From the NCBI GenBank assembly GCA_002838205.1, contig CP017950.1, positions 248,001-312,000 of the forward strand: DNA of 64,000 bases, read 5' to 3'. The translations under genes and the position numbers were made by a program. Below, piece after piece: positions 1 through 64,000 of the stretch. Every line of letters begins with the position of its first letter. Position 1 is the stretch's first letter. Under the pieces are notes generated by a model that saw only the letters and a list, made by a program, of their open reading frames with translations, was not told where the DNA came from and did no database searches. Source of the DNA: Tenericutes bacterium MZ-XQ. Lineage in GTDB: Bacteria; Bacillota_I; Bacilli_A; Acholeplasmatales; Acholeplasmataceae.

Positions 1-124
1 GAAGGTCAATGAAATTAATGAGCTCATTGATGCAATTCAAACTATCATTAAAAAACAAACTTATTTCATCAATACTGAGTTAGCACTGGATGAATTAAGT
101 TACATACTAGAAAAAAAGAGGTAA
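1..124 (+). CDS. holB: DNA polymerase III delta-prime subunit, C-terminal end (partial)
   Basis: The open frame runs in from before the window and stops with TAA at 122-124, giving about 40 C-terminal residues. The tail contains NTELALDELSY, which resembles the helical clamp-loader C-terminus where N-x-x-L-A-L-D/E-x-L is common. The next gene, four bases on, is ricT, and holB precedes ricT (yaaT) in Bacillus-type genomes. The call rests mainly on that gene order, because too little protein is visible for a domain call. It would be part of the replisome clamp loader. Confidence 0.65.
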   Translation, partial: KVNEINELIDAIQTIIKKQTYFINTELALDELSYILEKKR

Positions 125-128
125 CGAC

Positions 129-923
129 ATGAATGTTGCTTTAGTACAGTTTAAAGAAGCAGGAAAAAAATACTTCTTTTCATATGAGAACTTAACGATT
201 AATCAAGAAGATCTTGTTGTTGTTGAAACATCAAGAGGTGTTGAAATCGGTAAAGTATACATGTTAAAAGAAATTGAAGCATCTGAACTTACAAGTGAAT
301 TAAAACCGATTTTAAGAGTCGCAACCGAAGGCGATATCAAAGAAGAAGATTATAATCAATCACTAGAACCAGGTGTTCTAGAAACTGCAAAAAAATTAGC
401 AGTTAAAAATGAGTTGGAAATTAAAGTTCTTGGTGCGGAATACACGTTGGACCGTAAAAGACTACTTATATATTTTGAGTCAGAAAGTCGTGTAGATTTT
501 AGAGGATTAGTTAAGGATTTAAGCGAAGTGTATCATACACGTATCGAACTTAGACAAATAGGTCCTAGAGATGCTGCAAAGATGATTGGTGGTATTGGAC
601 CTTGTGGACTTATCCTTTGTTGTACAACTTTTATTGGAGAGTTTGATACTGTTTCTATCAAGATGGCTAAGAATCAAAATTTAGCATTGAATCCACAGAA
701 AATCTCTGGTGTATGTGGCAAGCTTTTATGTTGTATAAAATATGAAGATGATGCATATACAGAACTTAAAGCTAAATTACCTGATTATCATGACAAGGTT
801 GAAACAGAAAAAGGGCTGGCACTTGTGATAGACGTAAATATTTTAGGACAAAAAGTTAAGGTAAGATACCAACAAGAAGATATTGTTGAATGGTTATCTT
901 TAGATCAGTTTAAAAGGGTATAA
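129..923 (+). CDS. ricT: RicT/YaaT PSP1-domain iron-sulfur protein
   Basis: This 264-residue protein has the PSP1 family layout, with the conserved core around residues 85-205. The cysteines that bind Fe-S clusters in Bacillus RicT are present: C159, C164 and C165 in GPCGLILCC, and C196, C201 and C202 in GVCGKLLCC. In Bacillus, RicT works with RicA and RicF to promote RNase Y-dependent mRNA maturation. It starts at ATG 129, four bases after the holB-like stop, behind an AAGAGG ribosome site. It heads a tight run of four genes ending in rsmI, the usual neighbourhood for this family. Confidence 0.9.
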   Translation: MNVALVQFKEAGKKYFFSYENLTINQEDLVVVETSRGVEIGKVYMLKEIEASELTSELKPILRVATEGDIKEEDYNQSLEPGVLETAKKLAVKNELEIKVLGAEYTLDRKRLLIYFESESRVDFRGLVKDLSEVYHTRIELRQIGPRDAAKMIGGIGPCGLILCCTTFIGEFDTVSIKMAKNQNLALNPQKISGVCGKLLCCIKYEDDAYTELKAKLPDYHDKVETEKGLALVIDVNILGQKVKVRYQQEDIVEWLSLDQFKRV

Positions 924-925
924 CA

Positions 926-1639
926 TTGAAAAGAGCATTAATCGGATCAAAGCTTGTAGTTGATCAAGATAGAGGACATGCGTTTAATTTGGATACCGTG
1001 TTATTAGCCGATTTTGTAAAGTTGACATATCGAATAAAGCATGTCATTGATGTGGGAACTGGTAATGGAACTATCGCCTTATATCTATCGGAAAAAACGA
1101 AAGCTAAAATAACCGCTATTGAAATCCAAGAGTCTCGATATCATAAAGCAGTTAAAAATGTTCAATTAAATCGATTAGAAAAGCAAATCGATGTTGTCCA
1201 CCAAGATTACTTGCAAACAAAGTATCAATATGTTGATGCTATCATCTGCAATCCACCTTTTTTCAAACTTAATGAAAAGTCGATTGTTAATGAAGATGAA
1301 TCTATTATGATCGCAAGACATGAAATCACACTTGATTTAGAAAATCTAATTAGAAAAGTTAGTGAACAACTTAAATTTGGCGGCAAATTTTTCATGATTC
1401 ATCGCCCTGATCGCTTATCAGAAATCTACGAGTATACCCGAAAATATCAACTAGAAATTAAACGAATGAAATTTGTTCATCCATATATCGATAAAACTGC
1501 AAACCATGTACTTGTCGAATGTGTAAAACAAGGTGGAAGAGATATGACTTTAGAACCACCGCTCATCTTATATAAAGATAAGCATCTCATGACTGAACAA
1601 GCAAAAAAAATATTAGGAGGCGATTTTAATGTTACTTAG
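926..1639 (+). CDS. tRNA1(Val) adenine-N6 methyltransferase-like (YabB/TrmN6 family)
   Basis: A 237-residue class I SAM-dependent methyltransferase. The SAM-binding loop IDVGTGNGTIAL lies at residues 41-52, and the NPPF catalytic motif of N6-adenine methyltransferases lies at 109-112. The start is TTG 926, two bases after the ricT stop, so translation is probably coupled. In Bacillus the gene after ricT/yabA is yabB, the TrmN6-type tRNA methyltransferase, which supports the call. The exact target (A37 of tRNA-Val) is inferred from family and location, not shown by the sequence. Confidence 0.82.
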   Translation: MKRALIGSKLVVDQDRGHAFNLDTVLLADFVKLTYRIKHVIDVGTGNGTIALYLSEKTKAKITAIEIQESRYHKAVKNVQLNRLEKQIDVVHQDYLQTKYQYVDAIICNPPFFKLNEKSIVNEDESIMIARHEITLDLENLIRKVSEQLKFGGKFFMIHRPDRLSEIYEYTRKYQLEIKRMKFVHPYIDKTANHVLVECVKQGGRDMTLEPPLILYKDKHLMTEQAKKILGGDFNVT

Positions 1640-2039
1640 TTTATTAACAAGAAAAGAAAAACTCAAATTTTTAGATTTAGTGATGCATATGGTATCCGTT
1701 GATGGAGAACCTACTGCAATCGAGCAAAGACTTTTAAATATTATGCTAGCTGAAGTTGGAGATGGCATTGTTAAAGAGTATACTTTCACATTAAGTAAGG
1801 ATTTAGATGAGACGATTGATTATTTTAGAGAAGCTAGTCCTTCAGTCAAGAATATTGTCTATTTAAATTTGCTTAAAGTTACAATGATTGATGATTTTTA
1901 TAATACTGCAGAGCATTTTTTCTTAGAAGACATTAGAAAAGAATTTGGCATCACTGATTTTAAGAAAAAACAACTCATGCGACTCGTTTATAACGAACGT
2001 GATTTAAGAGAACGTGCGAAAAGAGTTGTCTCACATTGA
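1629..2039 (+). CDS. small conserved protein, possibly TerB-like helical fold
   Basis: A 136-residue soluble, all-helical-looking protein that overlaps the end of the methyltransferase gene by 11 bases and the start of rsmI by 4. It has no membrane segment or signal peptide. The N-terminal region (KLKFLDLVMHMVSVDGEP) has the helix-acidic loop pattern seen in TerB-like proteins, but this is only a resemblance. In Bacillus this slot holds yazA, a GIY-YIG protein, and no GIY-YIG motif is visible here. Function is unknown; the tight overlaps suggest co-translation with the RNA-modification genes. Confidence 0.7.
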   Translation: MLLSLLTRKEKLKFLDLVMHMVSVDGEPTAIEQRLLNIMLAEVGDGIVKEYTFTLSKDLDETIDYFREASPSVKNIVYLNLLKVTMIDDFYNTAEHFFLEDIRKEFGITDFKKKQLMRLVYNERDLRERAKRVVSH

Positions 2040-2875
2040 TTCAGCGCAGTTTTCAAGATGAGAAACCAACTTTGTTCGTCGTTTCTACGCCAATAGGAAA
2101 TTTAAAAGATATCACTTATCGTGCTGTAGAAGTGTTAAATCAAGTCGATTTGATTTTGTGTGAAGACACAAGAACATCCAAAACTTTATTAAACACGTAT
2201 GATATCCATAAACCTTTAATAAGTTTTCATGATCATAATAAAGCAGATAAATCCTCAGATATTATTTCTTATTTAGAGGATGGTAAAAACTTAGCTATCA
2301 TTAGTGATGCAGGGACTCCTGGCATTAATGATCCTGGATATGAACTTATAAGTGAAGTCATAGAAAAAGGATTTTACGTGGTTTCTATACCTGGTGCTAG
2401 TGCAATATTAGCTGCATTAGTCGTTTCAGGATGTCTTATCCAACCATTCACATTTATTGGGTTTTTACCTAGAAAGCAATCGCATAAAAAAGAAGTCATT
2501 GAAAGTTATTTCACAAGGACTGAAACACTTGTTATCTATGAATCTCCTTTAAGAGTAAAAAAAACTTTAGAAGATTTATATCAAGTATTAGGGGATAGAA
2601 AACTTGTGTTAGCAAGAGAACTTACAAAAATGTTTGAAACAATTACAAGAACCACTTTAAAGGCATCATTATCTTTAGATATAGACACAAGAGGTGAGTA
2701 TGTGCTTATTGTTGATGGCTCAAAAGAGAGTTATGATGATTCACTTTCAATTAAAGATCATGTATTGCAAGTTTTAAAAGAGGGTTATGAAGAAAAAGAA
2801 GCCATGAAATTGGTTGCTAAAAAAAGAAGAATCACAAAAAGTGATGTTTATAAAGCATACAAAATTAATGGATAA
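2036..2875 (+). CDS. rsmI: 16S rRNA (cytidine1402-2'-O)-methyltransferase RsmI
   Basis: A 279-residue tetrapyrrole-methylase-fold enzyme of the RsmI family, which methylates the 2'-OH of C1402 in the ribosomal decoding centre. Hallmarks are the N-terminal VVSTPIGNLKDITYRAVE, then CEDTRTSKTLL and SDAGTPGINDPGY. The start is TTG 2036, whose last bases overlap the TGA of the preceding gene (TTGA), a typical coupled start. It closes the ricT cluster. About 290 bases of non-coding leader follow before metG. Confidence 0.95.
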   Translation: MIQRSFQDEKPTLFVVSTPIGNLKDITYRAVEVLNQVDLILCEDTRTSKTLLNTYDIHKPLISFHDHNKADKSSDIISYLEDGKNLAIISDAGTPGINDPGYELISEVIEKGFYVVSIPGASAILAALVVSGCLIQPFTFIGFLPRKQSHKKEVIESYFTRTETLVIYESPLRVKKTLEDLYQVLGDRKLVLARELTKMFETITRTTLKASLSLDIDTRGEYVLIVDGSKESYDDSLSIKDHVLQVLKEGYEEKEAMKLVAKKRRITKSDVYKAYKING

Positions 2876-2880
2876 ATAAC

Positions 2881-2908
2881 TTGCATTTTTAGTTATTTAT
2901 AATATAAT
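2881..2908 (+). promoter_or_regulatory. promoter of the metG T-box leader
   Basis: A TTGCAT -35 at 2881-2886 and a TATAAT -10 at 2903-2908, spaced by 16 bases, precede the T-box leader. The -35 lies inside a perfect inverted repeat (2872-2881 with 2891-2900). Confidence 0.6.
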
Positions 2909-2949
2909 ATAATGGTAATAGGCTATGAGAAAAAGAGTAATATCTATTT

Positions 2950-3145
2950 TAGAGGTGTAGAGAGTTCGTGGTTGGTGAAAACGAATCCTAAAAGATATGA
3001 ACATGGTTTTCGAGCTTTTAAGTCGATATGTAGGCTTAAACGTATCTCTGCGATAAAGAGTTGAGGGCTAGATTTTAGATCTAGAACTAAGGTGGTACCG
3101 CGATTATGTCGTCCTTAGAGTTTTCTTTGGGCGCTTTTTATTTGC
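2950..3145 (+). promoter_or_regulatory. T-box riboswitch, methionine specifier, upstream of metG
   Basis: The conserved T-box core AAGGTGGTACCGCG is at 3089-3102. Stem I elements are present: AGAGAG, GGTTGGTGAAAAC and a downstream CGAGC. The specifier loop reads ATG followed by A at 2997-3000, matching methionine and the gene it precedes. The antiterminator half contains CTAAGG, which can pair with CCTTAG at 3113-3118. Uncharged tRNA-Met is therefore expected to switch on metG transcription. Confidence 0.92.
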
Positions 3146-3161
3146 ATAAGGAGGAAGAAAA

Positions 3162-4727
3162 ATGAAAGAAAAGTATTATATTACAACTGCAATCGCATAT
3201 AGTTCTGCAATTCCGCATGTAGGAAATGTGTATGAAGCTATACTTGCAGATGCGATTGCAAGATTTAAACGTTTGTCAGGCTATGACGTGCTATTTCAAA
3301 CAGGAACTGATGAACATGGGCAAAAGATTGAAACTAAAGCTCAAGATAATGAATTATCACCTAAGGCATATGTGGATTTAATTTCGTCAGAAATAAAAAG
3401 AATCTATGATAAAGTTAATATCAGCTATGATCAGTTCGTAAGAACAACAGATGATGACCATGTTAAATCTGTTCAAGCAATCTTTAAAAAACTCTATGAT
3501 CAAGGCGATATTTATTTAGGCAAATATGAAGGATGGTACTCTCTAAGCGAAGAGGCTTTTATCTTAGAAAAGGATATTGTTGATGGTAAAGCACCAAGTG
3601 GAGATACACCTATATGGACATCTGAAGATGCATATTTTTTAAAATTATCTAAATATCAAGAAAGATTAATTGAACATATTGAAAAACATCCGGAATTTAT
3701 TGAGCCAGAATCAAGAAGAAATGAAATGATTCAAAACTTTTTAAAAGAACCACTTCCTGATCTATCTGTATCAAGAACATCATTCAAATGGGGCATACCT
3801 GTAGAGTTTGATGAAGGTCATGTAGTTTATGTTTGGATTGATGCATTATCAAATTATATTACTGGTTTGGGATATCATCCTGATTTAGATGAGCAACCAG
3901 ACAAGTTTAAGAAATATTGGCCAGCTAATGTCCATTTGATTGGTAAAGATATTTTAAGATTTCATACGATATACTGGCCAATCATTTTAATGGCTATCGG
4001 TGTTGAACTACCTAAACAGGTTTTTGGTCATCCATGGGTATTGTTTAATAAAAACAAAATGAGTAAATCAACAGGTAATGTGATGTATACAGATGATATC
4101 GTTAAATATTTTGGTGTGGATACATTGAGATATTACGTGCTTCACGAGATTCCATTTGCACAAGATGGTAATATTACATACGAATTATTAATTGAAAGAA
4201 ATAATACGGATTTAGCAAACACGATTGGAAACTTAGTGAATCGTACGATTGGTATGGTTCATAAATATAGAAATGGTGATGTAAAAAAAGTTATGTTAGA
4301 TGAACCATTTGAACTAAGTTTAAAAGAAAAAGCATTAGAAGCTCTTCCAGAAATGCATAAATATATGGATGAACTCAAAGTAAGTGATGCATTAGAAGAA
4401 GTTGTTAAACTGGCAAGATTTGCGAATAAATATATTGATGTTTCGGAACCATGGGTGTTAAATAAAGATGAGAACAAACAAGACGTTCTAGATCATGTTT
4501 TATATCAATTATTGGAGACAATTCGTTTTGTTGGTGTTTTATTACAACCTTTCATGCCAGAAACAGCAACTAAGATTTTAGAACAAATTGGTTCAAAAGA
4601 TAGTAGTTTTGAGTCATTAAAAGACTTTGGTAAGTATGAAGCACAAACTTTAAACAAACCATATGTGTTATTTGAAAGATTTGATATGAATAAAAAGATT
4701 GAGGAGATATTAAAAGACCAAGCATGA
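3162..4727 (+). CDS. metG: methionyl-tRNA synthetase
   Basis: A 521-residue class I aminoacyl-tRNA synthetase that charges tRNA-Met. The HIGH-type signature is HVGN at residues 19-22 and the KMSKS loop is at 299-303. Two features differ from Bacillus MetRS. The C-terminal tRNA-binding (EMAP II-like) domain is missing, which accounts for the length of about 520 instead of about 660. The connective-peptide region after residue 120 has no zinc-knuckle cysteines. ATG 3162 follows a strong AAGGAGG site, and the gene is controlled by the T-box leader just upstream. Its last four bases overlap the next gene. Confidence 0.96.
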   Translation: MKEKYYITTAIAYSSAIPHVGNVYEAILADAIARFKRLSGYDVLFQTGTDEHGQKIETKAQDNELSPKAYVDLISSEIKRIYDKVNISYDQFVRTTDDDHVKSVQAIFKKLYDQGDIYLGKYEGWYSLSEEAFILEKDIVDGKAPSGDTPIWTSEDAYFLKLSKYQERLIEHIEKHPEFIEPESRRNEMIQNFLKEPLPDLSVSRTSFKWGIPVEFDEGHVVYVWIDALSNYITGLGYHPDLDEQPDKFKKYWPANVHLIGKDILRFHTIYWPIILMAIGVELPKQVFGHPWVLFNKNKMSKSTGNVMYTDDIVKYFGVDTLRYYVLHEIPFAQDGNITYELLIERNNTDLANTIGNLVNRTIGMVHKYRNGDVKKVMLDEPFELSLKEKALEALPEMHKYMDELKVSDALEEVVKLARFANKYIDVSEPWVLNKDENKQDVLDHVLYQLLETIRFVGVLLQPFMPETATKILEQIGSKDSSFESLKDFGKYEAQTLNKPYVLFERFDMNKKIEEILKDQA

Positions 4728-5683
4728 AAAATTTATTATCATGGTTTCAGTCAGAAACCTTTATAGATAAAGTTTATCCAGAGATTAAACGTGTTATTTT
4801 TGTTATTGTTTTCACGTTCATCTATGGTATAGGCGTATCTTGGTTCTTAGAAGCATCTGTAGTCCCTCTTTATACTGGTGGTATTCCAGGGGTTGCACAA
4901 CTTGTCAGAGACGCATTTTACGTGTTTTTAGATATTGAAGTTGGAACTAGCTTCTTAGGTTTATTCGTTATTATCGCTAATATACCAATCCTTATTTTGG
5001 GATGGTTTGGCGTATCTCATAGATTTACGATTTATAGTATTATTTCGATTTTAATTCAAGCATTCATTTTAAGCTGGATGCCTATACTTGATATGGGACT
5101 TGGTGAAGTAGAACACGCATTTACAGCAGCAGTTTTAGGTGGGCTACTTATTGGTATAGGAGCTGGTGGAGCACTAAGATATGGTACATCAACTGGTGGC
5201 CTTGATATTGTTGCACAGTATTTAGCGTTCAGAAAAGGAAAATCAGTCGGTTTCTTTTCTATGGCTATGAATTTGGCAATCGCAATATTAGGTGGATTAA
5301 TCGTTGGTGGTAAAGTTGGTCCTGGAGGAGAGGTAATCGCTGGTGGCATTATTATTTCCTACACGGTCATCAGAGTCATCGTCTCAACAATTTTAACCGA
5401 CCGTATGCATACTGCTTATCAATACTTAGCTGTTGATATCATCACTGCAACACCACAGGCACTAGTCGATGAAATCTTACATAGAATTTATAGAGGTGTA
5501 ACTTTAATGAAAGTTGAAGGAGCCTATTCGCATCATGAAAAAACTTTGATTTATGTCATCATCTCTTCTTATGAACTTCATGCCATAACAACTTTAGTTA
5601 AAAGAATAGATCCCCATGCGTTTATGGTGGTTAAGCCAACGAAAAACGTTCATGGTAATTTTGCTAGAAAAACAATTGCTTAA
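4724..5683 (+). CDS. YitT family membrane protein (DUF161 + DUF2179)
   Basis: A 319-residue integral membrane protein of the YitT family. Five or so hydrophobic segments span residues about 20-215, including the conserved GIGAGGALRYGTSTGGLDIVAQ region. A soluble C-terminal DUF2179 domain (about 235-315) follows, with GVTLMKVEGAYS and KTLIYVIISSYEL. The ATG overlaps the metG stop (ATGA), so it is co-transcribed with metG. The biochemical role of the family is not established. A terminator at 5682-5707 ends the transcript. Confidence 0.9.
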   Translation: MKNLLSWFQSETFIDKVYPEIKRVIFVIVFTFIYGIGVSWFLEASVVPLYTGGIPGVAQLVRDAFYVFLDIEVGTSFLGLFVIIANIPILILGWFGVSHRFTIYSIISILIQAFILSWMPILDMGLGEVEHAFTAAVLGGLLIGIGAGGALRYGTSTGGLDIVAQYLAFRKGKSVGFFSMAMNLAIAILGGLIVGGKVGPGGEVIAGGIIISYTVIRVIVSTILTDRMHTAYQYLAVDIITATPQALVDEILHRIYRGVTLMKVEGAYSHHEKTLIYVIISSYELHAITTLVKRIDPHAFMVVKPTKNVHGNFARKTIA

Positions 5684-5707
5684 AGACCTTATTTAGGTCT
5701 TTTTTTC
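5682..5707 (+). terminator. rho-independent terminator after yitT-like gene
   Basis: AAAGACC (5682-5688) pairs with GGTCTTT (5696-5702), followed by a T-run. It overlaps the end of the coding region. Confidence 0.85.
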
Positions 5708-5715
5708 TGAAATAC

Positions 5716-5743
5716 TTAACAAATAATATTTTTTTGGTATAAT
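5716..5743 (+). promoter_or_regulatory. promoter of the PTS operon
   Basis: A TTAACA -35 (5716-5721) and a TATAAT -10 (5738-5743), 16 bases apart, lie about 35 bases before the IIA start codon. Confidence 0.55.
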
Positions 5744-5780
5744 CGAGTTGATAGATGATAAACTTGAAAGGATCTAAATT

Positions 5781-6251
5781 ATGGAAATAGCAAAAATGAT
5801 TAAGAAGGCTTATATGAATCTTGATTTAAAATCTGATTCAAAAGGTCAAGTTTTGGAAGAACTCGTAAAAATCCTCGATCATGCAGGGATCGTGACAGAT
5901 TTTGAAAAACTTTTAAATGATGTTAGAATTAGAGAATCATTATCGACGACAGGTATTGGATTTAAAATTGCGATTCCTCATGCAAAGAGTAAACACATAA
6001 AAGAACCGGCGATTGCGTTTGGAAGATCTAGTCAGGGCATAGAATATGATTCAATGGATGGAGATAATGCCCACCTATTCTTTTTAATATGTATGCCTGA
6101 AAATGCGGGTAATTTACATCTAAAAGCACTTACTGCATTATCAAGACAACTCATTCATGAAGAGTTCAGACTAGCACTCGAGAAAGCAGAGAATGAAGAA
6201 GAAGTCTTAAACATTATTAAGGCGATTGATCAGGAAGAAAAAAGTGCCTAA
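5781..6251 (+). CDS. PTS EIIA component, fructose/mannitol type
   Basis: A 156-residue PTS EIIA type-2 domain protein. The phosphorylated histidine is H67 in IPHAKSKHI, preceded by the typical RESLSTTGIGFKIAIPHA context. EIIA receives phosphate from HPr and passes it to EIIB. It is the first gene of a three-gene operon in which the FruA-type IIA, IIB and IIC domains are encoded separately, not fused. No sugar kinase or regulator gene lies next to it, so the substrate cannot be assigned beyond the fructose family. Confidence 0.9.
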   Translation: MEIAKMIKKAYMNLDLKSDSKGQVLEELVKILDHAGIVTDFEKLLNDVRIRESLSTTGIGFKIAIPHAKSKHIKEPAIAFGRSSQGIEYDSMDGDNAHLFFLICMPENAGNLHLKALTALSRQLIHEEFRLALEKAENEEEVLNIIKAIDQEEKSA

Positions 6252-6558
6252 GATCGTATGTGTAACCGCATGTCCAACAGGGATAGCTCATACATATATT
6301 GCTGCTGAAATGTTGGAACATACGGGTAAAAAACTTGGCTATACGATGAAAGTTGAGACAAATGGAGCCATCGGTGTTGAACATAAGTTATCAAAGAAAG
6401 ACATCGAAGAGGCTATTGGTGTGATTATTGCATCTGATGTTTCACTAGAATTAACACGGTTTGAAGGTAAGCATATCATTGAAGTAACAACACAAGAAGC
6501 GATTAAGAATCCTGAAAAACTAATTAAAGAGATCATTAAACTGAATCAAGGGTTATAA
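6244..6558 (+). CDS. PTS EIIB component, fructose type
   Basis: A roughly 104-residue PTS EIIB of the fructose family, with phosphocysteine C10 in VTACPTGIAHTY. The frame opens at TTG 6226, but GTG 6244 is preferred. It has an AGGAAG ribosome site six bases upstream (6232-6237), and it gives the family's usual N-terminus, in which the CPTGIAHT motif begins near residue 10. The start lies within the last bases of the EIIA gene (8-base overlap), indicating translational coupling. Confidence 0.88.
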   Translation: MPKIVCVTACPTGIAHTYIAAEMLEHTGKKLGYTMKVETNGAIGVEHKLSKKDIEEAIGVIIASDVSLELTRFEGKHIIEVTTQEAIKNPEKLIKEIIKLNQGL

Positions 6559-6560
6559 AA

Positions 6561-7550
6561 ATGAATGTAAGAACCAAACTTTATAAACAATTTATGCACG
6601 GTTTTACATATATCATTCCACTAGTTGTTATTGGTGGAGTGTTTTTAACTTTATATGACAGATTTGATCAAAATGTATTTTTTAATGTAGGTTCAACCGC
6701 ATTGTTTTTAGTATATCCAATTATCTCTGCATTTATTGCTTATGCAATAAGTGATAAACCAGGATTTATAGTCGGTCTTTTAGGTGGTGCACTTTTAACC
6801 TCTAGTGATAGTGGCTTTCTTGGTGTGGTGTTTATGGGTTTCATGTCTGGATATATTATTTTGTTGCTTCACTTTTTATTTAAGAAGTTTCCGATTGCAA
6901 TTAAAGGACTGATTCCAGTATTTCTTTATCCTGTGATAGGTTCTATGTTTGTGATTTTCGTTTATTTAGGTATAGATGCTTTATTTCCATTTTTTAATGG
7001 TTTTATCAGGGATGTTTTTGCGTTTACTGGTGATATAGGAGTCGTTTTATTGTTAATGATATTATCGACTATGATGGTCTATGATTTGGGTGGGCCTGTT
7101 AATAAGGTTGCATATATCGTAGGGATTTCTACTATTTTAAATGGAACATCAACCATGTATATGGCACAAGTTATGATTGCAGGTATGATTCCACCCTTAT
7201 CCATATTTATCGCATCTATATTTCACAAACGTGCATTTGAAGAAGAAAATCGTAGTTTGGCAAGAAAAAACATTTGGATGGGATTAGCATTTATTAGTGA
7301 AGGTGCAATTGCTTTTGTAAAAAAAGATAAGGAATTAGTTCTTGCGTTTATTTTAGGTGGACTATTATCAAGTGTGTTTGTGTTTATTTTTCAAGTTGAA
7401 TCTCGAATCGCACATGGTGGTATATTGTCAGTTTTTTTCATCAATGGATGGATTGAATTTGTAGTTATATTGCTTGTTAGTAGCTTAGTAAGCGCATGGT
7501 TTGTATTACTAATTTTGAAAATGAAAAAAAATGTAAAAATTTCATCGTGA
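6561..7550 (+). CDS. PTS EIIC component, fructose family permease
   Basis: A 329-residue polytopic membrane protein with about nine to ten hydrophobic segments, starting two bases after the EIIB stop. The N-terminus (YKQFMHGFTYIIPLVVIGGV) and internal GGPVNKVAYIVG and MIPPLSIFIA motifs are typical of FruA IIC, and FISEGAIAF matches the conserved substrate-region signature. It forms the sugar channel and works with the two upstream phosphotransfer proteins. The sugar is unknown. Confidence 0.88.
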   Translation: MNVRTKLYKQFMHGFTYIIPLVVIGGVFLTLYDRFDQNVFFNVGSTALFLVYPIISAFIAYAISDKPGFIVGLLGGALLTSSDSGFLGVVFMGFMSGYIILLLHFLFKKFPIAIKGLIPVFLYPVIGSMFVIFVYLGIDALFPFFNGFIRDVFAFTGDIGVVLLLMILSTMMVYDLGGPVNKVAYIVGISTILNGTSTMYMAQVMIAGMIPPLSIFIASIFHKRAFEEENRSLARKNIWMGLAFISEGAIAFVKKDKELVLAFILGGLLSSVFVFIFQVESRIAHGGILSVFFINGWIEFVVILLVSSLVSAWFVLLILKMKKNVKISS

Positions 7551-7554
7551 AATC

Positions 7555-7583
7555 TTTACTTCTGATATAAGCTTTGTTATAAT
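7555..7583 (+). promoter_or_regulatory. promoter of guanine riboswitch leader
   Basis: A TTTACT -35 (7555-7560) and a TATAAT -10 (7578-7583), 17 bases apart, predict transcription starting near 7590, just before the aptamer. Confidence 0.7.
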
Positions 7584-7598
7584 GATTAAGTATTCAAT

Positions 7599-7727
7599 AT
7601 ATCGTATAATCGACCTAATGTGGTGGTCAAGTTTCTACCGTGAAGCCGTAAAGTTCACGACTACGATATGAAAGCATCTTTTTTTATTGTTTTCATATGT
7701 AGAAACCACATATTTTGTGGTTTTTTT
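7599..7727 (+). promoter_or_regulatory. purine (guanine-type) riboswitch with terminator platform
   Basis: The aptamer spans 7599-7669. P1 is ATATCGTA (7599-7606) with TACGATAT (7662-7669). J2/3 carries the family-specific GTTTCTACC (7631-7639), and P3 is GTGAA/TTCAC. The ligand-pairing base is C in GACTACGA (7661), which specifies guanine/hypoxanthine, not adenine. The platform has a terminator hairpin AAACCACA/TGTGGTTT (7703-7723) with a T-run. A competing pairing of TATGAAA with TTTCATA involves the 3' strand of P1. The natural target is the guanine/hypoxanthine permease now 1.8 kb away, beyond an inserted element. Confidence 0.93.
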
Positions 7728-7814
7728 ATTAACTAGGAAATTCTAATTGATCATTTAAATAAAAACAAACAGAAAAAACTCATCTAAAATGAGTCTGTAA
7801 AACGAGTCAACAAA

Positions 7815-8135
7815 TTAATCAATAAGTTTATGATAAATATCTAAAGGCACAAACTGCAACTTACCACAATGACTACAAACATCAACGGGAAAAGCAGCAC
7901 CTTCAGTCTCCATAAAGTGAGCATAACCAGAAAAATTGACAGTAAGTTCAAATCCACAGTGCAGACATTTCATATCAACCATGATATCAAAATTAGGCAT
8001 CGATATAAATGCATTAAATGAAGCGGCAGGGCCAGCAATGAATCCCTGCTTAACAGCTGATTTATATTCAGCATACAAATTCTTTTTTTGAACAAAAGAC
8101 ATATGCACAGATTTAGTTTTAAATAGTTTAGGCAT
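7815..8135 (-). CDS. IS91-associated zinc-ribbon accessory protein
   Basis: A 106-residue protein with two CxxC knuckles (KCLHCGF and VCSHCGK about 27 residues apart), ending LDIYHKLID. The start at ATG 8135 (MPKLFKT) is chosen over an upstream in-frame ATG. The diverged element at 29.6 kb encodes a homologue beginning MPKYFNT, and an AGAGAGG ribosome site precedes this ATG. It overlaps the transposase 3' end by eight bases, so the two are coupled. Function is unknown. Its retention in two diverged elements suggests a role in transposition or regulation of the element. Confidence 0.75.
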   Translation of the reverse strand: MPKLFKTKSVHMSFVQKKNLYAEYKSAVKQGFIAGPAASFNAFISMPNFDIMVDMKCLHCGFELTVNFSGYAHFMETEGAAFPVDVCSHCGKLQFVPLDIYHKLID

Positions 8136-9453
8136 CGCTAAATAACCTCTCTTTTCGGTGATTTGGTAGATATGAAGCATCAAGATTTAAAACCATAGTA
8201 GAACCACACTGACATTTAAAGATGTCATAGTGATAAGTCTTAAGCAACAAAGTTCGAAAGTGAAGTTGATGTTTAAGATAAGTCAAAGATTTAGGGTTAA
8301 CTAACTTTAACTCAGAGGCAATTTTTCGTTTTGTCCGATTTGAATAAAAACCGTAATAACGAATCAGATGAAATCCTTTATCAGGGATGTGTTTAATGAG
8401 ACGTGCAATAAATTTAAAGACATGATCAGTGATGATTTGAGTACCTCGTTTATGATGTTTATCTGAAATTTGATCATCTTCATGAGGATCAAAATGCCAA
8501 GTGACTTGGTGATTGATATCATCGAAGTCATCAATTCTAGATTCAGAGATGGCTGGATGAGAAGCATATCTGGCGATGTATTTAGCAATCTTTTTGGCTG
8601 TAGACAAGCTAGATTTTCTCTTTAATTGAGGCCCGTAAGTGTAAAAGCCTTTTTTATACTTATGAATGAGATAACTTCTTAAGCGATTAAACTCATTATA
8701 GATAGAATTTGTCGCATGGGTTTTCAAATAGGCTGAGATGTTACTTAAGAGTCTATATTGCCAAAACATACGCAGTCTCTCAAAAGGAAAGAAAGACATG
8801 TTGGATAGATGACCATGAGCATCAATAAAGCGTTCAGCAACTAAAGCATGGATATGAGGATTGGTCTTCATATCTCTGCCATAGGTGTGAAGAAAACAAA
8901 TGATGCCAAGTCTTCTATCTAATTGGTGGTCAGCCTTCGTTTTCTTAACAGCTTTATGAAGAACTTCATTTACAGTTTGAAATAAGATATCAAATAAGTC
9001 TCTATAAAGCCAAAAGAATTTACGCATCTCTTTAGCAACTGAAAAGACAAAATGTCTATGAGGGCACTTAAGTAATTTGGATTCAATCGCAAGTGTTCGA
9101 GCTTCTCGATATCTTTGATTACAAGAAGGACAAAACCTTGAATGACAAGAAAGACCTTGGATATGAAAGTTATCACAAGTTGGGCATTCATAGAAGAAGT
9201 AGCCATATTTGAAATCACGACAATGTATCATTTTTTCAACATTTTCGATAATTGAGGGACGTAGTTTATCTTCAAAATGAAGTTTAAATGAATCCCAATA
9301 GGTAGCAAATATAGATTGAATGGAAATGGAGTTATCTCTATATACTTTTAAATTAGATAGTTTAACAAGCTCATTGTTAAAGACATGTTCACCATGTTTA
9401 AGAGCAAGTTCTAATTGATCTTTAAATTTATACTTAATCACTATAGGTTCCAT
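8128..9453 (-). CDS. IS91-family Y2 HUH transposase
   Basis: A 441-residue rolling-circle transposase. The N-terminal zinc-binding domain has CPTCDNFHIQGLSC and FCPSCNQR. The HUH nickase motif is NPHIHALVAER, and the catalytic tyrosine pair is in RYYGFYSNR (Y-x3-Y). Translation is placed at ATG 9453 (MEPIVIKYKF). This matches the start of the diverged copy (MDPILLKYKF), and a TATAAT box lies only six bases upstream, so the longer upstream frame into the terminal hairpins is not used. It nicks single-stranded ends and joins them at GTTC targets. Confidence 0.92.
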   Translation of the reverse strand: MEPIVIKYKFKDQLELALKHGEHVFNNELVKLSNLKVYRDNSISIQSIFATYWDSFKLHFEDKLRPSIIENVEKMIHCRDFKYGYFFYECPTCDNFHIQGLSCHSRFCPSCNQRYREARTLAIESKLLKCPHRHFVFSVAKEMRKFFWLYRDLFDILFQTVNEVLHKAVKKTKADHQLDRRLGIICFLHTYGRDMKTNPHIHALVAERFIDAHGHLSNMSFFPFERLRMFWQYRLLSNISAYLKTHATNSIYNEFNRLRSYLIHKYKKGFYTYGPQLKRKSSLSTAKKIAKYIARYASHPAISESRIDDFDDINHQVTWHFDPHEDDQISDKHHKRGTQIITDHVFKFIARLIKHIPDKGFHLIRYYGFYSNRTKRKIASELKLVNPKSLTYLKHQLHFRTLLLKTYHYDIFKCQCGSTMVLNLDASYLPNHRKERLFSDA

Positions 9454-9577
9454 AAATCTATTATACAATGTGACTTTAAAAAGAAAAAGGCGATTTTTAT
9501 CGCCCCTAGTGAATTTATTCACTTTTGTTCTTTTTTAAATATGCATATTGAATACAAAATAAAAAAGGAGAACGAAG

Positions 9578-11017
9578 ATGGGAAAAATCAAATTAGTATG
9601 GAAGAAAATCGTAGCTTTCTTCATTATGGTAGGAGAAAAACTTAGAAAGTTTTTCAAAGTTGAGCAAAGAGGTTCAACATTAACAAAAGAGTTTTTGGCG
9701 GGTATAACTATTTTCTTAGCTATGGCATACATTTTGCCAGTCAATAGTTTCATGCTAGCTGCAACAGGATTGCCTGTTGGTGGTGTGTTCTTTGCAACTG
9801 CAGTATCTGCAGCAATCGCAACACTGATTATGGGGATTTTTGCAAACCTTCCAGTTGCACTTGCTCCTGGTATGGGATTAAATGCATTTTTCACTTATAC
9901 ACTTGTCAATTTTGGATTAGGTTATAGTCCTGAAGCAGCTTTGGCAGCTGTATTAGTATCAGGGATCTTATTCTTAATCATCTCATTAACAGGTTTAAGA
10001 AAAACCATTATCAATGCAATTCCTAAAGGATTAAAATTATCAGTTGGTGCAGGTATTGGTTTCTTTATTGCATTTATTGGCTTTAAGAATGCTGGTATTA
10101 TTGAAGGTGATGGTGCTACATTAGTTACACTTGGAAACTTAGCACATCCAACTGTATTATTAGGTTTATTTGGTTTAATCTTAGTTGTTGTTTTATATGC
10201 TTTTAAGTTTAGATTTGCATTAATTACTGCAATCGTTTCAACTGCAGTTGTGGGATTAATTTTAGGTGCTCTTGGTGTTGATATGATGCCTGCATATGAT
10301 CCACAAGGTATGGCTGGTGTTTGGACAGGAGCAAGTGAAACATTATTTGCAGCATTTGGTGGATTTTCTGAACTCTTCTCTAGTTGGGAAGCTTTAGCTG
10401 TCATTTTCTCATTACTATTTGTTGACTTCTTTGATACTGCTGGTACGCTTATGGCAGTTGGTAATCAAGCTGGTTTGATTAACGAAGAAGGTGTGATTGA
10501 AGGTGGAGATCATGCGCTTATTGCTGATTCAATTGGTACAATTGCAGGAGCAATGTTAGGAACTTCAAACGTTACAAGTTACATTGAATCATCTACTGGG
10601 ATTGAACAAGGCGCAAGAACTGGTTTAGCAAGTGTTGTTGTTGCTATATTATTTATTTTATCAATCTTCTTATACCCAGTATTGTCAATATTTAATGGTG
10701 TTGTTGTTGGAGTAAATGGGTTTGGTGATGCAATTGTATTTAGCCCTGTTACTGCAATGGCGTTAATCATGGTAGGTACTTTAATGTTTGCACAATTAAA
10801 AGATATTGATTGGGAAGACACAGCAATCGTTATTACCGGATTTTTTACAATCATTGTTATGATCTTATCTTTTTCAATCGCAGAAGGTATTGCAGTTGGA
10901 TTTGTATTCTATCCAATCATTATGGTTGCACAAGGGAAAGCTAAGAAAGTTAGTCCAGTGATGTTTGGTTTATCATTAGTATTTATTTTATATTTCATAT
11001 TAAAATTTGCTGTATAA
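9578..11017 (+). CDS. pbuG: guanine/hypoxanthine permease, AzgA/PbuG family (NCS2)
   Basis: A 479-residue transporter with about 12-14 membrane segments. AzgA-type signatures are EFLAGITIFLAMAYILPVN, APGMGLNAFFTYTLV, FVDFFDTAGTLMAV and GTSNVTSYIESSTGIEQGARTG. It should import guanine/hypoxanthine by proton symport. ATG 9578 follows AAAAGGAG. A guanine riboswitch upstream is the expected control for this family, but an IS91-type element separates them, so present regulation is uncertain. A terminator follows at 11044-11076. Confidence 0.93.
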   Translation: MGKIKLVWKKIVAFFIMVGEKLRKFFKVEQRGSTLTKEFLAGITIFLAMAYILPVNSFMLAATGLPVGGVFFATAVSAAIATLIMGIFANLPVALAPGMGLNAFFTYTLVNFGLGYSPEAALAAVLVSGILFLIISLTGLRKTIINAIPKGLKLSVGAGIGFFIAFIGFKNAGIIEGDGATLVTLGNLAHPTVLLGLFGLILVVVLYAFKFRFALITAIVSTAVVGLILGALGVDMMPAYDPQGMAGVWTGASETLFAAFGGFSELFSSWEALAVIFSLLFVDFFDTAGTLMAVGNQAGLINEEGVIEGGDHALIADSIGTIAGAMLGTSNVTSYIESSTGIEQGARTGLASVVVAILFILSIFLYPVLSIFNGVVVGVNGFGDAIVFSPVTAMALIMVGTLMFAQLKDIDWEDTAIVITGFFTIIVMILSFSIAEGIAVGFVFYPIIMVAQGKAKKVSPVMFGLSLVFILYFILKFAV

Positions 11018-11043
11018 TATATAAACTTTCATTTCTTGAAAAG

Positions 11044-11076
11044 CTGTATAAGCATTTGCTTATGCAGTTTTTTTTT
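11044..11076 (+). terminator. rho-independent terminator after pbuG
   Basis: CTGTATAAGC (11044-11053) pairs with GCTTATGCAG (11058-11067), followed by nine T residues. Confidence 0.93.
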
Positions 11077-11147
11077 GCATTTAATTTGAACTTCAATAGT
11101 CTTTCATGATATCTTTATGTTGTTCTAAGATATAGGAGGAAATGTTG

Positions 11148-12479
11148 ATGCAACTCAAAAAAGAGATAGGTCTATTTGGTGGTATTGCAGTTATTGCTGG
11201 TATCATGATTGGGTCTGGTATATTTGTATTTGGAAGTTTAATTTTAACGAGAGTAGGATATGCATTAGGCTTATCTTTATTGGTTTGGTTACTAGGTGGG
11301 ATTATTACTTTATTTTCAGGTTTAACATATGCTGAACTTGGAACGATGTTTCCAGAGACAGGCGGATATTATGTTTATTTAAGGAAAGCCTATGGTAAAA
11401 AAATGGCTTTCTTAAGCGGAACAATGAATTTTATTTTAGCATCTAGTGGATCTATTGCACTGTTAGCATTAGTATTTGGCGATATACTAACTTATATTTT
11501 TCCAGGAGTAACAAGTTATGTGAAATGGATTGCTGCACTAACGATTATTTTACTGTCTATTATAAATTATTTAGGTGTTAAGTTTGGATCACTGGTGCAA
11601 AAAATATTTTTAGTAGCCAAATTAATTCCTATGATTGGGATTATCATAATCGGTGTGTTTTTAGGAACTGAAAGTGTTGTTTTAGATTTTGTACCACAAG
11701 GTGGAGAGCCACTAACTAAAGTATTTACAATGATCGGTTTTGGTGTTGTAGGTACACTTTGGGCTTATGAAGGATGGACAAATTTAAATACAGTATCTGG
11801 AGAGATGAAAAATGTCTCAAAAGATTTACCAAAGGCTATTATTTTTGCGATATCAGGAGTAACATTAATTTATGTGCTTTTCACATTTGCGATTTATCGT
11901 TTAATTCCTTATAATGATTTAATTGCTTTATCTGAACAAGGTGCAGTACTACCAATCCCAGCAATGATGGCAGTTTTTGGTAATACTGGTATGTATATTG
12001 TTTTTGTTGCAGTACTCATTTCAGTTTTCGGTGCACTTAATGGTAGTGTCATGGTTTTCCCTAGAGTTTATTATGCAATGGCAAAAGATCAAACATTTTT
12101 CAAATCATTTGAAAAAGTTGATAAAAAATATAAAACACCAAGTGTTGCAATATTTGGATCAATGGTGATGAGTTTAGCGTTATTACTATTTGATGTGGGA
12201 TCATTATTAACGTTTGTTGTGTTTACAGGTTTGATTTTCAATACACTTATTTTTATTTCAGTATTCTTGTTTAGGAAAAGACAACCAGATCACCCTAGAC
12301 CTTATAAAGTATGGGGATATCCATATGTTCCAGCGATTGCGATTGTTGGTATGATAGGACTGTTTATAGCGACGCTTGTTGAGGATTTAGTACCTTCATT
12401 AATTGGTCTTGGTGTCTTAGGAGTCGCATACTTAGTTTATACATTTATCATCGAAAAGAAAATGAAAAAAGGCGAATGA
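11148..12479 (+). CDS. APC-family amino acid permease
   Basis: A 443-residue transporter with about 12 hydrophobic segments. The first carries the APC signature GIMIGSGIFV, followed by SGLTYAELGTMFPETGGYYVYL in the LAT-like pattern and GTLWAYEGWTNLN. ATG 11148 is preferred to ATG 11142 because the AGGAGG site (11134-11139) is eight bases from the former and only two from the latter. It ends with TGA, part of the evidence for the standard stop code. The transported amino acid cannot be read from the sequence. Confidence 0.87.
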   Translation: MQLKKEIGLFGGIAVIAGIMIGSGIFVFGSLILTRVGYALGLSLLVWLLGGIITLFSGLTYAELGTMFPETGGYYVYLRKAYGKKMAFLSGTMNFILASSGSIALLALVFGDILTYIFPGVTSYVKWIAALTIILLSIINYLGVKFGSLVQKIFLVAKLIPMIGIIIIGVFLGTESVVLDFVPQGGEPLTKVFTMIGFGVVGTLWAYEGWTNLNTVSGEMKNVSKDLPKAIIFAISGVTLIYVLFTFAIYRLIPYNDLIALSEQGAVLPIPAMMAVFGNTGMYIVFVAVLISVFGALNGSVMVFPRVYYAMAKDQTFFKSFEKVDKKYKTPSVAIFGSMVMSLALLLFDVGSLLTFVVFTGLIFNTLIFISVFLFRKRQPDHPRPYKVWGYPYVPAIAIVGMIGLFIATLVEDLVPSLIGLGVLGVAYLVYTFIIEKKMKKGE

Positions 12480-12491
12480 TTTCGCCTTTTT
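12466..12491. terminator. bidirectional terminator between convergent permease genes
   Basis: GGCGAA and TTCGCC around 12471-12486 form a hairpin with A and T runs on either side, serving both converging genes. Confidence 0.85.
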
Positions 12492-12510
12492 ATTTGATCT
12501 GATTTATTTA

Positions 12511-13809
12511 TTATTTTTCTTCTAGTAATGATAATACTTGATTAAGTACGATACCAACGATTGCTGCTAAGCTCATACCTTGAAGTGTAGTAGACGCAGT
12601 GATATTAATGAATGCTCCACCTAATCCAATGACTAACATTGTAGAAACAATAATTAGATTTTTCATTTTTGAAAGATCTGTTTTATCTTTGATAAGCACT
12701 TTAACACCATTTGCTGCAATAAGTCCGTATAAGACAATTGTCATACCACCAATGACTGCCCATGGGATGCTCATAATGAATGCTTGGATGTAGCCTAAGA
12801 ACCCTAGAAGAATCGCAAAGATTGCTGCTAAACCAATCACGAACACTGAACCAACCTTTGTTAAAGCGATAACACCTGTGTTTTCACCATATGTTGTATT
12901 TGCTGGTCCACCTAATGATGCAGACACAAAAGTCGCAATTCCATCTCCTAATAATGTTCTATGAAGACCAGGGTTTTCTATAAAATCATTTCCTGTGATT
13001 TCTCCTAATACCACATGATCACCAATATGTTCTGCAATCGTTACGAATGCTAAGGGTGCGAACACTAAAACTTGAGAAAAATTGAAGTCATATGTTCCAA
13101 TAATAGTAAAATTTGGAACTTGGAAAAATGATACATTTGCAAAAGCTTCACTTAAGTTGACAACACCAAAGATGACAGAGAAAATGTAACCAACCAGAAT
13201 TGCAATAATGAACGGTACGATTTTTAAGAATCCTTTAGCTTTTGTCGTTAAGACTACAACTGTTGCAAACGTAATAAACGCGATTAATGGTACTTTCCAT
13301 GCTGCACCTGCTAACCCAATATATAATCCATTATCATATAATGGTTGCATACCAAGTAACCCAAAGTTTAAAACAGCAACTGGAGCTAGTGTTAAACCAA
13401 TGATGATAATCATAGGTCCTATGACTACAGGAGGTAATAATTTTTTTAACCATCCGCTACCTACAAAGAAGATGATGAGTGCGATGATTACATAAATGAT
13501 ACCAACTACCATTAAACCTAGATAAGCAGCTGATGCGCTTCCTGTTGCAATAATTGCTGCAGATATCGTCGTCATATATGCAAAACTACTGCCTAAATAA
13601 ACTGGAACTTTTCCTTTTGTACACAAGATATAAATCAGTGTACCGATACCACTTGCTACAAGTGCAACACCTACATCTAAGCCTGTTAACATTGGAACAA
13701 GTACTGTGGCTCCAAACATAGCGAAAACGTGCTGTAAGCTTAAAATAATCCAACTGCCAATGCTTTTTGGCTTTTCATTAATACCAACTGTTAATCCATT
13801 TTGAGTCAT
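12511..13809 (-). CDS. pyrP: uracil permease (NCS2, UraA/PyrP type)
   Basis: A 432-residue uracil:proton symporter of the NCS2 family, with about 14 membrane segments. Signatures include LQHVFAMFGATVLVPMLTG, VPVYLGSSFAY, PLAFVTIAEHIGDH and GPANTTYGENTGVIALTKV. Its mRNA leader contains a PyrR-type attenuator, and pyrR lies divergently next door, so expression should fall when pyrimidine nucleotides are plentiful. ATG 13809 has an AAAGGAG ribosome site. The adjacent regulator and leader make the pyrimidine specificity firm. Confidence 0.93.
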   Translation of the reverse strand: MTQNGLTVGINEKPKSIGSWIILSLQHVFAMFGATVLVPMLTGLDVGVALVASGIGTLIYILCTKGKVPVYLGSSFAYMTTISAAIIATGSASAAYLGLMVVGIIYVIIALIIFFVGSGWLKKLLPPVVIGPMIIIIGLTLAPVAVLNFGLLGMQPLYDNGLYIGLAGAAWKVPLIAFITFATVVVLTTKAKGFLKIVPFIIAILVGYIFSVIFGVVNLSEAFANVSFFQVPNFTIIGTYDFNFSQVLVFAPLAFVTIAEHIGDHVVLGEITGNDFIENPGLHRTLLGDGIATFVSASLGGPANTTYGENTGVIALTKVGSVFVIGLAAIFAILLGFLGYIQAFIMSIPWAVIGGMTIVLYGLIAANGVKVLIKDKTDLSKMKNLIIVSTMLVIGLGGAFINITASTTLQGMSLAAIVGIVLNQVLSLLEEK

Positions 13810-13839
13810 GAGTTTCTCCTTTAATTTTTTTTAAAGGTC

Positions 13840-13935
13840 GCTTACAAAAAAAGACACCTAGTGGTGTCCTTTAAGAATTCGGCTCATTATAAAACATGTA
13901 CCTTATTATGCTCACAGGCATAACTTAAAGGACCT
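13840..13935 (-). promoter_or_regulatory. PyrR-binding transcription attenuator of pyrP
   Basis: Read on the minus strand, a hairpin at 13931-13901 has a CCTT/AAGG lower stem, a 5' bulge, a TTATGC/GCATAA upper stem and hexaloop CTGTGA, matching the PyrR loop consensus CNGNGA. An antiterminator forms between GTCCTTTAAG (13933-13924) and CTTAAAGGAC (13875-13866). The latter overlaps a terminator GACACC/GGTGTC (13868-13853) with a T-run. PyrR-UMP binding would favour termination. Confidence 0.85.
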
Positions 13936-13947
13936 TTACTATAAAAG

Positions 13948-13975
13948 AGTATATCATATATTTTTTGAAATACAA
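13948..13975 (-). promoter_or_regulatory. promoter of pyrP leader
   Basis: On the minus strand, TTGTAT (13975-13970) and TATACT (13953-13948) are spaced by 16 bases, just upstream of the attenuator. Confidence 0.6.
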
Positions 13976-14021
13976 TACATTTTTTTGTAAAAAAAGTTAT
14001 AATAGTTTTGTGGTGATGAAA

Positions 14022-14516
14022 ATGAAGGAAATTATGAGTCAAGATCAATTGATAAGAACATTAAAAAGAATGACACATGAAATCATTGAGAGATATCATC
14101 GATTAGATGATGTCATTTTACTTGGAGTATTGCATAAGGGTTTCCCAATCGCAAAAATCATTAAGCAGAACTTACAAGACTTCGCAGGCGTTGATGTCCC
14201 TGTATATCCATTGGATATTAGAGCATATCGTGATGATTTAAATGAAGATATAGATAAAGTACATCAAGGATTTGATGCAAAAGATAAAACAGTCATCTTG
14301 GTTGATGATGTTTTATATACGGGAAGAACGGTAAGAGCTGCACTAGATGCTATTAATTTTCATGGAAGACCAAAGAAAATATCTTTAGCTATATTAATTG
14401 ATAGAGGGCATAGAGAATTGCCTATTAGAGCCGATTTTATTGGAAAAAATATACCAACTGCACTTGAAGAAAAAGTTGTTGTAGACATTGATAAAAAAAG
14501 TGTAACGATTGATTGA
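14022..14516 (+). CDS. pyrR: PyrR, pyrimidine operon attenuator / uracil phosphoribosyltransferase
   Basis: A roughly 164-residue type I phosphoribosyltransferase-fold protein with the PRPP motif VILVDDVLYTGRTVRAALDA. In Gram-positive bacteria PyrR binds UMP-dependent RNA hairpins and has weak uracil phosphoribosyltransferase activity. The frame is open from 13965, but a TATAAT box lies at 13998-14003, so translation must begin after it. ATG 14022 (MKEIMSQDQL) aligns best with the family N-terminus; 14016 and 14034 are alternatives. It is divergent from its predicted target pyrP. Confidence 0.92.
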   Translation: MKEIMSQDQLIRTLKRMTHEIIERYHRLDDVILLGVLHKGFPIAKIIKQNLQDFAGVDVPVYPLDIRAYRDDLNEDIDKVHQGFDAKDKTVILVDDVLYTGRTVRAALDAINFHGRPKKISLAILIDRGHRELPIRADFIGKNIPTALEEKVVVDIDKKSVTID

Positions 14517-14544
14517 TATTTTTTGTGATTAAACGTTAAAACTG

Positions 14545-14573
14545 TTGACTTTTTCCATACAATATAGTATTAT
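14545..14573 (+). promoter_or_regulatory. promoter of rplM-rpsI
   Basis: TTGACT (14545-14550) and TATTAT (14568-14573) are separated by 17 bases, upstream of the L13/S9 operon. Confidence 0.8.
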
Positions 14574-14599
14574 AACAAAGGTACATTAAAAAAAAAGAA

Positions 14600-14642
14600 T
14601 TTCCACGAAAGCCCTTATTTCATGAAATAAGAATATAAGGAG
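14600..14642 (+). promoter_or_regulatory. rplM leader with alternative hairpins near the ribosome site
   Basis: CTTATTT-catg-AAATAAG (14614-14631) forms a perfect hairpin. CCTTAT (14613-14618) can instead pair with ATAAGG (14635-14640), which includes the Shine-Dalgarno AAGGAG. The two pairings exclude each other, so this could be an L13 autoregulatory leader. That role is inference. Confidence 0.45.
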
Positions 14643-14651
14643 AATTTGTAA

Positions 14652-15080
14652 ATGAAAACATTTATGGCAAATGAAAGCACAATTACACGCAAATGGTTTG
14701 TAGTTGATGCTGAAAACAAGACTTTAGGACGCTTAGCGACTGAAGTTGCATCTGTATTAAAAGGTAAACATAAACCTACCTACACTCCTCATGTAGACTC
14801 AGGTGATTATGTGATCGTAATCAATGCAGAAAAAATTAATTTAACTGGTAAAAAATGGGACAAAAAAATGTATTATAGCCACTCAGGTTATAATGGCGGT
14901 CTCAAAGTTACAGCTGCTAAAGACGTTATGGCAAAATTTCCAACACGTATGGTTGAAAAAGCAATTGTTGGTATGTTACCACATACTAAATTAGGTGCGA
15001 AGATGGCAAAGAAATTATTCGTTTATGCTGGTCCTGAGCACAAGCATGCTGCACAACAACCAGAAACATTGGAGGTATAA
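14652..15080 (+). CDS. rplM: 50S ribosomal protein L13
   Basis: A 142-residue L13 of usual length. Conserved features are the N-terminal [36 protein letters not shown] and the C-terminal MLPHTKLG region. It binds 23S rRNA early in 50S assembly. It is translated from ATG 14652, nine bases after AAGGAG, and is followed three bases on by rpsI, the standard L13-S9 operon. A structured leader precedes it. Confidence 0.97.
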
Positions 15081-15083
15081 CAC

Positions 15084-15482
15084 ATGGCAAACAATAAAGT
15101 ACAATATTTTGGTACAGGACGTCGTAAGAGTTCAGTTGCTAGAGTGATCTTATCAAATGGTAAAGGTGAATTCATAATTAATGGTCGCCCATTTGAAGAA
15201 TACATTCCATCAGCAGCAACTCGTTTAGATGTTACACAACCATTAGTATTAACTGAAACTGAAGGTAAATATGATATCACTGTTAATGTTAACGGTGGTG
15301 GACTTACAGGTCAAGCAGGTGCAATCCGTTTAGGTATTACACGTGCACTTATGGAAATCAATCCTGATTTACGTAAGACTTTAAAACCTGCTGGTTTAGT
15401 TACAAGAGACTCTCGTAGTAAAGAACGTAAAAAATACGGATTGAAAAAAGCAAGAAAAGCTTCACAATTCTCAAAACGTTAA
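15084..15482 (+). CDS. rpsI: 30S ribosomal protein S9
   Basis: A 132-residue S9. It has the family core [27 protein letters not shown] and the basic tail that ends SQFSKR, whose terminal arginine contacts P-site tRNA. It is the second gene of the L13-S9 operon and is closed by a terminator at 15489-15517 (AAGGACC/GGTCCTT then T-run). Confidence 0.97.
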
Positions 15483-15488
15483 TTTTAC

Positions 15489-15517
15489 AAGGACCTTATG
15501 GGTCCTTTTTCTTTTTT
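15489..15517 (+). terminator. rho-independent terminator after rpsI
   Basis: AAGGACC (15489-15495) pairs with GGTCCTT (15501-15507), followed by a T-rich tract. Confidence 0.9.
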
Positions 15518-15562
15518 GTGTTATAATTTTTATGTAAGTTTTTATAAAATATAAGGAGTATT

Positions 15563-17155
15563 ATGAAGCTCAATTACAAAACTACATTTTATGTCGGACT
15601 GATATTTTTTAGTATATCGATGTTCTGGCAAGCTTATGACATGTTGATTGCTAAAACCTTGATTGATAAATTTGGATTAAACCAATTTGAATCAGGATTG
15701 GTGATGGCGTTTGATAACATCATGGCGGTTATCTTACTTCCACTTTTTGGTGCGTTATCAGATAAGAGTCAACATAAATTAGGTAGAAGAACACCATATA
15801 TTATCGTTGGAACTGTATTAGCAGCTTTATCTTTTATGACTTTGTCTTATGCTGATTATAAACAAACAGAACGTATCGAAACTATAGATTTAGTTGAAGC
15901 TCATTATGATGTCGCTTTTGATGAAGAAAAAGACATTACGTTAAAGTCTCATTGGTATATGGTTTCAGATATCATGAAAAACGAGCGATCTAGTGTTTAT
16001 GTATCTGGAGATATTAGTTTAAAAGAGTATTGGGATTGGGAAAATTCAATCTATGAACCAATGACTGAAATATTAGATCAAGGATCTGATGTGTTATCGG
16101 TTAGAGATCAAACAAGAGTTAGAGATTTGTATTTTCAATACTTAAGTCTAAGAGCTTGGGAGTTGACAGCAAGCGATCCAGATATATTTTATACATTTAT
16201 TGCGATTTTATTTATTTCTTTGGTTTCGATGGCTATATATAGAACTCCAGCGATTGCTTTAATGCCAGATGTAACGATTAAACCACTGCGTACGAATGCA
16301 AATGCATTTATTACTTTTTTAGGTGCTATAGGTGGTGTACTTGCAGTATTCATTATTTTATTTAGTGGACTTAATCAAAATGCTTATCATCATCATGTGA
16401 GTGTCTATATCATTATTGGATTGATTATGCTTGTATCTTTAGGCATTTTCTTATGGAAAGTCAAAGAACCTAAATTGGTTGAAGAAAAGGAACAATTAGA
16501 GGAAAAATTTAACGTCAAAGAAACGGATCCATATGAAAATCCTGAAAAATCCTTTAATACGAAAAAAAGAATTTCACTATACTTATTATTAACGACAGTT
16601 TTCTTTCTATTTTTTGGGTATAACGCAGTCATGAGCAAGATTGCTGACTACTTGCCTAAAGTGTTAAATATGGAGTTTTATCAATTGCCATTTATTATCG
16701 TTCAAGGTATCGTGATTGCAGCTATTTATCCAATAGGTCTATTAAGTATTAAATTAGGTCGAAAAACCTCAATGCTTATTGGTATATTCATGTTGATTAT
16801 AGCAATGGCATCGATTGTGTTCATTGAACAAAATCAAATCATATTAACAGCAGCAATCATCATGATTTCAGGATTTGGTTGGACATTTACAGGTGTTAAT
16901 ATTTATCCGATGGTTGTCGAATTATCTAAAGGTAGAAATGTTGGACAATATACAGGATATTATTATGCAGCATCCATGGGTGCACAAATATTTACACCCA
17001 TTTTATCTGGTATTTTAATGGACCGTTTTGGTAGAATTATACTGTTCCCATATGCTACTATATTTATGGGGTTGGCATTTGTAACCATGATATTTGTTAA
17101 ACATGGTGAATCACAAAAAATAGATTGGAAAAATCTTTTCAAGAAGAAGGTGTAA
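15563..17155 (+). CDS. MFS transporter with large extracytoplasmic insertion
   Basis: A 530-residue major facilitator-type protein resembling GPH/SLC45 sugar transporters. Residues 1-90 carry the first membrane segments and the MFS loop GALSDKSQHKLGRRTPY. Residues about 95-210 form an unusual hydrophilic block between membrane segments, rich in acidic and aromatic residues. The remaining helices follow, with GLLSIKLGRKTSMLIG as the second-half loop. An extended -10 (TGTTATAAT) precedes it at about 15519-15527. Substrate is unknown. It runs two bases before the next gene, so the two are co-transcribed. Confidence 0.82.
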   Translation: MKLNYKTTFYVGLIFFSISMFWQAYDMLIAKTLIDKFGLNQFESGLVMAFDNIMAVILLPLFGALSDKSQHKLGRRTPYIIVGTVLAALSFMTLSYADYKQTERIETIDLVEAHYDVAFDEEKDITLKSHWYMVSDIMKNERSSVYVSGDISLKEYWDWENSIYEPMTEILDQGSDVLSVRDQTRVRDLYFQYLSLRAWELTASDPDIFYTFIAILFISLVSMAIYRTPAIALMPDVTIKPLRTNANAFITFLGAIGGVLAVFIILFSGLNQNAYHHHVSVYIIIGLIMLVSLGIFLWKVKEPKLVEEKEQLEEKFNVKETDPYENPEKSFNTKKRISLYLLLTTVFFLFFGYNAVMSKIADYLPKVLNMEFYQLPFIIVQGIVIAAIYPIGLLSIKLGRKTSMLIGIFMLIIAMASIVFIEQNQIILTAAIIMISGFGWTFTGVNIYPMVVELSKGRNVGQYTGYYYAASMGAQIFTPILSGILMDRFGRIILFPYATIFMGLAFVTMIFVKHGESQKIDWKNLFKKKV

Positions 17156-17156
17156 T

Positions 17157-17684
17157 ATGAAAATTTTAGTCGCAGGGTATTCTAGTTCAGGTAAATCAAC
17201 ATTTTCAAAAAGACTTTCAAGACATTATGGTATTGATGTGTTACACATAGATACAATCTTTTTTGGACCAAATTGGGTGAAAAGAGATCATGATCAAGTT
17301 GAAGCAGAAATTACTGAATTTATGAAAAGAGATAAGTGGATTATCGACGGACAATATCGAAAACTAGCAACAGAAAGATATGATGAATGTGATCAGTTAT
17401 TTTTATTTGATTTCAATCGTTTTAAATGTCTTTATGGTGCGATTGTAAGGAGAATCAAATATCATAATCAAAACCGTGATACGATTGCTGAAGGATGTAA
17501 AGAAAGATTGAATTTTGGATTTGTTTGGTGGATCCTATTTAGTGGTCGTACAAAAGAGTCAAAAGCGTTAATGAAACTCTATAAAGAAAAATATAAAGAC
17601 AAAACCATTGTTTTTAAAAATAGAAAACAGGTTAATAAATACTTAGAATCAATTGGATATCAAGGTTCATTAAAATATGAATAA
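17157..17684 (+). CDS. P-loop kinase, FlaR / DNA topology modulation-like family
   Basis: A 175-residue nucleoside/adenylate-kinase-like protein. Walker A is GYSSSGKST at residues 7-15. It is followed by VLHIDTIFFGPNW, WIIDGQYRK and DQLFLFDFNR, the pattern of proteins annotated as FlaR or topology modulation protein. The substrate is not known for this family, so this is a small-molecule kinase-like call only. It lies two bases after the MFS gene and just before the gltX promoter. Confidence 0.8.
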   Translation: MKILVAGYSSSGKSTFSKRLSRHYGIDVLHIDTIFFGPNWVKRDHDQVEAEITEFMKRDKWIIDGQYRKLATERYDECDQLFLFDFNRFKCLYGAIVRRIKYHNQNRDTIAEGCKERLNFGFVWWILFSGRTKESKALMKLYKEKYKDKTIVFKNRKQVNKYLESIGYQGSLKYE

Positions 17685-17688
17685 TAAC

Positions 17689-17725
17689 CTATAGTATTGT
17701 TAAAATACTATAGTTATCGTATAAT
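17689..17725 (+). promoter_or_regulatory. gltX promoter with overlapping perfect dyad
   Basis: TTGTTA (17697-17702) and TATAAT (17720-17725) are 17 bases apart. A perfect 10-bp inverted repeat, CTATAGTATT (17689-17698) and AATACTATAG (17704-17713), covers the -35, so it could be an operator. Confidence 0.6.
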
Positions 17726-17747
17726 AATACTTGCATGTAAGGATGGG

Positions 17748-19097
17748 ATGAAAATGAAAAAAGTTAGAGTAAGATATGCACCAAGCCCAACAGGATTACT
17801 TCATATCGGTAATGCGAGAAGCGCATTATTTAATTATGTATTCGCACGTCATTTTGGCGGCGATTTTATTGTTAGGATTGAAGATACAGATGTATTAAGA
17901 AATGTTGAAGGCGGAGAAGCATCACAATTAAATTATTTAAGTTGGTTAGGACTTTCATGGGATGAGTCACCAGATAAAGGTGGTAATTTTGGTCCATATC
18001 GTCAATTAGAAAGATTAGATTTATATACAAAATATGCTGAAGAACTATTAGAAAAAGGCTTAGCATATAAAGATTTTAGAGAAGATAGTGAAGCATATGC
18101 AATTCGTTTTAAAGTGCCAAGTGATGTAACATATCAATTTGATGATTTAGTTAGAGGGACTTTAAAATTTGAAAGTAAAGATGTAGAAGATTGGATTATT
18201 ATGAAAGATAATGGTATTCCAACGTATAACTTTGCGGTTGTTATTGATGATCACTTTATGGAAATTTCTCATGTCTTAAGAGGTGAGGAACATATCACTA
18301 ATACACCAAAGCAACTCATGATTTATGATGCGTTTGGGTGGGAAGCACCACAATTTGGACATATGACGATTATTGTTAATGAAGAGAAGAAGAAATTATC
18401 TAAGCGAGATAAAAATGTGATTCAATTCATATCAGAATATGCACAAATGGGATATCTACCAGAGGCGATGTTCAATTTTATTTCACTTTTAGGATGGTCT
18501 CCATCTGAAAACGAAGAAATATTGGATCAAAAGGCAATTATTGAACAATTTGATCCAAAAAGATTATCGAAAGCACCAGCGATGTTTGATAAAGATAAGT
18601 TAGCATATATCAACAGTAGATATGTGAAAATGTTAGATGTTGAAGCTTTAGCAGAAAAAGCTAGACCATTTTTAGAAAAAGCAAATGTTGAAATTAAAGA
18701 CGATGCTTGGTTAAAGACACTTGTTGGCTTATTCCAAGATCGCATGAGTTATATCGGACAGATTGTTGAACTATATCAATCGTTCTTCCATGAACACTTT
18801 GAAATTGCTGATGAAGCTTATCAATTCTTAGTTGAAAATCAAAGTCTTGAGTTATTGGAAGCATTTAAAGCGTTGCTAGAGAATTCTTCATTTGAAGCTG
18901 ATGAAATTCAAGAACTGATTAAGCAAGTAGGAAAAGACACAGGAACAAAAGGTAAGCCATTATTTATGGGACTTAGAATTGCAACTACTGGGGATATGCA
19001 TGGACCAAGTTTACCAGTTGCACTTGCACTTTTAGGCAAAGATTTAGTTATAAAAAGACTTGAACAAACAATGAATAGACTTAGAGGTGACTTATGA
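17748..19097 (+). CDS. gltX: glutamyl-tRNA synthetase
   Basis: A roughly 449-residue class I synthetase with [20 protein letters not shown] (HIGH region), KKLSKRDKN (KMSKS-type loop) and a C-terminal anticodon-binding domain. The frame is open from 17697, but that would place the start inside the promoter. ATG 17748 or 17754, after AAGGA, is used. In mollicutes and most Firmicutes a non-discriminating GltX can also charge tRNA-Gln; that is not decided here. The gltX-cysS linkage of Firmicutes is kept nearby, with two extra genes between them. Confidence 0.95.
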
Positions 19098-20617
19098 GAA
19101 AATACAGTATCATTTTACTTATCGCATTATTTTCAGTTGTTTTAGTATCATGTGGTGTTAAAACAAGTGTAACAGCAGAAATAATTAACCCAGAAATTGA
19201 ACAAACATCTATTCGTTTTGATGTTGAAATCAACGATCCAGAAAATGAAATCACTGGATCTACAGTGGTTTATTTGTATAACGACCAAGGTAATGTTAGA
19301 AATCAACAAACGATTGAAAGCGAAACAGAGTTAGAGGATATTTATTTTTATGGGCTTGAAACTGAAACTACATTTACGATCAAAGTCATCGTAACCATCG
19401 ATCGTGATGCTGTTGAAGTTGGGGTTTATGAGTTTACAACACTCACAAATCAAGAAATTATCATCAACACCGTAGAAGAGTTCATGGCGATGGATGAAAA
19501 CCGTAATGGACGTTATATTTTAGGTCAAGATATTGATTTTGAAAATGAACCATACGAGACACCATTTAGAGCTTCAAACTTAGCATTTGGTGGAACATTT
19601 GATGGTAATGGATATAGTTTAAAAAACATAAATATGTCAAAAATTTCAATGTATACTGGGATTTTTGGATATGTTTCATCTGGCGTTATTAAAAATGTAA
19701 CTATCGATGGAGCATCTATTGGTACACTTGAGACACCACTTGAAGCAGCAACCTCATCTAGAGTGGGCATATTGGTTGGATATGGTACATCACAAACGGC
19801 TAGAATTGAAAATGTTACCATTAAAAATTCAGTTATTTCATTTAACACATCATCAACCATTCAAGCATATGTAGGTGCGGTTAGTGCTGAGTATAAAGGT
19901 GTTATAGAAGATGTAGAAGTTTCAGATACGATTATTTCAGTTAAAGCATTATCATTTGGAAGAATTAAGATTGGTGGTGTTGTAGGTTTATTAGGTGAAT
20001 TTTCTGAAGTTACTAGAGCCTATAGCAATGCGAACATTCATTTTGAAATGGCAGGAACAAATGTTAGAGATGATGATGTCAGTCAAATGATTGGTGGTAT
20101 TATTGGTCAACATGTTTCAGGTGCTGATGTTTCTGAGATTATCAATGAAGGCGATATTAGTGTTGATATTGACTATAATACTTTACCGGATACTGTAAAA
20201 GGTGTTTACACATTGTTTGTTGGTGGGCTGATTGGGCGTGCGAATGATGATCTACAAAAAGGTTACTTCAGTGGCGCAATCACTGTTACTCATGAAAAGA
20301 ATACATATGAAGATGTTGTGACTAAACAATTCAGAGTTGGTGGATTAGTTGGATTGTATGAGTCTAATAAAGCATCTAGCCAAATCGTAAGAATTGGTGG
20401 ATCAGAGATTAATATTCATGTTTCAGATGATATTAGACTAGATGCTTCTCAAGTATTTGGCTTTGATCGCTATATGAAGAGCACTAATTATGGTGTCTTT
20501 GGTACTGAACATTTAGATGTTAATGATGTTTCAGTTGTATCAGAAGATACAGTTGAGATCATTACTGATTTATCTACACTTTTTGATAGTGAATGGATAT
20601 TAGGATATATTGAATAA
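19094..20617 (+). CDS. surface lipoprotein with GLUG-type repeats
   Basis: A 507-residue predicted lipoprotein. A basic-hydrophobic signal ends in LVSC, with Cys20 as the lipidated residue. A fibronectin-like region (about 30-125) is followed by GLUG-like beta-helix repeats, for example [32 protein letters not shown] and [13 protein letters not shown], to about residue 460. Such proteins are often exposed on mollicute surfaces and may act in adhesion, but binding is not known here. The ATG overlaps the gltX stop by four bases. A terminator follows at 20624-20652. Confidence 0.82.
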
Positions 20618-20623
20618 TTTACG

Positions 20624-20652
20624 AATGCGACAATCAATGTCGCATTTTTTTT
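20624..20652 (+). terminator. rho-independent terminator after the lipoprotein gene
   Basis: ATGCGACA (20625-20632) pairs with TGTCGCAT (20638-20645) and runs into T residues. Confidence 0.9.
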
Positions 20653-20693
20653 AATAAAAATCATGCTATAATGAATAAAAGGAGCGTGGTTTT

Positions 20694-22526
20694 ATGTTGA
20701 TATCAAAAACTAAATTTATCAATTATCTAAGATGCAATCGTTTTGCTGCATTGGATGAAATTCATAGAGAAAAAAGTCAAGCGATTGTGTCTTTTTCAAA
20801 GGACGCTGACCTTGATGAGTTGATGAGTATAGAAAATAAGGAAAAAATCATGCCGATTTTGGATCAAATTTATGATACTGAAACTGATGAAGACTTACTT
20901 GAAAAATCAGATCCACAAATGGAAACCATGCTTAAATATTATAATGAGATAGAAATCATCAGTGGGCAGATCATTGAAAAGAGATTTAAAGGTCAGACTG
21001 TATATGCACTTGATACATATAAGCAAAAAAGATTCTCTTTTGAAAAAGAAGGGTTCCATTTATACTGTTTCTTAGATGGATATCAAGAAGATGAAGATGC
21101 CATTCGTATTTTTGAAGTTAAAGCAACCACTTCAAAGAAGTTTTTAGACATGCAGTTCAAAATAGACGATGAGAAAGTATCTATTTTTGAGATATCACCG
21201 GAAGGAATTCTCATGCTTAGAGAAGATCTAGGATTACCAACAAATAAAGCATATGACGACAAGATAGCTAAGCTTATGGATCGTTTTTCTAAAGAAGGCA
21301 GATATGTTTATGATATTTCATATCAAAGATATGTTTTAGATGCTGCAATTAAGTCGGACAAGAAAGTCAAGTATTATTTAGGTGTGCTCAATAGTGAGTA
21401 TATATTTGATGGACAAGTAGATGAAAAAAATCATCCGATTTATGGTGATGATATCATCACATTTATTGATGTGACATCACTGACAGAAAAAATGATTCCA
21501 ACACTTGAGATGGATACAGATATCGTTATTAATAGGTTAAACACACTTGATGCCAATCCAGTACCACTTGGAAAGCATTGTCAAAAAAAAGATTCAAGAG
21601 AATGCATCTTTTATCCGATTTGTTTTGGTCATATTCCTGATAAAAACTCAATATTTACTTATTTTGATAGACATCATGGATTTAAAGATGAGTTTGGTGA
21701 AAAACACGAACTATACGATCTAATCAATGAAGGTTATGTGCATGCTACAGATTTACCATATTCATGGCTTAATCGAGATAAAAATAAAGTCCAAAGAGAA
21801 GTGATTGAAACGAACACTCCGTATATGAAGAAAAATCTCATCAAGGAAGCCATCATATCTTTGAATTACCCGATTTATCATTTGGATTTTGAAACATTTC
21901 CTTGTCCACTTCCAAGATTCAAAGGTGAGAAGCCATATACGCAATCACTATTCCAATATTCGATTCATATTGAACACGAACCTGGTGTCTGTGATAAAGA
22001 TTTAGATAATTATGGATTTATCGCAAAAACACACGACGACCAAAGAAGAGCACTTGTTGAAGGTATGTTAGATGTTATCAAACCTGATGGAGGATCAATT
22101 ATGGTCTATAATCAATCTTTTGAACAAACAAGACTTAAAGAAATGGCAGAACTATTTCCAGAGCATAAAGAAAGATTGTTAGATATGGTTGATAGACTTG
22201 TCGATTTGATGCATTTTGTTCGAGGGAATAAAAAATTCTTTATCAATTTAGGCATTGATAAAGACGAAGCGGACGGCATACTTTATTATCATAATGATTT
22301 GAATGGGTCTTACTCAATTAAGAAAGTTTTACCGATTTTCTCTAACTTAAAATATGACGGTATGCCAATTAAAAATGGAACTGAAGCATTGGTTGCATAC
22401 GCTAATTTCCCTTATATGGATGAAAAGACTTTTAAGCAAAAATATCAAGAGTTGCTCGAGTATTGTAAACAAGATACATGGGCAATGGTAGAGATTTTAG
22501 AAGCTTTGCGAAAGCAGGTTTTATAG
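20694..22526 (+). CDS. DUF2779 domain protein, predicted RNase H-like exonuclease fold
   Basis: A 610-residue soluble protein. The C-terminal half contains YHLDFETFPCPLPRF (DEDD-like Asp/Glu), DGGSIMVYNQSFEQTRLKEM and YCKQDTWAMVEIL, which characterise DUF2779 and resemble DnaQ-like exonuclease motifs. A CxxxxxxxxC-type cysteine cluster (HCQKKDSRECIFYPIC) precedes it and could bind metal or Fe-S. Substrate and role are unknown. An extended -10 (TGCTATAAT) lies at 20664-20672, and ATG 20694 follows AAGGAG. Confidence 0.8.
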   Translation: MLISKTKFINYLRCNRFAALDEIHREKSQAIVSFSKDADLDELMSIENKEKIMPILDQIYDTETDEDLLEKSDPQMETMLKYYNEIEIISGQIIEKRFKGQTVYALDTYKQKRFSFEKEGFHLYCFLDGYQEDEDAIRIFEVKATTSKKFLDMQFKIDDEKVSIFEISPEGILMLREDLGLPTNKAYDDKIAKLMDRFSKEGRYVYDISYQRYVLDAAIKSDKKVKYYLGVLNSEYIFDGQVDEKNHPIYGDDIITFIDVTSLTEKMIPTLEMDTDIVINRLNTLDANPVPLGKHCQKKDSRECIFYPICFGHIPDKNSIFTYFDRHHGFKDEFGEKHELYDLINEGYVHATDLPYSWLNRDKNKVQREVIETNTPYMKKNLIKEAIISLNYPIYHLDFETFPCPLPRFKGEKPYTQSLFQYSIHIEHEPGVCDKDLDNYGFIAKTHDDQRRALVEGMLDVIKPDGGSIMVYNQSFEQTRLKEMAELFPEHKERLLDMVDRLVDLMHFVRGNKKFFINLGIDKDEADGILYYHNDLNGSYSIKKVLPIFSNLKYDGMPIKNGTEALVAYANFPYMDEKTFKQKYQELLEYCKQDTWAMVEILEALRKQVL

Positions 22527-22533
22527 GCTTTTG

Positions 22534-22562
22534 ACCACACATCAAAATGTGTGGTTTATTCT
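22534..22562 (+). terminator. rho-independent terminator after the DUF2779 gene
   Basis: ACCACACAT (22534-22542) pairs with ATGTGTGGT (22547-22555), then a T-rich tract. Confidence 0.8.
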
Positions 22563-22607
22563 TTTATAAAGCCAATACACAAAAATATGTGATTATTTGT
22601 GGATTTC

Positions 22608-22636
22608 TTGTTATTTTTCAATATTTTTATTATAAT
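22608..22636 (+). promoter_or_regulatory. cysS promoter
   Basis: TTGTTA (22608-22613) and TATAAT (22631-22636) with 17-base spacing. No T-box is visible in the short leader. Confidence 0.75.
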
Positions 22637-22655
22637 AAAACAAAGAGGAGGACGC

Positions 22656-23975
22656 ATGCATATGTTGAATATTTATAATACACTTTCCAATCAAATCGAA
22701 GCATTTAAACCACATCAAGAACAAAAGGTAAACATGTATGTCTGTGGTCCTACTGTTTATGGAGATATCCACTTAGGAAACGCTAGGCCGATTATCTTTT
22801 TTGATGTTGTTAAAAGATATCTTACTTATTTGGGGTATCAAGTGAAATTTGTTTCAAATATCACAGATGTAGATGATAAGATTATCGAAAAGGCAAAACA
22901 GCTAAAAGTATCTGAAGAAGAGATCACGGATACATATACAAAAAGATTTTTAGATATGACACTGCTTTTAGGGAGTGTTATCCCTGATGAACTACCTAAA
23001 GCTACAGATTTCGTGCCATCAATGATTGAGTATATTGATGATTTGGTAAAAGCGGGCATGGCATATCAAACACCAAGCGGGGTTTATTTTAGAGTAAATA
23101 AAGTAAAAGATTATGGTATCTTAAGTAAGCAAAACTTAGAACAACTTGATGAAGGTGTTAGGGTTGAGCTTGATCAAGATAAAGAAGATCCAAGAGATTT
23201 TAGTGTTTGGAAAAACACGGATGATGGATTAAACTATGAAAGCCCATGGGGTAAAGGTAGACCAGGGTGGCATACTGAATGTGCCGTTATGAATCATGAG
23301 ATTTTTGGTCATGAAATTGATATTCATGGTGGTGGGACAGATTTAAAGTTTCCTCATCATGAAAACGAAATTGCCCAAACAGTTGCACATGATCATCATC
23401 ATTTATCAAAATACTGGATGCATGTTGGCAGACTTGATGTCAATCAAGAGAAAATGAGTAAATCATTAGGAAATATTACACTTGTTAAAGATTTACTTGA
23501 AGTATATGAACCATATGCATTTAGATTACTTATGGTTAATCATCACTATCGTCAACCCATTAATTATAGTGAAGATTTGATGGTACAATTTGCAAGAGAA
23601 TATGATAAAATAAAACGAACACTTAAAAAAGCATTTTTAATGCTGAATTTAGAACATATTAAGCTGAATGATGTAGACAAGGATATCATGACATCTTTTG
23701 AGAACATCATGAATGATGATTTCAATATTCCAAATGTGATGACACTCATTTACGATGTGTTAAAACAAATGAATAAAGAGAAAAACAATGAACGTTTAGG
23801 AGTTCTTTACAAAAGTGTAGAAAGAATTTTAGATATATTAGGTGTTATGCCGCTATTTACACTTGAAGATGAAGTGTTAGTGATGTATCGCGATTGGGAA
23901 CAAGCACGTAATCAAAGAGATTTCCAATTAGCAGATCACCTAAGAGAAGAATTAAACAAACGAGGATGGATGTAA
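22656..23975 (+). CDS. cysS: cysteinyl-tRNA synthetase
   Basis: A 439-residue class I synthetase. The HIGH region is MYVCGPTVYGDIHLGNARP, whose cysteine is the first zinc ligand. Further zinc-site residues are in GWHTECAVMN and the HHENEIAQ region, and the KMSKS loop is KMSKSLGN. The frame is open from 22599, but the promoter overlaps that stretch, so ATG 22656, just after GAGGAGG, is used. It directly abuts mrnC, the conserved cysS-mrnC-rlmB order of Firmicutes. Confidence 0.95.
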   Translation: MHMLNIYNTLSNQIEAFKPHQEQKVNMYVCGPTVYGDIHLGNARPIIFFDVVKRYLTYLGYQVKFVSNITDVDDKIIEKAKQLKVSEEEITDTYTKRFLDMTLLLGSVIPDELPKATDFVPSMIEYIDDLVKAGMAYQTPSGVYFRVNKVKDYGILSKQNLEQLDEGVRVELDQDKEDPRDFSVWKNTDDGLNYESPWGKGRPGWHTECAVMNHEIFGHEIDIHGGGTDLKFPHHENEIAQTVAHDHHHLSKYWMHVGRLDVNQEKMSKSLGNITLVKDLLEVYEPYAFRLLMVNHHYRQPINYSEDLMVQFAREYDKIKRTLKKAFLMLNLEHIKLNDVDKDIMTSFENIMNDDFNIPNVMTLIYDVLKQMNKEKNNERLGVLYKSVERILDILGVMPLFTLEDEVLVMYRDWEQARNQRDFQLADHLREELNKRGWM

Positions 23976-24365
23976 TTGAACGGATTAACACTTGCCTATA
24001 TTGGTGATGCTTATTATGAACTTAAAATCAGAGATTATTTATTGTCAAAAGGGTTGACCAACGTCAATCAGCTTCATAAACAAGCGATTAAATTTACCAA
24101 AGGTGAAGCACAGTCAAACATCATTACTTATTTTATTGAAGAAGAAATGTTAAATGAAGAAGAAATGACTTTATATAAAAGGGGCAGAAACCAAAGTGGG
24201 CCCGGTAGAAAAAACATTGATGCAAAAGTATATCATCAAGCTACCGGATTTGAATCACTGATTGGTGGATTATATTTAAGCGATATAAAAAGATGCGATG
24301 AACTTATCGCCAAAGCCATGATATACATTGAGGGCGGAGATTCCAATGGAAAAAACAGTAGATAA
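23976..24365 (+). CDS. mrnC: Mini-ribonuclease III
   Basis: A 129-residue RNase III-like catalytic domain without a dsRNA-binding domain. It has the Mini-III signature LTLAYIGDAYYELKIRDYL, with the metal-binding Asp, and RGRNQSGPGRKN. In Bacillus it matures 23S rRNA ends. The TTG start follows the cysS TAA with no gap. The 3' end overlaps the ATPase gene by 20 bases. Confidence 0.93.
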   Translation: MNGLTLAYIGDAYYELKIRDYLLSKGLTNVNQLHKQAIKFTKGEAQSNIITYFIEEEMLNEEEMTLYKRGRNQSGPGRKNIDAKVYHQATGFESLIGGLYLSDIKRCDELIAKAMIYIEGGDSNGKNSR

Positions 24366-27003
24366 AAAACTAAATAAAAATCAATCGCAAGACTTAGATG
24401 CTTTGCTTGATGATAAAAAGAAACAAAAAGGTCCCAAAACAGTGATTAAAGAAGATTTAATCAAAATGAAGGGGGACCCTTTAGGACTTCATGTACCTTT
24501 AGATGATGAGCCTAAAGAAAGTCTTAAAGTTGACGAAAAGATAAAGAGTAAAGATGAGATTGTTGTTGAAAGATATAATCCAGATGTCACATTAGGTTTA
24601 ACACTAGAAGAAGTTGAACTTAGACAAATGGCAGGTCTTGCAAATATTAGTGACACTGGTAGTTCGAAAAGTATCCCAACCATTATCACGTCAAACATCG
24701 TTACATTCTTTAACTTTTTAAACTTTGGTATTGCTGGATGGTTAATATCAGTAGGCGCGAGTGTCACAAATATTCTATTTATGGGCGTTATTACTGCAAA
24801 TATTACCATCGGTATTATTCAAGAGATTAGAGCTAAAAAAACTATTGATAAACTATCATTATTATCGGCTCCAACAGCTATCGTTATTAGAGATAGCGAT
24901 GATGTAGAAATTGGTGTATCTGATGTAGTGATTGACGATATCTTATTCTTGAGTTCTGGAAAGCAAATTCCTGCAGATGCAGTGGTTAGAGATGGAACTT
25001 TAGAAGTTAATGAATCGTTATTGACAGGTGAGTCTGATCCGATCATTAAACATAAAGGTGATACCCTTTATTCTGGATCTTATGTCATCTCAGGTTCATG
25101 CCATGCTCAAGTCACTGCAGTTGGTAAAGATATTTATATTCAAAAATTAACTTCACAAGCTAAAAAATATAAAAAACCAGAATCTGATTTATTAGGATCA
25201 CTTAAGATTATTATTCGTACAGTTGGTGCATTAATACTACCTTTAGCAGCAACACTATTCTATCTTATGTGGTCTCAAGTCGATTGGACACCTGGCATTA
25301 CATTTGCTGAACAAATTACAAGCGTTGAGTATCAACAAATTGTTATTAAGACCGCAGGAGCAATGATTGGAATGATTCCTTCTGGATTATTCCTGTTAAC
25401 ATCTATGGCTTTGGCTGTTGGTGTTATTAGACTTGCACAAAACAACACACTTGTTCAAGAACTATACTGTATTGAAATGCTTGCTAGAGTTGACACATTA
25501 TGTCTTGATAAAACAGGAACCATCACTGATGGTACGATGACAGTTAAAAGTATTATTGAGTATAAAAATGATACTGGACTTACACTTAAAAACGTTGTAT
25601 CAGCAATGATCAATGCTCAAAATGATACAAACTTAACAACTGAAGCATTAAAAGAGCGCTTTGGAACTGCAAAACGTTATCGATTTAAAGATTTAATTCC
25701 ATTTTCAAGTTCTAGAAAATATAGTGCAGTACAGTTTGATCGCTATGGAACGTTTGCGATAGGTGCACCTGAGTTTGTTGTCAAAGAACAATTTAGTCAA
25801 ATTGCTTCAGATGTTGACAAGCAATCAGGTGAAGGATATCGTGTATTAGTTGTTGCACATAGCCAAGAAGACATTGCTGATCATAAAATACCAGCTAAAA
25901 TGAAACCTATAGCACTGATTATGATTGAAGATACCATTAGACCAGATGCAATTGAAACGATTGAATACTTTAGATCTCATAACGTAGATGTTAAAGTAAT
26001 CTCTGGTGATAATCCACAAACAGTATCACGTATATCACAAAGAGCAAATATAGAAAATGCAGATAAGTTTATTTCATTAGAAGGCATGCACGACAAAGAA
26101 GTCGTTAGAGCTGCCGCAAGATATACAGTCTTTGGACGTGTATCTCCACATCAAAAGAAATTACTGATCGAATCTCTTAAAAATAACGGCCGTACGGTTG
26201 CGATGACTGGTGATGGCGTTAATGACATCTTAGCCTTAAAAGAAGCGGATACCTCAATTGCGATGGCATCTGGTAGTGAAGCAGCTAGAAACGTTTCTCA
26301 CCTTGTGTTACTAGATTCAAATTTCTCATCTATGCCTAAGGTTGTTAGTGAAGGTAGACGAGTGATTAATAACGTTCAAAGGGTATCAACATTATTCTTA
26401 ACAAAAACGATATTTTCGTTCTTGCTTGCTATTGTAGCAATCGTAAGATCTGGCTATTATCCAATTAGTCCATCACAACTTGTGTTAATCGATTATTTGG
26501 TTATTGGTATTCCATCATTTTTCTTAGCATTAGAACCTAATAACAAACAGGTTAAAGGTAAGTTCCTAGCTAATATTATCAAAGCGGCTTTACCTGGAGC
26601 ACTTGTTGTTATGATCAATAGTTTAATTATATTTGGATTTGAACATGCACTCAACATGGATACAATCGTCATGTCAACATTGATTGTTATCTCAGCTACA
26701 GTAACTTCATTAACTGTGTTGTACCGAGTTTCAACACCATTTAATAAGATGAGAAGAACTCTATTCTTCTTAATGGTCAGCATTTTCTTATTCCTAGTCT
26801 TGTTAACACCACACTTCTTTGATTTCGCACCATTCTTTAAACAAGATATTATGTTTGCTGCACCGCTAACTGTTCCACAGATACTATTACTCATTGTATT
26901 AGCACAAGCAACATTCCCAATGATGTATGTGTTAACGAATATGTATGGTTGGGTAAAAACATTCGTAAAGACAATTATAAACAAATTAGCAGATATGCAA
27001 TAA
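24346..27003 (+). CDS. cation-translocating P-type ATPase (CtpE-like)
   Basis: An 885-residue P-type ATPase. TGES is at about 227-230 (actuator domain), the phosphorylated Asp388 sits in DKTGTITDG, and MTGDGVNDILALKEAD forms the hinge. About ten membrane segments are present. The N-terminus has an extra charged, Lys/Asp-rich stretch of about 85 residues before the first conserved motif. The layout resembles bacterial CtpE-type (possibly calcium) pumps, but the ion cannot be assigned. ATG 24346 is preferred over upstream TTG 24328 because GGAG lies six bases before it. A GC-rich terminator follows. Confidence 0.85.
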   Translation: MEKTVDKKLNKNQSQDLDALLDDKKKQKGPKTVIKEDLIKMKGDPLGLHVPLDDEPKESLKVDEKIKSKDEIVVERYNPDVTLGLTLEEVELRQMAGLANISDTGSSKSIPTIITSNIVTFFNFLNFGIAGWLISVGASVTNILFMGVITANITIGIIQEIRAKKTIDKLSLLSAPTAIVIRDSDDVEIGVSDVVIDDILFLSSGKQIPADAVVRDGTLEVNESLLTGESDPIIKHKGDTLYSGSYVISGSCHAQVTAVGKDIYIQKLTSQAKKYKKPESDLLGSLKIIIRTVGALILPLAATLFYLMWSQVDWTPGITFAEQITSVEYQQIVIKTAGAMIGMIPSGLFLLTSMALAVGVIRLAQNNTLVQELYCIEMLARVDTLCLDKTGTITDGTMTVKSIIEYKNDTGLTLKNVVSAMINAQNDTNLTTEALKERFGTAKRYRFKDLIPFSSSRKYSAVQFDRYGTFAIGAPEFVVKEQFSQIASDVDKQSGEGYRVLVVAHSQEDIADHKIPAKMKPIALIMIEDTIRPDAIETIEYFRSHNVDVKVISGDNPQTVSRISQRANIENADKFISLEGMHDKEVVRAAARYTVFGRVSPHQKKLLIESLKNNGRTVAMTGDGVNDILALKEADTSIAMASGSEAARNVSHLVLLDSNFSSMPKVVSEGRRVINNVQRVSTLFLTKTIFSFLLAIVAIVRSGYYPISPSQLVLIDYLVIGIPSFFLALEPNNKQVKGKFLANIIKAALPGALVVMINSLIIFGFEHALNMDTIVMSTLIVISATVTSLTVLYRVSTPFNKMRRTLFFLMVSIFLFLVLLTPHFFDFAPFFKQDIMFAAPLTVPQILLLIVLAQATFPMMYVLTNMYGWVKTFVKTIINKLADMQ

Positions 27004-27004
27004 A

Positions 27005-27028
27005 AAAAGGCGCATTTTGCGCCTTTTC
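27005..27028 (+). terminator. rho-independent terminator after the P-type ATPase
   Basis: GGCGC (27009-27013) pairs with GCGCC (27019-27023), flanked by A and T runs. Confidence 0.8.
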
Positions 27029-27102
27029 ATTCCCGTTTTTTTCAAAGATTTAACGGCTTAATAAATCTTTTCAAATCATAATAACCCTGGAGGGATATCA
27101 AG

Positions 27103-27795
27103 ATGATTGTATATGGAAAAAATGTAATTAAAGAAGCTGTTTTTTCTTCAAGACCAATTTTCAATCTTTATATTGATCAAAAATTTAGTGACTATAAGTT
27201 TTTAACATTTTTGGAGGATAAAGGTATTAGATACGAGAAAGTATCTAAGGAAAAATTATCCTCGCTTGCTGGAAGTACTGTTCACCAAGGCATTGTCGCA
27301 AATGTTAAAGATTATGAGACATACGAACTTAAACCTATTTTAGATCAAAGCCAAAGACAAAAATTTATCATTTTAGATGGTATTGAAGATCCTCATAATT
27401 TAGGCGCAATCATGAGAACAGCAGAAGCAACCAATCTTACAGGTATTATTATGAGTAAAAAAGGGCAAGTGCCTTTGAATCAGACTGTTGCAAAAGTTTC
27501 ATCAGGTGCGATTGAACACGTTAAAGTCATTTTAGTTTCTAATATCAATCAAGCCATCGAGATCTTAAAACAGCACCGTGTATTAGTTGTCGGAACTGAT
27601 GGAAATACTAACCAAACCTATGATGACATACCAAAAGATCAATCGATTGCTGTTGTTATGGGTAATGAAGGTTCGGGTATGAGACCGCTTGTTAAAAAAC
27701 ATTGTGATTTACTCGTGAAAATTCCAATGTATGGGAAAATCAATTCATTAAACGTTAGTGTTGCAGCCGCACTGATGATGTATAAGATTCTATAG
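27103..27795 (+). CDS. rlmB: 23S rRNA 2'-O-methyltransferase, RlmB/TrmH (SpoU) family
   Basis: A 230-residue SpoU-type enzyme. An N-terminal substrate-binding domain includes VHQGIVANV. The knotted SAM-binding core has LDGIEDPHNLGAIMRTAEA, VMGNEGSGMRPLV and IPMYGKINSLNVSVAAALMMY. RlmB methylates G2251 in E. coli 23S rRNA; the exact target here is inferred. The location after mrnC and before the sigma factor matches the Bacillus yacO position. ATG 27103 has a GGAGGG ribosome site. Confidence 0.92.
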   Translation: MIVYGKNVIKEAVFSSRPIFNLYIDQKFSDYKFLTFLEDKGIRYEKVSKEKLSSLAGSTVHQGIVANVKDYETYELKPILDQSQRQKFIILDGIEDPHNLGAIMRTAEATNLTGIIMSKKGQVPLNQTVAKVSSGAIEHVKVILVSNINQAIEILKQHRVLVVGTDGNTNQTYDDIPKDQSIAVVMGNEGSGMRPLVKKHCDLLVKIPMYGKINSLNVSVAAALMMYKIL

Positions 27796-27799
27796 ATTT

Positions 27800-28315
27800 A
27801 TGTACTACAAAATCATGAACGATTATGAGCTTGTTTATTTAATTAAAACACAAGCTGACACAATCGCTTTTGATTTCCTCTATCAAAAATATCAAAAATT
27901 CATTTGGAAGTGTGTTCATTTGATGCATATCGATCAAAAAGAGCACGATGATTTTTTCCAAGAAGGGATTCAAATGCTTTATAAAGCAGCACTGACCTTT
28001 GATGAATCTAAAAACAAAACTTTCACTCGATATTTTGAATTAATTTTAAAAAGACATTTTTATCAAATGATTTCAAAACTTCCAAAGTATCAATTATACG
28101 AAGACTCTAATTTTATGGAATGTTTTTCATATCATGAATCAACATCACACGATGAAATGATTGATTTATGCTCTGATTTTGAAAAAGAAATCTTTCAGTA
28201 TTATTTTATCGAAAAACAAGCTGTAAAAAGAATATCAAAACAAATGTCATGTGAACCAAAAAAAATATATAATGCAATTTTTCGTATCAAAGAAAAATAT
28301 AAAAATATGATATAA
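27800..28315 (+). CDS. sigma-70 family factor at the sigH position
   Basis: A 171-residue protein with a sigma region 2-like N-terminal half (FDFLYQKYQKFIWKCVH through HDDFFQEGIQMLYKAALTFD) and a C-terminal helix-turn-helix like region 4 (KRISKQMSCEPKKIYNAIFRIK). It lies between rlmB and rpmG, exactly where Bacillus has sigH, so it is probably a diverged SigH homologue. Classical SigH targets (sporulation) are not expected in this organism. Competence or stress genes are possible, but that is inference. Confidence 0.82.
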   Translation: MYYKIMNDYELVYLIKTQADTIAFDFLYQKYQKFIWKCVHLMHIDQKEHDDFFQEGIQMLYKAALTFDESKNKTFTRYFELILKRHFYQMISKLPKYQLYEDSNFMECFSYHESTSHDEMIDLCSDFEKEIFQYYFIEKQAVKRISKQMSCEPKKIYNAIFRIKEKYKNMI

Positions 28316-28327
28316 TAAATAATAGTG

Positions 28328-28374
28328 TTGACTAAGTCATTTATAAGTGTTAAAATACACTTGCTATAAATGAC
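28328..28374 (+). promoter_or_regulatory. rpmG-secE-nusG promoter with large dyad
   Basis: TTGACT (28328-28333) and TAAAAT (28351-28356) are 17 bases apart. The -10 is the centre of a hyphenated dyad: GTCATTTATAAGTGT (28336-28350) and ACACT-tgc-TATAAATGAC (28357-28374). The left arm would not be transcribed, so this looks like a DNA-level operator and not an RNA hairpin. Confidence 0.6.
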
Positions 28375-28393
28375 CACAAGGAGTGGTTTTTTA

Positions 28394-28543
28394 ATGCGTG
28401 AAAAGATTATATTAGTGTGCTCTGAATGCTTGAGCAGAAATTACACATCGACAAAAAATAAACAAACACAAAAAGAGCGAATTGAAATCAAAAAGTTTTG
28501 TCCAAGATGTAATAAGCATACACTACATAAAGAAAGTAAATAG
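28394..28543 (+). CDS. rpmG: 50S ribosomal protein L33 (zinc-ribbon form)
   Basis: A 49-residue L33. Both CxxC pairs are intact: C9/C12 in VCSEC and C36/C39 in FCPRC, so this is the zinc-binding C+ form. It begins at ATG 28394, ten bases after AAGGAG, and ends at TAG 28543, ten bases before secE. The rpmG-secE-nusG order is standard for Firmicutes. Confidence 0.93.
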
Positions 28544-28552
28544 GAGGCTTAT

Positions 28553-28972
28553 ATGGCAATCAAACAAAAAAATGAAGAACAAAAAAGTAAATTAATAGAA
28601 GTTCTAACTACAGAATATAAATGGGAGAATTTGTTATTAGGTGTACTCGCAATCATTTCAGCTGCTTTAGCATTAATGATTATTAGTGGTAATACTTTGT
28701 TACAAATTAGAGAAGGTTTCCCTATTTTAGGTGAAGGCAATAACGGCCTAATCTTTGCATGGGTATTATTCGTCATTTCATTATTTGGTTTAGCACTTGT
28801 TATTTACCCATTCTTTATACCAGCATTACCAGAACTTAAAAAAATTACATGGGCAAGATGGCCTAAGTTCTTAGATAATGCAACTAGAGTTTTAATTTTC
28901 TTATTCATATTAACTGGCGTTATTCTTCTATATAATATCTTAATCATCCGCTTATTAGGTGGGATTCTATGA
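28553..28972 (+). CDS. secE: preprotein translocase subunit SecE, long form
   Basis: A 139-residue SecE. The conserved amphipathic helix and core membrane segment are at the C-terminus, ELKKITWARWPKFLDNATR followed by LIFLFILTGVILLYNILII. Most Gram-positive SecE proteins have a single membrane span (about 60 residues). This one has two extra predicted segments at residues about 28-48 and 62-85, giving an E. coli-like three-span layout. The stop overlaps the nusG start by four bases. Confidence 0.9.
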   Translation: MAIKQKNEEQKSKLIEVLTTEYKWENLLLGVLAIISAALALMIISGNTLLQIREGFPILGEGNNGLIFAWVLFVISLFGLALVIYPFFIPALPELKKITWARWPKFLDNATRVLIFLFILTGVILLYNILIIRLLGGIL

Positions 28973-29508
28973 GTCAAAAGGTCAGATGGTATATTATTCA
29001 AACCTATTCAGGGTATGAGAATGCTGTCAAACTTGACTTAGAAAGACGTGTAGAAAGTATGGGTATGAGCGATTATATCTTTAGAATCGTTGTACCTGAA
29101 GAAACAGTTATAGAAAAGAAAGCTGACGGTAAGGAAAAAGAAAAAGTAAGACAACTTTTTCCAGGATATGTATTTGTTGAAATGATTGTTACTGACGAAT
29201 CATGGTTCGTTGTAAGAAACACGCCACGTGTTACAGGGTTTTTAGGTTCATCAGGTGGAGGTACAAAACCAGTACCACTTCAACCAGATGAAATTAACCA
29301 AATCCTACTTAAGGTTGGTATTATTCAAAAACCAACATATGATCATTTAATTGGTAAAAAAGTTGAAATTATCGCAGGTGCATATATTGGCCTTAAAGGT
29401 GAAGTTGAATCTGTAGATAACGATCAAGAAAAAGTGGTAGTAGATATCGATTTATTTGGTAGAGCAACTCCAACTGAACTTGACGCAAACGAAGTTAAAG
29501 AACTATAA
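28969..29508 (+). CDS. nusG: transcription termination/antitermination factor NusG
   Basis: A 179-residue NusG. The N-terminal NGN domain begins WYIIQTYSGYENAVKLDLERR and contains LFPGYVFVEM. The C-terminal KOW domain (about 125-175) has GAYIGLKGEVESVDNDQEKV. It binds RNA polymerase, and the KOW domain contacts other factors or ribosomes. It is the last gene of rpmG-secE-nusG and is followed by a terminator at 29508-29531, after which an IS91-type element begins. Confidence 0.97.
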   Translation: MSQKVRWYIIQTYSGYENAVKLDLERRVESMGMSDYIFRIVVPEETVIEKKADGKEKEKVRQLFPGYVFVEMIVTDESWFVVRNTPRVTGFLGSSGGGTKPVPLQPDEINQILLKVGIIQKPTYDHLIGKKVEIIAGAYIGLKGEVESVDNDQEKVVVDIDLFGRATPTELDANEVKEL

Positions 29509-29531
29509 AAAAAAGCCGAAAGGCTTTTTTA
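29508..29531 (+). terminator. rho-independent terminator after nusG
   Basis: AAAGCC and GGCTTT around a GAAA loop (about 29512-29526), followed by T residues. It lies about ten bases from the left end of the IS91-type element. Confidence 0.9.
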
Positions 29532-29628
29532 TTTTTCTCTTAATAGGAAATTCTATTTTCAAATCTAAAAATCAAAATAGACAAAAACCCCACAGTTATG
29601 TGGGTGAGTAAGATATAAGTCAAAACAA

Positions 29629-29961
29629 TTATCTAAAAACCTTTAAGGTTTGTTTATGATAAACATCAAGTGGTACAGAAGATTCTTTCCCACAGTTTTC
29701 ACAGTATATTTTAGGATAATCAGAAATAGATTCATCCCAAATTTCTAGTAAGATATCATATTCCTCAACATGTTCAGTGCCACAAACAAGACATTTAAAA
29801 CGAACGAATTCATCAAAGATATCTTTATTCATAAAATCGTGGATATCAACAGGTGGTCCAAAGTAAAAGCCGTTTTGAAGGGCATAGCGATAGTCTTCTA
29901 AGCGAAGTTTTTTCTCTTCATCAGAAATTTTCAATTTGATGGTATTAAAATATTTTGGCAT
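29629..29961 (-). CDS. IS91-associated zinc-ribbon accessory protein (diverged)
   Basis: A 110-residue homologue of the small proteins in the other two elements. It shares the MPK start, two CxxC pairs (KCLVCGTE and YCENCGKE) and the SVPLDVYHK ending. A GGAGG site lies eight bases before ATG 29961, four bases after the transposase stop. Divergence with conserved cysteines argues for selection on the protein. Function is unknown. Confidence 0.75.
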   Translation of the reverse strand: MPKYFNTIKLKISDEEKKLRLEDYRYALQNGFYFGPPVDIHDFMNKDIFDEFVRFKCLVCGTEHVEEYDILLEIWDESISDYPKIYCENCGKESSVPLDVYHKQTLKVFR

Positions 29962-29965
29962 AGGT

Positions 29966-31273
29966 TTAACCTCCGGGGTCTCTTAGTAAAGAATAATCTA
30001 GATTAAGTTTCATGATGTGGCCACATGAACATAAGATGGGATGATACTTATAAATTGATTTTAGCATATGTATCCAATTTGAGCGAGAACGTTTGAGTTT
30101 AATAGAAGCATTTGAAAGTAGTTTTTTGAAAGTAGCGACCGATTTCTTTGATTTATTTGCATAGAAACCAAAATAGCGAATGGTGTGAAAGTGCTCATCT
30201 GGAATGTGAACGATGAGTTTGGCAATAAACCTAAAGACATGTTCAGTGATGGTTTGTCTACCAAGAAATGAAGGATCATCTTCTGATTTATCATCATCTT
30301 CATGAGGATCATAGGTCCAAGTGATCATATGGGTAGAAGTATCGAGATTCAAAATACGTTCTTCAGAAATTGCAGGACGTGAAGCATAACGTGTGATATA
30401 ATCAGAAACTTTTTTCGCAGCATTCAGAAAACCATAATCTTTAAGTTTTGGACCATGTGCATAAAAGCCTTTCTTATATTTTGAGATGAGAGAAGATCTC
30501 AAACGATTGAAGCGGTTATAGATGTCCTTACTCGCGTGGACCTTTAAGTAATTTGAGATATTTCTAAGTAAAGCAAGTTGGAAGTAAAGTCTAAGTTTTT
30601 CAAAATGAAAGTAAGAAAACTTTCGCAAGTTTTGATTGAGATCGAGCGTTCTTTCAGCAACCAAAACGTGAATATGAGGATTAAACTTAAGATCACGCCC
30701 AAAGGTATGAAGAAAAGCAATGAGACCAAGTCTACGATCTTCTTTAACTGCAATCTTTGATGAAAAGACAAGTGCTTGAAGCGCTTCATTAACAGATGAG
30801 AAAAAGACATCAAAAAGCCCCCGATAAATTCTAAAGTAATCTCTAAGTTCTCTAGCGATAGAAAAGACGAAGTGACGGTGAGGGACATCTAAAAGTTTTG
30901 ATTGAACAGCAATCGTTCTTTTCTCACGATAGTTCTGGTTACAAGAAACACAAAATCTAGAATGACAAGATAAACCTTGGAGATGAAAGTTATCACAAGA
31001 AGGACACTCGAAAAAAAGATGTCCTTTAGATAAATTTTTACAGTCAATCATTTTTTCAACATTAGAAATGATGGCAGGTCTTAGTCTATCGATAAACAAA
31101 GGTTTAAATATGGGCCAGTATGTTTGAAAGATGGATTGAATGGTTAGTTTTGGCTTTCGATAGGCTTTCAAATTTGAAAGTTTATTCAGTTCATTTTCAT
31201 AGACATCCTTACCCTGCATCGCAGCGAAGGCTAAGAGATCTCTAAACTTATATTTGAGTAAGATAGGGTCCAT
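29966..31273 (-). CDS. IS91-family Y2 HUH transposase (diverged)
   Basis: A 435-residue transposase related to, but distinct from, the pair at 8.1 and 56.1 kb. It has zinc-domain cysteines (CPSCDNFHLQGLSC, FCVSCNQN), the HUH motif NPHIHVLVAER, and a Tyr pair in RYFGFYANK (Y-x3-Y). The frame is complete. A TATAAT box lies only six bases upstream of ATG 31273, so the mRNA is predicted to be leaderless or nearly so, as in the other copies. Confidence 0.9.
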   Translation of the reverse strand: MDPILLKYKFRDLLAFAAMQGKDVYENELNKLSNLKAYRKPKLTIQSIFQTYWPIFKPLFIDRLRPAIISNVEKMIDCKNLSKGHLFFECPSCDNFHLQGLSCHSRFCVSCNQNYREKRTIAVQSKLLDVPHRHFVFSIARELRDYFRIYRGLFDVFFSSVNEALQALVFSSKIAVKEDRRLGLIAFLHTFGRDLKFNPHIHVLVAERTLDLNQNLRKFSYFHFEKLRLYFQLALLRNISNYLKVHASKDIYNRFNRLRSSLISKYKKGFYAHGPKLKDYGFLNAAKKVSDYITRYASRPAISEERILNLDTSTHMITWTYDPHEDDDKSEDDPSFLGRQTITEHVFRFIAKLIVHIPDEHFHTIRYFGFYANKSKKSVATFKKLLSNASIKLKRSRSNWIHMLKSIYKYHPILCSCGHIMKLNLDYSLLRDPGG

Positions 31274-31333
31274 GATTCTATTATAAAAAGAAAGATAAAA
31301 AAAGAAAAGGCGATTTTATCGCCCTGAGTGAAT

Positions 31334-32167
31334 TTATTCACTTTTGTTCGTAATTATATCGATAGAATGACCTAAAGGGTCTTTAAGATGATTGATGTCC
31401 AGCATTTTTCCCTTCAATTTTAGAGATAATCTTTCAAATGCCACTTTAGGTAAATATAAGCTATAAGATTGTAATCCGGGCTCATGTTCAGCTCTTAATC
31501 TAGCCTGTCTTAACCATGTATTGAGCCCTAGATGATGGTGATATCCGTTATCAGAGATGAATAATGCTGAGTTCATAAACAGTTGAGTTTCAGTAAATCC
31601 TAGAAGATCTACATAAAAACTTCTAGCTTCATCTATGGATGGTACATAAAAATGAAGATGTCCAATAATTGTATGAGTGTCAATGGTTTCTATAGTGGAT
31701 TCATCTTTATGGTTCATAATATCATCTAATGGATATCCTTTAGTATACATTTGAAGACTTCCATCTATTCTTGGCCATAAAGTCTCATCTTTATCGATAT
31801 AGATTTCTATACCGTTACCATCTGGATCATCAAGATAAATTGCTACGCTGACCCCGTGATCAGTCAAGCTTGATGCTTGATATTGATGCATAAACAATCT
31901 ATTTAAAAGATTAGCGAATGCTTTTTTTGATGGAAGTAGAAACGCAACATGATACAGACCATAAACATCCATTGTCTTTTTAACGTGTGGATCTTCGATT
32001 AATGTGACTAAATCGTTTTGACCTGCATAAAGTTCAGCTTTGTTGTCTTTGATGTGATAAGAGAATCCTAGAACTTCATGATAAAAATGAAGTGATTGTT
32101 TTAAATTGTTAACAACCAATGATATATGTTTAAAGTGCATTGATTGATGATTGTGATAATTTTTCAT
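31334..32167 (-). CDS. VOC-family dioxygenase-like protein (CatE-like), 3' end altered by IS
   Basis: A 277-residue protein with two vicinal-oxygen-chelate domains (about 8-115 and 160-270), like Bacillus CatE. Candidate metal ligands include the His in HLHFYVP and YHHHLGLNTW. The last codons (AAC AAA AGT GAA TAA) are made by the end of the adjacent IS91-type element, so the native C-terminus has been replaced by a few residues. The cut falls after the second domain, so activity may survive. The catechol substrate is a family inference only. Confidence 0.8.
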   Translation of the reverse strand: MKNYHNHQSMHFKHISLVVNNLKQSLHFYHEVLGFSYHIKDNKAELYAGQNDLVTLIEDPHVKKTMDVYGLYHVAFLLPSKKAFANLLNRLFMHQYQASSLTDHGVSVAIYLDDPDGNGIEIYIDKDETLWPRIDGSLQMYTKGYPLDDIMNHKDESTIETIDTHTIIGHLHFYVPSIDEARSFYVDLLGFTETQLFMNSALFISDNGYHHHLGLNTWLRQARLRAEHEPGLQSYSLYLPKVAFERLSLKLKGKMLDINHLKDPLGHSIDIITNKSE

Positions 32168-32288
32168 ATAACATACCTACTTTCATTTAAAAGTTTATCA
32201 TGGAAGATAAAGTAAATATTGTGATTTACTCAAATACTTAAAAAAATAAAAAAATTTAAGCAAAATACCTTTTCTTTTTAAAAATATT

Positions 32289-32297
32289 TGTTATAAT
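32289..32297 (+). promoter_or_regulatory. extended -10 promoter of frnE-like gene
   Basis: TGTTATAAT (32289-32297) fits an extended -10 element about 26 bases before the start codon. Confidence 0.6.
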
Positions 32298-32322
32298 ATC
32301 GAAGTGAGATGGAGGTAATATT

Positions 32323-33024
32323 ATGAAAATAGAAATTTGGTCAGACTTTGCTTGTCCTTTCTGTTATATCGGAAAAACAAGATTTGAGCAAGCACTAGAA
32401 AAATTTGAACACAAAAATGATGTAGAGGTTATTTATAAGGCTTATCAACTGAATCCTTATGCGCCTAAAACAATGGATAAAACAGCTTATGAGGCGTTTG
32501 CTAAAGGTCATAACATGACTGTTAGCCAAGCCAAAGACAGATTTAAAATGTTTGAACAAAACGCGAAATCAGTTGGGCTAACTTATAATTACGATATCAT
32601 TCAAATGACAAATACATTTGATGCACATCGTTTAGCTAAGTATGCAAATACCAAAACTTTAGAAGAAAAACTAACTTCTAGATTAATGAAAGCTTATTTT
32701 ACTGATGGTAAGAACTTAAGTGATATAGATACTTTAGTTGAACTAGCATCAGAAGTTGGTTTAGATGAAAAAGAATCAAGAAAAATTCTTGAAGAGAATA
32801 CTTATGCAGATGAAGTTAATGCACAAATCACAGAAGCCAGACAAGTGGGCGTCCAAGGCGTTCCATTCTTTGTAATCAATCGAAAATATGGCGTGTCAGG
32901 TGCGCAACAAACTGAATACTTCTTACAAGCTTTAAATCAAATATGGCTTGAAGATAATCCAGTAAAAACACTTGGTGGGCAAGATGATGATCAATCATGT
33001 GGAGATGAAGGATGTAGTTTCTAA
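32323..33024 (+). CDS. DsbA-family oxidoreductase, FrnE-like
   Basis: A 233-residue thioredoxin-fold protein. The active site is CPFC at residues 11-14 in WSDFACPFCYIG. The helical insert and the cis-proline loop GVQGVPFFVIN are typical of FrnE/DsbA-like proteins. There is no signal peptide, so it acts in the cytoplasm. The C-terminal tail has two more cysteines (SCGDEGCSF). It may act in thiol stress responses. The stop codon lies inside a terminator hairpin (33010-33033). Confidence 0.88.
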   Translation: MKIEIWSDFACPFCYIGKTRFEQALEKFEHKNDVEVIYKAYQLNPYAPKTMDKTAYEAFAKGHNMTVSQAKDRFKMFEQNAKSVGLTYNYDIIQMTNTFDAHRLAKYANTKTLEEKLTSRLMKAYFTDGKNLSDIDTLVELASEVGLDEKESRKILEENTYADEVNAQITEARQVGVQGVPFFVINRKYGVSGAQQTEYFLQALNQIWLEDNPVKTLGGQDDDQSCGDEGCSF

Positions 33025-33039
33025 ACTGCGTCCTTTTTT
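33010..33039 (+). terminator. rho-independent terminator overlapping frnE-like stop
   Basis: GGATGTAG (33010-33017) pairs with CTGCGTCC (33026-33033), including two G-T pairs, and a T-run follows. Confidence 0.75.
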
Positions 33040-33085
33040 ATATTTTTATTTCGTGCTATAATATCTTTAAGAAAGAAGGGATATC

Positions 33086-33442
33086 TTGAGATTTTTAGGT
33101 AATATTATATGGTTTATTTTTGGAGGATTTATCGCGAGTATTTTATGGGTTATATTAGGTATTTTATTAGCGATAACGATTATCGGTATTCCGTTTGCAA
33201 GACAATGTTTTAAATTTGCAGAACTTGTTCTAACACCTTTTGGAAAAGATGCAGAACTTAATATAGATAAACACCCGATTGCTAATATATTGTGGGCAGT
33301 CATTATTGGTTGGGAAATGGCAATTGGATATGTAACGATTGCAGCATTTTTTGCAATCACAATTATTGGTATTCCGTTTGCTTTACAATGGATTAAACTG
33401 GCTAAATTAGCACTCTTTCCATTTGGGGCAAGAATTAAATAA
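33086..33442 (+). CDS. YccF-family inner membrane protein
   Basis: A 118-residue membrane protein made of two related YccF repeats, each with an ITIIGIPFA motif (around 30-40 and 92-100). The start is TTG 33086 after AGAAGGG, with an extended -10 (TGCTATAAT) at 33054-33062. The family's role is unknown. It sits alone between frnE-like and the L11 operon, with its own promoter. Confidence 0.87.
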   Translation: MRFLGNIIWFIFGGFIASILWVILGILLAITIIGIPFARQCFKFAELVLTPFGKDAELNIDKHPIANILWAVIIGWEMAIGYVTIAAFFAITIIGIPFALQWIKLAKLALFPFGARIK

Positions 33443-33459
33443 TTAAAGTAAGTTTTTTG

Positions 33460-33488
33460 TTGACTTTTACCCCACTTAATGATAGAAT
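33460..33488 (+). promoter_or_regulatory. rplK-rplA promoter
   Basis: TTGACT (33460-33465) and TAGAAT (33483-33488), spaced by 17 bases. Confidence 0.78.
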
Positions 33489-33568
33489 TATATCGCGTGT
33501 GAAAACACACCATAGTGGAAGAATGAAATTCATACCACATACTTATGTAAAGAAGGAGGTTGTGTCTC

Positions 33569-33994
33569 ATGGCAAAAAAAGTTGTAAAAGTAGTTAAATT
33601 ACAAATTCCAGCAGGAAAAGCTAACCCAGCTCCACCAGTCGGTCCAGCACTTGGTCAAGCACAAGTTAACATTCCAGCATTTTGTTCACAATTTAACGAA
33701 GCAACCAAAGATTCAATGGGATTTGTTGTTCCAGTTGTGATTTCAGTTTACGATGATCGTACATTCACATTTGTTACAAAAACCCCACCTGCAAGCGACT
33801 TATTAAAGAAAGCTGCAAACATTAAATCTGGATCAGGTAACGCTAAGAAAGATAAAGTTGCAACAATCACAAAAGCTCAAGTCAAAGAAATTGCAGAAAA
33901 GAAGATGCCTGACTTAAATGCGTACACTGTAGAAGCAGCAATGAAAATTATTGAAGGTACTGCACGCAATATGGGTATCGTAGTAGTAGATTAA
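33569..33994 (+). CDS. rplK: 50S ribosomal protein L11
   Basis: A 141-residue L11. It shows the proline-rich N-terminal [20 protein letters not shown] (thiostrepton and release-factor contact domain), and the C-terminal rRNA-binding domain has [13 protein letters not shown] and [11 protein letters not shown] 33569 lies nine bases after AGAAGGAGG. The in-frame TTG at 33560 overlaps the end of that ribosome site and is rejected. It is followed by rplA with an L1-type RNA site between them. Confidence 0.96.
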
Positions 33995-33996
33995 AA

Positions 33997-34048
33997 ATTT
34001 AGATGATTAGCTATCTAAATTGTGGGAGGATATCCCGCTAGACCACAT
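33997..34048 (+). promoter_or_regulatory. L1-binding mRNA site between rplK and rplA
   Basis: After an 8-bp hairpin (ATTTAGAT/ATCTAAAT, 33997-34020), the sequence GTGGGAGG...CCCGCTAGACCAC (34022-34046) resembles the L1 site in 23S rRNA and known L1 mRNA boxes. It suggests autogenous control. Confidence 0.65.
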
Positions 34049-34063
34049 TTTAGGAGGAAGAAT

Positions 34064-34753
34064 ATGAAAAGAGGAAAGAAATACCTAGAAGCAGCAAAGC
34101 TTATTGACAAAACTCAAAAGTATGATGTTAACGAAGCTGTTGAGTTAGTCAAGAAAACCTCATTTGTTAAGTTTGACGCTACTGTAGAAGCAGCATTCCG
34201 CTTAAATCTTGATCCAAGAAAAGCTGAACAAAACTTAAGAGGCGCTATTGTATTACCTCATGGTACAGGTAAAGTTTCCAGAGTTGTTGTAATTGCACAA
34301 GGTGAAAAAGCTAAAGAAGCTGAAGCAGCTGGTGCAGATCATGTCGGTGATGCTGAATTAATTCAAAAAATCGCTGGTGGATGGTTTGACTTTGATGTCA
34401 TGGTTGCCACTCCAGATATGATGGCTCAACTTGGTAAACTTGGTCGTATCTTAGGACCTAAAGGCTTAATGCCAAACCCTAAGACAGGAACTGTTACTAT
34501 GGATGTGACTAAAGCTGTGAATGAAATCAAAAATGGTAAGATTGAGTACCGTGTTGACAAAGTTGGAAACATTCATGCACCAATTGGTCGTATATCATTT
34601 GATAACGAAAAATTAGTTGAAAACTTCAAAACTTTATACAACACACTTGCTAGAATCAAACCAGCAACGGTTAAAGGTGTTTACATGAAGAATATCACAA
34701 TTACTTCAAGTATGGCACCTGGTGTTAAAGTTTCAGTAGATTCTTTAAAATAA
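34064..34753 (+). CDS. rplA: 50S ribosomal protein L1
   Basis: A 229-residue L1. It has [21 protein letters not shown] in domain I, the central [18 protein letters not shown] signature in domain II, and a C-terminal return to domain I. L1 shapes the ribosome E-site stalk and represses its own mRNA. ATG 34064 follows TAGGAGG. An earlier in-frame codon at 34022 lies inside the L1-type RNA site and is rejected. Confidence 0.96.
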
Positions 34754-34778
34754 CACTAAAGTATTAAACAATTAAATG

Positions 34779-34862
34779 ATGCCAAAGACAGTAGGGGTCA
34801 AAAGACTTAATATCCTACCGAGGTGAGATTATACATTTACTCTCTCTTTTGTCTTTTGGCAT
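34779..34862 (+). promoter_or_regulatory. ribosomal protein L10 leader
   Basis: The closing stem ATGCCAAAGAC (34779-34789) pairs with GTCTTTTGGCAT (34851-34862). The conserved internal CAGTAGG ... ATCCTACCGAGGTGA is present. It is the L10(L12)4 autoregulatory site that senses free L10 protein. Confidence 0.85.
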
Positions 34863-34896
34863 TTGAGAGATTTTATTTTATAAAAGGAGGCATTTC

Positions 34897-35385
34897 ATGC
34901 AAAAAGCAAGTATTGAACGTAAAGCAGAAGCCGTACGCGAGTTAACAGACAAGCTAGGGCGCGCTGCAACAGTTGTTGCTTTTGATTATCCAGGATTAAC
35001 AGTGGAACAATTCACTAAGTTACGTGGACAATTAAGAGAAGCAAACTGTGAAGTTACTGTTTACAAAAACAACATTACTAGAAGAGCATCGATTGCTGCT
35101 GGATACGAAGCATTAGCTGACACTTTTGTTGGACCTAAAGCTTTAGCAATCAGCTATGATGATGTTGTTGCTCCTGCAAAAATTGTTTACGATTTCGCTA
35201 AAGATAACAAAGTTGTTAAAATGGCGTCAGGTATCGTAGAAGGTAAATTTGCAGACTTAGATATGTTAAATGAATTAGCTACATTGCCATCAAGAGAAAC
35301 GATGTTAACAATGTTAGCAGTTGGTATGTTAACCCCAATTAGAGAATTAGCAATTGGTCTTAACATGATAAGCGAAGAAGCATAA
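34897..35385 (+). CDS. rplJ: 50S ribosomal protein L10
   Basis: A 162-residue L10. Features include VVAFDYPGLTVEQFTKLRGQLREA and TVYKNNITRRA, with a C-terminal helix for L12 dimers. L10 is the base of the ribosomal stalk. The structured leader just upstream is its own control site. ATG 34897 follows AAAGGAGG. rplL follows after 24 bases. Confidence 0.96.
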   Translation: MQKASIERKAEAVRELTDKLGRAATVVAFDYPGLTVEQFTKLRGQLREANCEVTVYKNNITRRASIAAGYEALADTFVGPKALAISYDDVVAPAKIVYDFAKDNKVVKMASGIVEGKFADLDMLNELATLPSRETMLTMLAVGMLTPIRELAIGLNMISEEA

Positions 35386-35409
35386 GAAAAAATAGGAGGA
35401 AATTAAAAA

Positions 35410-35784
35410 ATGGCTAAATTAACAAAAGCAGCTTTTATTGAAGCTTTAAAAGAAATGACATTATTAGAAATCAAAGAATTAGTAGATGGTTTAAAAGAAG
35501 AATTCGGTATTGACCCAACTGCAGTAGCAGCAGCTCCAGCAGCAGGTGCAGGTGCAGCAGCTGTTGAAGAACAAACAGAATTTGATGTAATCCTTAAGAA
35601 CTTTGGAACAAACAAGATCGCAGTGATCAAAGTTGTACGTGAAGTTACAGGTTTAGGATTAGCAGATGCTAAGAAATTAACTGAAACTGCAGACGCAGTG
35701 ATCAAAGAAAAGATCAAGAAAGAAGACGCAGAAGCATTAAAGACTCAATTACAAGATGCTGGTGCAACTGTTGAAGTTAAATAA
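35410..35784 (+). CDS. rplL: 50S ribosomal protein L7/L12
   Basis: A 124-residue L12. The helical N-terminal dimerisation domain is followed by an Ala-rich hinge ([15 protein letters not shown]) and the globular factor-binding C-terminal domain with [21 protein letters not shown]. It recruits translation GTPases. A strong terminator (35806-35831) separates it from the ybxB-rpoBC genes, allowing L12 to be made in excess. Confidence 0.97.
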
Positions 35785-35805
35785 TTTCTAAAAAAGTGAA
35801 AAGTA

Positions 35806-35831
35806 ACCTGAGAATAGTTCTCGGGTTTTTT
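35806..35831 (+). terminator. terminator between rplL and the rpoBC cluster
   Basis: ACCTGAGAA (35806-35814) pairs with TTCTCGGGT (35818-35826), followed by six T residues. Confidence 0.88.
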
Positions 35832-35850
35832 CGCTGTTTCAGGGGGTCTC

Positions 35851-36447
35851 ATGAGTCACTATTTTAAAGAAGATAATCAACTAGAACATGACATTAGAAA
35901 AAAAGATTTTTATATCAATAACATCAAACTTGTTATGCTAACTGATCGAGGTGTATTTAGTAAAGAACATCTAGATTTTGGAACGCATGTTTTACTCAAA
36001 AATATTGAAGTCACAAATGATATGAAAAACATCGTTGATATGGGCTGTGGATATGGACCTATCGGTTTATATCTCGCAAAAGCTCATGCTGATAAAAATA
36101 TCTATATGTATGATGTTAATGAAAGAGCGATTGATCTTGCAAAAGAAAACAAAAAACTCAATCAAATTTCTAATGCTCAAATAATGGTAAGTAATCTATT
36201 CGACAATTGTGACATTACCGCAGACTTGATAGTAACAAATCCACCCATTCGTGCAGGCAAACAAACCGTGTTCAAACTTTATGAACAAGCATATGAACAT
36301 TTAAACGATGGTGGGCATTTTTATTGCGTTATACAAAAGAAACAAGGTGCTCCGTCAACATATAAGAAATTGCTTGATCTATTTTCTAACTGCGAAGTTC
36401 TAGAAAAAGAAAAAGGGTATTGGATTCTTTTATCGATTAAGCAATAA
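35851..36447 (+). CDS. RsmC-like class I SAM methyltransferase (YbxB)
   Basis: A 198-residue methyltransferase. The SAM loop is VDMGCGYGPIGLYLA, and TNPPIRAGK is the NPP-type catalytic motif of rRNA guanine-N2 enzymes. It sits between rplL and rpoB, the same place as Bacillus ybxB. RsmC methylates 16S G1207 in E. coli; the target here is inferred. GTCTC-rich sequence with GGGGG precedes ATG 35851. Confidence 0.88.
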   Translation: MSHYFKEDNQLEHDIRKKDFYINNIKLVMLTDRGVFSKEHLDFGTHVLLKNIEVTNDMKNIVDMGCGYGPIGLYLAKAHADKNIYMYDVNERAIDLAKENKKLNQISNAQIMVSNLFDNCDITADLIVTNPPIRAGKQTVFKLYEQAYEHLNDGGHFYCVIQKKQGAPSTYKKLLDLFSNCEVLEKEKGYWILLSIKQ

Positions 36448-36453
36448 TTTTGA

Positions 36454-36482
36454 TTGACTATTTACAAAATATATGATAATAT
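36454..36482 (+). promoter_or_regulatory. rpoBC promoter
   Basis: TTGACT (36454-36459) and TAATAT (36477-36482), 17 bases apart, give a leader of about 70 bases before rpoB. Confidence 0.6.
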
Positions 36483-36562
36483 ATTTAAATGCATAATATT
36501 GTTTTTTTGTATGTAAAAACAATGAAAATACGTGATTTCCAAAGACGATAGGAGTGTGGAAT

Positions 36563-39500
36563 ATGGAATATCGTGACGTCAAATATGGTAAAAAAGCAAA
36601 GCGCAGAAATTATTCAAAAATGCGTTATGACATTGATTTACCAGACCTGATCGAAATACAAACCAAATCATTTAAGTGGTTTATCGATGAGGGCATTAAA
36701 GAACTGTTAGAAGATATTTCGCCCATTGAAGGACATAATGGCGATTTAAAACTATACTTTGAGGAACATTATTTAAGTGAACCAAAATATGGTATTCAAG
36801 AATCAAAAATTAGAGATGTCAATTATGCGAAACAACTCTCTGCTCGTGTAAAATTAGAAAATGCAATCACTGGAGAAGTGCGTGAAAACGTCGTTTTAAT
36901 GTGTGAAATTCCATTTATGACCCCATCAGGGACTTTTGTCATTAATGGTGCTGAACGCGTTGTCGTTTCACAAATTATTCGTTCATCTGGTGCTTATTTT
37001 ACGAGTGAACTCGATAAAAAATTAAATCAAACCAAATATTCAGCTCAAGTTATCCCAACGCGTGGTGCTTGGATTGAATACGAACTTGGTTCAAAAAACA
37101 TTATGTACGCTAAGTTAGACCGTTCAAAGAAAGTTCCAATGACAACAATGATGCGTGCTTTAGGTTTCTCTAAGAAAAAAGATATTTATGAAGTGTTTGG
37201 AAAATCACTTTACATGGATGCAACTTTTGATAAAGATGAAACAAAAAATAGCGATGAAGCAATCATCGACTTATATTCTAAATTAAGACAAGGCGAAAAA
37301 GTTCCTGCAGATGCTGCTAGAGAATTTGTTCGTATGCGTCTTTTTGAACGTCGCCGCTATGATTTAGCTGCAGTTGGACGTTATAAATTTAACAAAAAAT
37401 TAGACGTTTTATCAAGAATTGAAGGACAATACACTGCAACAGATATCATTAATCCTGAAACTGGTGAAGTCATTGTTCCTAAAGAAACAAAAATCACTAA
37501 AGGCATCATTGATGTCTTAAGAGAACATCGTCATGTGCTTCGCAAGGAAGTTATTCCAAAAGAAGAATCTTTACAAAATGAAACACCTGATGAAATCTTA
37601 GCTCAAAGACTTCCTGATGGAGGCGATGAGTTATATACAAAAGAAAATATCATTAACCTTAGAACTGGTGAAGTTTTAGTTGCTAAAAACACATTAGTTA
37701 ATGACGAAGTGTTTGCTGTACTAAGAAGAAACCGTCAATCACTTGACGAAAAGGTTATTAAGTATTTCTTTGGTACAAAAGATATTTATGAAAAAGAATT
37801 AGAACGTAGTGGTGTTATTGTCGAAATGATCGAAGTGACTGTAAAAGATAAAGAAACAGAACGTATTTATCCAGTTAAAGTCATTGGTAATGATCAAAGA
37901 GAAGACAGAGAACACATTACATTATCAGATATCGTTGCTTCAATGAGTTATTATTTAAACTTATATGATGGTTTAGGACAAATAGATGATATTGACCACT
38001 TAGGTAACCGTCGTTTAAGACTTATTGGAGAATTATTAAAGAATCAATTTAGAATTGGTCTAGCAAGAGCTGAAAAGAACATTAAAGATAAGATGTCTAC
38101 AACGACATTTGCTGATGCAACGCCATCTAATATCATTAATATGACACCACTTGCTGGCGCAATTAAGACATTCTTTGGTAGCTCACAGTTATCACAATTC
38201 ATGGATCAAATTAACCCACTTGCTGAGTTAACGCAAAAGCGTAGAGTTTCTGCACTTGGTACGGGTGGTCTTGCAAGAGATCGTGCCGGCGTTGAAGTGC
38301 GTGACGTTCACAACTCTCACTACGGTAGAATTTGTCCAATTGAAACACCAGAAGGTCCATCAATTGGTCTGATTTCATCACTTGCAACTTACGGTAAAGT
38401 TGATCAATATGGATTTATTCAAACACCATACTTAAAAGTTGACCGTTCAAGCGGTAAACCTGTAGTTATTCAAGATATGCATTATTTAACAGCAGATGAA
38501 GAATATCATGAAGTCATTGCATCAGCTGCAACAACACTTGATGAAGATGGCGTTATTGTTGAAGAAAAAGTGATTGGTCGTCATCGTGGTGAAACATCTA
38601 TGTTTGACATCGATGAAGTGACTTACATGGACGTTAGTCCTAAGCAAATTGTATCAGTTGCAACTTCAACCATTCCATTCTTAGAGCATGATGATGCATC
38701 ACGTGCACTAATGGGTGCGAACATGCAACGTCAAGCTGTACCTTTGCTAAAACCAGATTCACCTATTGTTGGTACAGGTATTGAACATCGTGCTGCTAAA
38801 GACTCTGGTGCTGTAGTCGTATCAGATGTTAGTGGATTTGTTACATACGCTGATGGTAAAAAAGTGATGATTACCCAAAAACCAGACGAGAAAATCGTTG
38901 TTGGTAATAATGTGATCTACGATCCAACAGTTGAGTTTAATTATCAAAGTGCAAAAACACTTAAAGATTATGGTATGGGTGAAACCAAAACATTTGAATT
39001 GATTAATTTCTTTAGATCAAACCAAGATACAAACATCTTACAACGACCTTTAGTAAAAGAAGGAGAGTACGTTGAAAAAGGTGATATCTTAGCAGATGGT
39101 CAATCAACAGACAACGGTGAACTTGCACTTGGTAGAAACGTTACCGTGGCATTTATGACATGGGAAGGTTACAACTATGAAGATGCTGTCATCATGTCAG
39201 AAGATCTTGTTAAAAATGACGTTTATACATCAATCCATATTGATGAATACGAAATTGAAACACGTGAACTAAAAACAGGTAGTGGACGTGAAGAAATTAC
39301 ACGTGAAGTACCAAATGCTGGTTATGAAGCGTTAAAGAACTTAGATGAACGTGGTATCGTTATTCCAGGTAGTGAAGTAAAAGAAGGCGATATCTTAGTT
39401 GGTAAGATCACTCCAAAAGGTGTGTTTGAACCAAGTCCATCTGAAAAGTTAATTCATGCAGTTATCGGTGAAAAATCAAGAGAATATAGAGATTCATCAT

Positions 39501-40489
39501 TAAGAGTTCCACATGGTGGAGGCGGTACCGTTGTATCGATCCAATACTTCTCTAAGAAAAATGGAGATGTACTTCCAAGTGGAGTTAATGAATCAATTAC
39601 AGTTTATGTCGCTAAGAAACGTAAGATTTCTGAAGGGGATAAAATGGCAGGTCGTCACGGTAATAAAGGGGTTATCTCTAGAATATTACCAAGAGAAGAT
39701 ATGCCATACATGGCTGATGGTACACCAATTGACATCATGTTAAACCCACTAGGGGTTCCATCACGTATGAACATCGGTCAGATCCTAGAAATCCATTTAG
39801 GTATCGCAGCGAAGAATTTAGGTATTAAGATTGCAACTCCAGTATTTGATGGGTTAAATGATCATGACTTAAAGTCGATCATGAAAGAGGCAAGAGATAA
39901 AGCATATGATTCTATCAAACCTTCTAAACCAATCGAAGAGATGGATGAACTTGAAAAATATAACTATGAACTTGACAAAAAGATGCTTGCAGAATTTGGT
40001 GAAGATGGTAAAGTCACATTATATGATGGACGTACCGGAGAGCCATTTGAAAATAGAGTATCTGTTGGTGTCATGTACATGATTAAACTATCACACATGG
40101 TTGATGACAAATTGCATGCAAGATCCGTAGGACCTTACACACTTGTAACACAACAACCAATGGGTGGTAAAGCACAAAACGGTGGACAACGTTTCGGTGA
40201 AATGGAAGTTTGGGCATTATATGCTTATGGTGCTGCACATACACTTCAAGAAATGTTAACGGTTAAATCAGATGATATGATTGGTAGAAATAAAGTCTAC
40301 AGCTCAATTACACATGATAAACCAATTCCACAAGCTTCAATTCCAGAATCATTTAGAGTGCTTACAAGAGAACTTCAAGCATTAGGGTTATACGTTGAGT
40401 TAATCGATGCGAACACTGGAGAAAATGAAGCAACCAAATCACTTGTTGATCATACGAAAACAACGTTTACTAAAGGAGGGTATCGCTAA
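36563..40489 (+). CDS. rpoB: DNA-directed RNA polymerase beta subunit
   Basis: A 1308-residue beta subunit with all main regions. In the rifampicin pocket ([17 protein letters not shown], then [10 protein letters not shown]), the residue matching E. coli H526 is Gln558 (codon CAA at 38234-38236), and the next LGPGG is LGTGG. Active-site regions [13 protein letters not shown] and the C-terminal [18 protein letters not shown] are present. ATG 36563 is chosen because AGGAG lies eight bases upstream; GTG 36554 overlaps that site. The stop overlaps rpoC by one base. Confidence 0.97.
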
Positions 40490-43400
40490 TGGCTAAAGAA
40501 AAGTTAACATTACATGTTGAATCCTTAAAACTTTCAGAAGATGCTCTCAATGCTTTAAAACTTGCAGGGATTGATCAACTTGAAGATTTTAATACATTCA
40601 ACTTAAAAGAATTATCTATGTTACTTGGAGATAGTTTCGAAGAAATTAAATCCATCTTACGTCGTTACACTTTACCAAGACAACTTGAAAACTTAAATTT
40701 AAGTGATGAAACTGTAGAAATCTTAGAACAAGCTGGTATTCATGATACAGTTGAGTTTTTAGAGTTTAATCGTCACAGTTTATATCATTTATTTGAAGAT
40801 GATTTAATTTTGCGTCAAGAAATTAATGGCATCTTAGAATTATACGGATTTGATGCACTTAAAGAACATGCACATGAACATGAAGAAAAAGTCGAAATAG
40901 AAGAAGATTTTGAATTAGAAACAGACGAGTTTAGTGCTCTAGATATGGACTTAACTGAACGTATCGGACGTCATGTACAACCGATCCGTAAAGGTTATGG
41001 TTCAAGAACATTTTCTCATTTAAAGATTCGTATCGCATCTCCTGATGAAATTAGACAATGGTCATATGGTGAAGTTAAAACACATGAAACCATTAACTAT
41101 AGAACTTCTAAACCTGAAGAAGGTGGATTGTTCTGCGAGAGAATCTTTGGACCTACAAGAGATTATCAATGTGCTTGTGGTAAAAAACAAAGTGGTAATA
41201 AAGGCCAAATCTGTCAAAAATGTGGTATTGAAATTACGGAATCTAAAGTAAGACGTGAACGTATGGGTCATATCGAACTTGAAGCTCCGGTTGTTCATAC
41301 TTGGTATTTAAAAAACTCACCTTCAAGACTAGCTATCCTTTTAGGCATTAAAGCGAAGTCACTAGAAGAAGTTGTTTATCATGCTGCATATATCGTTACA
41401 GACCCAGGGACTGCACCATTGACGAAAAAACAAATCTTAACAGAACAAGATTACTCTATGTTAACAGAACAATACGGATCTAAATTCCAAGCGTTAACAG
41501 GGGCTGAAGCTGTTAAAAAATTATTACAAGAATTAGATTTAGATAAAGAAGTTAAATCATTAAGAAGAAAACTTAAAACAGCATCTAAACAAAAACGTGA
41601 TCGTATCATTAAACGTTTAGAAGTTGTTGAAGCATTTAACAACTCTGATAATAAACCAGAATGGATGGTTATGGATGTCATTCCAGTCATTCCACCAGAT
41701 TTAAGACCAATGGTTGCACTTGATGGTGGACGTTTCGCGACAACTGACTTAAATGACTTATACCGTCGTATTCTTAACCGTAACAACCGTTTGAAAAAAC
41801 AAAAAGAACAAATGGCACCTAGATTAATTACAAAAAATGAAAAACGTATGTTACAAGAAGCTGTTGACGCATTATTTGATAATGCAAAACGTGGTAAAAA
41901 AGCAGCTGTTGAAAGAAACAGACACTTAAAATCACTATCAGACATGCTTCGTGGTAAACAAGGTCGATTCAGACAAAACCTTCTTGGTAAACGTGTGGAT
42001 TACTCAGGTCGTTCAGTTATTATTGTTGGACCAGACTTAGAGATGTATCAATGTGGTATTCCAAGAGAAATGGCAATCACCTTATTTAAACCATTCGTCT
42101 TAAGAGAACTTCAACGCATGCAAGGCGATGATCAAAACTCTAAGAAGAATGCAAATTCAAAATATGAAAAGATGGATGATGATGTATGGGCAGCTTTAGA
42201 TAAGGTCGTTAGAGAACATCCAGTACTTCTAAATCGTGCACCTACACTTCATAGACTTGGTATCCAAGCGTTTGAACCAAAACTTATTGATGGTAAAGCG
42301 ATTCGTCTTCACCCACTTGTAACCGTTGCGTTTAACGCTGACTTTGACGGTGACCAAATGGCTGTCCACGTACCACTATCGAATGAAGCACAAGCAGAAG
42401 CTAGACTTTTAATGCTTGCATCTAACAACATCTTAAACCCTAAAGATGGTAAACCAGTTGTTACCCCATCACAAGATATGGTACTAGGTAACTACTACTT
42501 AACCATTGAAGAAAAATTCGAACGTGAATTTAAAGGATATCGTGCCGATATTAGATTAGAAGAACATCATCAAAAACATAGAAATGAAGGACATTTCTTC
42601 ATGGACTTTGATGAAGCATATCTCGCATATCAACACGAAGAAATTGGTCTTCACACAAGAATTTTTGTGGATCCAAGATCAATCAATCAAAAATTCACTG
42701 CAGAACAATTAAACAAATATTTACTAACAACGTTAGGAAAACTTATTTTTAACAGAATATTACCTCCAACGTTCCCATATTTAAATGAACCAACGTTAGA
42801 AAACTTAGAAGAAAAAACACCGGATAAGTATTTTATGGAAAAAGGAACTAACCCTAAAGACTTCTTGTTAAACGCAATCGTTCCATCACCATTTAAGAAA
42901 AAATTCTTATCACAAATTATCGCTCAAGTCTTCAAGCAATTACAAATTTCTGAAACATCTAAGATGCTAGATAGACTTAAGGATTTAGGATTTAAGTATT
43001 CTACAGTTGCAGGTATTACCGTATCGTTTGCTGATATTAACGTCTATTCTAAGAAACAAGAACGTATTGAGCAAGCGAATGCTCAAATCGAACAAATCAC
43101 AGAGTGGTATGAAGATGGTATGCTTACAGATAACGAACGTCGTGACTTAGTTATTAAAGAATGGCAAGATGCTCGTGATGAGATTCAAACTGGCTTAATG
43201 GCTGAATTTGATGATGATAACAACATCTACATGATGAGTGACTCTGGTGCGCGTGGTAATGCTTCAAACTTCTCGCAACTTGCTGGTATGCGTGGACTGA
43301 TGAATAACCCTAAAGGTGAAATTATTGAAGTTCCAGTACAAGCATCGTTTAGAGAAGGTCTAACCGTATCTGAATTCTTTATCTCTACCCATGGTGCGAG

Positions 43401-44661
43401 AAAAGGATCTACCGATACAGCGCTTAAGACTGCGGAATCAGGATATTTAACACGTCGTCTAGTTGACGTTTCACAAGATGTGATCGTTGTTGATGAAGAC
43501 TGTGGTACTGAACGTGGTGTTGTGATGAGTGCTGTGATGGATGATACAAAAGAAATCGTTCCTTTATACGACCGTATTGTTGGACGTTATGCATCTAAAG
43601 ATGTACATCATCCAAAAACAAAAGCGTTATTAGTATCTAGAAATGATTTAATTACAGAAGAAATTGGCGCAGAAATCATTAAAGCAGGCATCGAAGCGTT
43701 AGAGATTAGATCTAACCTAACATGTAACTCTGAAAATGGTGTATGTGCGAAATGTTATGGTAGAAACCTAGCAACCAATACAAAAGTTGAAGTTGGTGAA
43801 GCTGTTGGGGTTGTTGCAGCACAATCTATTGGTGAACCAGGAACTCAGTTAACCATGAGAACCTTCCATACCGGTGGGGTTGCCTCTGCATCAGATATTA
43901 CCCAAGGTCTTCCACGTATTCAAGAGTTATTTGAAGCTAGAAACCCTAAAGGGAAAGCAATATTAACAGAAGTTGATGGAAAAGTTAAGTCTGTTGATCG
44001 TCAACGTGGTGGATCATCGATCATTACCATTGTCGATTCGCAAGATAAAGAACATAAATACACCATTGATCCAAACGTTGAATCACTTGTTAGAAAAAAT
44101 GCGAGCGTAAAAGCTGGTCAACGATTAACACTTGGTTCAATCAATCCTAAAGAATTGTTACGTATTAAGTCAACTGAAGCAGCGCAAACTTACATCTTAG
44201 AAGAAGTTCAAAAAGTTTATCGTGCACAAGGTGTAGAAATTTCAGATAAGCATATTGAACTCATCATCAGACAAATGTTAAGAAGAATCACGGTTGTTAC
44301 AGAAGGAGATACAGATTTACTTCCAGGTACTGAAGTTTCTGTTTCTGAATTCAAACGTGAGAATAAAAAAGCATTTGCAGCGATGAAACGTCCAGCTGTT
44401 GGTCGTCCAATCTTATTAGGTATTACAAGAGCATCACTAAGAAGTGACTCATTCTTATCAGCAGCATCATTCCAAGAAACAACTAGAATCTTAACTGATG
44501 CAGCAATTAAGGGTAAGACTGATGAATTACACGGCTTAAAAGAAAATGTGATCATCGGTGGATTAATCCCTGCTGGTACAGGTATTTTAAGAGATAAATA
44601 CTTCGATTATGATCGCTCAAATACTTCTTACGAAGAAGAAGATGACGATTTCGAGTTTTAA
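40489..44661 (+). CDS. rpoC: RNA polymerase beta' subunit with N-terminal alpha-CTD-like extension
   Basis: A 1390-residue beta' subunit. The canonical protein begins near residue 177 ([14 protein letters not shown]). The zinc ribbon uses C228, C230, C242 and C245, and the catalytic [12 protein letters not shown] lies near residue 615. Residues 1-176 are extra. Two repeats (about 9-62 and 66-121) each read like an RpoA C-terminal helix-hairpin-helix module, [20 protein letters not shown] and [20 protein letters not shown]. An acidic linker follows. The extension is really translated: ATG 40489 follows AAAGGAGGG, overlapping the rpoB stop, and no better start exists downstream. Confidence 0.95.
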
Positions 44662-44700
44662 ACAGTCCTTTTAAGGCAGATAAAAAAATAAATCAAAAGG

Positions 44701-44735
44701 TGCATTTGAGCTATACTCAAGTGCATCTTTTTTTG
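44701..44735 (+). terminator. rho-independent terminator after rpoC
   Basis: TGCATTTGAG (44701-44710) pairs with CTCAAGTGCA (44716-44725, one G-T pair), followed by a T-run. Confidence 0.9.
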
Positions 44736-45030
44736 TTAATGAACATAATTTATGTTTTATCTAATTCATATTCATATCATTTAAGTAAAAAGATATTATG
44801 GATAAATAATCGCTATATTTTAATTATTTATGTAATGAAAACGCTAGACATGCACGTTGCATATTGACTTAATAGCGATTTTTGTTTACAATGGTATATG
44901 TTCATTAAAATGAACATTTTAAAAACATGATAAAACAATCAATAATAAGGTGTTTTATAATATAATAGATTTAAGTGCTTTTTGAAATGAGGAGACTTAC
45001 TATAATAAGTCAAGCAATAAATGATAAAAA
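44736..45030. other. AT-rich intergenic region with dyads, no gene seen
   Basis: About 300 bases between the rpoC terminator and the IS110 element hold no convincing reading frame. Visible structure includes ATAAATAAT/ATTATTTAT (44803-44811 and 44823-44831), AATCGCTAT/ATAGCGATT (44808-44816 and 44872-44880), and a palindrome ATGTTCATT-aa-AATGAACAT (44898-44917) with one further half site at 44738-44746. It may be the remains of the promoter region of the downstream operon. Confidence 0.5.
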
Positions 45031-45103
45031 ATAGTAAAAGACCTCACATGGAAGCCTATATAAGTTTTATGAACAAATAAGAGGTAGCTACACCCTCATT
45101 TGA

Positions 45104-46270
45104 TTATTTGAAATGTGAATGATCAAATGTCAGTTGGTTGACACCTAAATAGTATATCGTGCGTATTAGTTTTCTAACAGAGTGAACCATGGCGACTTTA
45201 TGATGTTTACCTTCAGCACGTTTCTTAAGGTAATAATCATAGAGTTTAGGATTCAATCTTAAGCCCGCAAAAGTGATTTGCCAAAAAGTCATTCTAAGTA
45301 ATCCGGATCCACGTTTGACGATATGTCCTCTGGTTTCTATTGTTCCTGATTGATTGACAGATGTATCCAGTCCAGCAAATGAAACAATTTGAGCTGGATT
45401 TGTAAAGTTTTTAAAATCACCAAGTTCGGCGATGATAATTGCTGCAGAGATGATGTTGAGACCTGGAATGGTTGTCAGTGTTTGATTGATATTTTCCATG
45501 AGATGGATGATTTCATGTTCAACAGATTCAATGATTTCAGTTAACGTCTCATAGTGTTTTATGGAGTGTTTAAGAAGTAACAGATCAGACTGAGTTTCAT
45601 ATCCAACTGATGATTTAGCTAAAGATTTAAGTTTTTGAACTCTAACATAAGATAATCTGCCTTTAGAGTGACTTCTAATGGATTCATAGTCATTGTTAGA
45701 AAGTTTCGAAATTCTTGCTCTGGATTTGAACTTTTTAAGGATGAACATCGCACTACTAGAGAGTCTTTCGTTAAAAAAAGGTTTAAACTCAGGAAAGATA
45801 CGATCAAGGATGTTTGTCAGTTCAATGAGTGTTTTAGAACGATTGACCATTTGAACATGACGATACCTTACCAGTTGTTTTAATTCGTTGATGTGGTAAA
45901 ATTTAGTATGTAAGGTCTTGTAGTCAACAGAACCTAGCATACTTGAAATCGTTTTGGCGTCAACTTTATCTGTCTTTGTCTTACGTAACGATAATGCCTT
46001 GGAAAACATGTGCGTTAAGTAAGGGTTAAATTCCAGATAAGTATAACCAGATGCCGTGATAAACTGTTTAAGGTTTGATCCATAGTGTCCTGTTGACTCA
46101 AGACCTATTCTTATTTCTTTTGACTGATCTAAAGATTTTAAGACCTCAAGAAATAAATCGAAACCTAAACGATTGTTATCAAAGCTGAATGCTTTGATTT
46201 GAATACCTGCTTCAGTAGCTATGAAGCAGTCGTGTTTGTACTTAGAGATATCAATTCCGATTAAGTACAT
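45104..46270 (-). CDS. IS110-family recombinase/transposase
   Basis: A 388-residue protein. The N-terminal DEDD RuvC-like domain begins LIGIDISKYKHDCFIA, with GLESTGHYGSNLK and KTDKVDAKTISSML following. The C-terminal Transposase_20 domain has TIPGLNIISAAIIIAELGD, FAGLDTSVNQSG and the catalytic-serine region KRGSGLLRMTFWQ. The protein is full length with no frameshift. GGAGGTG precedes ATG 46270. IS110 enzymes cut without target duplication, guided by an RNA from the element's non-coding end. Confidence 0.92.
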   Translation of the reverse strand: MYLIGIDISKYKHDCFIATEAGIQIKAFSFDNNRLGFDLFLEVLKSLDQSKEIRIGLESTGHYGSNLKQFITASGYTYLEFNPYLTHMFSKALSLRKTKTDKVDAKTISSMLGSVDYKTLHTKFYHINELKQLVRYRHVQMVNRSKTLIELTNILDRIFPEFKPFFNERLSSSAMFILKKFKSRARISKLSNNDYESIRSHSKGRLSYVRVQKLKSLAKSSVGYETQSDLLLLKHSIKHYETLTEIIESVEHEIIHLMENINQTLTTIPGLNIISAAIIIAELGDFKNFTNPAQIVSFAGLDTSVNQSGTIETRGHIVKRGSGLLRMTFWQITFAGLRLNPKLYDYYLKKRAEGKHHKVAMVHSVRKLIRTIYYLGVNQLTFDHSHFK

Positions 46271-46289
46271 AAAAACACCTCCAATATAA

Positions 46290-46447
46290 GTTTTAGCACT
46301 GGGTAAGTCACAGATTTCTTATTTATGTAGTCTTGTGATGAAGCGTCAAGCGCTAACTTACTGATTGACATTAAAAATAAGAACTGTGGTAAGAGTCTCC
46401 TCCAATAGTCAAAGCTATATATAAATGACACAAATCCACAGTGCTTA
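46290..46447 (-). ncRNA. candidate IS110 bridge RNA region
   Basis: Outer stem AGCACTG (46295-46301) pairs with CAGTGCT (46439-46445). Inside it, CACAG (46309-46313) and CTTATTT (46318-46324) pair with CTGTG (46384-46388) and AAATAAG (46375-46381) across an asymmetric internal loop. A small AGCG/CGCT hairpin (46342-46354) lies at the tip. The position upstream of the recombinase and the size fit known bridge RNAs. The direction of transcription is assumed from the recombinase. Confidence 0.5.
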
Positions 46448-46502
46448 ATTTAATTATAACAATAGAAAGAAAGGAAGTTATACTCTAACTATTATTACAG
46501 TT

Positions 46503-47708
46503 TTGAGTATACAAGAATATATGGATTTATTTAAAAAATGTTATGATTACGATGACGCAAAAAAAGCTAGGGAACATGGATATTATCCTTATTTTCATGT
46601 TTTAAATACAAAACAAGATACAAGAGTTGTGATGGAAGGTAAAGAGATGATTATGATTGGCTCTAATAACTACCTTGGACTTGCATCACACCCAGAAGTG
46701 ATTGAAGCGGCTGTTAAAGCTACTGAACAATATGGAACTGGTGTATCAGGATCTAGATTCCTCAATGGAACGCTTGATCTACATATCCAATTTGAAAAAG
46801 AATTAGCAGAATTCTTAAATAAAGAAGATGCTACCATTTTTTCAACGGGATTCCAATCAAACTTAGGTATCATTTCAGCAATCGCTGGAAGAAATGATAT
46901 TATTTTCTCTGATAAAGAAAATCATGCATCCATCTATGATGGTACAAGATTATCATATGCAGAAGTAGTAAGATATAACCATAACGATATGGAAGACTTA
47001 GAAAAGAAGTTAGCTAAAGCTGATCCTAATAAAGGAAAACTCATCTTAACAGATGGCGTCTTTTCAATGAGTGGTGATATCGCAAACCTACCTGAAATCG
47101 TAAGACTTGCAAAACAATATGGCTCAAGAGTCATGGTTGATGATGCACACGGTTTAGGTGTGATGGGTGAACATGGTAGAGGAACTGCAGAACATTTTGG
47201 ATTAGAAAAAGAAGTCGATATTATTATGGGTACTTTCTCTAAATCACTTGCAAGTTTAGGTGGATATGTTGCTGCTGAAAGGGATGTTGTTGATTTTATA
47301 AGACATAAATCAAGACCATATATCTTCTCTGCTGCAATTCCTGCTGCAAACGCTGCAGCAGCTCTCACAGCACTTAGAATCTTAAAAAGAGAACCAGAAC
47401 GTGTAAAAGCTTTAAGTGATATCTCTGATTATATGAGAGAAGGCTTAAAAAAGCGTGGATTAGAACTTAGACCATCAAGAACACCAATCATTCCTATTTA
47501 TACTTATATGCCAGTTAGAACTATGGTTGCATGTAATCAGTTATTTGAACATGGTGTTTATGTAAACCCAGTCGTTCCACCTGCAACACCAATTGGCGAA
47601 TGTTTAATTAGAACAAGCTATACTGCAACACATACTAAAGAACAAATGGATGAAGCCATAGATAAAATTGTAGAAGTATTAAAAGGATTGGAAGATTTTA
47701 ATGAGTAA
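46503..47708 (+). CDS. serine palmitoyltransferase-like PLP enzyme
   Basis: A 401-residue alpha-oxoamine synthase, most like Bacteroides-type serine palmitoyltransferase, which joins serine and palmitoyl-CoA to make 3-ketosphinganine. Visible motifs are YPYFHVLNTKQ, SNNYLGLASHP, GSRFLNGTLDLH, VDDAHGLGVMGEHGRGT and MGTFSKSLASLGGY, with PLP lysine K247. Oxononanoate synthase and KBL are alternatives within the family. The downstream SDR gene favours the sphingoid route. The start is unclear: TTG 46503 and ATG 46521 both lack a good ribosome site, possibly because the IS110 element landed just upstream. Confidence 0.82.
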   Translation: MSIQEYMDLFKKCYDYDDAKKAREHGYYPYFHVLNTKQDTRVVMEGKEMIMIGSNNYLGLASHPEVIEAAVKATEQYGTGVSGSRFLNGTLDLHIQFEKELAEFLNKEDATIFSTGFQSNLGIISAIAGRNDIIFSDKENHASIYDGTRLSYAEVVRYNHNDMEDLEKKLAKADPNKGKLILTDGVFSMSGDIANLPEIVRLAKQYGSRVMVDDAHGLGVMGEHGRGTAEHFGLEKEVDIIMGTFSKSLASLGGYVAAERDVVDFIRHKSRPYIFSAAIPAANAAAALTALRILKREPERVKALSDISDYMREGLKKRGLELRPSRTPIIPIYTYMPVRTMVACNQLFEHGVYVNPVVPPATPIGECLIRTSYTATHTKEQMDEAIDKIVEVLKGLEDFNE

Positions 47709-48507
47709 ATCAAAAGTCATTGTCATCACAGGAGCATCATCAGGTATTGGTCTTGAAGTGGCTAAATATTTAACCGAAAAGGGACATCGCGTATACGGTG
47801 TTGCAAGATCAAAAATACATGATAAATACATTAGAAGTATTCAGGCTGATGTGACTGATTATGAACAATTAAAACAAGCATATCAAGATATATACGATAT
47901 TGAGAGCAAAATTGATTGTTTAATCAATAATGCAGGTATGGGTATATCTGGATCTATTGAATATACAGACATTACAGATGCTAAATATTTAATGGATGTT
48001 AATTTCATGGGTGTTTTTTATTCAACAAAGGCGATTCTGCCTTATTTGAAAAAAACTAAAAATTCAAAACTCATCAATATCAGTAGTGTAGCAGCAAAAT
48101 TATCCATCCCATTTCAAGCATTTTATAGCAGCTCAAAAGCTGCAATCAATGCTTTTACAGAAAGCTTACGTATAGAATTAGCACCTTTTGATATAGAGGT
48201 GTGTAGTGTCATGCCTGGAGATATTCGTACTGGATTTACTAAAAATAGAAAGAAAAATCCATATGAAGGCGATGATTATCAAAAAAGAGTGGATAAATCC
48301 GTTGGTGTCATGGAAAAAGATGAACAAAATGGTATGGATCCTATTTTAGCAGCAAAAGTAATTAATAAATTAATCAATAGAAAGAAATTACCATTATATA
48401 AAACGATTGGCTTTAAGTATAAAGTATTTGTGTTATTACAAAAAGTATTACCATCTAAGTTTGTAAATAACATCGTCGGCATGATTTATGGTTTTAAAAA
48501 GGGGTAA
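47701..48507 (+). CDS. SDR-family reductase, 3-ketodihydrosphingosine reductase-like
   Basis: A 268-residue short-chain dehydrogenase. It has the NAD(P) loop TGASSGIG at residues 10-17, CLINNAGMG, catalytic Ser in INISSVAAK and the YSSSK active site. The C-terminal tail PSKFVNNIVGMIYGF resembles ketosphinganine/acyl reductases. It starts eight bases inside the end of the preceding gene, so the two are translationally coupled. Reduction of 3-ketosphinganine to sphinganine is the most natural role given the neighbour. This is inferred. Confidence 0.8.
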   Translation: MSKSKVIVITGASSGIGLEVAKYLTEKGHRVYGVARSKIHDKYIRSIQADVTDYEQLKQAYQDIYDIESKIDCLINNAGMGISGSIEYTDITDAKYLMDVNFMGVFYSTKAILPYLKKTKNSKLINISSVAAKLSIPFQAFYSSSKAAINAFTESLRIELAPFDIEVCSVMPGDIRTGFTKNRKKNPYEGDDYQKRVDKSVGVMEKDEQNGMDPILAAKVINKLINRKKLPLYKTIGFKYKVFVLLQKVLPSKFVNNIVGMIYGFKKG

Positions 48508-48510
48508 AAA

Positions 48511-49134
48511 GTGAAAGAAAATTTAATTCAAATTGTAAAAGCAATCCTATCCGGTATCTTAGTAGGCATCGGTGGGATTTTGTATGTAAGTTCATCTAGC
48601 CAAATCGTTGCATCTGTGCTGTTTAGTTTTGCGTTAATCCTTATTTTAGAAAGAGGATATAACCTTTTTACAGGAAAAGTAGGATATTTATTACCTTATA
48701 AAAAAGGTCATTTTAAATTGCTGATGCAAACACTTTTAGGAAACATGGTTGGTATATTGTTTGCAGCAGGGTTATTCTTATTATCAGGTAAAGATGGAGC
48801 AATCACACATGCAGCAGAAATATTCGATTATAAGTTAACGCAAATGTGGTATGAAACTTTAGTTTTAGCTATATTCTGTGGATTTATGATGTACTTAGCT
48901 GTTGATAGCTACCATAAGTTTAAAAACCCAGGAGCATCATTATTAGTTGTCATCTTTGCAGTTTCGATATTTATTGTTGCTGGCTTTGAACATAGTATTA
49001 CAGATATGTCTTATTTAGTGTTATCAAAGACATTCACATTAGAAGCATTCTTGTTCATATTAATTGTATTAACAGGCAATATGATTGGTGCAGTCATCCT
49101 AAACTTGCTTAACCACTACATAAAAAGCGCATAG
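48511..49134 (+). CDS. FNT-like (formate/nitrite transporter family) membrane protein
   Basis: A 207-residue membrane protein with about six hydrophobic segments. FNT-like motifs are ERGYNLFTGKVGYLL, LLGNMVGILFAAGLF and IFIVAGFEHSITDMSYLVL, and GNMIGAVILNLL closes the fold. It is shorter than usual FNT channels (about 260-280). GTG 48511 begins three bases after the reductase stop behind AAAAGGGG, so it shares the operon. Substrate is unknown. Whether it relates to the lipid genes or is a chance partner cannot be told. Confidence 0.72.
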   Translation: MKENLIQIVKAILSGILVGIGGILYVSSSSQIVASVLFSFALILILERGYNLFTGKVGYLLPYKKGHFKLLMQTLLGNMVGILFAAGLFLLSGKDGAITHAAEIFDYKLTQMWYETLVLAIFCGFMMYLAVDSYHKFKNPGASLLVVIFAVSIFIVAGFEHSITDMSYLVLSKTFTLEAFLFILIVLTGNMIGAVILNLLNHYIKSA

Positions 49135-49231
49135 AAACTATTTGATTAAAACGGACAACTTAAAAAAAGGCTAGGACATAGTATAGTGTTCTAGCTTTTT
49201 TTGTTAGAATGAATATAAAGGAGTCGTTAGA

Positions 49232-49579
49232 ATGAATGAAAGAAAAACAAGAAAGCATCCATCGTATACAATTGATGAGAAAAACAAGATTGTAGAACTG
49301 TATTTAAGCAAAGAGAAAACACAGCGTCAAATACTTAGAAGTTTTGATATTGTTCATAGTCAATTAGATTTATGGGTAAAACAGTATCGAAAGCATGGCA
49401 CTTGTGTAGATCGTAGAGGAAAAGGTACGAAAAAAGATATACCAAACAAAGGTAGACCTAAGAAGCTTAACTTGGACATCATGAGTAAAGAAGAACTGTT
49501 AAAATATATCAAAAGTGGTGAAGACATAAAAAAAGCGGTAGCCTACCTAAGAACGCGCGAGAAAAATACCAAGTCATAG
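49232..49579 (+). CDS. IS3-family OrfA (helix-turn-helix)
   Basis: A 115-residue basic protein with a helix-turn-helix (QRQILRSFDIVHSQLDLWVKQY) that binds IS ends. Near its 3' end an A7 tract (49528-49534, read A-AAA-AAA-G in this frame) can cause -1 slippage. This would yield an OrfAB fusion, the active transposase in IS3 elements. OrfA itself ends at TAG 49577-49579. Confidence 0.88.
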   Translation: MNERKTRKHPSYTIDEKNKIVELYLSKEKTQRQILRSFDIVHSQLDLWVKQYRKHGTCVDRRGKGTKKDIPNKGRPKKLNLDIMSKEELLKYIKSGEDIKKAVAYLRTREKNTKS

Positions 49580-49617
49580 ACCAATTAAAGGATCGTTATT
49601 CTATCATCTATCTCTGC

Positions 49618-50427
49618 ATGAGGATGTCATGTTCAAGAAGCGGTTACTATGAATGGATTCGCTTAGGTAGGCCAAAATATAAAGCGTTCAATGAATTGCT
49701 TAACCATCAGATTGTTAGTCTCTACCATAAAGATAAAAGATGGGGCATAGAAACAATTCAAATGAAATTAAAGAAAATACACGGCGTCTTTACCACGAAG
49801 AGCACCGTGTATCGATACATGAAACTGAATGGTATTCAGTCTATTATCAGACGAAAGAGAAAAAGATATAGCAAGGTCAACCATCATCGCATTCCTAATC
49901 TCCTTCAAAGAGATTTTACCACAAAAATGTCAAATCAAAAGTGGAGTATAGATGTTTCTTATTTGCCCACAACACAAGGAACCATCTATTTGTGTGCGAT
50001 AAAAGATCTCTATGATAAATATATTGTCAGTTACAAAGTTTCCGAAAGAAATGATTTGAAACTAGTCATGGATACTTTAAAACAAGCAACAAGAACCGTA
50101 CCCAGAAATTATCGCAAAGGATTAATACTGCATTCTGATCAAGGTACCGCATTTGTTGGACAAACTTACCATAGGTGGTTGAAAAGACATTGGATAAAAC
50201 ATAGTGTATCAGCAAAAGGCAGCTGCGTAGATAATTGTCCAATAGAATCTTTCTTCAGTCAATTTAAAAGTGAATGTATGCATCTTCATCATCAAATCAC
50301 AATAAAACAAATGAAAACACTTGTCGATTCTTACATCACATATTACAATGAAGATAGACAAAGTAAAATAATAAAAGAGTTGACACCTCTACAATTGAGA
50401 ATGTCAACTCTTCCTAGCCTTTTTTAA
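49618..50427 (+). CDS. IS3-family OrfB, DDE integrase
   Basis: At least 269 residues with an rve integrase core. The DDE triad lies in WSIDVSYLP, LHSDQGT and CPIESFFSQFK. Its frame is open upstream of ATG 49618 back to the A7 slip site at 49528-49534. Normal expression is therefore probably as OrfAB by -1 frameshifting; the upstream residues (KYQVIDQLKDRYSI) match the usual OrfB start. The gene is intact. Its last codons lie in the terminal inverted repeat. Confidence 0.9.
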   Translation: MRMSCSRSGYYEWIRLGRPKYKAFNELLNHQIVSLYHKDKRWGIETIQMKLKKIHGVFTTKSTVYRYMKLNGIQSIIRRKRKRYSKVNHHRIPNLLQRDFTTKMSNQKWSIDVSYLPTTQGTIYLCAIKDLYDKYIVSYKVSERNDLKLVMDTLKQATRTVPRNYRKGLILHSDQGTAFVGQTYHRWLKRHWIKHSVSAKGSCVDNCPIESFFSQFKSECMHLHHQITIKQMKTLVDSYITYYNEDRQSKIIKELTPLQLRMSTLPSLF

Positions 50428-50520
50428 TTACTGTCCATATTTAGCAAACAGTTTCTAAGTGCTTTTTATTTTTTCTATAAAGTGGTATATTTAAATCAAA
50501 ATATAACCACGGAGGGTTAC

Positions 50521-51186
50521 ATGAGAATTAGAAGATCTACATTATCGCTTTTGGTGATTGTTGTCGTTGTCATTGTCTCAATATTTGTTGTAAAGAGAAC
50601 AATGGATTCCATTTATGGTGATTCACTTGAAATAGCGATTGCTGTTATTGGTGCCGCTTTAGTGATTTATCAACTGAGTAAAGATCATCAAATCACAAAA
50701 GCTGAGTTTATTTATAACTTAAATCAGTCTTTTTCTGAGAATAAAAACATCGAAGACATTTATAATAAATTAAAAAAAGATCGTGATGAGGCATACAAGT
50801 TTACTCAAGAAGATGGAAGAAAAATGGGGGACTACGTGATGTTCTTTCAAATCATGGAGTATTTAATCGCCAATGGTCTTATTTCAATGGACATGGTAGA
50901 TCATATTTTTGCGAACAAGTTTTTTATCTTTATGCATCATGAAAAGACATGGACATATCAAACACAATATGATGGCATAAACCTACCATTAATCAATTTA
51001 TATGTCAGATGGTATAATTATAGAGTCCAAAAAAACTTAAATATTTTATATGATGAGTATGTGATTGCTAATAATGATGCATATTTTATACCTTATATAG
51101 ATAAAAAGGGTAAAAAAACTATCTCATATAAATCTAAAAAAACACCTTTATGTCCAAAGAAACAACATTCAGGTGATCAATCCTAA
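50521..51186 (+). CDS. unknown membrane-anchored protein
   Basis: A 221-residue protein with two N-terminal hydrophobic segments (about 5-24 and 33-52) and a long charged cytoplasmic part containing YLNQSF-like and MGDYVMFFQIMEYLIANGLI stretches. The layout is reminiscent of DUF4760-type proteins, but I do not recognise the family with confidence. ATG 50521 follows ACGGAGGG; an earlier in-frame start at 50482 is rejected because it lacks this site. It sits between the IS3 element and the rpsL promoter. The Lys-rich tail has no clear motif. Confidence 0.72.
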   Translation: MRIRRSTLSLLVIVVVVIVSIFVVKRTMDSIYGDSLEIAIAVIGAALVIYQLSKDHQITKAEFIYNLNQSFSENKNIEDIYNKLKKDRDEAYKFTQEDGRKMGDYVMFFQIMEYLIANGLISMDMVDHIFANKFFIFMHHEKTWTYQTQYDGINLPLINLYVRWYNYRVQKNLNILYDEYVIANNDAYFIPYIDKKGKKTISYKSKKTPLCPKKQHSGDQS

Positions 51187-51234
51187 AATATATGTAAAAA
51201 TCTTAAAAAATTGAAGAAAATCATGACAAAATCA

Positions 51235-51263
51235 TTGACAATTAACTTAACTTATTATATAAT
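51235..51263 (+). promoter_or_regulatory. strong promoter of the rpsL-rpsG-fusA operon
   Basis: A perfect consensus pair, TTGACA (51235-51240) and TATAAT (51258-51263), with 17-base spacing. Confidence 0.92.
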
Positions 51264-51267
51264 TAAA

Positions 51268-51370
51268 ACGCTGTGTGAAATACACAAAGAACGACTATAT
51301 ATTTTGGCTCTATTAAGCCAAAAATATTTTTTAGAAGAAAAAATGAAACACATGGATATGTGTTAAGGAA
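51268..51370 (+). promoter_or_regulatory. structured rpsL leader
   Basis: Three hairpins can form: TGTGT/ACACA near 51272, ATATTTTGGCT/AGCCAAAAATAT around 51298-51327, and ACACAT/ATGTGT around 51348-51363, just before the AAAGGAG of rpsL. The last hairpin overlaps a seven-codon frame (51343-51366). Autoregulation by S7 or S12 is possible but not shown. Confidence 0.4.
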
Positions 51371-51383
51371 AGGAGAACAAGCA

Positions 51384-51797
51384 ATGCCTACAATTCAGCA
51401 ACTTGTAAAAAAAGGAAGAACATCTAAAAAGTACAAATCAAAATCACCTGCTCTAGGTTATGGATATAACAGTTTACAAAAGAGCGAAAGTGATTACACT
51501 TCACCACAAAAACGTGGGGTATGTACTCGTGTTACGACAATGACACCTAAGAAACCTAACTCAGCTTTACGTAAATATGCACGTGTTCGTTTAAGTAACC
51601 AAACAGAAGTTACAGCTTATATTCCAGGAATTGGACACTCTTTACAAGAGCATAGTGTGGTTCTAATCCGTGGTGGTCGTGTTAAAGACTTACCTGGTGT
51701 ACGTTACCACATCGTACGTGGTACACTTGATGCTTCAGGTGTAGCAAATCGTATGCAAGCACGCTCTAAGTATGGAGCAAAACGCCCAAAGAAATAA
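51384..51797 (+). CDS. rpsL: 30S ribosomal protein S12
   Basis: A 137-residue S12. It keeps the decoding-centre motifs [37 protein letters not shown] and a basic C-terminus. The lysine changed in streptomycin-resistant mutants (PKKPNS) is wild type. ATG 51384 ([11 protein letters not shown]) follows AAAGGAG; an in-frame TTG at 51360 would give a non-family N-terminus and is rejected. It is first gene of the str operon rpsL-rpsG-fusA-tuf. Confidence 0.97.
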
Positions 51798-51850
51798 TAA
51801 ATAAAAAATTCAAACATTAAGAATCGAAAGAAAGGAAGTAGGTGAACTAA

Positions 51851-52321
51851 ATGCCACGTAAAGGACATATCGTAAAACGAGACGTTTTACCAGATCCAAT
51901 TTACCAATCAAAATTAGTAACACGTATCGTGAATACAATTATGGTTGACGGTAAAAAAGGAACAGCTCAAAGTATTTTATACGGAGCGTTCAACCGCGTT
52001 AAAGAAGTAACAGGACGCGAGCCAATTGAAGTATTTAATGAAGCATTAAATAACATCATGCCGGTATTAGAAGTTCGTTCACGCCGTATCGGTGGACAAA
52101 ACTATCAGGTACCAACAGAAGTTAGACCTTCAAGAAAAACAACATTAGGATTAAGATGGTTAATCAATTACGCAAGATTACGTAATGAGAAAACTATGGA
52201 AGAAAGATTAGCGAAAGAAATCATAGACGCATCACAAGGATTAGGTGCTGCTGTGAAGAAACGTGAAGATGTACACCGCATGGCTGAAGCAAATAAAGCA
52301 TTTGCTCACTATCGCTGGTAA
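51851..52321 (+). CDS. rpsG: 30S ribosomal protein S7
   Basis: A 156-residue S7 of standard length. It carries [18 protein letters not shown] at the N-terminus, the [16 protein letters not shown] beta-hairpin that reaches toward the E-site, and the C-terminal [21 protein letters not shown]7 nucleates the 30S head and is the usual autoregulator of the str operon. fusA follows after 18 bases. Confidence 0.97.
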
Positions 52322-52339
52322 TAAAGGAGATTTAAAATT

Positions 52340-54412
52340 ATGCCTCGTGTATTCCCATTAAATAAAGTGCGTAATATCGGCATTATGGCCCATATTGACG
52401 CCGGAAAAACAACAACGACTGAACGTATTCTATTCCACACTGGTAGAATTCATAAACTAGGTGAAGTTCACGATGGTGCAGCTACAATGGACTGGATGGC
52501 TCAAGAACAAGAGCGCGGTATTACGATTACTTCAGCTGCTACAACAGCATTCTGGAAAGATCATAAAGTTAATATCATCGACACTCCAGGTCACGTTGAC
52601 TTTACAGTAGAAGTATCTAGATCACTTCGCGTGCTTGATGGTGCCGTAACAGTACTTGATGCACAAGCAGGGGTTGAACCTCAAACAGAAACCGTTTGGA
52701 GACAAGCGACAGAATATAAGGTACCAAGAATTGTTTATGTAAACAAAATGGACAAAATAGGAGCGGATTTTGCTAGAGCAATCAAAACGATTCATAATCG
52801 TTTAGGTGTGAAAGCAGTCCCTATCCAGTGGCCGATTGGTGCTGAAGCAGAATTCGATGGTATTATCGACTTACTTGAAATGAAAGCATATCATTATGAC
52901 GGTAATGCAGAAGAAATCGCTACAGAAATTGAGATACCTGCACATTTAGCTGACATCGTAGAAGAAAAAAGAATTGAACTGATTGAAGCAGTTGCTGATT
53001 TTGATGAAGAATTGATGATGAATTACCTTGAAGGTGAAGAAGTCACAGTTGAACAAATCAAAGCAGCAATCAGAAAAGGAACTTTAGCAGTTAAGTTCTT
53101 CCCAGTTATCTGTGGAACTTCATTTAAAAATAAAGGTGTTAAATTAATGTTAGATGCTGTTATTGATTATTTACCAGCTCCAACAGATGTACCTGCAATC
53201 TTAGGTCAAGATTCTAATGGTAATGAAATTAAACGTAAATCAAGTGATGATGAACCGTTTACTGCATTAGCATTTAAGGTTATGACTGACCCATATGTAG
53301 GACGCTTAACATTCTTTAGAGTATATTCAGGTTCTATTAAAGCTGGATCATACGTTCAAAACACAAATAAAGATAACAAAGAAAGATTTGGTCGTATCCT
53401 TCAAATGCATGCGAACCACCGTGAAGAAATCGCAGAAGTATTCGCTGGTGACATCGCTGCAGTAGTAGGTCTTAAAAATACGACAACTGGTGACACACTA
53501 GCTATGGAAAAAGATGATATCATCTTAGAATCTATGGTGTTCCCAGAGCCAGTTATTAACGTTGCTATCGAGCCTAAGACAAAACAAGATCAAGAAAAGA
53601 TGAATGTTGCGTTAGTTAAACTTGCTGAAGAAGATCCAACATTTAAGACATTTACAGACCATGAAACAGGTCAAACGATTATTGCTGGTATGGGTGAACT
53701 TCACTTAGATATTATTGTAGATCGTATGAAGCGTGAGTTTAAAGTGGAAGCAAACGTTGCTGAACCTCAGGTATCATATCGTGAAACAATTAGTGAAGAA
53801 GCTGATATCGAAGCTAAATTTGTTAGACAATCAGGTGGTCGTGGACAATACGGACATGTTGTAATCAAGTTCGAACCAAACCCTGGAAAAGGATTTGAAT
53901 TCGTTGATAAAATTGTTGGTGGGGTTATTCCTAGAGAATACATTCCATCAGTACTTAAAGGTTTAGAAGAAGCTCTTCCAAATGGTATTATTGCCGGTTA
54001 TCCAGCAATCGATATTAAAGCGACTCTACATTATGGTTCATACCATGAAGTCGACTCATCAGAAATGGCATTTAAAATCGCAGCTTCTATGGCTTTAAAA
54101 GATACAAAAACAAAAGCTTCACCTGTCTTATTAGAACCAATCATGGACGTTGAAGTTGTTGTTCCAAATGAGTATGTAGGTAACGTTATTGGTGATATTA
54201 CATCAAGACGTGGACGTATGGAATCTCAAGAAACGAGAGGAAATGCAGCAGCAATCCGTTCATTCGTACCACTTTCAGAAATGTTTGGTTATGCAACATC
54301 ACTTCGTTCAAATACGCAAGGTCGTGCAAACTTCGTAATGCAATTTAGTCATTATGAACGTACTCCAAAATCAATTATGGAAGAAATCATGAAAAAGCGC
54401 GGTGTGAATTAA
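52340..54412 (+). CDS. fusA: elongation factor G
   Basis: A 690-residue translational GTPase. It has the P-loop [10 protein letters not shown], switch [10 protein letters not shown], and NKMD for guanine recognition. Five domains follow, ending with a standard domain IV/V ([10 protein letters not shown] and [21 protein letters not shown]). It drives tRNA-mRNA translocation. Its gene is closely spaced after rpsG and shares the strong upstream promoter. Confidence 0.98.
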
Positions 54413-54421
54413 TTCACTTGC

Positions 54422-54450
54422 TTGCAAAATAAATGGATTTAATATACAAT
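54422..54450 (+). promoter_or_regulatory. tuf promoter
   Basis: TTGCAA (54422-54427) and TACAAT (54445-54450), spaced by 17 bases, allow extra expression of EF-Tu apart from the operon promoter. Confidence 0.72.
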
Positions 54451-54503
54451 AAGTATGATGAAATAAATAAAAAAATCAATTAAAAATAGGAGGAACCATT
54501 AAA

Positions 54504-55688
54504 ATGGCAAAACAAAAATTTGAAAGAACAAAACCACATGTTAACATTGGTACAATCGGCCACGTTGACCATGGTAAGACTACTTTAACAGCTGCTATTA
54601 CAACTGTATTATCAGGAAAAGGTTTAGCAGAAATTAAAGATTATGCATCAATTGATAGTGCTCCAGAAGAAAAAGAACGCGGTATTACAATTAATACAGC
54701 ACACGTAGAATATCAAACAGAAAATCGTCACTACGCTCACGTAGACTGCCCAGGACATGCTGACTACGTTAAGAACATGATTACAGGTGCTGCACAAATG
54801 GACGGCGGTATCTTAGTTGTATCAGCTGCAGACGGCCCTATGCCACAAACTCGTGAACATATCTTATTATCACGTCAAGTTGGTGTACCTAAGCTAGTTG
54901 TTTTCTTAAACAAAGCTGATATGGTTGATGATGAAGAATTATTAGACTTAGTAGAAATGGAAGTTCGTGAATTATTATCAGAATATGACTTCCCAGGTGA
55001 TGACATTCCTGTAATCCGTGGATCTGCACTTGGTGCATTAAACGGTGATGCAAAATGGATTGGCGCTATCGAAGAATTAATGGAAGCTGTTGATACTTAT
55101 ATCGATACTCCAGAACGTCAAACTGACAAACCATTCTTAATGCCAGTTGAAGACGTGTTTACAATTACAGGTCGTGGTACAGTTGCTACTGGACGTGTTG
55201 AACGTGGACAAGTTAAAGTTGGTGACACAGTTGAAATCGTTGGTTTAACAGATACTAAATCAACAGTTGTAACTGGTGTTGAAATGTTTAGAAAATTATT
55301 AGATTACGCAGAAGCTGGAGATAACATCGGTGCATTACTTAGAGGTGTGAGCCGTGATCAAGTTGAACGTGGTCAAGTATTAGCTAAACCAAAATCAGTA
55401 AACCCACACTTCAAGTTCGAAGCACAAGTTTACGTATTATCAAAAGAAGAAGGTGGACGTCATACTGCATTCTTCTCAAACTATCGCCCACAATTCTATT
55501 TCCGTACAACTGACGTTACAGGTGTAATTACACTTCAAGAAGGTACAGAAATGGTTATGCCTGGTGATAACACAGTGATGACTGTAGAATTGATTCACCC
55601 AATCGCTATCGAAGAAGGAACTAAGTTCTCAATTCGTGAAGGTGGACGTACAGTTGGTGCTGGTTCAGTAGTTAAAATTATTGAATAG
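54504..55688 (+). CDS. tuf: elongation factor Tu
   Basis: A 394-residue EF-Tu. The G-domain motifs are [29 protein letters not shown] and NKAD. Domain II has [13 protein letters not shown] and domain III has the TGxI/LPEG-like region with [23 protein letters not shown]. It delivers aminoacyl-tRNA to the ribosome. It has its own promoter and AGGAGG site and ends in a terminator at 55706-55729. An IS91-type element starts a few bases later. Confidence 0.98.
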
Positions 55689-55705
55689 TTATTGACAAAC
55701 ATTTA

Positions 55706-55729
55706 AAAGAGGCTCTTGCCTCTTTTTTT
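55706..55729 (+). terminator. rho-independent terminator after tuf
   Basis: AGAGGC (55708-55713) pairs with GCCTCT (55718-55723), followed by seven T residues. It lies five bases from the left end of the IS91-type copy. Confidence 0.9.
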
Positions 55730-55819
55730 GTACTTAACTAGGAAATTCTAATTGATAATTTAAATAAAAACAAACAGAAAAAACTCATCTAAAATGAGTC
55801 TGTAAAACGAGTCAACAAA

Positions 55820-56140
55820 TTAATCAATAAGTTTATGATAAATATCTAAAGGCACAAACTGCAACTTACCACAATGACTACAAACATCAACGGGAAAAGC
55901 AGCACCTTCAGTCTCCATAAAGTGAGCATAACCAGAAAAATTGACAGTAAGTTCAAATCCACAGTGCAGACATTTCATATCAACCATGATATCAAAATTA
56001 GGCATCGATATAAATGCATTAAATGAAGCGGCAGGGCCAGCAATGAATCCCTGCTTAACAGCTGATTTATATTCAGCATACAAATTCTTTTTTTGAACAA
56101 AAGACATATGCACAGATTTAGTTTTAAATAGTTTAGGCAT
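55820..56140 (-). CDS. IS91-associated zinc-ribbon accessory protein, copy 2
   Basis: It is identical to the 106-residue protein at 7815-8135, with two CxxC pairs (KCLHCGF and VCSHCGK) and the MPKLFKT start at ATG 56140. It overlaps the transposase gene by eight bases. Function is unknown; the sequence adds no evidence beyond copy 1. Confidence 0.75.
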   Translation of the reverse strand: MPKLFKTKSVHMSFVQKKNLYAEYKSAVKQGFIAGPAASFNAFISMPNFDIMVDMKCLHCGFELTVNFSGYAHFMETEGAAFPVDVCSHCGKLQFVPLDIYHKLID

Positions 56141-57458
56141 CGCTAAATAACCTCTCTTTTCGGTGATTTGGTAGATATGAAGCATCAAGATTTAAAACCA
56201 TAGTAGAACCACACTGACATTTAAAGATGTCATAGTGATAAGTCTTAAGCAACAAAGTTCGAAAGTGAAGTTGATGTTTAAGATAAGTCAAAGATTTAGG
56301 GTTAACTAACTTTAACTCAGAGGCAATTTTTCGTTTTGTCCGATTTGAATAAAAACCGTAATAACGAATCAGATGAAATCCTTTATCAGGGATGTGTTTA
56401 ATGAGACGTGCAATAAATTTAAAGACATGATCAGTGATGATTTGAGTACCTCGTTTATGATGTTTATCTGAAATTTGATCATCTTCATGAGGATCAAAAT
56501 GCCAAGTGACTTGGTGATTGATATCATCGAAGTCATCAATTCTAGATTCAGAGATGGCTGGATGAGAAGCATATCTGGCGATGTATTTAGCAATCTTTTT
56601 GGCTGTAGACAAGCTAGATTTTCTCTTTAATTGAGGCCCGTAAGTGTAAAAGCCTTTTTTATACTTATGAATGAGATAACTTCTTAAGCGATTAAACTCA
56701 TTATAGATAGAATTTGTCGCATGGGTTTTCAAATAGGCTGAGATGTTACTTAAGAGTCTATATTGCCAAAACATACGCAGTCTCTCAAAAGGAAAGAAAG
56801 ACATGTTGGATAGATGACCATGAGCATCAATAAAGCGTTCAGCAACTAAAGCATGGATATGAGGATTGGTCTTCATATCTCTGCCATAGGTGTGAAGAAA
56901 ACAAATGATGCCAAGTCTTCTATCTAATTGGTGGTCAGCCTTCGTTTTCTTAACAGCTTTATGAAGAACTTCATTTACAGTTTGAAATAAGATATCAAAT
57001 AAGTCTCTATAAAGCCAAAAGAATTTACGCATCTCTTTAGCAACTGAAAAGACAAAATGTCTATGAGGGCACTTAAGTAATTTGGATTCAATCGCAAGTG
57101 TTCGAGCTTCTCGATATCTTTGATTACAAGAAGGACAAAACCTTGAATGACAAGAAAGACCTTGGATATGAAAGTTATCACAAGTTGGGCATTCATAGAA
57201 GAAGTAGCCATATTTGAAATCACGACAATGTATCATTTTTTCAACATTTTCGATAATTGAGGGACGTAGTTTATCTTCAAAATGAAGTTTAAATGAATCC
57301 CAATAGGTAGCAAATATAGATTGAATGGAAATGGAGTTATCTCTATATACTTTTAAATTAGATAGTTTAACAAGCTCATTGTTAAAGACATGTTCACCAT
57401 GTTTAAGAGCAAGTTCTAATTGATCTTTAAATTTATACTTAATCACTATAGGTTCCAT
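56133..57458 (-). CDS. IS91-family Y2 HUH transposase, copy 2
   Basis: Identical to the transposase at 8128-9453: zinc-binding N-terminus, HUH motif NPHIHALVAER and the RYYGFYSNR tyrosine pair. The frame is intact, so this copy should be active if the other is. Start ATG 57458 is used for the same reasons as in copy 1, with a TATAAT box six bases upstream. Confidence 0.92.
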   Translation of the reverse strand: MEPIVIKYKFKDQLELALKHGEHVFNNELVKLSNLKVYRDNSISIQSIFATYWDSFKLHFEDKLRPSIIENVEKMIHCRDFKYGYFFYECPTCDNFHIQGLSCHSRFCPSCNQRYREARTLAIESKLLKCPHRHFVFSVAKEMRKFFWLYRDLFDILFQTVNEVLHKAVKKTKADHQLDRRLGIICFLHTYGRDMKTNPHIHALVAERFIDAHGHLSNMSFFPFERLRMFWQYRLLSNISAYLKTHATNSIYNEFNRLRSYLIHKYKKGFYTYGPQLKRKSSLSTAKKIAKYIARYASHPAISESRIDDFDDINHQVTWHFDPHEDDQISDKHHKRGTQIITDHVFKFIARLIKHIPDKGFHLIRYYGFYSNRTKRKIASELKLVNPKSLTYLKHQLHFRTLLLKTYHYDIFKCQCGSTMVLNLDASYLPNHRKERLFSDA

Positions 57459-57586
57459 AAATCTATTATACAATGTGACTTTAAAAAGAAAAAGGCGATT
57501 TTTATCGCCCCTAGTGAATTTATTCACTTTTGTTCTGTTTTTTCATGTAAAATAAAGAGAGTATAAAAAACACTGAAGGATGAATC

Positions 57587-58777
57587 ATGGACGCAAGAAA
57601 ACTATACATATTTCAAGTTGCTATTTTAAATCTTGCAATGACGATGATGATGACTGCAGCTATTGTTTATCGGATTGATTTAGCAAAGCTTGAACCATAT
57701 CAGTTAATCTTATTAGGAACAGCACTGGAGATTGCAGTGATTTTTTTTGAGGTACCCACGGGTGTTGTTGCGGATAAATATTCAAGAAAGTTAAGTGTTG
57801 TGATTGGTTATATCATTATAGGTCTTGGCTTTTTTGTTGAACTTCTAACATTAGATTTCATTTGGATCTTTGTTGCACAAATCATTTGGTGCTTTGGATA
57901 TACGTTTATTAGTGGTGCACTAGATGCATGGGTTTCTGATGAAACTGATAATCAAGATATAGAATACACGTTTATTAAAGCCAATACAATAAGCAAAGTC
58001 ATGACGATCATTGGGATTATTGGTGCTTTTGGATTAGGGATTATCGATGTAAGACTTCCGATGCTTGTCAGTGGTATTTTATATATACTTTTAAGTTTCT
58101 TTTTAATGGTTTTTATGAAGGAACATGCCTTTAGAAAAAAAATGGACCATTCTATGGTTCATCAGTTTAGATTAGGATTAAAACATATATTTAGACATCC
58201 AATGTTAAAGATATTTGTTGTAACAGCATTTTTATTAGGATTATATAGCGAAGGGATTGACCGTTTAGAAGAATTTATTATCTTAGATAAGGTTGACATG
58301 ACATTCTTAAAGGATCTGCCTTCTATTTATATCGTATCCATGATGCATATGATGATGGCTATTTTAGGGGTCATCATGTTACTCATTGTAAAAAGATATG
58401 TCAAGGAAGGTATAAAAACATATCAATGGTTTTTTGTACTCATTCTTTTCATGAGTCTAGGTTTACTTGTATTTGCATATATGGGTAATGCATATGTATC
58501 TTTATTAGGCTTTTTCTTCTTTAGAATGACAAGGCAAGGTATAGATCCTTTATACACGAGTGTTATGGCTAGACAAACACCTTCAAACATTAAAGCGACT
58601 GTCATGTCCACTTTTGGTCAAATCGATGGCATCGGTCAAATTTTAAGTGGGATTTTGATGACGACCTTAGCTTTTATCCTTGGTACACAAGCAATTTTAA
58701 CCGTGACTGCAACAATTCTATTAGGCGTTGCATACACTCTTTTCTTAATGATTCAAAAGCTAAAAATTAATGCATAA
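57587..58777 (+). CDS. MFS transporter, probable drug/efflux type
   Basis: A 396-residue, 12-segment major facilitator protein. The loop after the second segment reads EVPTGVVADKYSRKLSVVIG, the G-x-x-x-D-x-x-x-R-K-type MFS signature. The second half has RMTRQGIDPLYTSVMARQTP. The layout is like small-molecule efflux proteins, but no substrate is evident. ATG 57587 follows GAAGGA. Its upstream region now begins at the IS91 copy 2 end, so its promoter may have been changed by the insertion. Confidence 0.82.
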   Translation: MDARKLYIFQVAILNLAMTMMMTAAIVYRIDLAKLEPYQLILLGTALEIAVIFFEVPTGVVADKYSRKLSVVIGYIIIGLGFFVELLTLDFIWIFVAQIIWCFGYTFISGALDAWVSDETDNQDIEYTFIKANTISKVMTIIGIIGAFGLGIIDVRLPMLVSGILYILLSFFLMVFMKEHAFRKKMDHSMVHQFRLGLKHIFRHPMLKIFVVTAFLLGLYSEGIDRLEEFIILDKVDMTFLKDLPSIYIVSMMHMMMAILGVIMLLIVKRYVKEGIKTYQWFFVLILFMSLGLLVFAYMGNAYVSLLGFFFFRMTRQGIDPLYTSVMARQTPSNIKATVMSTFGQIDGIGQILSGILMTTLAFILGTQAILTVTATILLGVAYTLFLMIQKLKINA

Positions 58778-58803
58778 ATATCACAATTTCAAGAAAATAT
58801 GTT

Positions 58804-58826
58804 AAAGAGGTATTTTTCCTCTTTTT
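58804..58826 (+). terminator. rho-independent terminator after the MFS gene
   Basis: AAAGAGG pairs with CCTCTTT across a TATTTTT loop, followed by T residues. Confidence 0.7.
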
Positions 58827-58872
58827 CTCATGAAATATGTTAAAATATATAGTATCAAAAAGGAATGATAAG

Positions 58873-59649
58873 ATGATTGTAGATACGCATTTACATTTAA
58901 ATACAGAAGATTATAAAGATGATCTAGATCAAGTGATTAAACAGGCATTTGAAGCTGGAGTAAAAAAACTCATTGTCATCGGTATGGATCATGAAACTAG
59001 CAAACAAGCGATAGAAATCGCAGAAAGATATGAAGGTGTTTATGCATCTGTTGGTCTTCATCCTGGGTATGTTGATGAAGGCGATGATCCAGTGTTCATT
59101 AACGAGTATATCAGTCATCCTAAGGTGGTTGCGATTGGTGAGACTGGGTTAGATTTTTATTGGACAAAAGAAAATAAAGATCTTCAAATGAAAAGGTTTG
59201 TTGAACAGATTGAGTTATCTATTAAATATCATCTACCTTTAGTGATACACACAAGAAATTCTTTTCAAGAAGCATATGATTTATTAAAACCATATGAAGG
59301 AAAAGCATTCGGTGTATTTCATTGTTTTTCATCAGATGAAAAAGATGCTAAAAAAGCGATTGATTTAGGTTTTTATATTGGTATCGATGGACCGATTACT
59401 TTCAAGAATCCAAAAGATCTATTACCTATAGTTAAAAACATAGATTTAAAACATATTTTAATTGAAACAGATAGTCCTTATTTAGCTCCCTCTCCGTTTA
59501 GAGGAAAAAGAAATGAACCAAAGTATTTAGTAGAAGTTGTTAAAAAAATAGCTGAAATTAGAAACATGACAGAAGAAGAAGTCAAAGAGATTACAACAAG
59601 AAATGCACATCAATTATTTAAATTAGGAGGCATGAATCATGAAGACTAA
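58873..59649 (+). CDS. tatD: TatD-family metal-dependent hydrolase (DNase)
   Basis: A 258-residue TIM-barrel hydrolase with VDTHLHLN metal ligands, GETGLDFYW, HTRNS, VFHCFSS and LIETDSPYLAPSPFRGKRNEP, the full TatD pattern. The enzymes act as 3'-5' DNA exonucleases. In Bacillus tatD (yabD) follows metS; here it has moved away. The first in-frame ATG is at 58837, but ATG 58873, eight bases after AAGGA, gives the family start MIVDTHLHL. It overlaps the next gene by 11 bases. Confidence 0.95.
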   Translation: MIVDTHLHLNTEDYKDDLDQVIKQAFEAGVKKLIVIGMDHETSKQAIEIAERYEGVYASVGLHPGYVDEGDDPVFINEYISHPKVVAIGETGLDFYWTKENKDLQMKRFVEQIELSIKYHLPLVIHTRNSFQEAYDLLKPYEGKAFGVFHCFSSDEKDAKKAIDLGFYIGIDGPITFKNPKDLLPIVKNIDLKHILIETDSPYLAPSPFRGKRNEPKYLVEVVKKIAEIRNMTEEEVKEITTRNAHQLFKLGGMNHED

Positions 59650-60721
59650 AAAACTTATATTATCGATTTTAACAGTTTTAATATCACTTACCTTAATTGG
59701 ATGTACAATTGAGACAAGAGCGGTGGAAACTTACGTTTCACCATCAACTGAAGAACAACTAAGAATAGATATGATCGCGGAAGTATCTCCTTCTGTGGTT
59801 GCGGTTGTAACTGAAACAGGACATGGATCAGGGATTATTTATAAGTCTGAGCCAGTTGAAGGAGAAACAAATGTAGATCGATATTACATTATGACTAACA
59901 ATCATGTTGTTGAAGATGGTGGCGAAATGAAAGTTCATTTTGGACCAGGACAAGATGATATTGCTGTTAAAGATTATCAAACATATCCATTATTTGATGT
60001 TGCAGTAGTAAGAATAGAAACCGATCGTAATTTAAGAGTACATGCAATTGCACCAATTGATGATAATGTAATTACTGAAATCGTCAAAGGACAAGAAGTC
60101 ATTGCGATTGGTACACCACGAGATTTAGCGTTTTTTAATTATGTTACTACTGGTGTAGTCAGCATACCTACCTTTGCATATGAAGGTATCAACGGATTAT
60201 CGCTGATGCATGATGCGGATTTAAATCCCGGAAACAGTGGCGGACCTTTATTTAATTTAAACGGTGAAGTCATTGGGTTAAACGTTGCCAAGATTACTGA
60301 TGTACAAACATCAGATGGTCTGATTGCTGCTGATGGTTTAAATTATGCACTTAATATCAATAAACTTGCACCAATCATTAGAGGGTTTCAAGAAGCTAAC
60401 TATATAGAGGTTGTGCGTTCACCTAAGTTAGGTGTGACTGTACAAGAAGTTGATATTTTCTTATTAGAAAATGATCCATCATTACTCCCAAATAATCCAG
60501 TGGGTGTTGTCGTTATTGGATTTGATTTAACTAGAAATGCACATCTTGTATTAGAAGAATATGACTTGATTATTGAGATGAATGGAAACCCAATTACATC
60601 GATTGCTGATCTTGCTGCTGAGCTTCAAGATGCAGAGTTTGGAGATACACACCAATTAACGGTGATCAGAAAAGTGAACAATGTATTTGAAGAAATTAGT
60701 GTAACAATCACATTATCATGA
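59639..60721 (+). CDS. HtrA/DegP-like serine protease, predicted lipoprotein
   Basis: A 360-residue protein. The signal peptide ends at a lipobox (TLIGC, Cys22), so it should be anchored to the outer face of the membrane. The trypsin-like triad is H89 in MTNNHVV, D120 in LFDVAVVR and S200 in NPGNSGGPLF. A PDZ domain fills about 265-355. HtrA proteins degrade misfolded exported proteins. Typical Firmicute HtrA has a transmembrane anchor, so the lipid anchor is unusual. It is coupled to tatD (11-base overlap) and to cinA (4-base overlap). Confidence 0.9.
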   Translation: MKTKKLILSILTVLISLTLIGCTIETRAVETYVSPSTEEQLRIDMIAEVSPSVVAVVTETGHGSGIIYKSEPVEGETNVDRYYIMTNNHVVEDGGEMKVHFGPGQDDIAVKDYQTYPLFDVAVVRIETDRNLRVHAIAPIDDNVITEIVKGQEVIAIGTPRDLAFFNYVTTGVVSIPTFAYEGINGLSLMHDADLNPGNSGGPLFNLNGEVIGLNVAKITDVQTSDGLIAADGLNYALNINKLAPIIRGFQEANYIEVVRSPKLGVTVQEVDIFLLENDPSLLPNNPVGVVVIGFDLTRNAHLVLEEYDLIIEMNGNPITSIADLAAELQDAEFGDTHQLTVIRKVNNVFEEISVTITLS

Positions 60722-61179
60722 TCTCAAAAAAAGTATTTGATAAATGTCTAGATAAAGGCTTAACTATAGCATTCTCAGAAAGTATGACAGGTGGTAATTT
60801 ATCCTATCAAATGATATATAATGAAGGAGCATCAAAAGTTTTAATTGGTAGTGTTGTTGCATATCATACAGATCTAAAAGAAAAACCATTAGGTGTTCAT
60901 AAACAGATCATCGATGATTTTTCAGTTGTTAGTCAACAAGTTGCAGATCAAATGGCACGTGGCATTTTTGATTTGACTCATGCAAGTATTTGTGTTTCAA
61001 TAACTGGTAATGCAGGACCAACACTAGATACAAACACTACAAAAAAAGAAGCTTTTATTGCGATATTATTTCAAGAAAAACTTTATCAGTATCATGTTAA
61101 TTTTGATGCAAATGACCGAATGAAAAACATTGAAGATGCAACAACATTTGTGTATCAAAAAATAGAGGAATTACTATAG
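60718..61179 (+). CDS. CinA C-terminal domain protein (NMN amidohydrolase family)
   Basis: A 153-residue stand-alone CinA C-terminal domain with the catalytic signature LTIAFSESMTGGNLSYQM, then GSVVAYHTDLKEKPLGV and ICVSITGNAGPT. PncC enzymes of this family convert nicotinamide mononucleotide to nicotinate mononucleotide. The N-terminal molybdopterin-like domain of full CinA is absent. Its ATG overlaps the protease stop (ATGA). Confidence 0.9.
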   Translation: MISKKVFDKCLDKGLTIAFSESMTGGNLSYQMIYNEGASKVLIGSVVAYHTDLKEKPLGVHKQIIDDFSVVSQQVADQMARGIFDLTHASICVSITGNAGPTLDTNTTKKEAFIAILFQEKLYQYHVNFDANDRMKNIEDATTFVYQKIEELL

Positions 61180-61199
61180 AAAAAAGATAGTTTTAATCA

Positions 61200-61228
61200 T
61201 TGTAATAAATGATATATTATGATATAAT
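61200..61228 (+). promoter_or_regulatory. rpsF-ssb-rpsR promoter
   Basis: TTGTAA (61200-61205) and TATAAT (61223-61228), 17 bases apart. A small hairpin (TAAGA/TCTTA) lies in the 60-base leader. Confidence 0.78.
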
Positions 61229-61289
61229 AACTTGGCGTAAGATAATCCTTGTCTTATCAAAGACCATAGACCAGAAGGAGGTGGAACTG

Positions 61290-61577
61290 ATGAAAAAATA
61301 CGAAATTATGTATATCATCCGTCCAACTGTAGAAAGCGAGAACATCAAAAAGATCGTCAATAACTTTAACGAAATTTTTGTAAACTACAATAGTGAAGTT
61401 CAAGAGCTTAAAGAGTTGGGGCTAAAAGACTTAGCTTATGAGATAGAACATCACAAAAAAGGCTATTACGTTTGGTTGCTTGCTAACGCAACTCCAGAAG
61501 CAATTGCTGAATTTAACCGTGTCGTAAGAATAACTGAAGAAGTTATTCGCTTCATTGTTGTAAAGGAAGGCGAGTAA
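61290..61577 (+). CDS. rpsF: 30S ribosomal protein S6
   Basis: A 95-residue S6 of normal length ([19 protein letters not shown] ... [20 protein letters not shown]). It pairs with S18 in the 30S platform. The frame is open from 61209, but the promoter overlaps that stretch. ATG 61290, eight bases after AGAAGGAGG, gives the family N-terminus. It starts the classic rpsF-ssb-rpsR operon. Confidence 0.96.
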
Positions 61578-61578
61578 T

Positions 61579-62019
61579 ATGATTAATAAAGTGATTTTAG
61601 TAGGAAGAATTACCAAGGATCCTGAACTTAAATCTACACAATCAAATATTAACTTCGTAAACTTTACAATTGCTGTAAATCGTCAATTTACGGATCAATC
61701 AGGCGAAAGACAAGCTGATTTTATTCAATGTATCGTATGGAGACGACAAGCAGAAAATTTAGCACGCTTTATTAAAAAAGGTGCATTACTTGGTGTCGAA
61801 GGTCGCATTCAAACAAGAACGTATGAAGCAGACAATGGCACACGCTATATCACAGAAGTTGTTTGTGATTCCGTACAGTTTTTAGAAAATAAGGGTGATC
61901 AATCACCTGCTGATTACATGGAACAACAAGCACCTGAAGTAGATTATAGCAATGATGACAGCGATGAGTTTTATGAAACATCAAAACAACTTGCTGCTGA
62001 AGAAGATCTACCATTTTAA
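61579..62019 (+). CDS. ssb: single-stranded DNA-binding protein
   Basis: A 146-residue SSB. The OB fold covers residues 1-105 ([20 protein letters not shown] ... [21 protein letters not shown]). A short linker leads to an acidic tail ending EEDLPF, the site that recruits partner proteins. It protects single-stranded DNA during replication and repair. It begins one base after the rpsF stop, so expression is coupled to the ribosomal genes. Confidence 0.97.
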
Positions 62020-62030
62020 GGAGGAGAACT

Positions 62031-62267
62031 ATGCAAAACAATAGACGTGGCGGTTTTAAAAGACGTCGTAAAGTTTGTTATTTTACACAAAATAAAGTTG
62101 AACATATAGATTTTAAAGATGTAGAATTACTTAGACGATTTATTACTGACCGTGGTAAGATTTTACCAAGACGTGTAACTGGCACATCAGCTAAATGGCA
62201 ACGTCCATTAGCAGTAGCTATTAAAAGAGCACGTCATATGGCATTACTACCATATGTAAAAGACTAA
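62031..62267 (+). CDS. rpsR: 30S ribosomal protein S18
   Basis: A 78-residue S18 with [20 protein letters not shown] at the start and [20 protein letters not shown] in the core. It binds S6 and 16S rRNA. The ribosome site is AAGGAGG. A terminator (ATGCTGC/GCAGCAT, 62281-62299) follows and is shared with the converging gene. Confidence 0.97.
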
Positions 62268-62276
62268 TCAATAAAC

Positions 62277-62308
62277 AAAAATGCTGCAATCCGCAGCATT
62301 TTTTTTAT
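62277..62308. terminator. bidirectional terminator after rpsR
   Basis: ATGCTGC (62281-62287) pairs with GCAGCAT (62293-62299), with A's before and T's after. Confidence 0.88.
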
Positions 62309-62715
62309 GACTTATTTTGTTTTTCGATGAGTTTATTTAAGTCATCTACTTGTTGTTTATATTTTTTGGAGACGATCCATAAGACAATGCCGTAGATGAT
62401 TCCTATAGCAATCATGATAATGTAGATTAAACTCGACAATCGAAATAAATAATTCCCGTATACATTTCTAATCACAAGTATACCTGGTATAAGCATGAAA
62501 TATCCGAGGATAACATTGATGATGCTGTTTCCTTTTTCAAGTTTAAATAACCATAAGGTTAGACTCACAAAGGCTGATACGACAAAGATACCATATGAGA
62601 TTCTTGCAAAAGGTAATGTGACATCAAATCTTCTAACAACAATTAACGAAAGCATAAGGAACAAAACGCTCATGAAGAAGAAGACTTTTAAATAAATATT
62701 GAAATATCTTTTCAT
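62305..62715 (-). CDS. four-span membrane protein, DUF3021-like LytTR partner
   Basis: A 136-residue protein with four hydrophobic segments (about 8-26, 40-57, 66-82 and 92-115) and a charged coiled C-terminus (KYKQQVDDLNKLIEKQNK). Its ATG overlaps the stop of the LytTR gene by four bases. Small membrane proteins in this position (DUF3021, HdrM/BrsM type) restrain the adjacent LytTR regulator in streptococci. Sequence identity to that family is not certain; the call leans on size, topology and context. Confidence 0.7.
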   Translation of the reverse strand: MKRYFNIYLKVFFFMSVLFLMLSLIVVRRFDVTLPFARISYGIFVVSAFVSLTLWLFKLEKGNSIINVILGYFMLIPGILVIRNVYGNYLFRLSSLIYIIMIAIGIIYGIVLWIVSKKYKQQVDDLNKLIEKQNKS

Positions 62716-63158
62716 GATGATTTTCCTCCTAGTTTTTCTTTTAGTGATTTTACATACATTCTTGAAACGATTAAATGAATATCATTAAGTAGAATCGCTT
62801 CCATGCGACCGTTGATGTGAGACTTAAAGCTTTTAATCTTTTTGGTATTTACTATAACTGATTTATGGATTCGAATAAAAGGCGTTTGTGATAGTATTTC
62901 TTCTAACTGATAAAGTTTTAAGTCAATACTATATGTTTGTTCTTTTGTATAAACAAAAACCTCATGTCCATAAGCATCTATATAAAAAACATCTTTTGAA
63001 GGCACTTTAAATTGCTGATCATCTTTTCTACATATCAAAACCATATCGAAATAGGTTAAAGCATTTTTAATTGCTTTAACCTCTTCGTCTTCATCCTTGC
63101 ATTTGATGATGATTTCAGTTTCATTTATTTCTGGGTGTTTTTCTACATGGATTTTCAT
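62712..63158 (-). CDS. LytTR-domain DNA-binding regulator
   Basis: A 148-residue protein. The C-terminal LytTR domain covers about 48-145 (VFYIDAYGHEVFVYTKEQTY, FIRIHKSVIVNTKKIKSF, LIVSRMYVKSLKEKL). There is no receiver domain, so activity is presumably set by the membrane partner. Ten-base direct repeats upstream of the operon are probable binding sites. The gene is nine bases after the coiled-coil gene and overlaps the membrane protein gene. Confidence 0.9.
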   Translation of the reverse strand: MKIHVEKHPEINETEIIIKCKDEDEEVKAIKNALTYFDMVLICRKDDQQFKVPSKDVFYIDAYGHEVFVYTKEQTYSIDLKLYQLEEILSQTPFIRIHKSVIVNTKKIKSFKSHINGRMEAILLNDIHLIVSRMYVKSLKEKLGGKSS

Positions 63159-63167
63159 AAATCATCC

Positions 63168-63701
63168 TTAAGTGTTTAAGAGTATATTTTTTATAGTGAT
63201 GAGTTCATCATATGCTTTTTCAAGCAAGACGAGTCTATAAGTCATGATGGTTTTTATTTCGGTTTTTAAGGTTTCAATTTCTTCATCTGATATTTGATCA
63301 AATGCTCCATAGTAAGGTTCAATCAATGCTTCTATAGAACCTATGGTATCTTGATATGCTTCTCTATATTTTCTAACCTCTAACAAAGAGATTCTTAAAT
63401 ATATTTTTTCTTGTTCTGAGAGAGTTGAATAATCTCCTTCAAACGATTCTTTTAAAGTCTTAATTGATGATACTTCATCTTGAATCAAAGCTTTATAATC
63501 ATCAATTTCTTGTTTTAAAGACTCAAGATCGCCTACTGGTGTTTCAATATCAGTTTCATTTAGTTCATTTGATAAAAGTATAATCTCACCAGTCACTTGA
63601 TTAATATCAGTTTCAACTTCTTTATTGAAATCTTGAGTAAACCAAATGATACTTCCAATACCTAAAATAACAATACCTACATACATTAATTTTAATTTCA
63701 T
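63168..63701 (-). CDS. membrane-anchored coiled-coil protein, unknown function
   Basis: A 177-residue protein with one N-terminal hydrophobic segment (KLKLMYVGIVILGIGSIIWF), then acidic, heptad-like helices (DLESLKQEIDDYKALI and ALIEPYYGAFDQISDEE regions). The anchor has no lipobox cysteine. ATG 63701 follows AAAGGAGG; the longer upstream frame lacks a ribosome site and crosses the putative promoter. It is first in a three-gene operon with the LytTR regulator and membrane protein. Function is not known. Confidence 0.72.
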   Translation of the reverse strand: MKLKLMYVGIVILGIGSIIWFTQDFNKEVETDINQVTGEIILLSNELNETDIETPVGDLESLKQEIDDYKALIQDEVSSIKTLKESFEGDYSTLSEQEKIYLRISLLEVRKYREAYQDTIGSIEALIEPYYGAFDQISDEEIETLKTEIKTIMTYRLVLLEKAYDELITIKNILLNT

Positions 63702-63764
63702 TTTTATATCCTCCTTTGATGTCTTCATGATAACAAATCTATATCTTGGAGTCACAAAAGCATT

Positions 63765-63795
63765 CATAAGATGTAAAAAATGATACGTAAGATGT
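63765..63795 (-). promoter_or_regulatory. probable LytTR-binding direct repeats
   Basis: On the minus strand ACATCTTACG (63795-63786) and ACATCTTATG (63774-63765) are 21 bases apart, two DNA turns, like ComE/LytTR sites. The nearer repeat overlaps the -35 position of a TATAGA -10 (63743-63738). Confidence 0.6.
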
Positions 63796-63871
63796 ATTTT
63801 CCTATATTTTATCACAAAAATTAAGGGAATATGTTTTTTTAATTTTCGTGTGTTAATGGCTTTATTATTGA

Positions 63872-63900
63872 TTGAAAAACACATGCATTATTGGTATAAT
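63872..63900 (+). promoter_or_regulatory. promoter of the truncated gene at the window end
   Basis: TTGAAA (63872-63877) and TATAAT (63895-63900) with 17-base spacing, divergent from the LytTR operon. Confidence 0.72.
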
Positions 63901-63921
63901 ATGATAAAGTAGGTGATCCAT

Positions 63922-64000
63922 ATGAAACGTTGGATTTTATTAACAGGCGTGGTGATTATTTTAGGATTCAGTATTTATCTTTACTGGCCTTATTTTTCTT
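63922..64000 (+). CDS. N-terminus of a membrane or secreted protein (partial)
   Basis: ATG 63922 follows AGGTGA and is open to the window end, giving 26 residues. The start is a basic MKRW followed by a hydrophobic stretch (ILLTGVVIILGFSIYLYW), a membrane anchor or signal. No lipobox cysteine is seen in the visible part. Nothing more can be said of its function. Confidence 0.7.
   Translation, partial: MKRWILLTGVVIILGFSIYLYWPYFS

Follow-up and report, generated by a model that had tools for sequence, protein, structure and literature searches.

The locus analysed here raises the question of why a small transcription regulator and its membrane partner should share an operon with a first gene, hereafter gene1, that belongs to no named family. 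The arrangement recalls the LytTR Regulatory System (LRS) described by Zou et al. (2018), in which the gene of a receiver-less LytTR regulator lies upstream of a gene for a small membrane inhibitor of the DUF3021 or DUF2154 type (PMC6193735), the inhibitor acting by retaining the regulator at the membrane (as cited in PMC13384398). Comparison of the window, that is, the whole 64-kb stretch of DNA that was analysed, with related genomes indicates at the sequence level that gene1 is most likely the output of an LRS in the wall-less Acholeplasmataceae and its conserved target.

The operon and its promoter

In the window genome, the minus-strand trio of gene1, lytTR and a DUF3021-like gene forms one tightly packed operon that ends in a terminator (Table 1). 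The start codon of gene1 (ATG at 63701) is preceded by AGGAGG, 9 bp separate gene1 from lytTR, and lytTR and the DUF3021-like gene share an ATGA overlap (62712-62715). The operon of an anchored first gene, a receiver-less LytTR gene and a four-span membrane gene proposed in the first-pass annotation was thus borne out by gene spacing, Pfam, hydropathy and the terminator.

Table 1. Features of the operon and its promoter, in window coordinates
Feature	Position	Strand	Description
gene1	63168..63701	-	177 aa; N-terminal transmembrane anchor and helical domain, residues about 58-174
lytTR	62712..63158	-	148-aa LytTR transcription regulator with no receiver domain; PF04397, 94 bits
DUF3021-like membrane protein gene	62305..62715	-	136 aa; presumed to have four spans and to inhibit the LytTR protein
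Terminator-like hairpin	62277..62303	-	Separates the LytTR operon from the convergent rpsF-ssb-rpsR operon
Distal LytTR direct repeat ACATCTTAC	63787..63795	-	21-bp spacing conserved in relatives
Proximal LytTR direct repeat ACATCTTAT	63766..63774	-	12 bp past the distal repeat, 10 bp before the -35
Weak -35, GTGACT	63750..63755	-	Consensus scan; offset conserved across related promoters
Extended -10, TG-T-TATCAT	63727..63732	-	Consensus scan; position conserved in related promoters

The LytTR domain covers residues 48-143 of the regulator and is its sole Pfam domain. Pfam found no receiver domain in the protein, which by that criterion is not a two-component response regulator; the NCBIfam full-length regulator models cover just its DNA-binding end, and hydropathy indicated no transmembrane stretch. 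In the third protein, Pfam DUF3021 aligns over residues 2-129 with only 15.0 bits where the family cut-off is 24.7; this falls short of the Pfam standard, yet the E value of 0.029 is within the E<1 that Zou et al. applied with another program (PMC6193735). At E <= 1, all eight aligned family members of this membrane partner match DUF3021 (best 7.3e-5). Hydropathy gave four regions with hydrophobic stretches in the DUF3021-like protein and a single N-terminal span in the gene1 protein. The loop of spans 3-4 in the membrane partner carries a conserved R-N-V-Y-G-N-Y-L-F-R motif, which would face out if the topology follows the positive-inside rule.

The promoter reads ACATCTTAC-12-ACATCTTAT-10-GTGACT-17-TATCAT, with TG ahead of the -10. 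Taken as 10-mers, the repeats are ACATCTTACG (63795-63786) and ACATCTTATG (63774-63765), and their start-to-start distance is 21 bp, as had been noted at first; the overlap with the -35 that had also been claimed was not upheld, the right 9-mer ending at 63766, 10 bp before GTGACT (63755-63750). The pair was the sole match at <=3 mismatches within the window, a result to be read beside the 6 of 100 shuffles that contained one. A search of the genome for further repeats, suggested in the first-pass annotation, showed that the exact pair occurs once in the 2,157,199 bp (reversed-pattern control, 0) and that allowing three mismatches adds two sites, both intragenic. Just upstream of the repeats, at about 63800-63820 on the minus strand, an TGATAAAATATAG element is conserved in 4/4 genomes of the genus that have LRS, where it might act as a second -10 or belong to the divergent gene.

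The direct repeats of known LRS are described as mostly 12 bp apart, with a strong bias towards a position 10 bp upstream of the -35 (PMC6193735), and LRS membership is assigned on a gap of 11-13 bp just ahead of the -35. The window combines a soluble receiver-less LytTR protein, an adjacent downstream membrane partner with a weak DUF3021 score, and 9-12-9 repeats followed by 10 bp. As far as sequence can tell, the interpretation of the operon as an LRS plus an extra first gene is supported, and the earlier proposal of a match to streptococcal LytTR systems gains support from gene order, the receiver-less LytTR, the DUF3021-like partner and repeat geometry alike.

The divergent neighbour, which begins in the window (63913-64000, plus strand) and runs on into L052 2914-5355, is a GdpP-type c-di-AMP phosphodiesterase with a C-terminal fusion to both ribosomal protein L9 domains in a single 814-aa frame. 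A role connected with gdpP or c-di-AMP was considered and is not supported, given that gdpP is divergent to the operon in genus g1 only and that the operons of G036, G067, G075 and loci L162-L164 have other neighbours. Domain searches of the window genome (G000) found no penicillin-binding transpeptidase domain, compared with 10 of 14 control genomes that have one, which fits a wall-less cell.

The gene1 family and its distribution

The gene1 protein is the first member of a family without a name, whose helical proteins are tethered either by a transmembrane segment or through a lipoprotein signal. Searches of Pfam and NCBIfam (e.g. DUF948, YkyA) with gene1 and seven relatives gave no match at the curated cut-off, and a PDB sequence search with the family gave nothing below E 0.14. 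A profile of five gene1 proteins from operons (A1) led to unlinked genes in other genomes, most of which bear a lipoprotein signal (Cys preceded by G, A or S). Profile-profile comparison joined the transmembrane type of the operons with the unlinked lipoproteins both directly (E 1.3e-6) and by way of a bridging set (E 1.3e-8 to the former, 1.1e-21 to the latter). Because the family has both lipid-anchored and transmembrane-anchored members, we infer that the helical part faces outward. AlphaFold2 (nine sequences) predicted a helical bundle at residues 58-174 with a low-confidence N-terminus (mean pLDDT 69, pTM 0.64), and a Foldseek search with this model returned nothing from the PDB at E <= 0.001, the best value being 0.23. 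The top VIA-align match, 6e6a (IncA; Z 12.2, rmsd 2.8, 141 aligned), was rejected as a guide to function, such a Z being commonplace among helical bundles.

A larger profile (A4) located gene1 in 21 of the 160 genomes in the order. From the 22 genomes reported by this search one spurious case was removed (G024, repeats in a 1066-aa frame), second weak matches in G073 and G075 were also discarded, and the 16 gene1 sequences with which A4 was built were recovered by construction. A1 alone found all gene1 genomes except G073, G076, G081 and G034. Its matches in G021, G102, G068, G091, G028 and G066 (E 7e-4 to 6e-3) were left out of the count because they lie in unrelated long frames (in G066, a frame with stops) and were missed by the larger profile.

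The three genes lie between rpsR and gdpP in four genomes of genus g1 (G000, G001, G003 and G004), and profile searches detected neither LRS nor gene1 in a fifth, G002. In G004 a transposase-like gene is inserted between rpsR and the DUF3021-like gene, beside an intact operon (L038 706-2001). The order gene1-lytTR-DUF3021 also occurs at other locations in G036, G075 and G067, so that the arrangement is found in three genera of the family, to which three further MAGs (L162-L164) are added. The latter came from a scan of named genomes that gave 11 loci, eight with gene1 before lytTR (L161-L168, five of them in genomes already in the set); in the three new loci a lipoprotein-type gene1 is located between ruvA and lytTR, with DUF3021 after. 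Gene1 was absent before lytTR in an Oscillospiraceae locus and two Lactobacillus loci of the scan.

Within the family, the DUF3021-like partner was identified in 19 of 88 genomes, one of 20 reported genomes having been dropped, as were weak matches in G074 and G083 that covered profile positions 69-119 only. Gene1 is present in all 19 LRS genomes, LRS in 19 of the 21 gene1 genomes, and neither in 67 of the 88, a co-occurrence with a Fisher probability of 2.4e-17 when phylogeny is not corrected for. For linked operons, the joint loss of gene1 and LRS is trivial. The counts (both, LRS only, gene1 only, neither) are 12/0/2/6 in genus g3 alone (p 7e-4) and 12/0/2/7 in g3 plus g9 after removal of the two linked-operon genomes (21 genomes; about 3e-4), again with phylogeny not corrected for. 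The two genomes in which gene1 and its site were found and LRS was not detected, G074 and G076, are 85% and 81% complete. In 12 of the 19 LRS genomes gene1 is unlinked from LRS. The LRS operons of this unlinked type are flanked in several genomes by DUF2188 and Mem_trans (PF03547) transporter genes (L107 866-3435 and similar).

LRS-type sites at unlinked gene1 and the probable role of gene1

A site matrix derived exclusively from the 19 LRS operon promoters, with the test genome's own LRS omitted each time, was applied to the 150 bp before 13 of the 14 unlinked gene1 genes, G083 being omitted at a contig end. An LRS-type site, ending 61-82 nt ahead of the start codon, was found before all 13 genes with readable upstream DNA, and each score was reached by at most 1 of 1000 first-order shuffles. 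The gene1 promoters scored 15.2-26.1, against a best of 14.0 among 329 other upstream regions (339 minus 7 gene1 and 3 LytTR-linked genes). When spacings of 14-30 were scanned, the mean best score peaked at 21 only, in the gene1 and LRS sets alike; for unlinked gene1 promoters it was 20.4 at 21 and at most 6.3 at 14-20 and 22-30. The 21-bp spacing is likewise present in 7/7 operon-type promoters of the family and in L162-L164. Core promoter elements follow at fixed distances: -35-like hexamers lie 10-12 nt from the proximal repeat in nearly all of 35 related promoters, in 33 of the 35 a -10-like hexamer (>=4/6) is found at a distance of 29-38 nt past the right repeat (14.5 expected in shuffles), and in 34 the best such hexamer begins 33-35 nt downstream of the proximal repeat.

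The same sites before the regulator operon and before unlinked gene1 suggest that gene1 is a regulon member and not a passenger. Extra genes of LRS operons can be species-specific (PMC6193735, section 9), and Zou et al. saw the four-gene SMU_294/295 operon of S. mutans in terms of such passengers (PMC6193735). That gene1, too, is carried along by chance in an otherwise ordinary LRS operon is hardly credible when the arrangement recurs in three genera and three MAGs and the unlinked genes keep their sites. The first-pass annotation had held that separate transcription of the first gene would speak against the system; this fails as a refutation, since the separate gene1 of the relatives seems to be controlled in the same way.

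Pattern scans of whole genomes yielded little indication of other LRS targets, in the sequences covered and with patterns built from known sites, by which weaker targets would be missed. In genus g1, 55 matches included four exact ones, which fall at the LRS operon's promoter in the four genomes that have it (none exact in G002), and the 12 weaker sites examined were all intragenic. With the family pattern, 7/7 exact matches in 17 related genomes precede gene1 (4) or the LRS operon (3). At <=1 mismatch there were 40 matches and 24 in the reversed control; as gene1 and LRS promoters account for 16 of the 40, the excess equals the known sites. In G036, a LRS-type repeat pair with a plausible -10 (L205 1501-1529, G036:C35) precedes a lipoprotein alpha/beta-hydrolase gene (BD-FAE, PF20434) whose ATG is missing at the expected start; this gene may be a further target of the LRS there.

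Most gene1/LRS genomes also contain a second LytTR paralogue. In the window genome (L051 3080-3589, minus strand; G000:C1:678088-678456) it is a receiver-less LytTR gene whose repeats, of the type GCAAGTTATC, are 20 bp apart, and in many family genomes it lies between trkA-trkA-trkH and a gene for a beta-propeller (PF09826) membrane protein, which makes a link to potassium uptake possible. The paralogue could bind some of the repeat sites: the half-sites of both LytTR types look alike and at least one LytTR is encoded in each of 21 genomes examined. If the repeats, at least those at unlinked gene1, were bound by this trk/beta-propeller type, gene1 would belong to another regulon. This is very unlikely, given that the sites of gene1 are spaced 21 bp, not 20, and that gene1 is absent in G006, G019, G030, G068, G070 and G071, whose LytTR proteins are non-LRS.

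Our preferred reading is that the conserved target of this three-gene LRS, and probably the reason for its existence, is gene1, an outer-face helical protein of a wall-less cell, and we consider it likely to be correct. At rest, the DUF3021-like membrane protein would keep the LytTR protein inactive, by analogy with S. mutans, until an envelope signal releases it. The LytTR protein would then bind the 9-12-9 repeats, which end 10 bp ahead of the weak promoter, and switch on gene1, itself and its inhibitor, as suggested by the published HdrRM system and the conserved geometry. In relatives with an unlinked gene1, the same sites would serve both the regulator operon and gene1. The gene1 product may act on the cell surface or feed back on the membrane protein.

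The first gene had been proposed at the outset as sensor, effector or output. Because its homologues retain LRS-type sites when unlinked, comparison across genomes favours a regulated output, and a sensing or feedback role is left with lesser weight. In that second role, gene1 would be a regulatory component that acts from the outer face as sensor or feedback brake, contacting the membrane protein and setting how tightly the latter holds LytTR, and its induction would be autoregulation within a signalling system of three parts. Near one-to-one co-occurrence with LRS, the conserved loop of the membrane protein with its presumed outward topology, and the few other targets found, by which the system may mainly control itself, all agree with such a role. 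We regard it as rather unlikely, since gene1 diverges much faster than its partners (65% identity between the window and G001, compared with 83% for LytTR and 92% for the DUF3021-like protein), unlike a tight partner interface, and since its anchor can be lipid or transmembrane and its gene unlinked. The preferred reading of gene1 as output rests on this faster evolution together with its position as the sole conserved target outside the regulator pair.

The two roles might be combined in a three-component LRS, in which gene1 reports envelope state to the DUF3021 protein and is the sole regulated product; we advance this only tentatively. If true, wall-less bacteria would possess in it a surface-sensing module complete in itself, with one regulator whether its genes are linked or scattered. 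Extracytoplasmic accessory proteins of envelope-stress systems are known in CpxP and RseB. The likeness, if gene1 feeds back, would lie in a regulator with an autoregulated outer-face helical protein; the window system is without a kinase or sigma factor, and gene1 was compared with CpxP and RseB only through its lack of family matches above cut-off. Gene1 linked, unlinked, or absent in nearly all LRS-less genomes constitutes a natural experiment that points to one dedicated product, which makes function directly testable.

Comparison with known LytTR systems

The proposal that the first gene is new in an LRS setting holds for the literature surveyed: the family is unnamed, and the titles, abstracts and passages covered in the open-licence sources report no gene1-like LRS partner. 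Zou et al. tabulate >4600 LRS operons in their supplement (PMC6193735). In the titles and abstracts of that literature, no LytTR was reported from Acholeplasma, Tenericutes, Mollicutes or Acholeplasmataceae. The present analysis extends LRS to wall-less Acholeplasmataceae and defines an unnamed surface-protein family.

Caulobacter HigX, a 'fused LRS', similarly couples LytTR DNA binding to a four-helix membrane domain and has envelope-related targets, and it differs in being one fused protein whose membrane part is required for activity, not inhibitory, and whose motif is an inverted repeat, unlike the direct repeats of the window (PMC13384398). The closest repeat pair in Table 3 of Zou et al. 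is that of the putative LRS lmo0984-lmo0987 of Listeria monocytogenes, GCATCTTAG-12-GCATGTTAC followed by 10 bp, in an operon that carries an ABC transporter (PMC6193735) and not gene1. The S. mutans systems are the only characterised examples according to the 2018 paper. HdrRM, BrsRM and SMU_433/434 share with the window the placement of a receiver-less LytTR gene immediately before the gene of a small DUF3021-type membrane protein, a 12-bp gap between the direct repeats, a distance of 10 bp from these to the -35, and an extended -10 (PMC6193735). At SMU_433 the site is ACATCTTAT-12-ACCTCTTAT with 10 bp, the first half-site being identical to that of the window (PMC6193735). Compared with these systems, that of the window is without ABC transporter or bacteriocin genes, its host is a wall-less member of the Acholeplasmataceae, and its operon opens with an additional, conserved gene that encodes a helical protein of the outer face; some relatives hold this gene as a separate unit with its own site.
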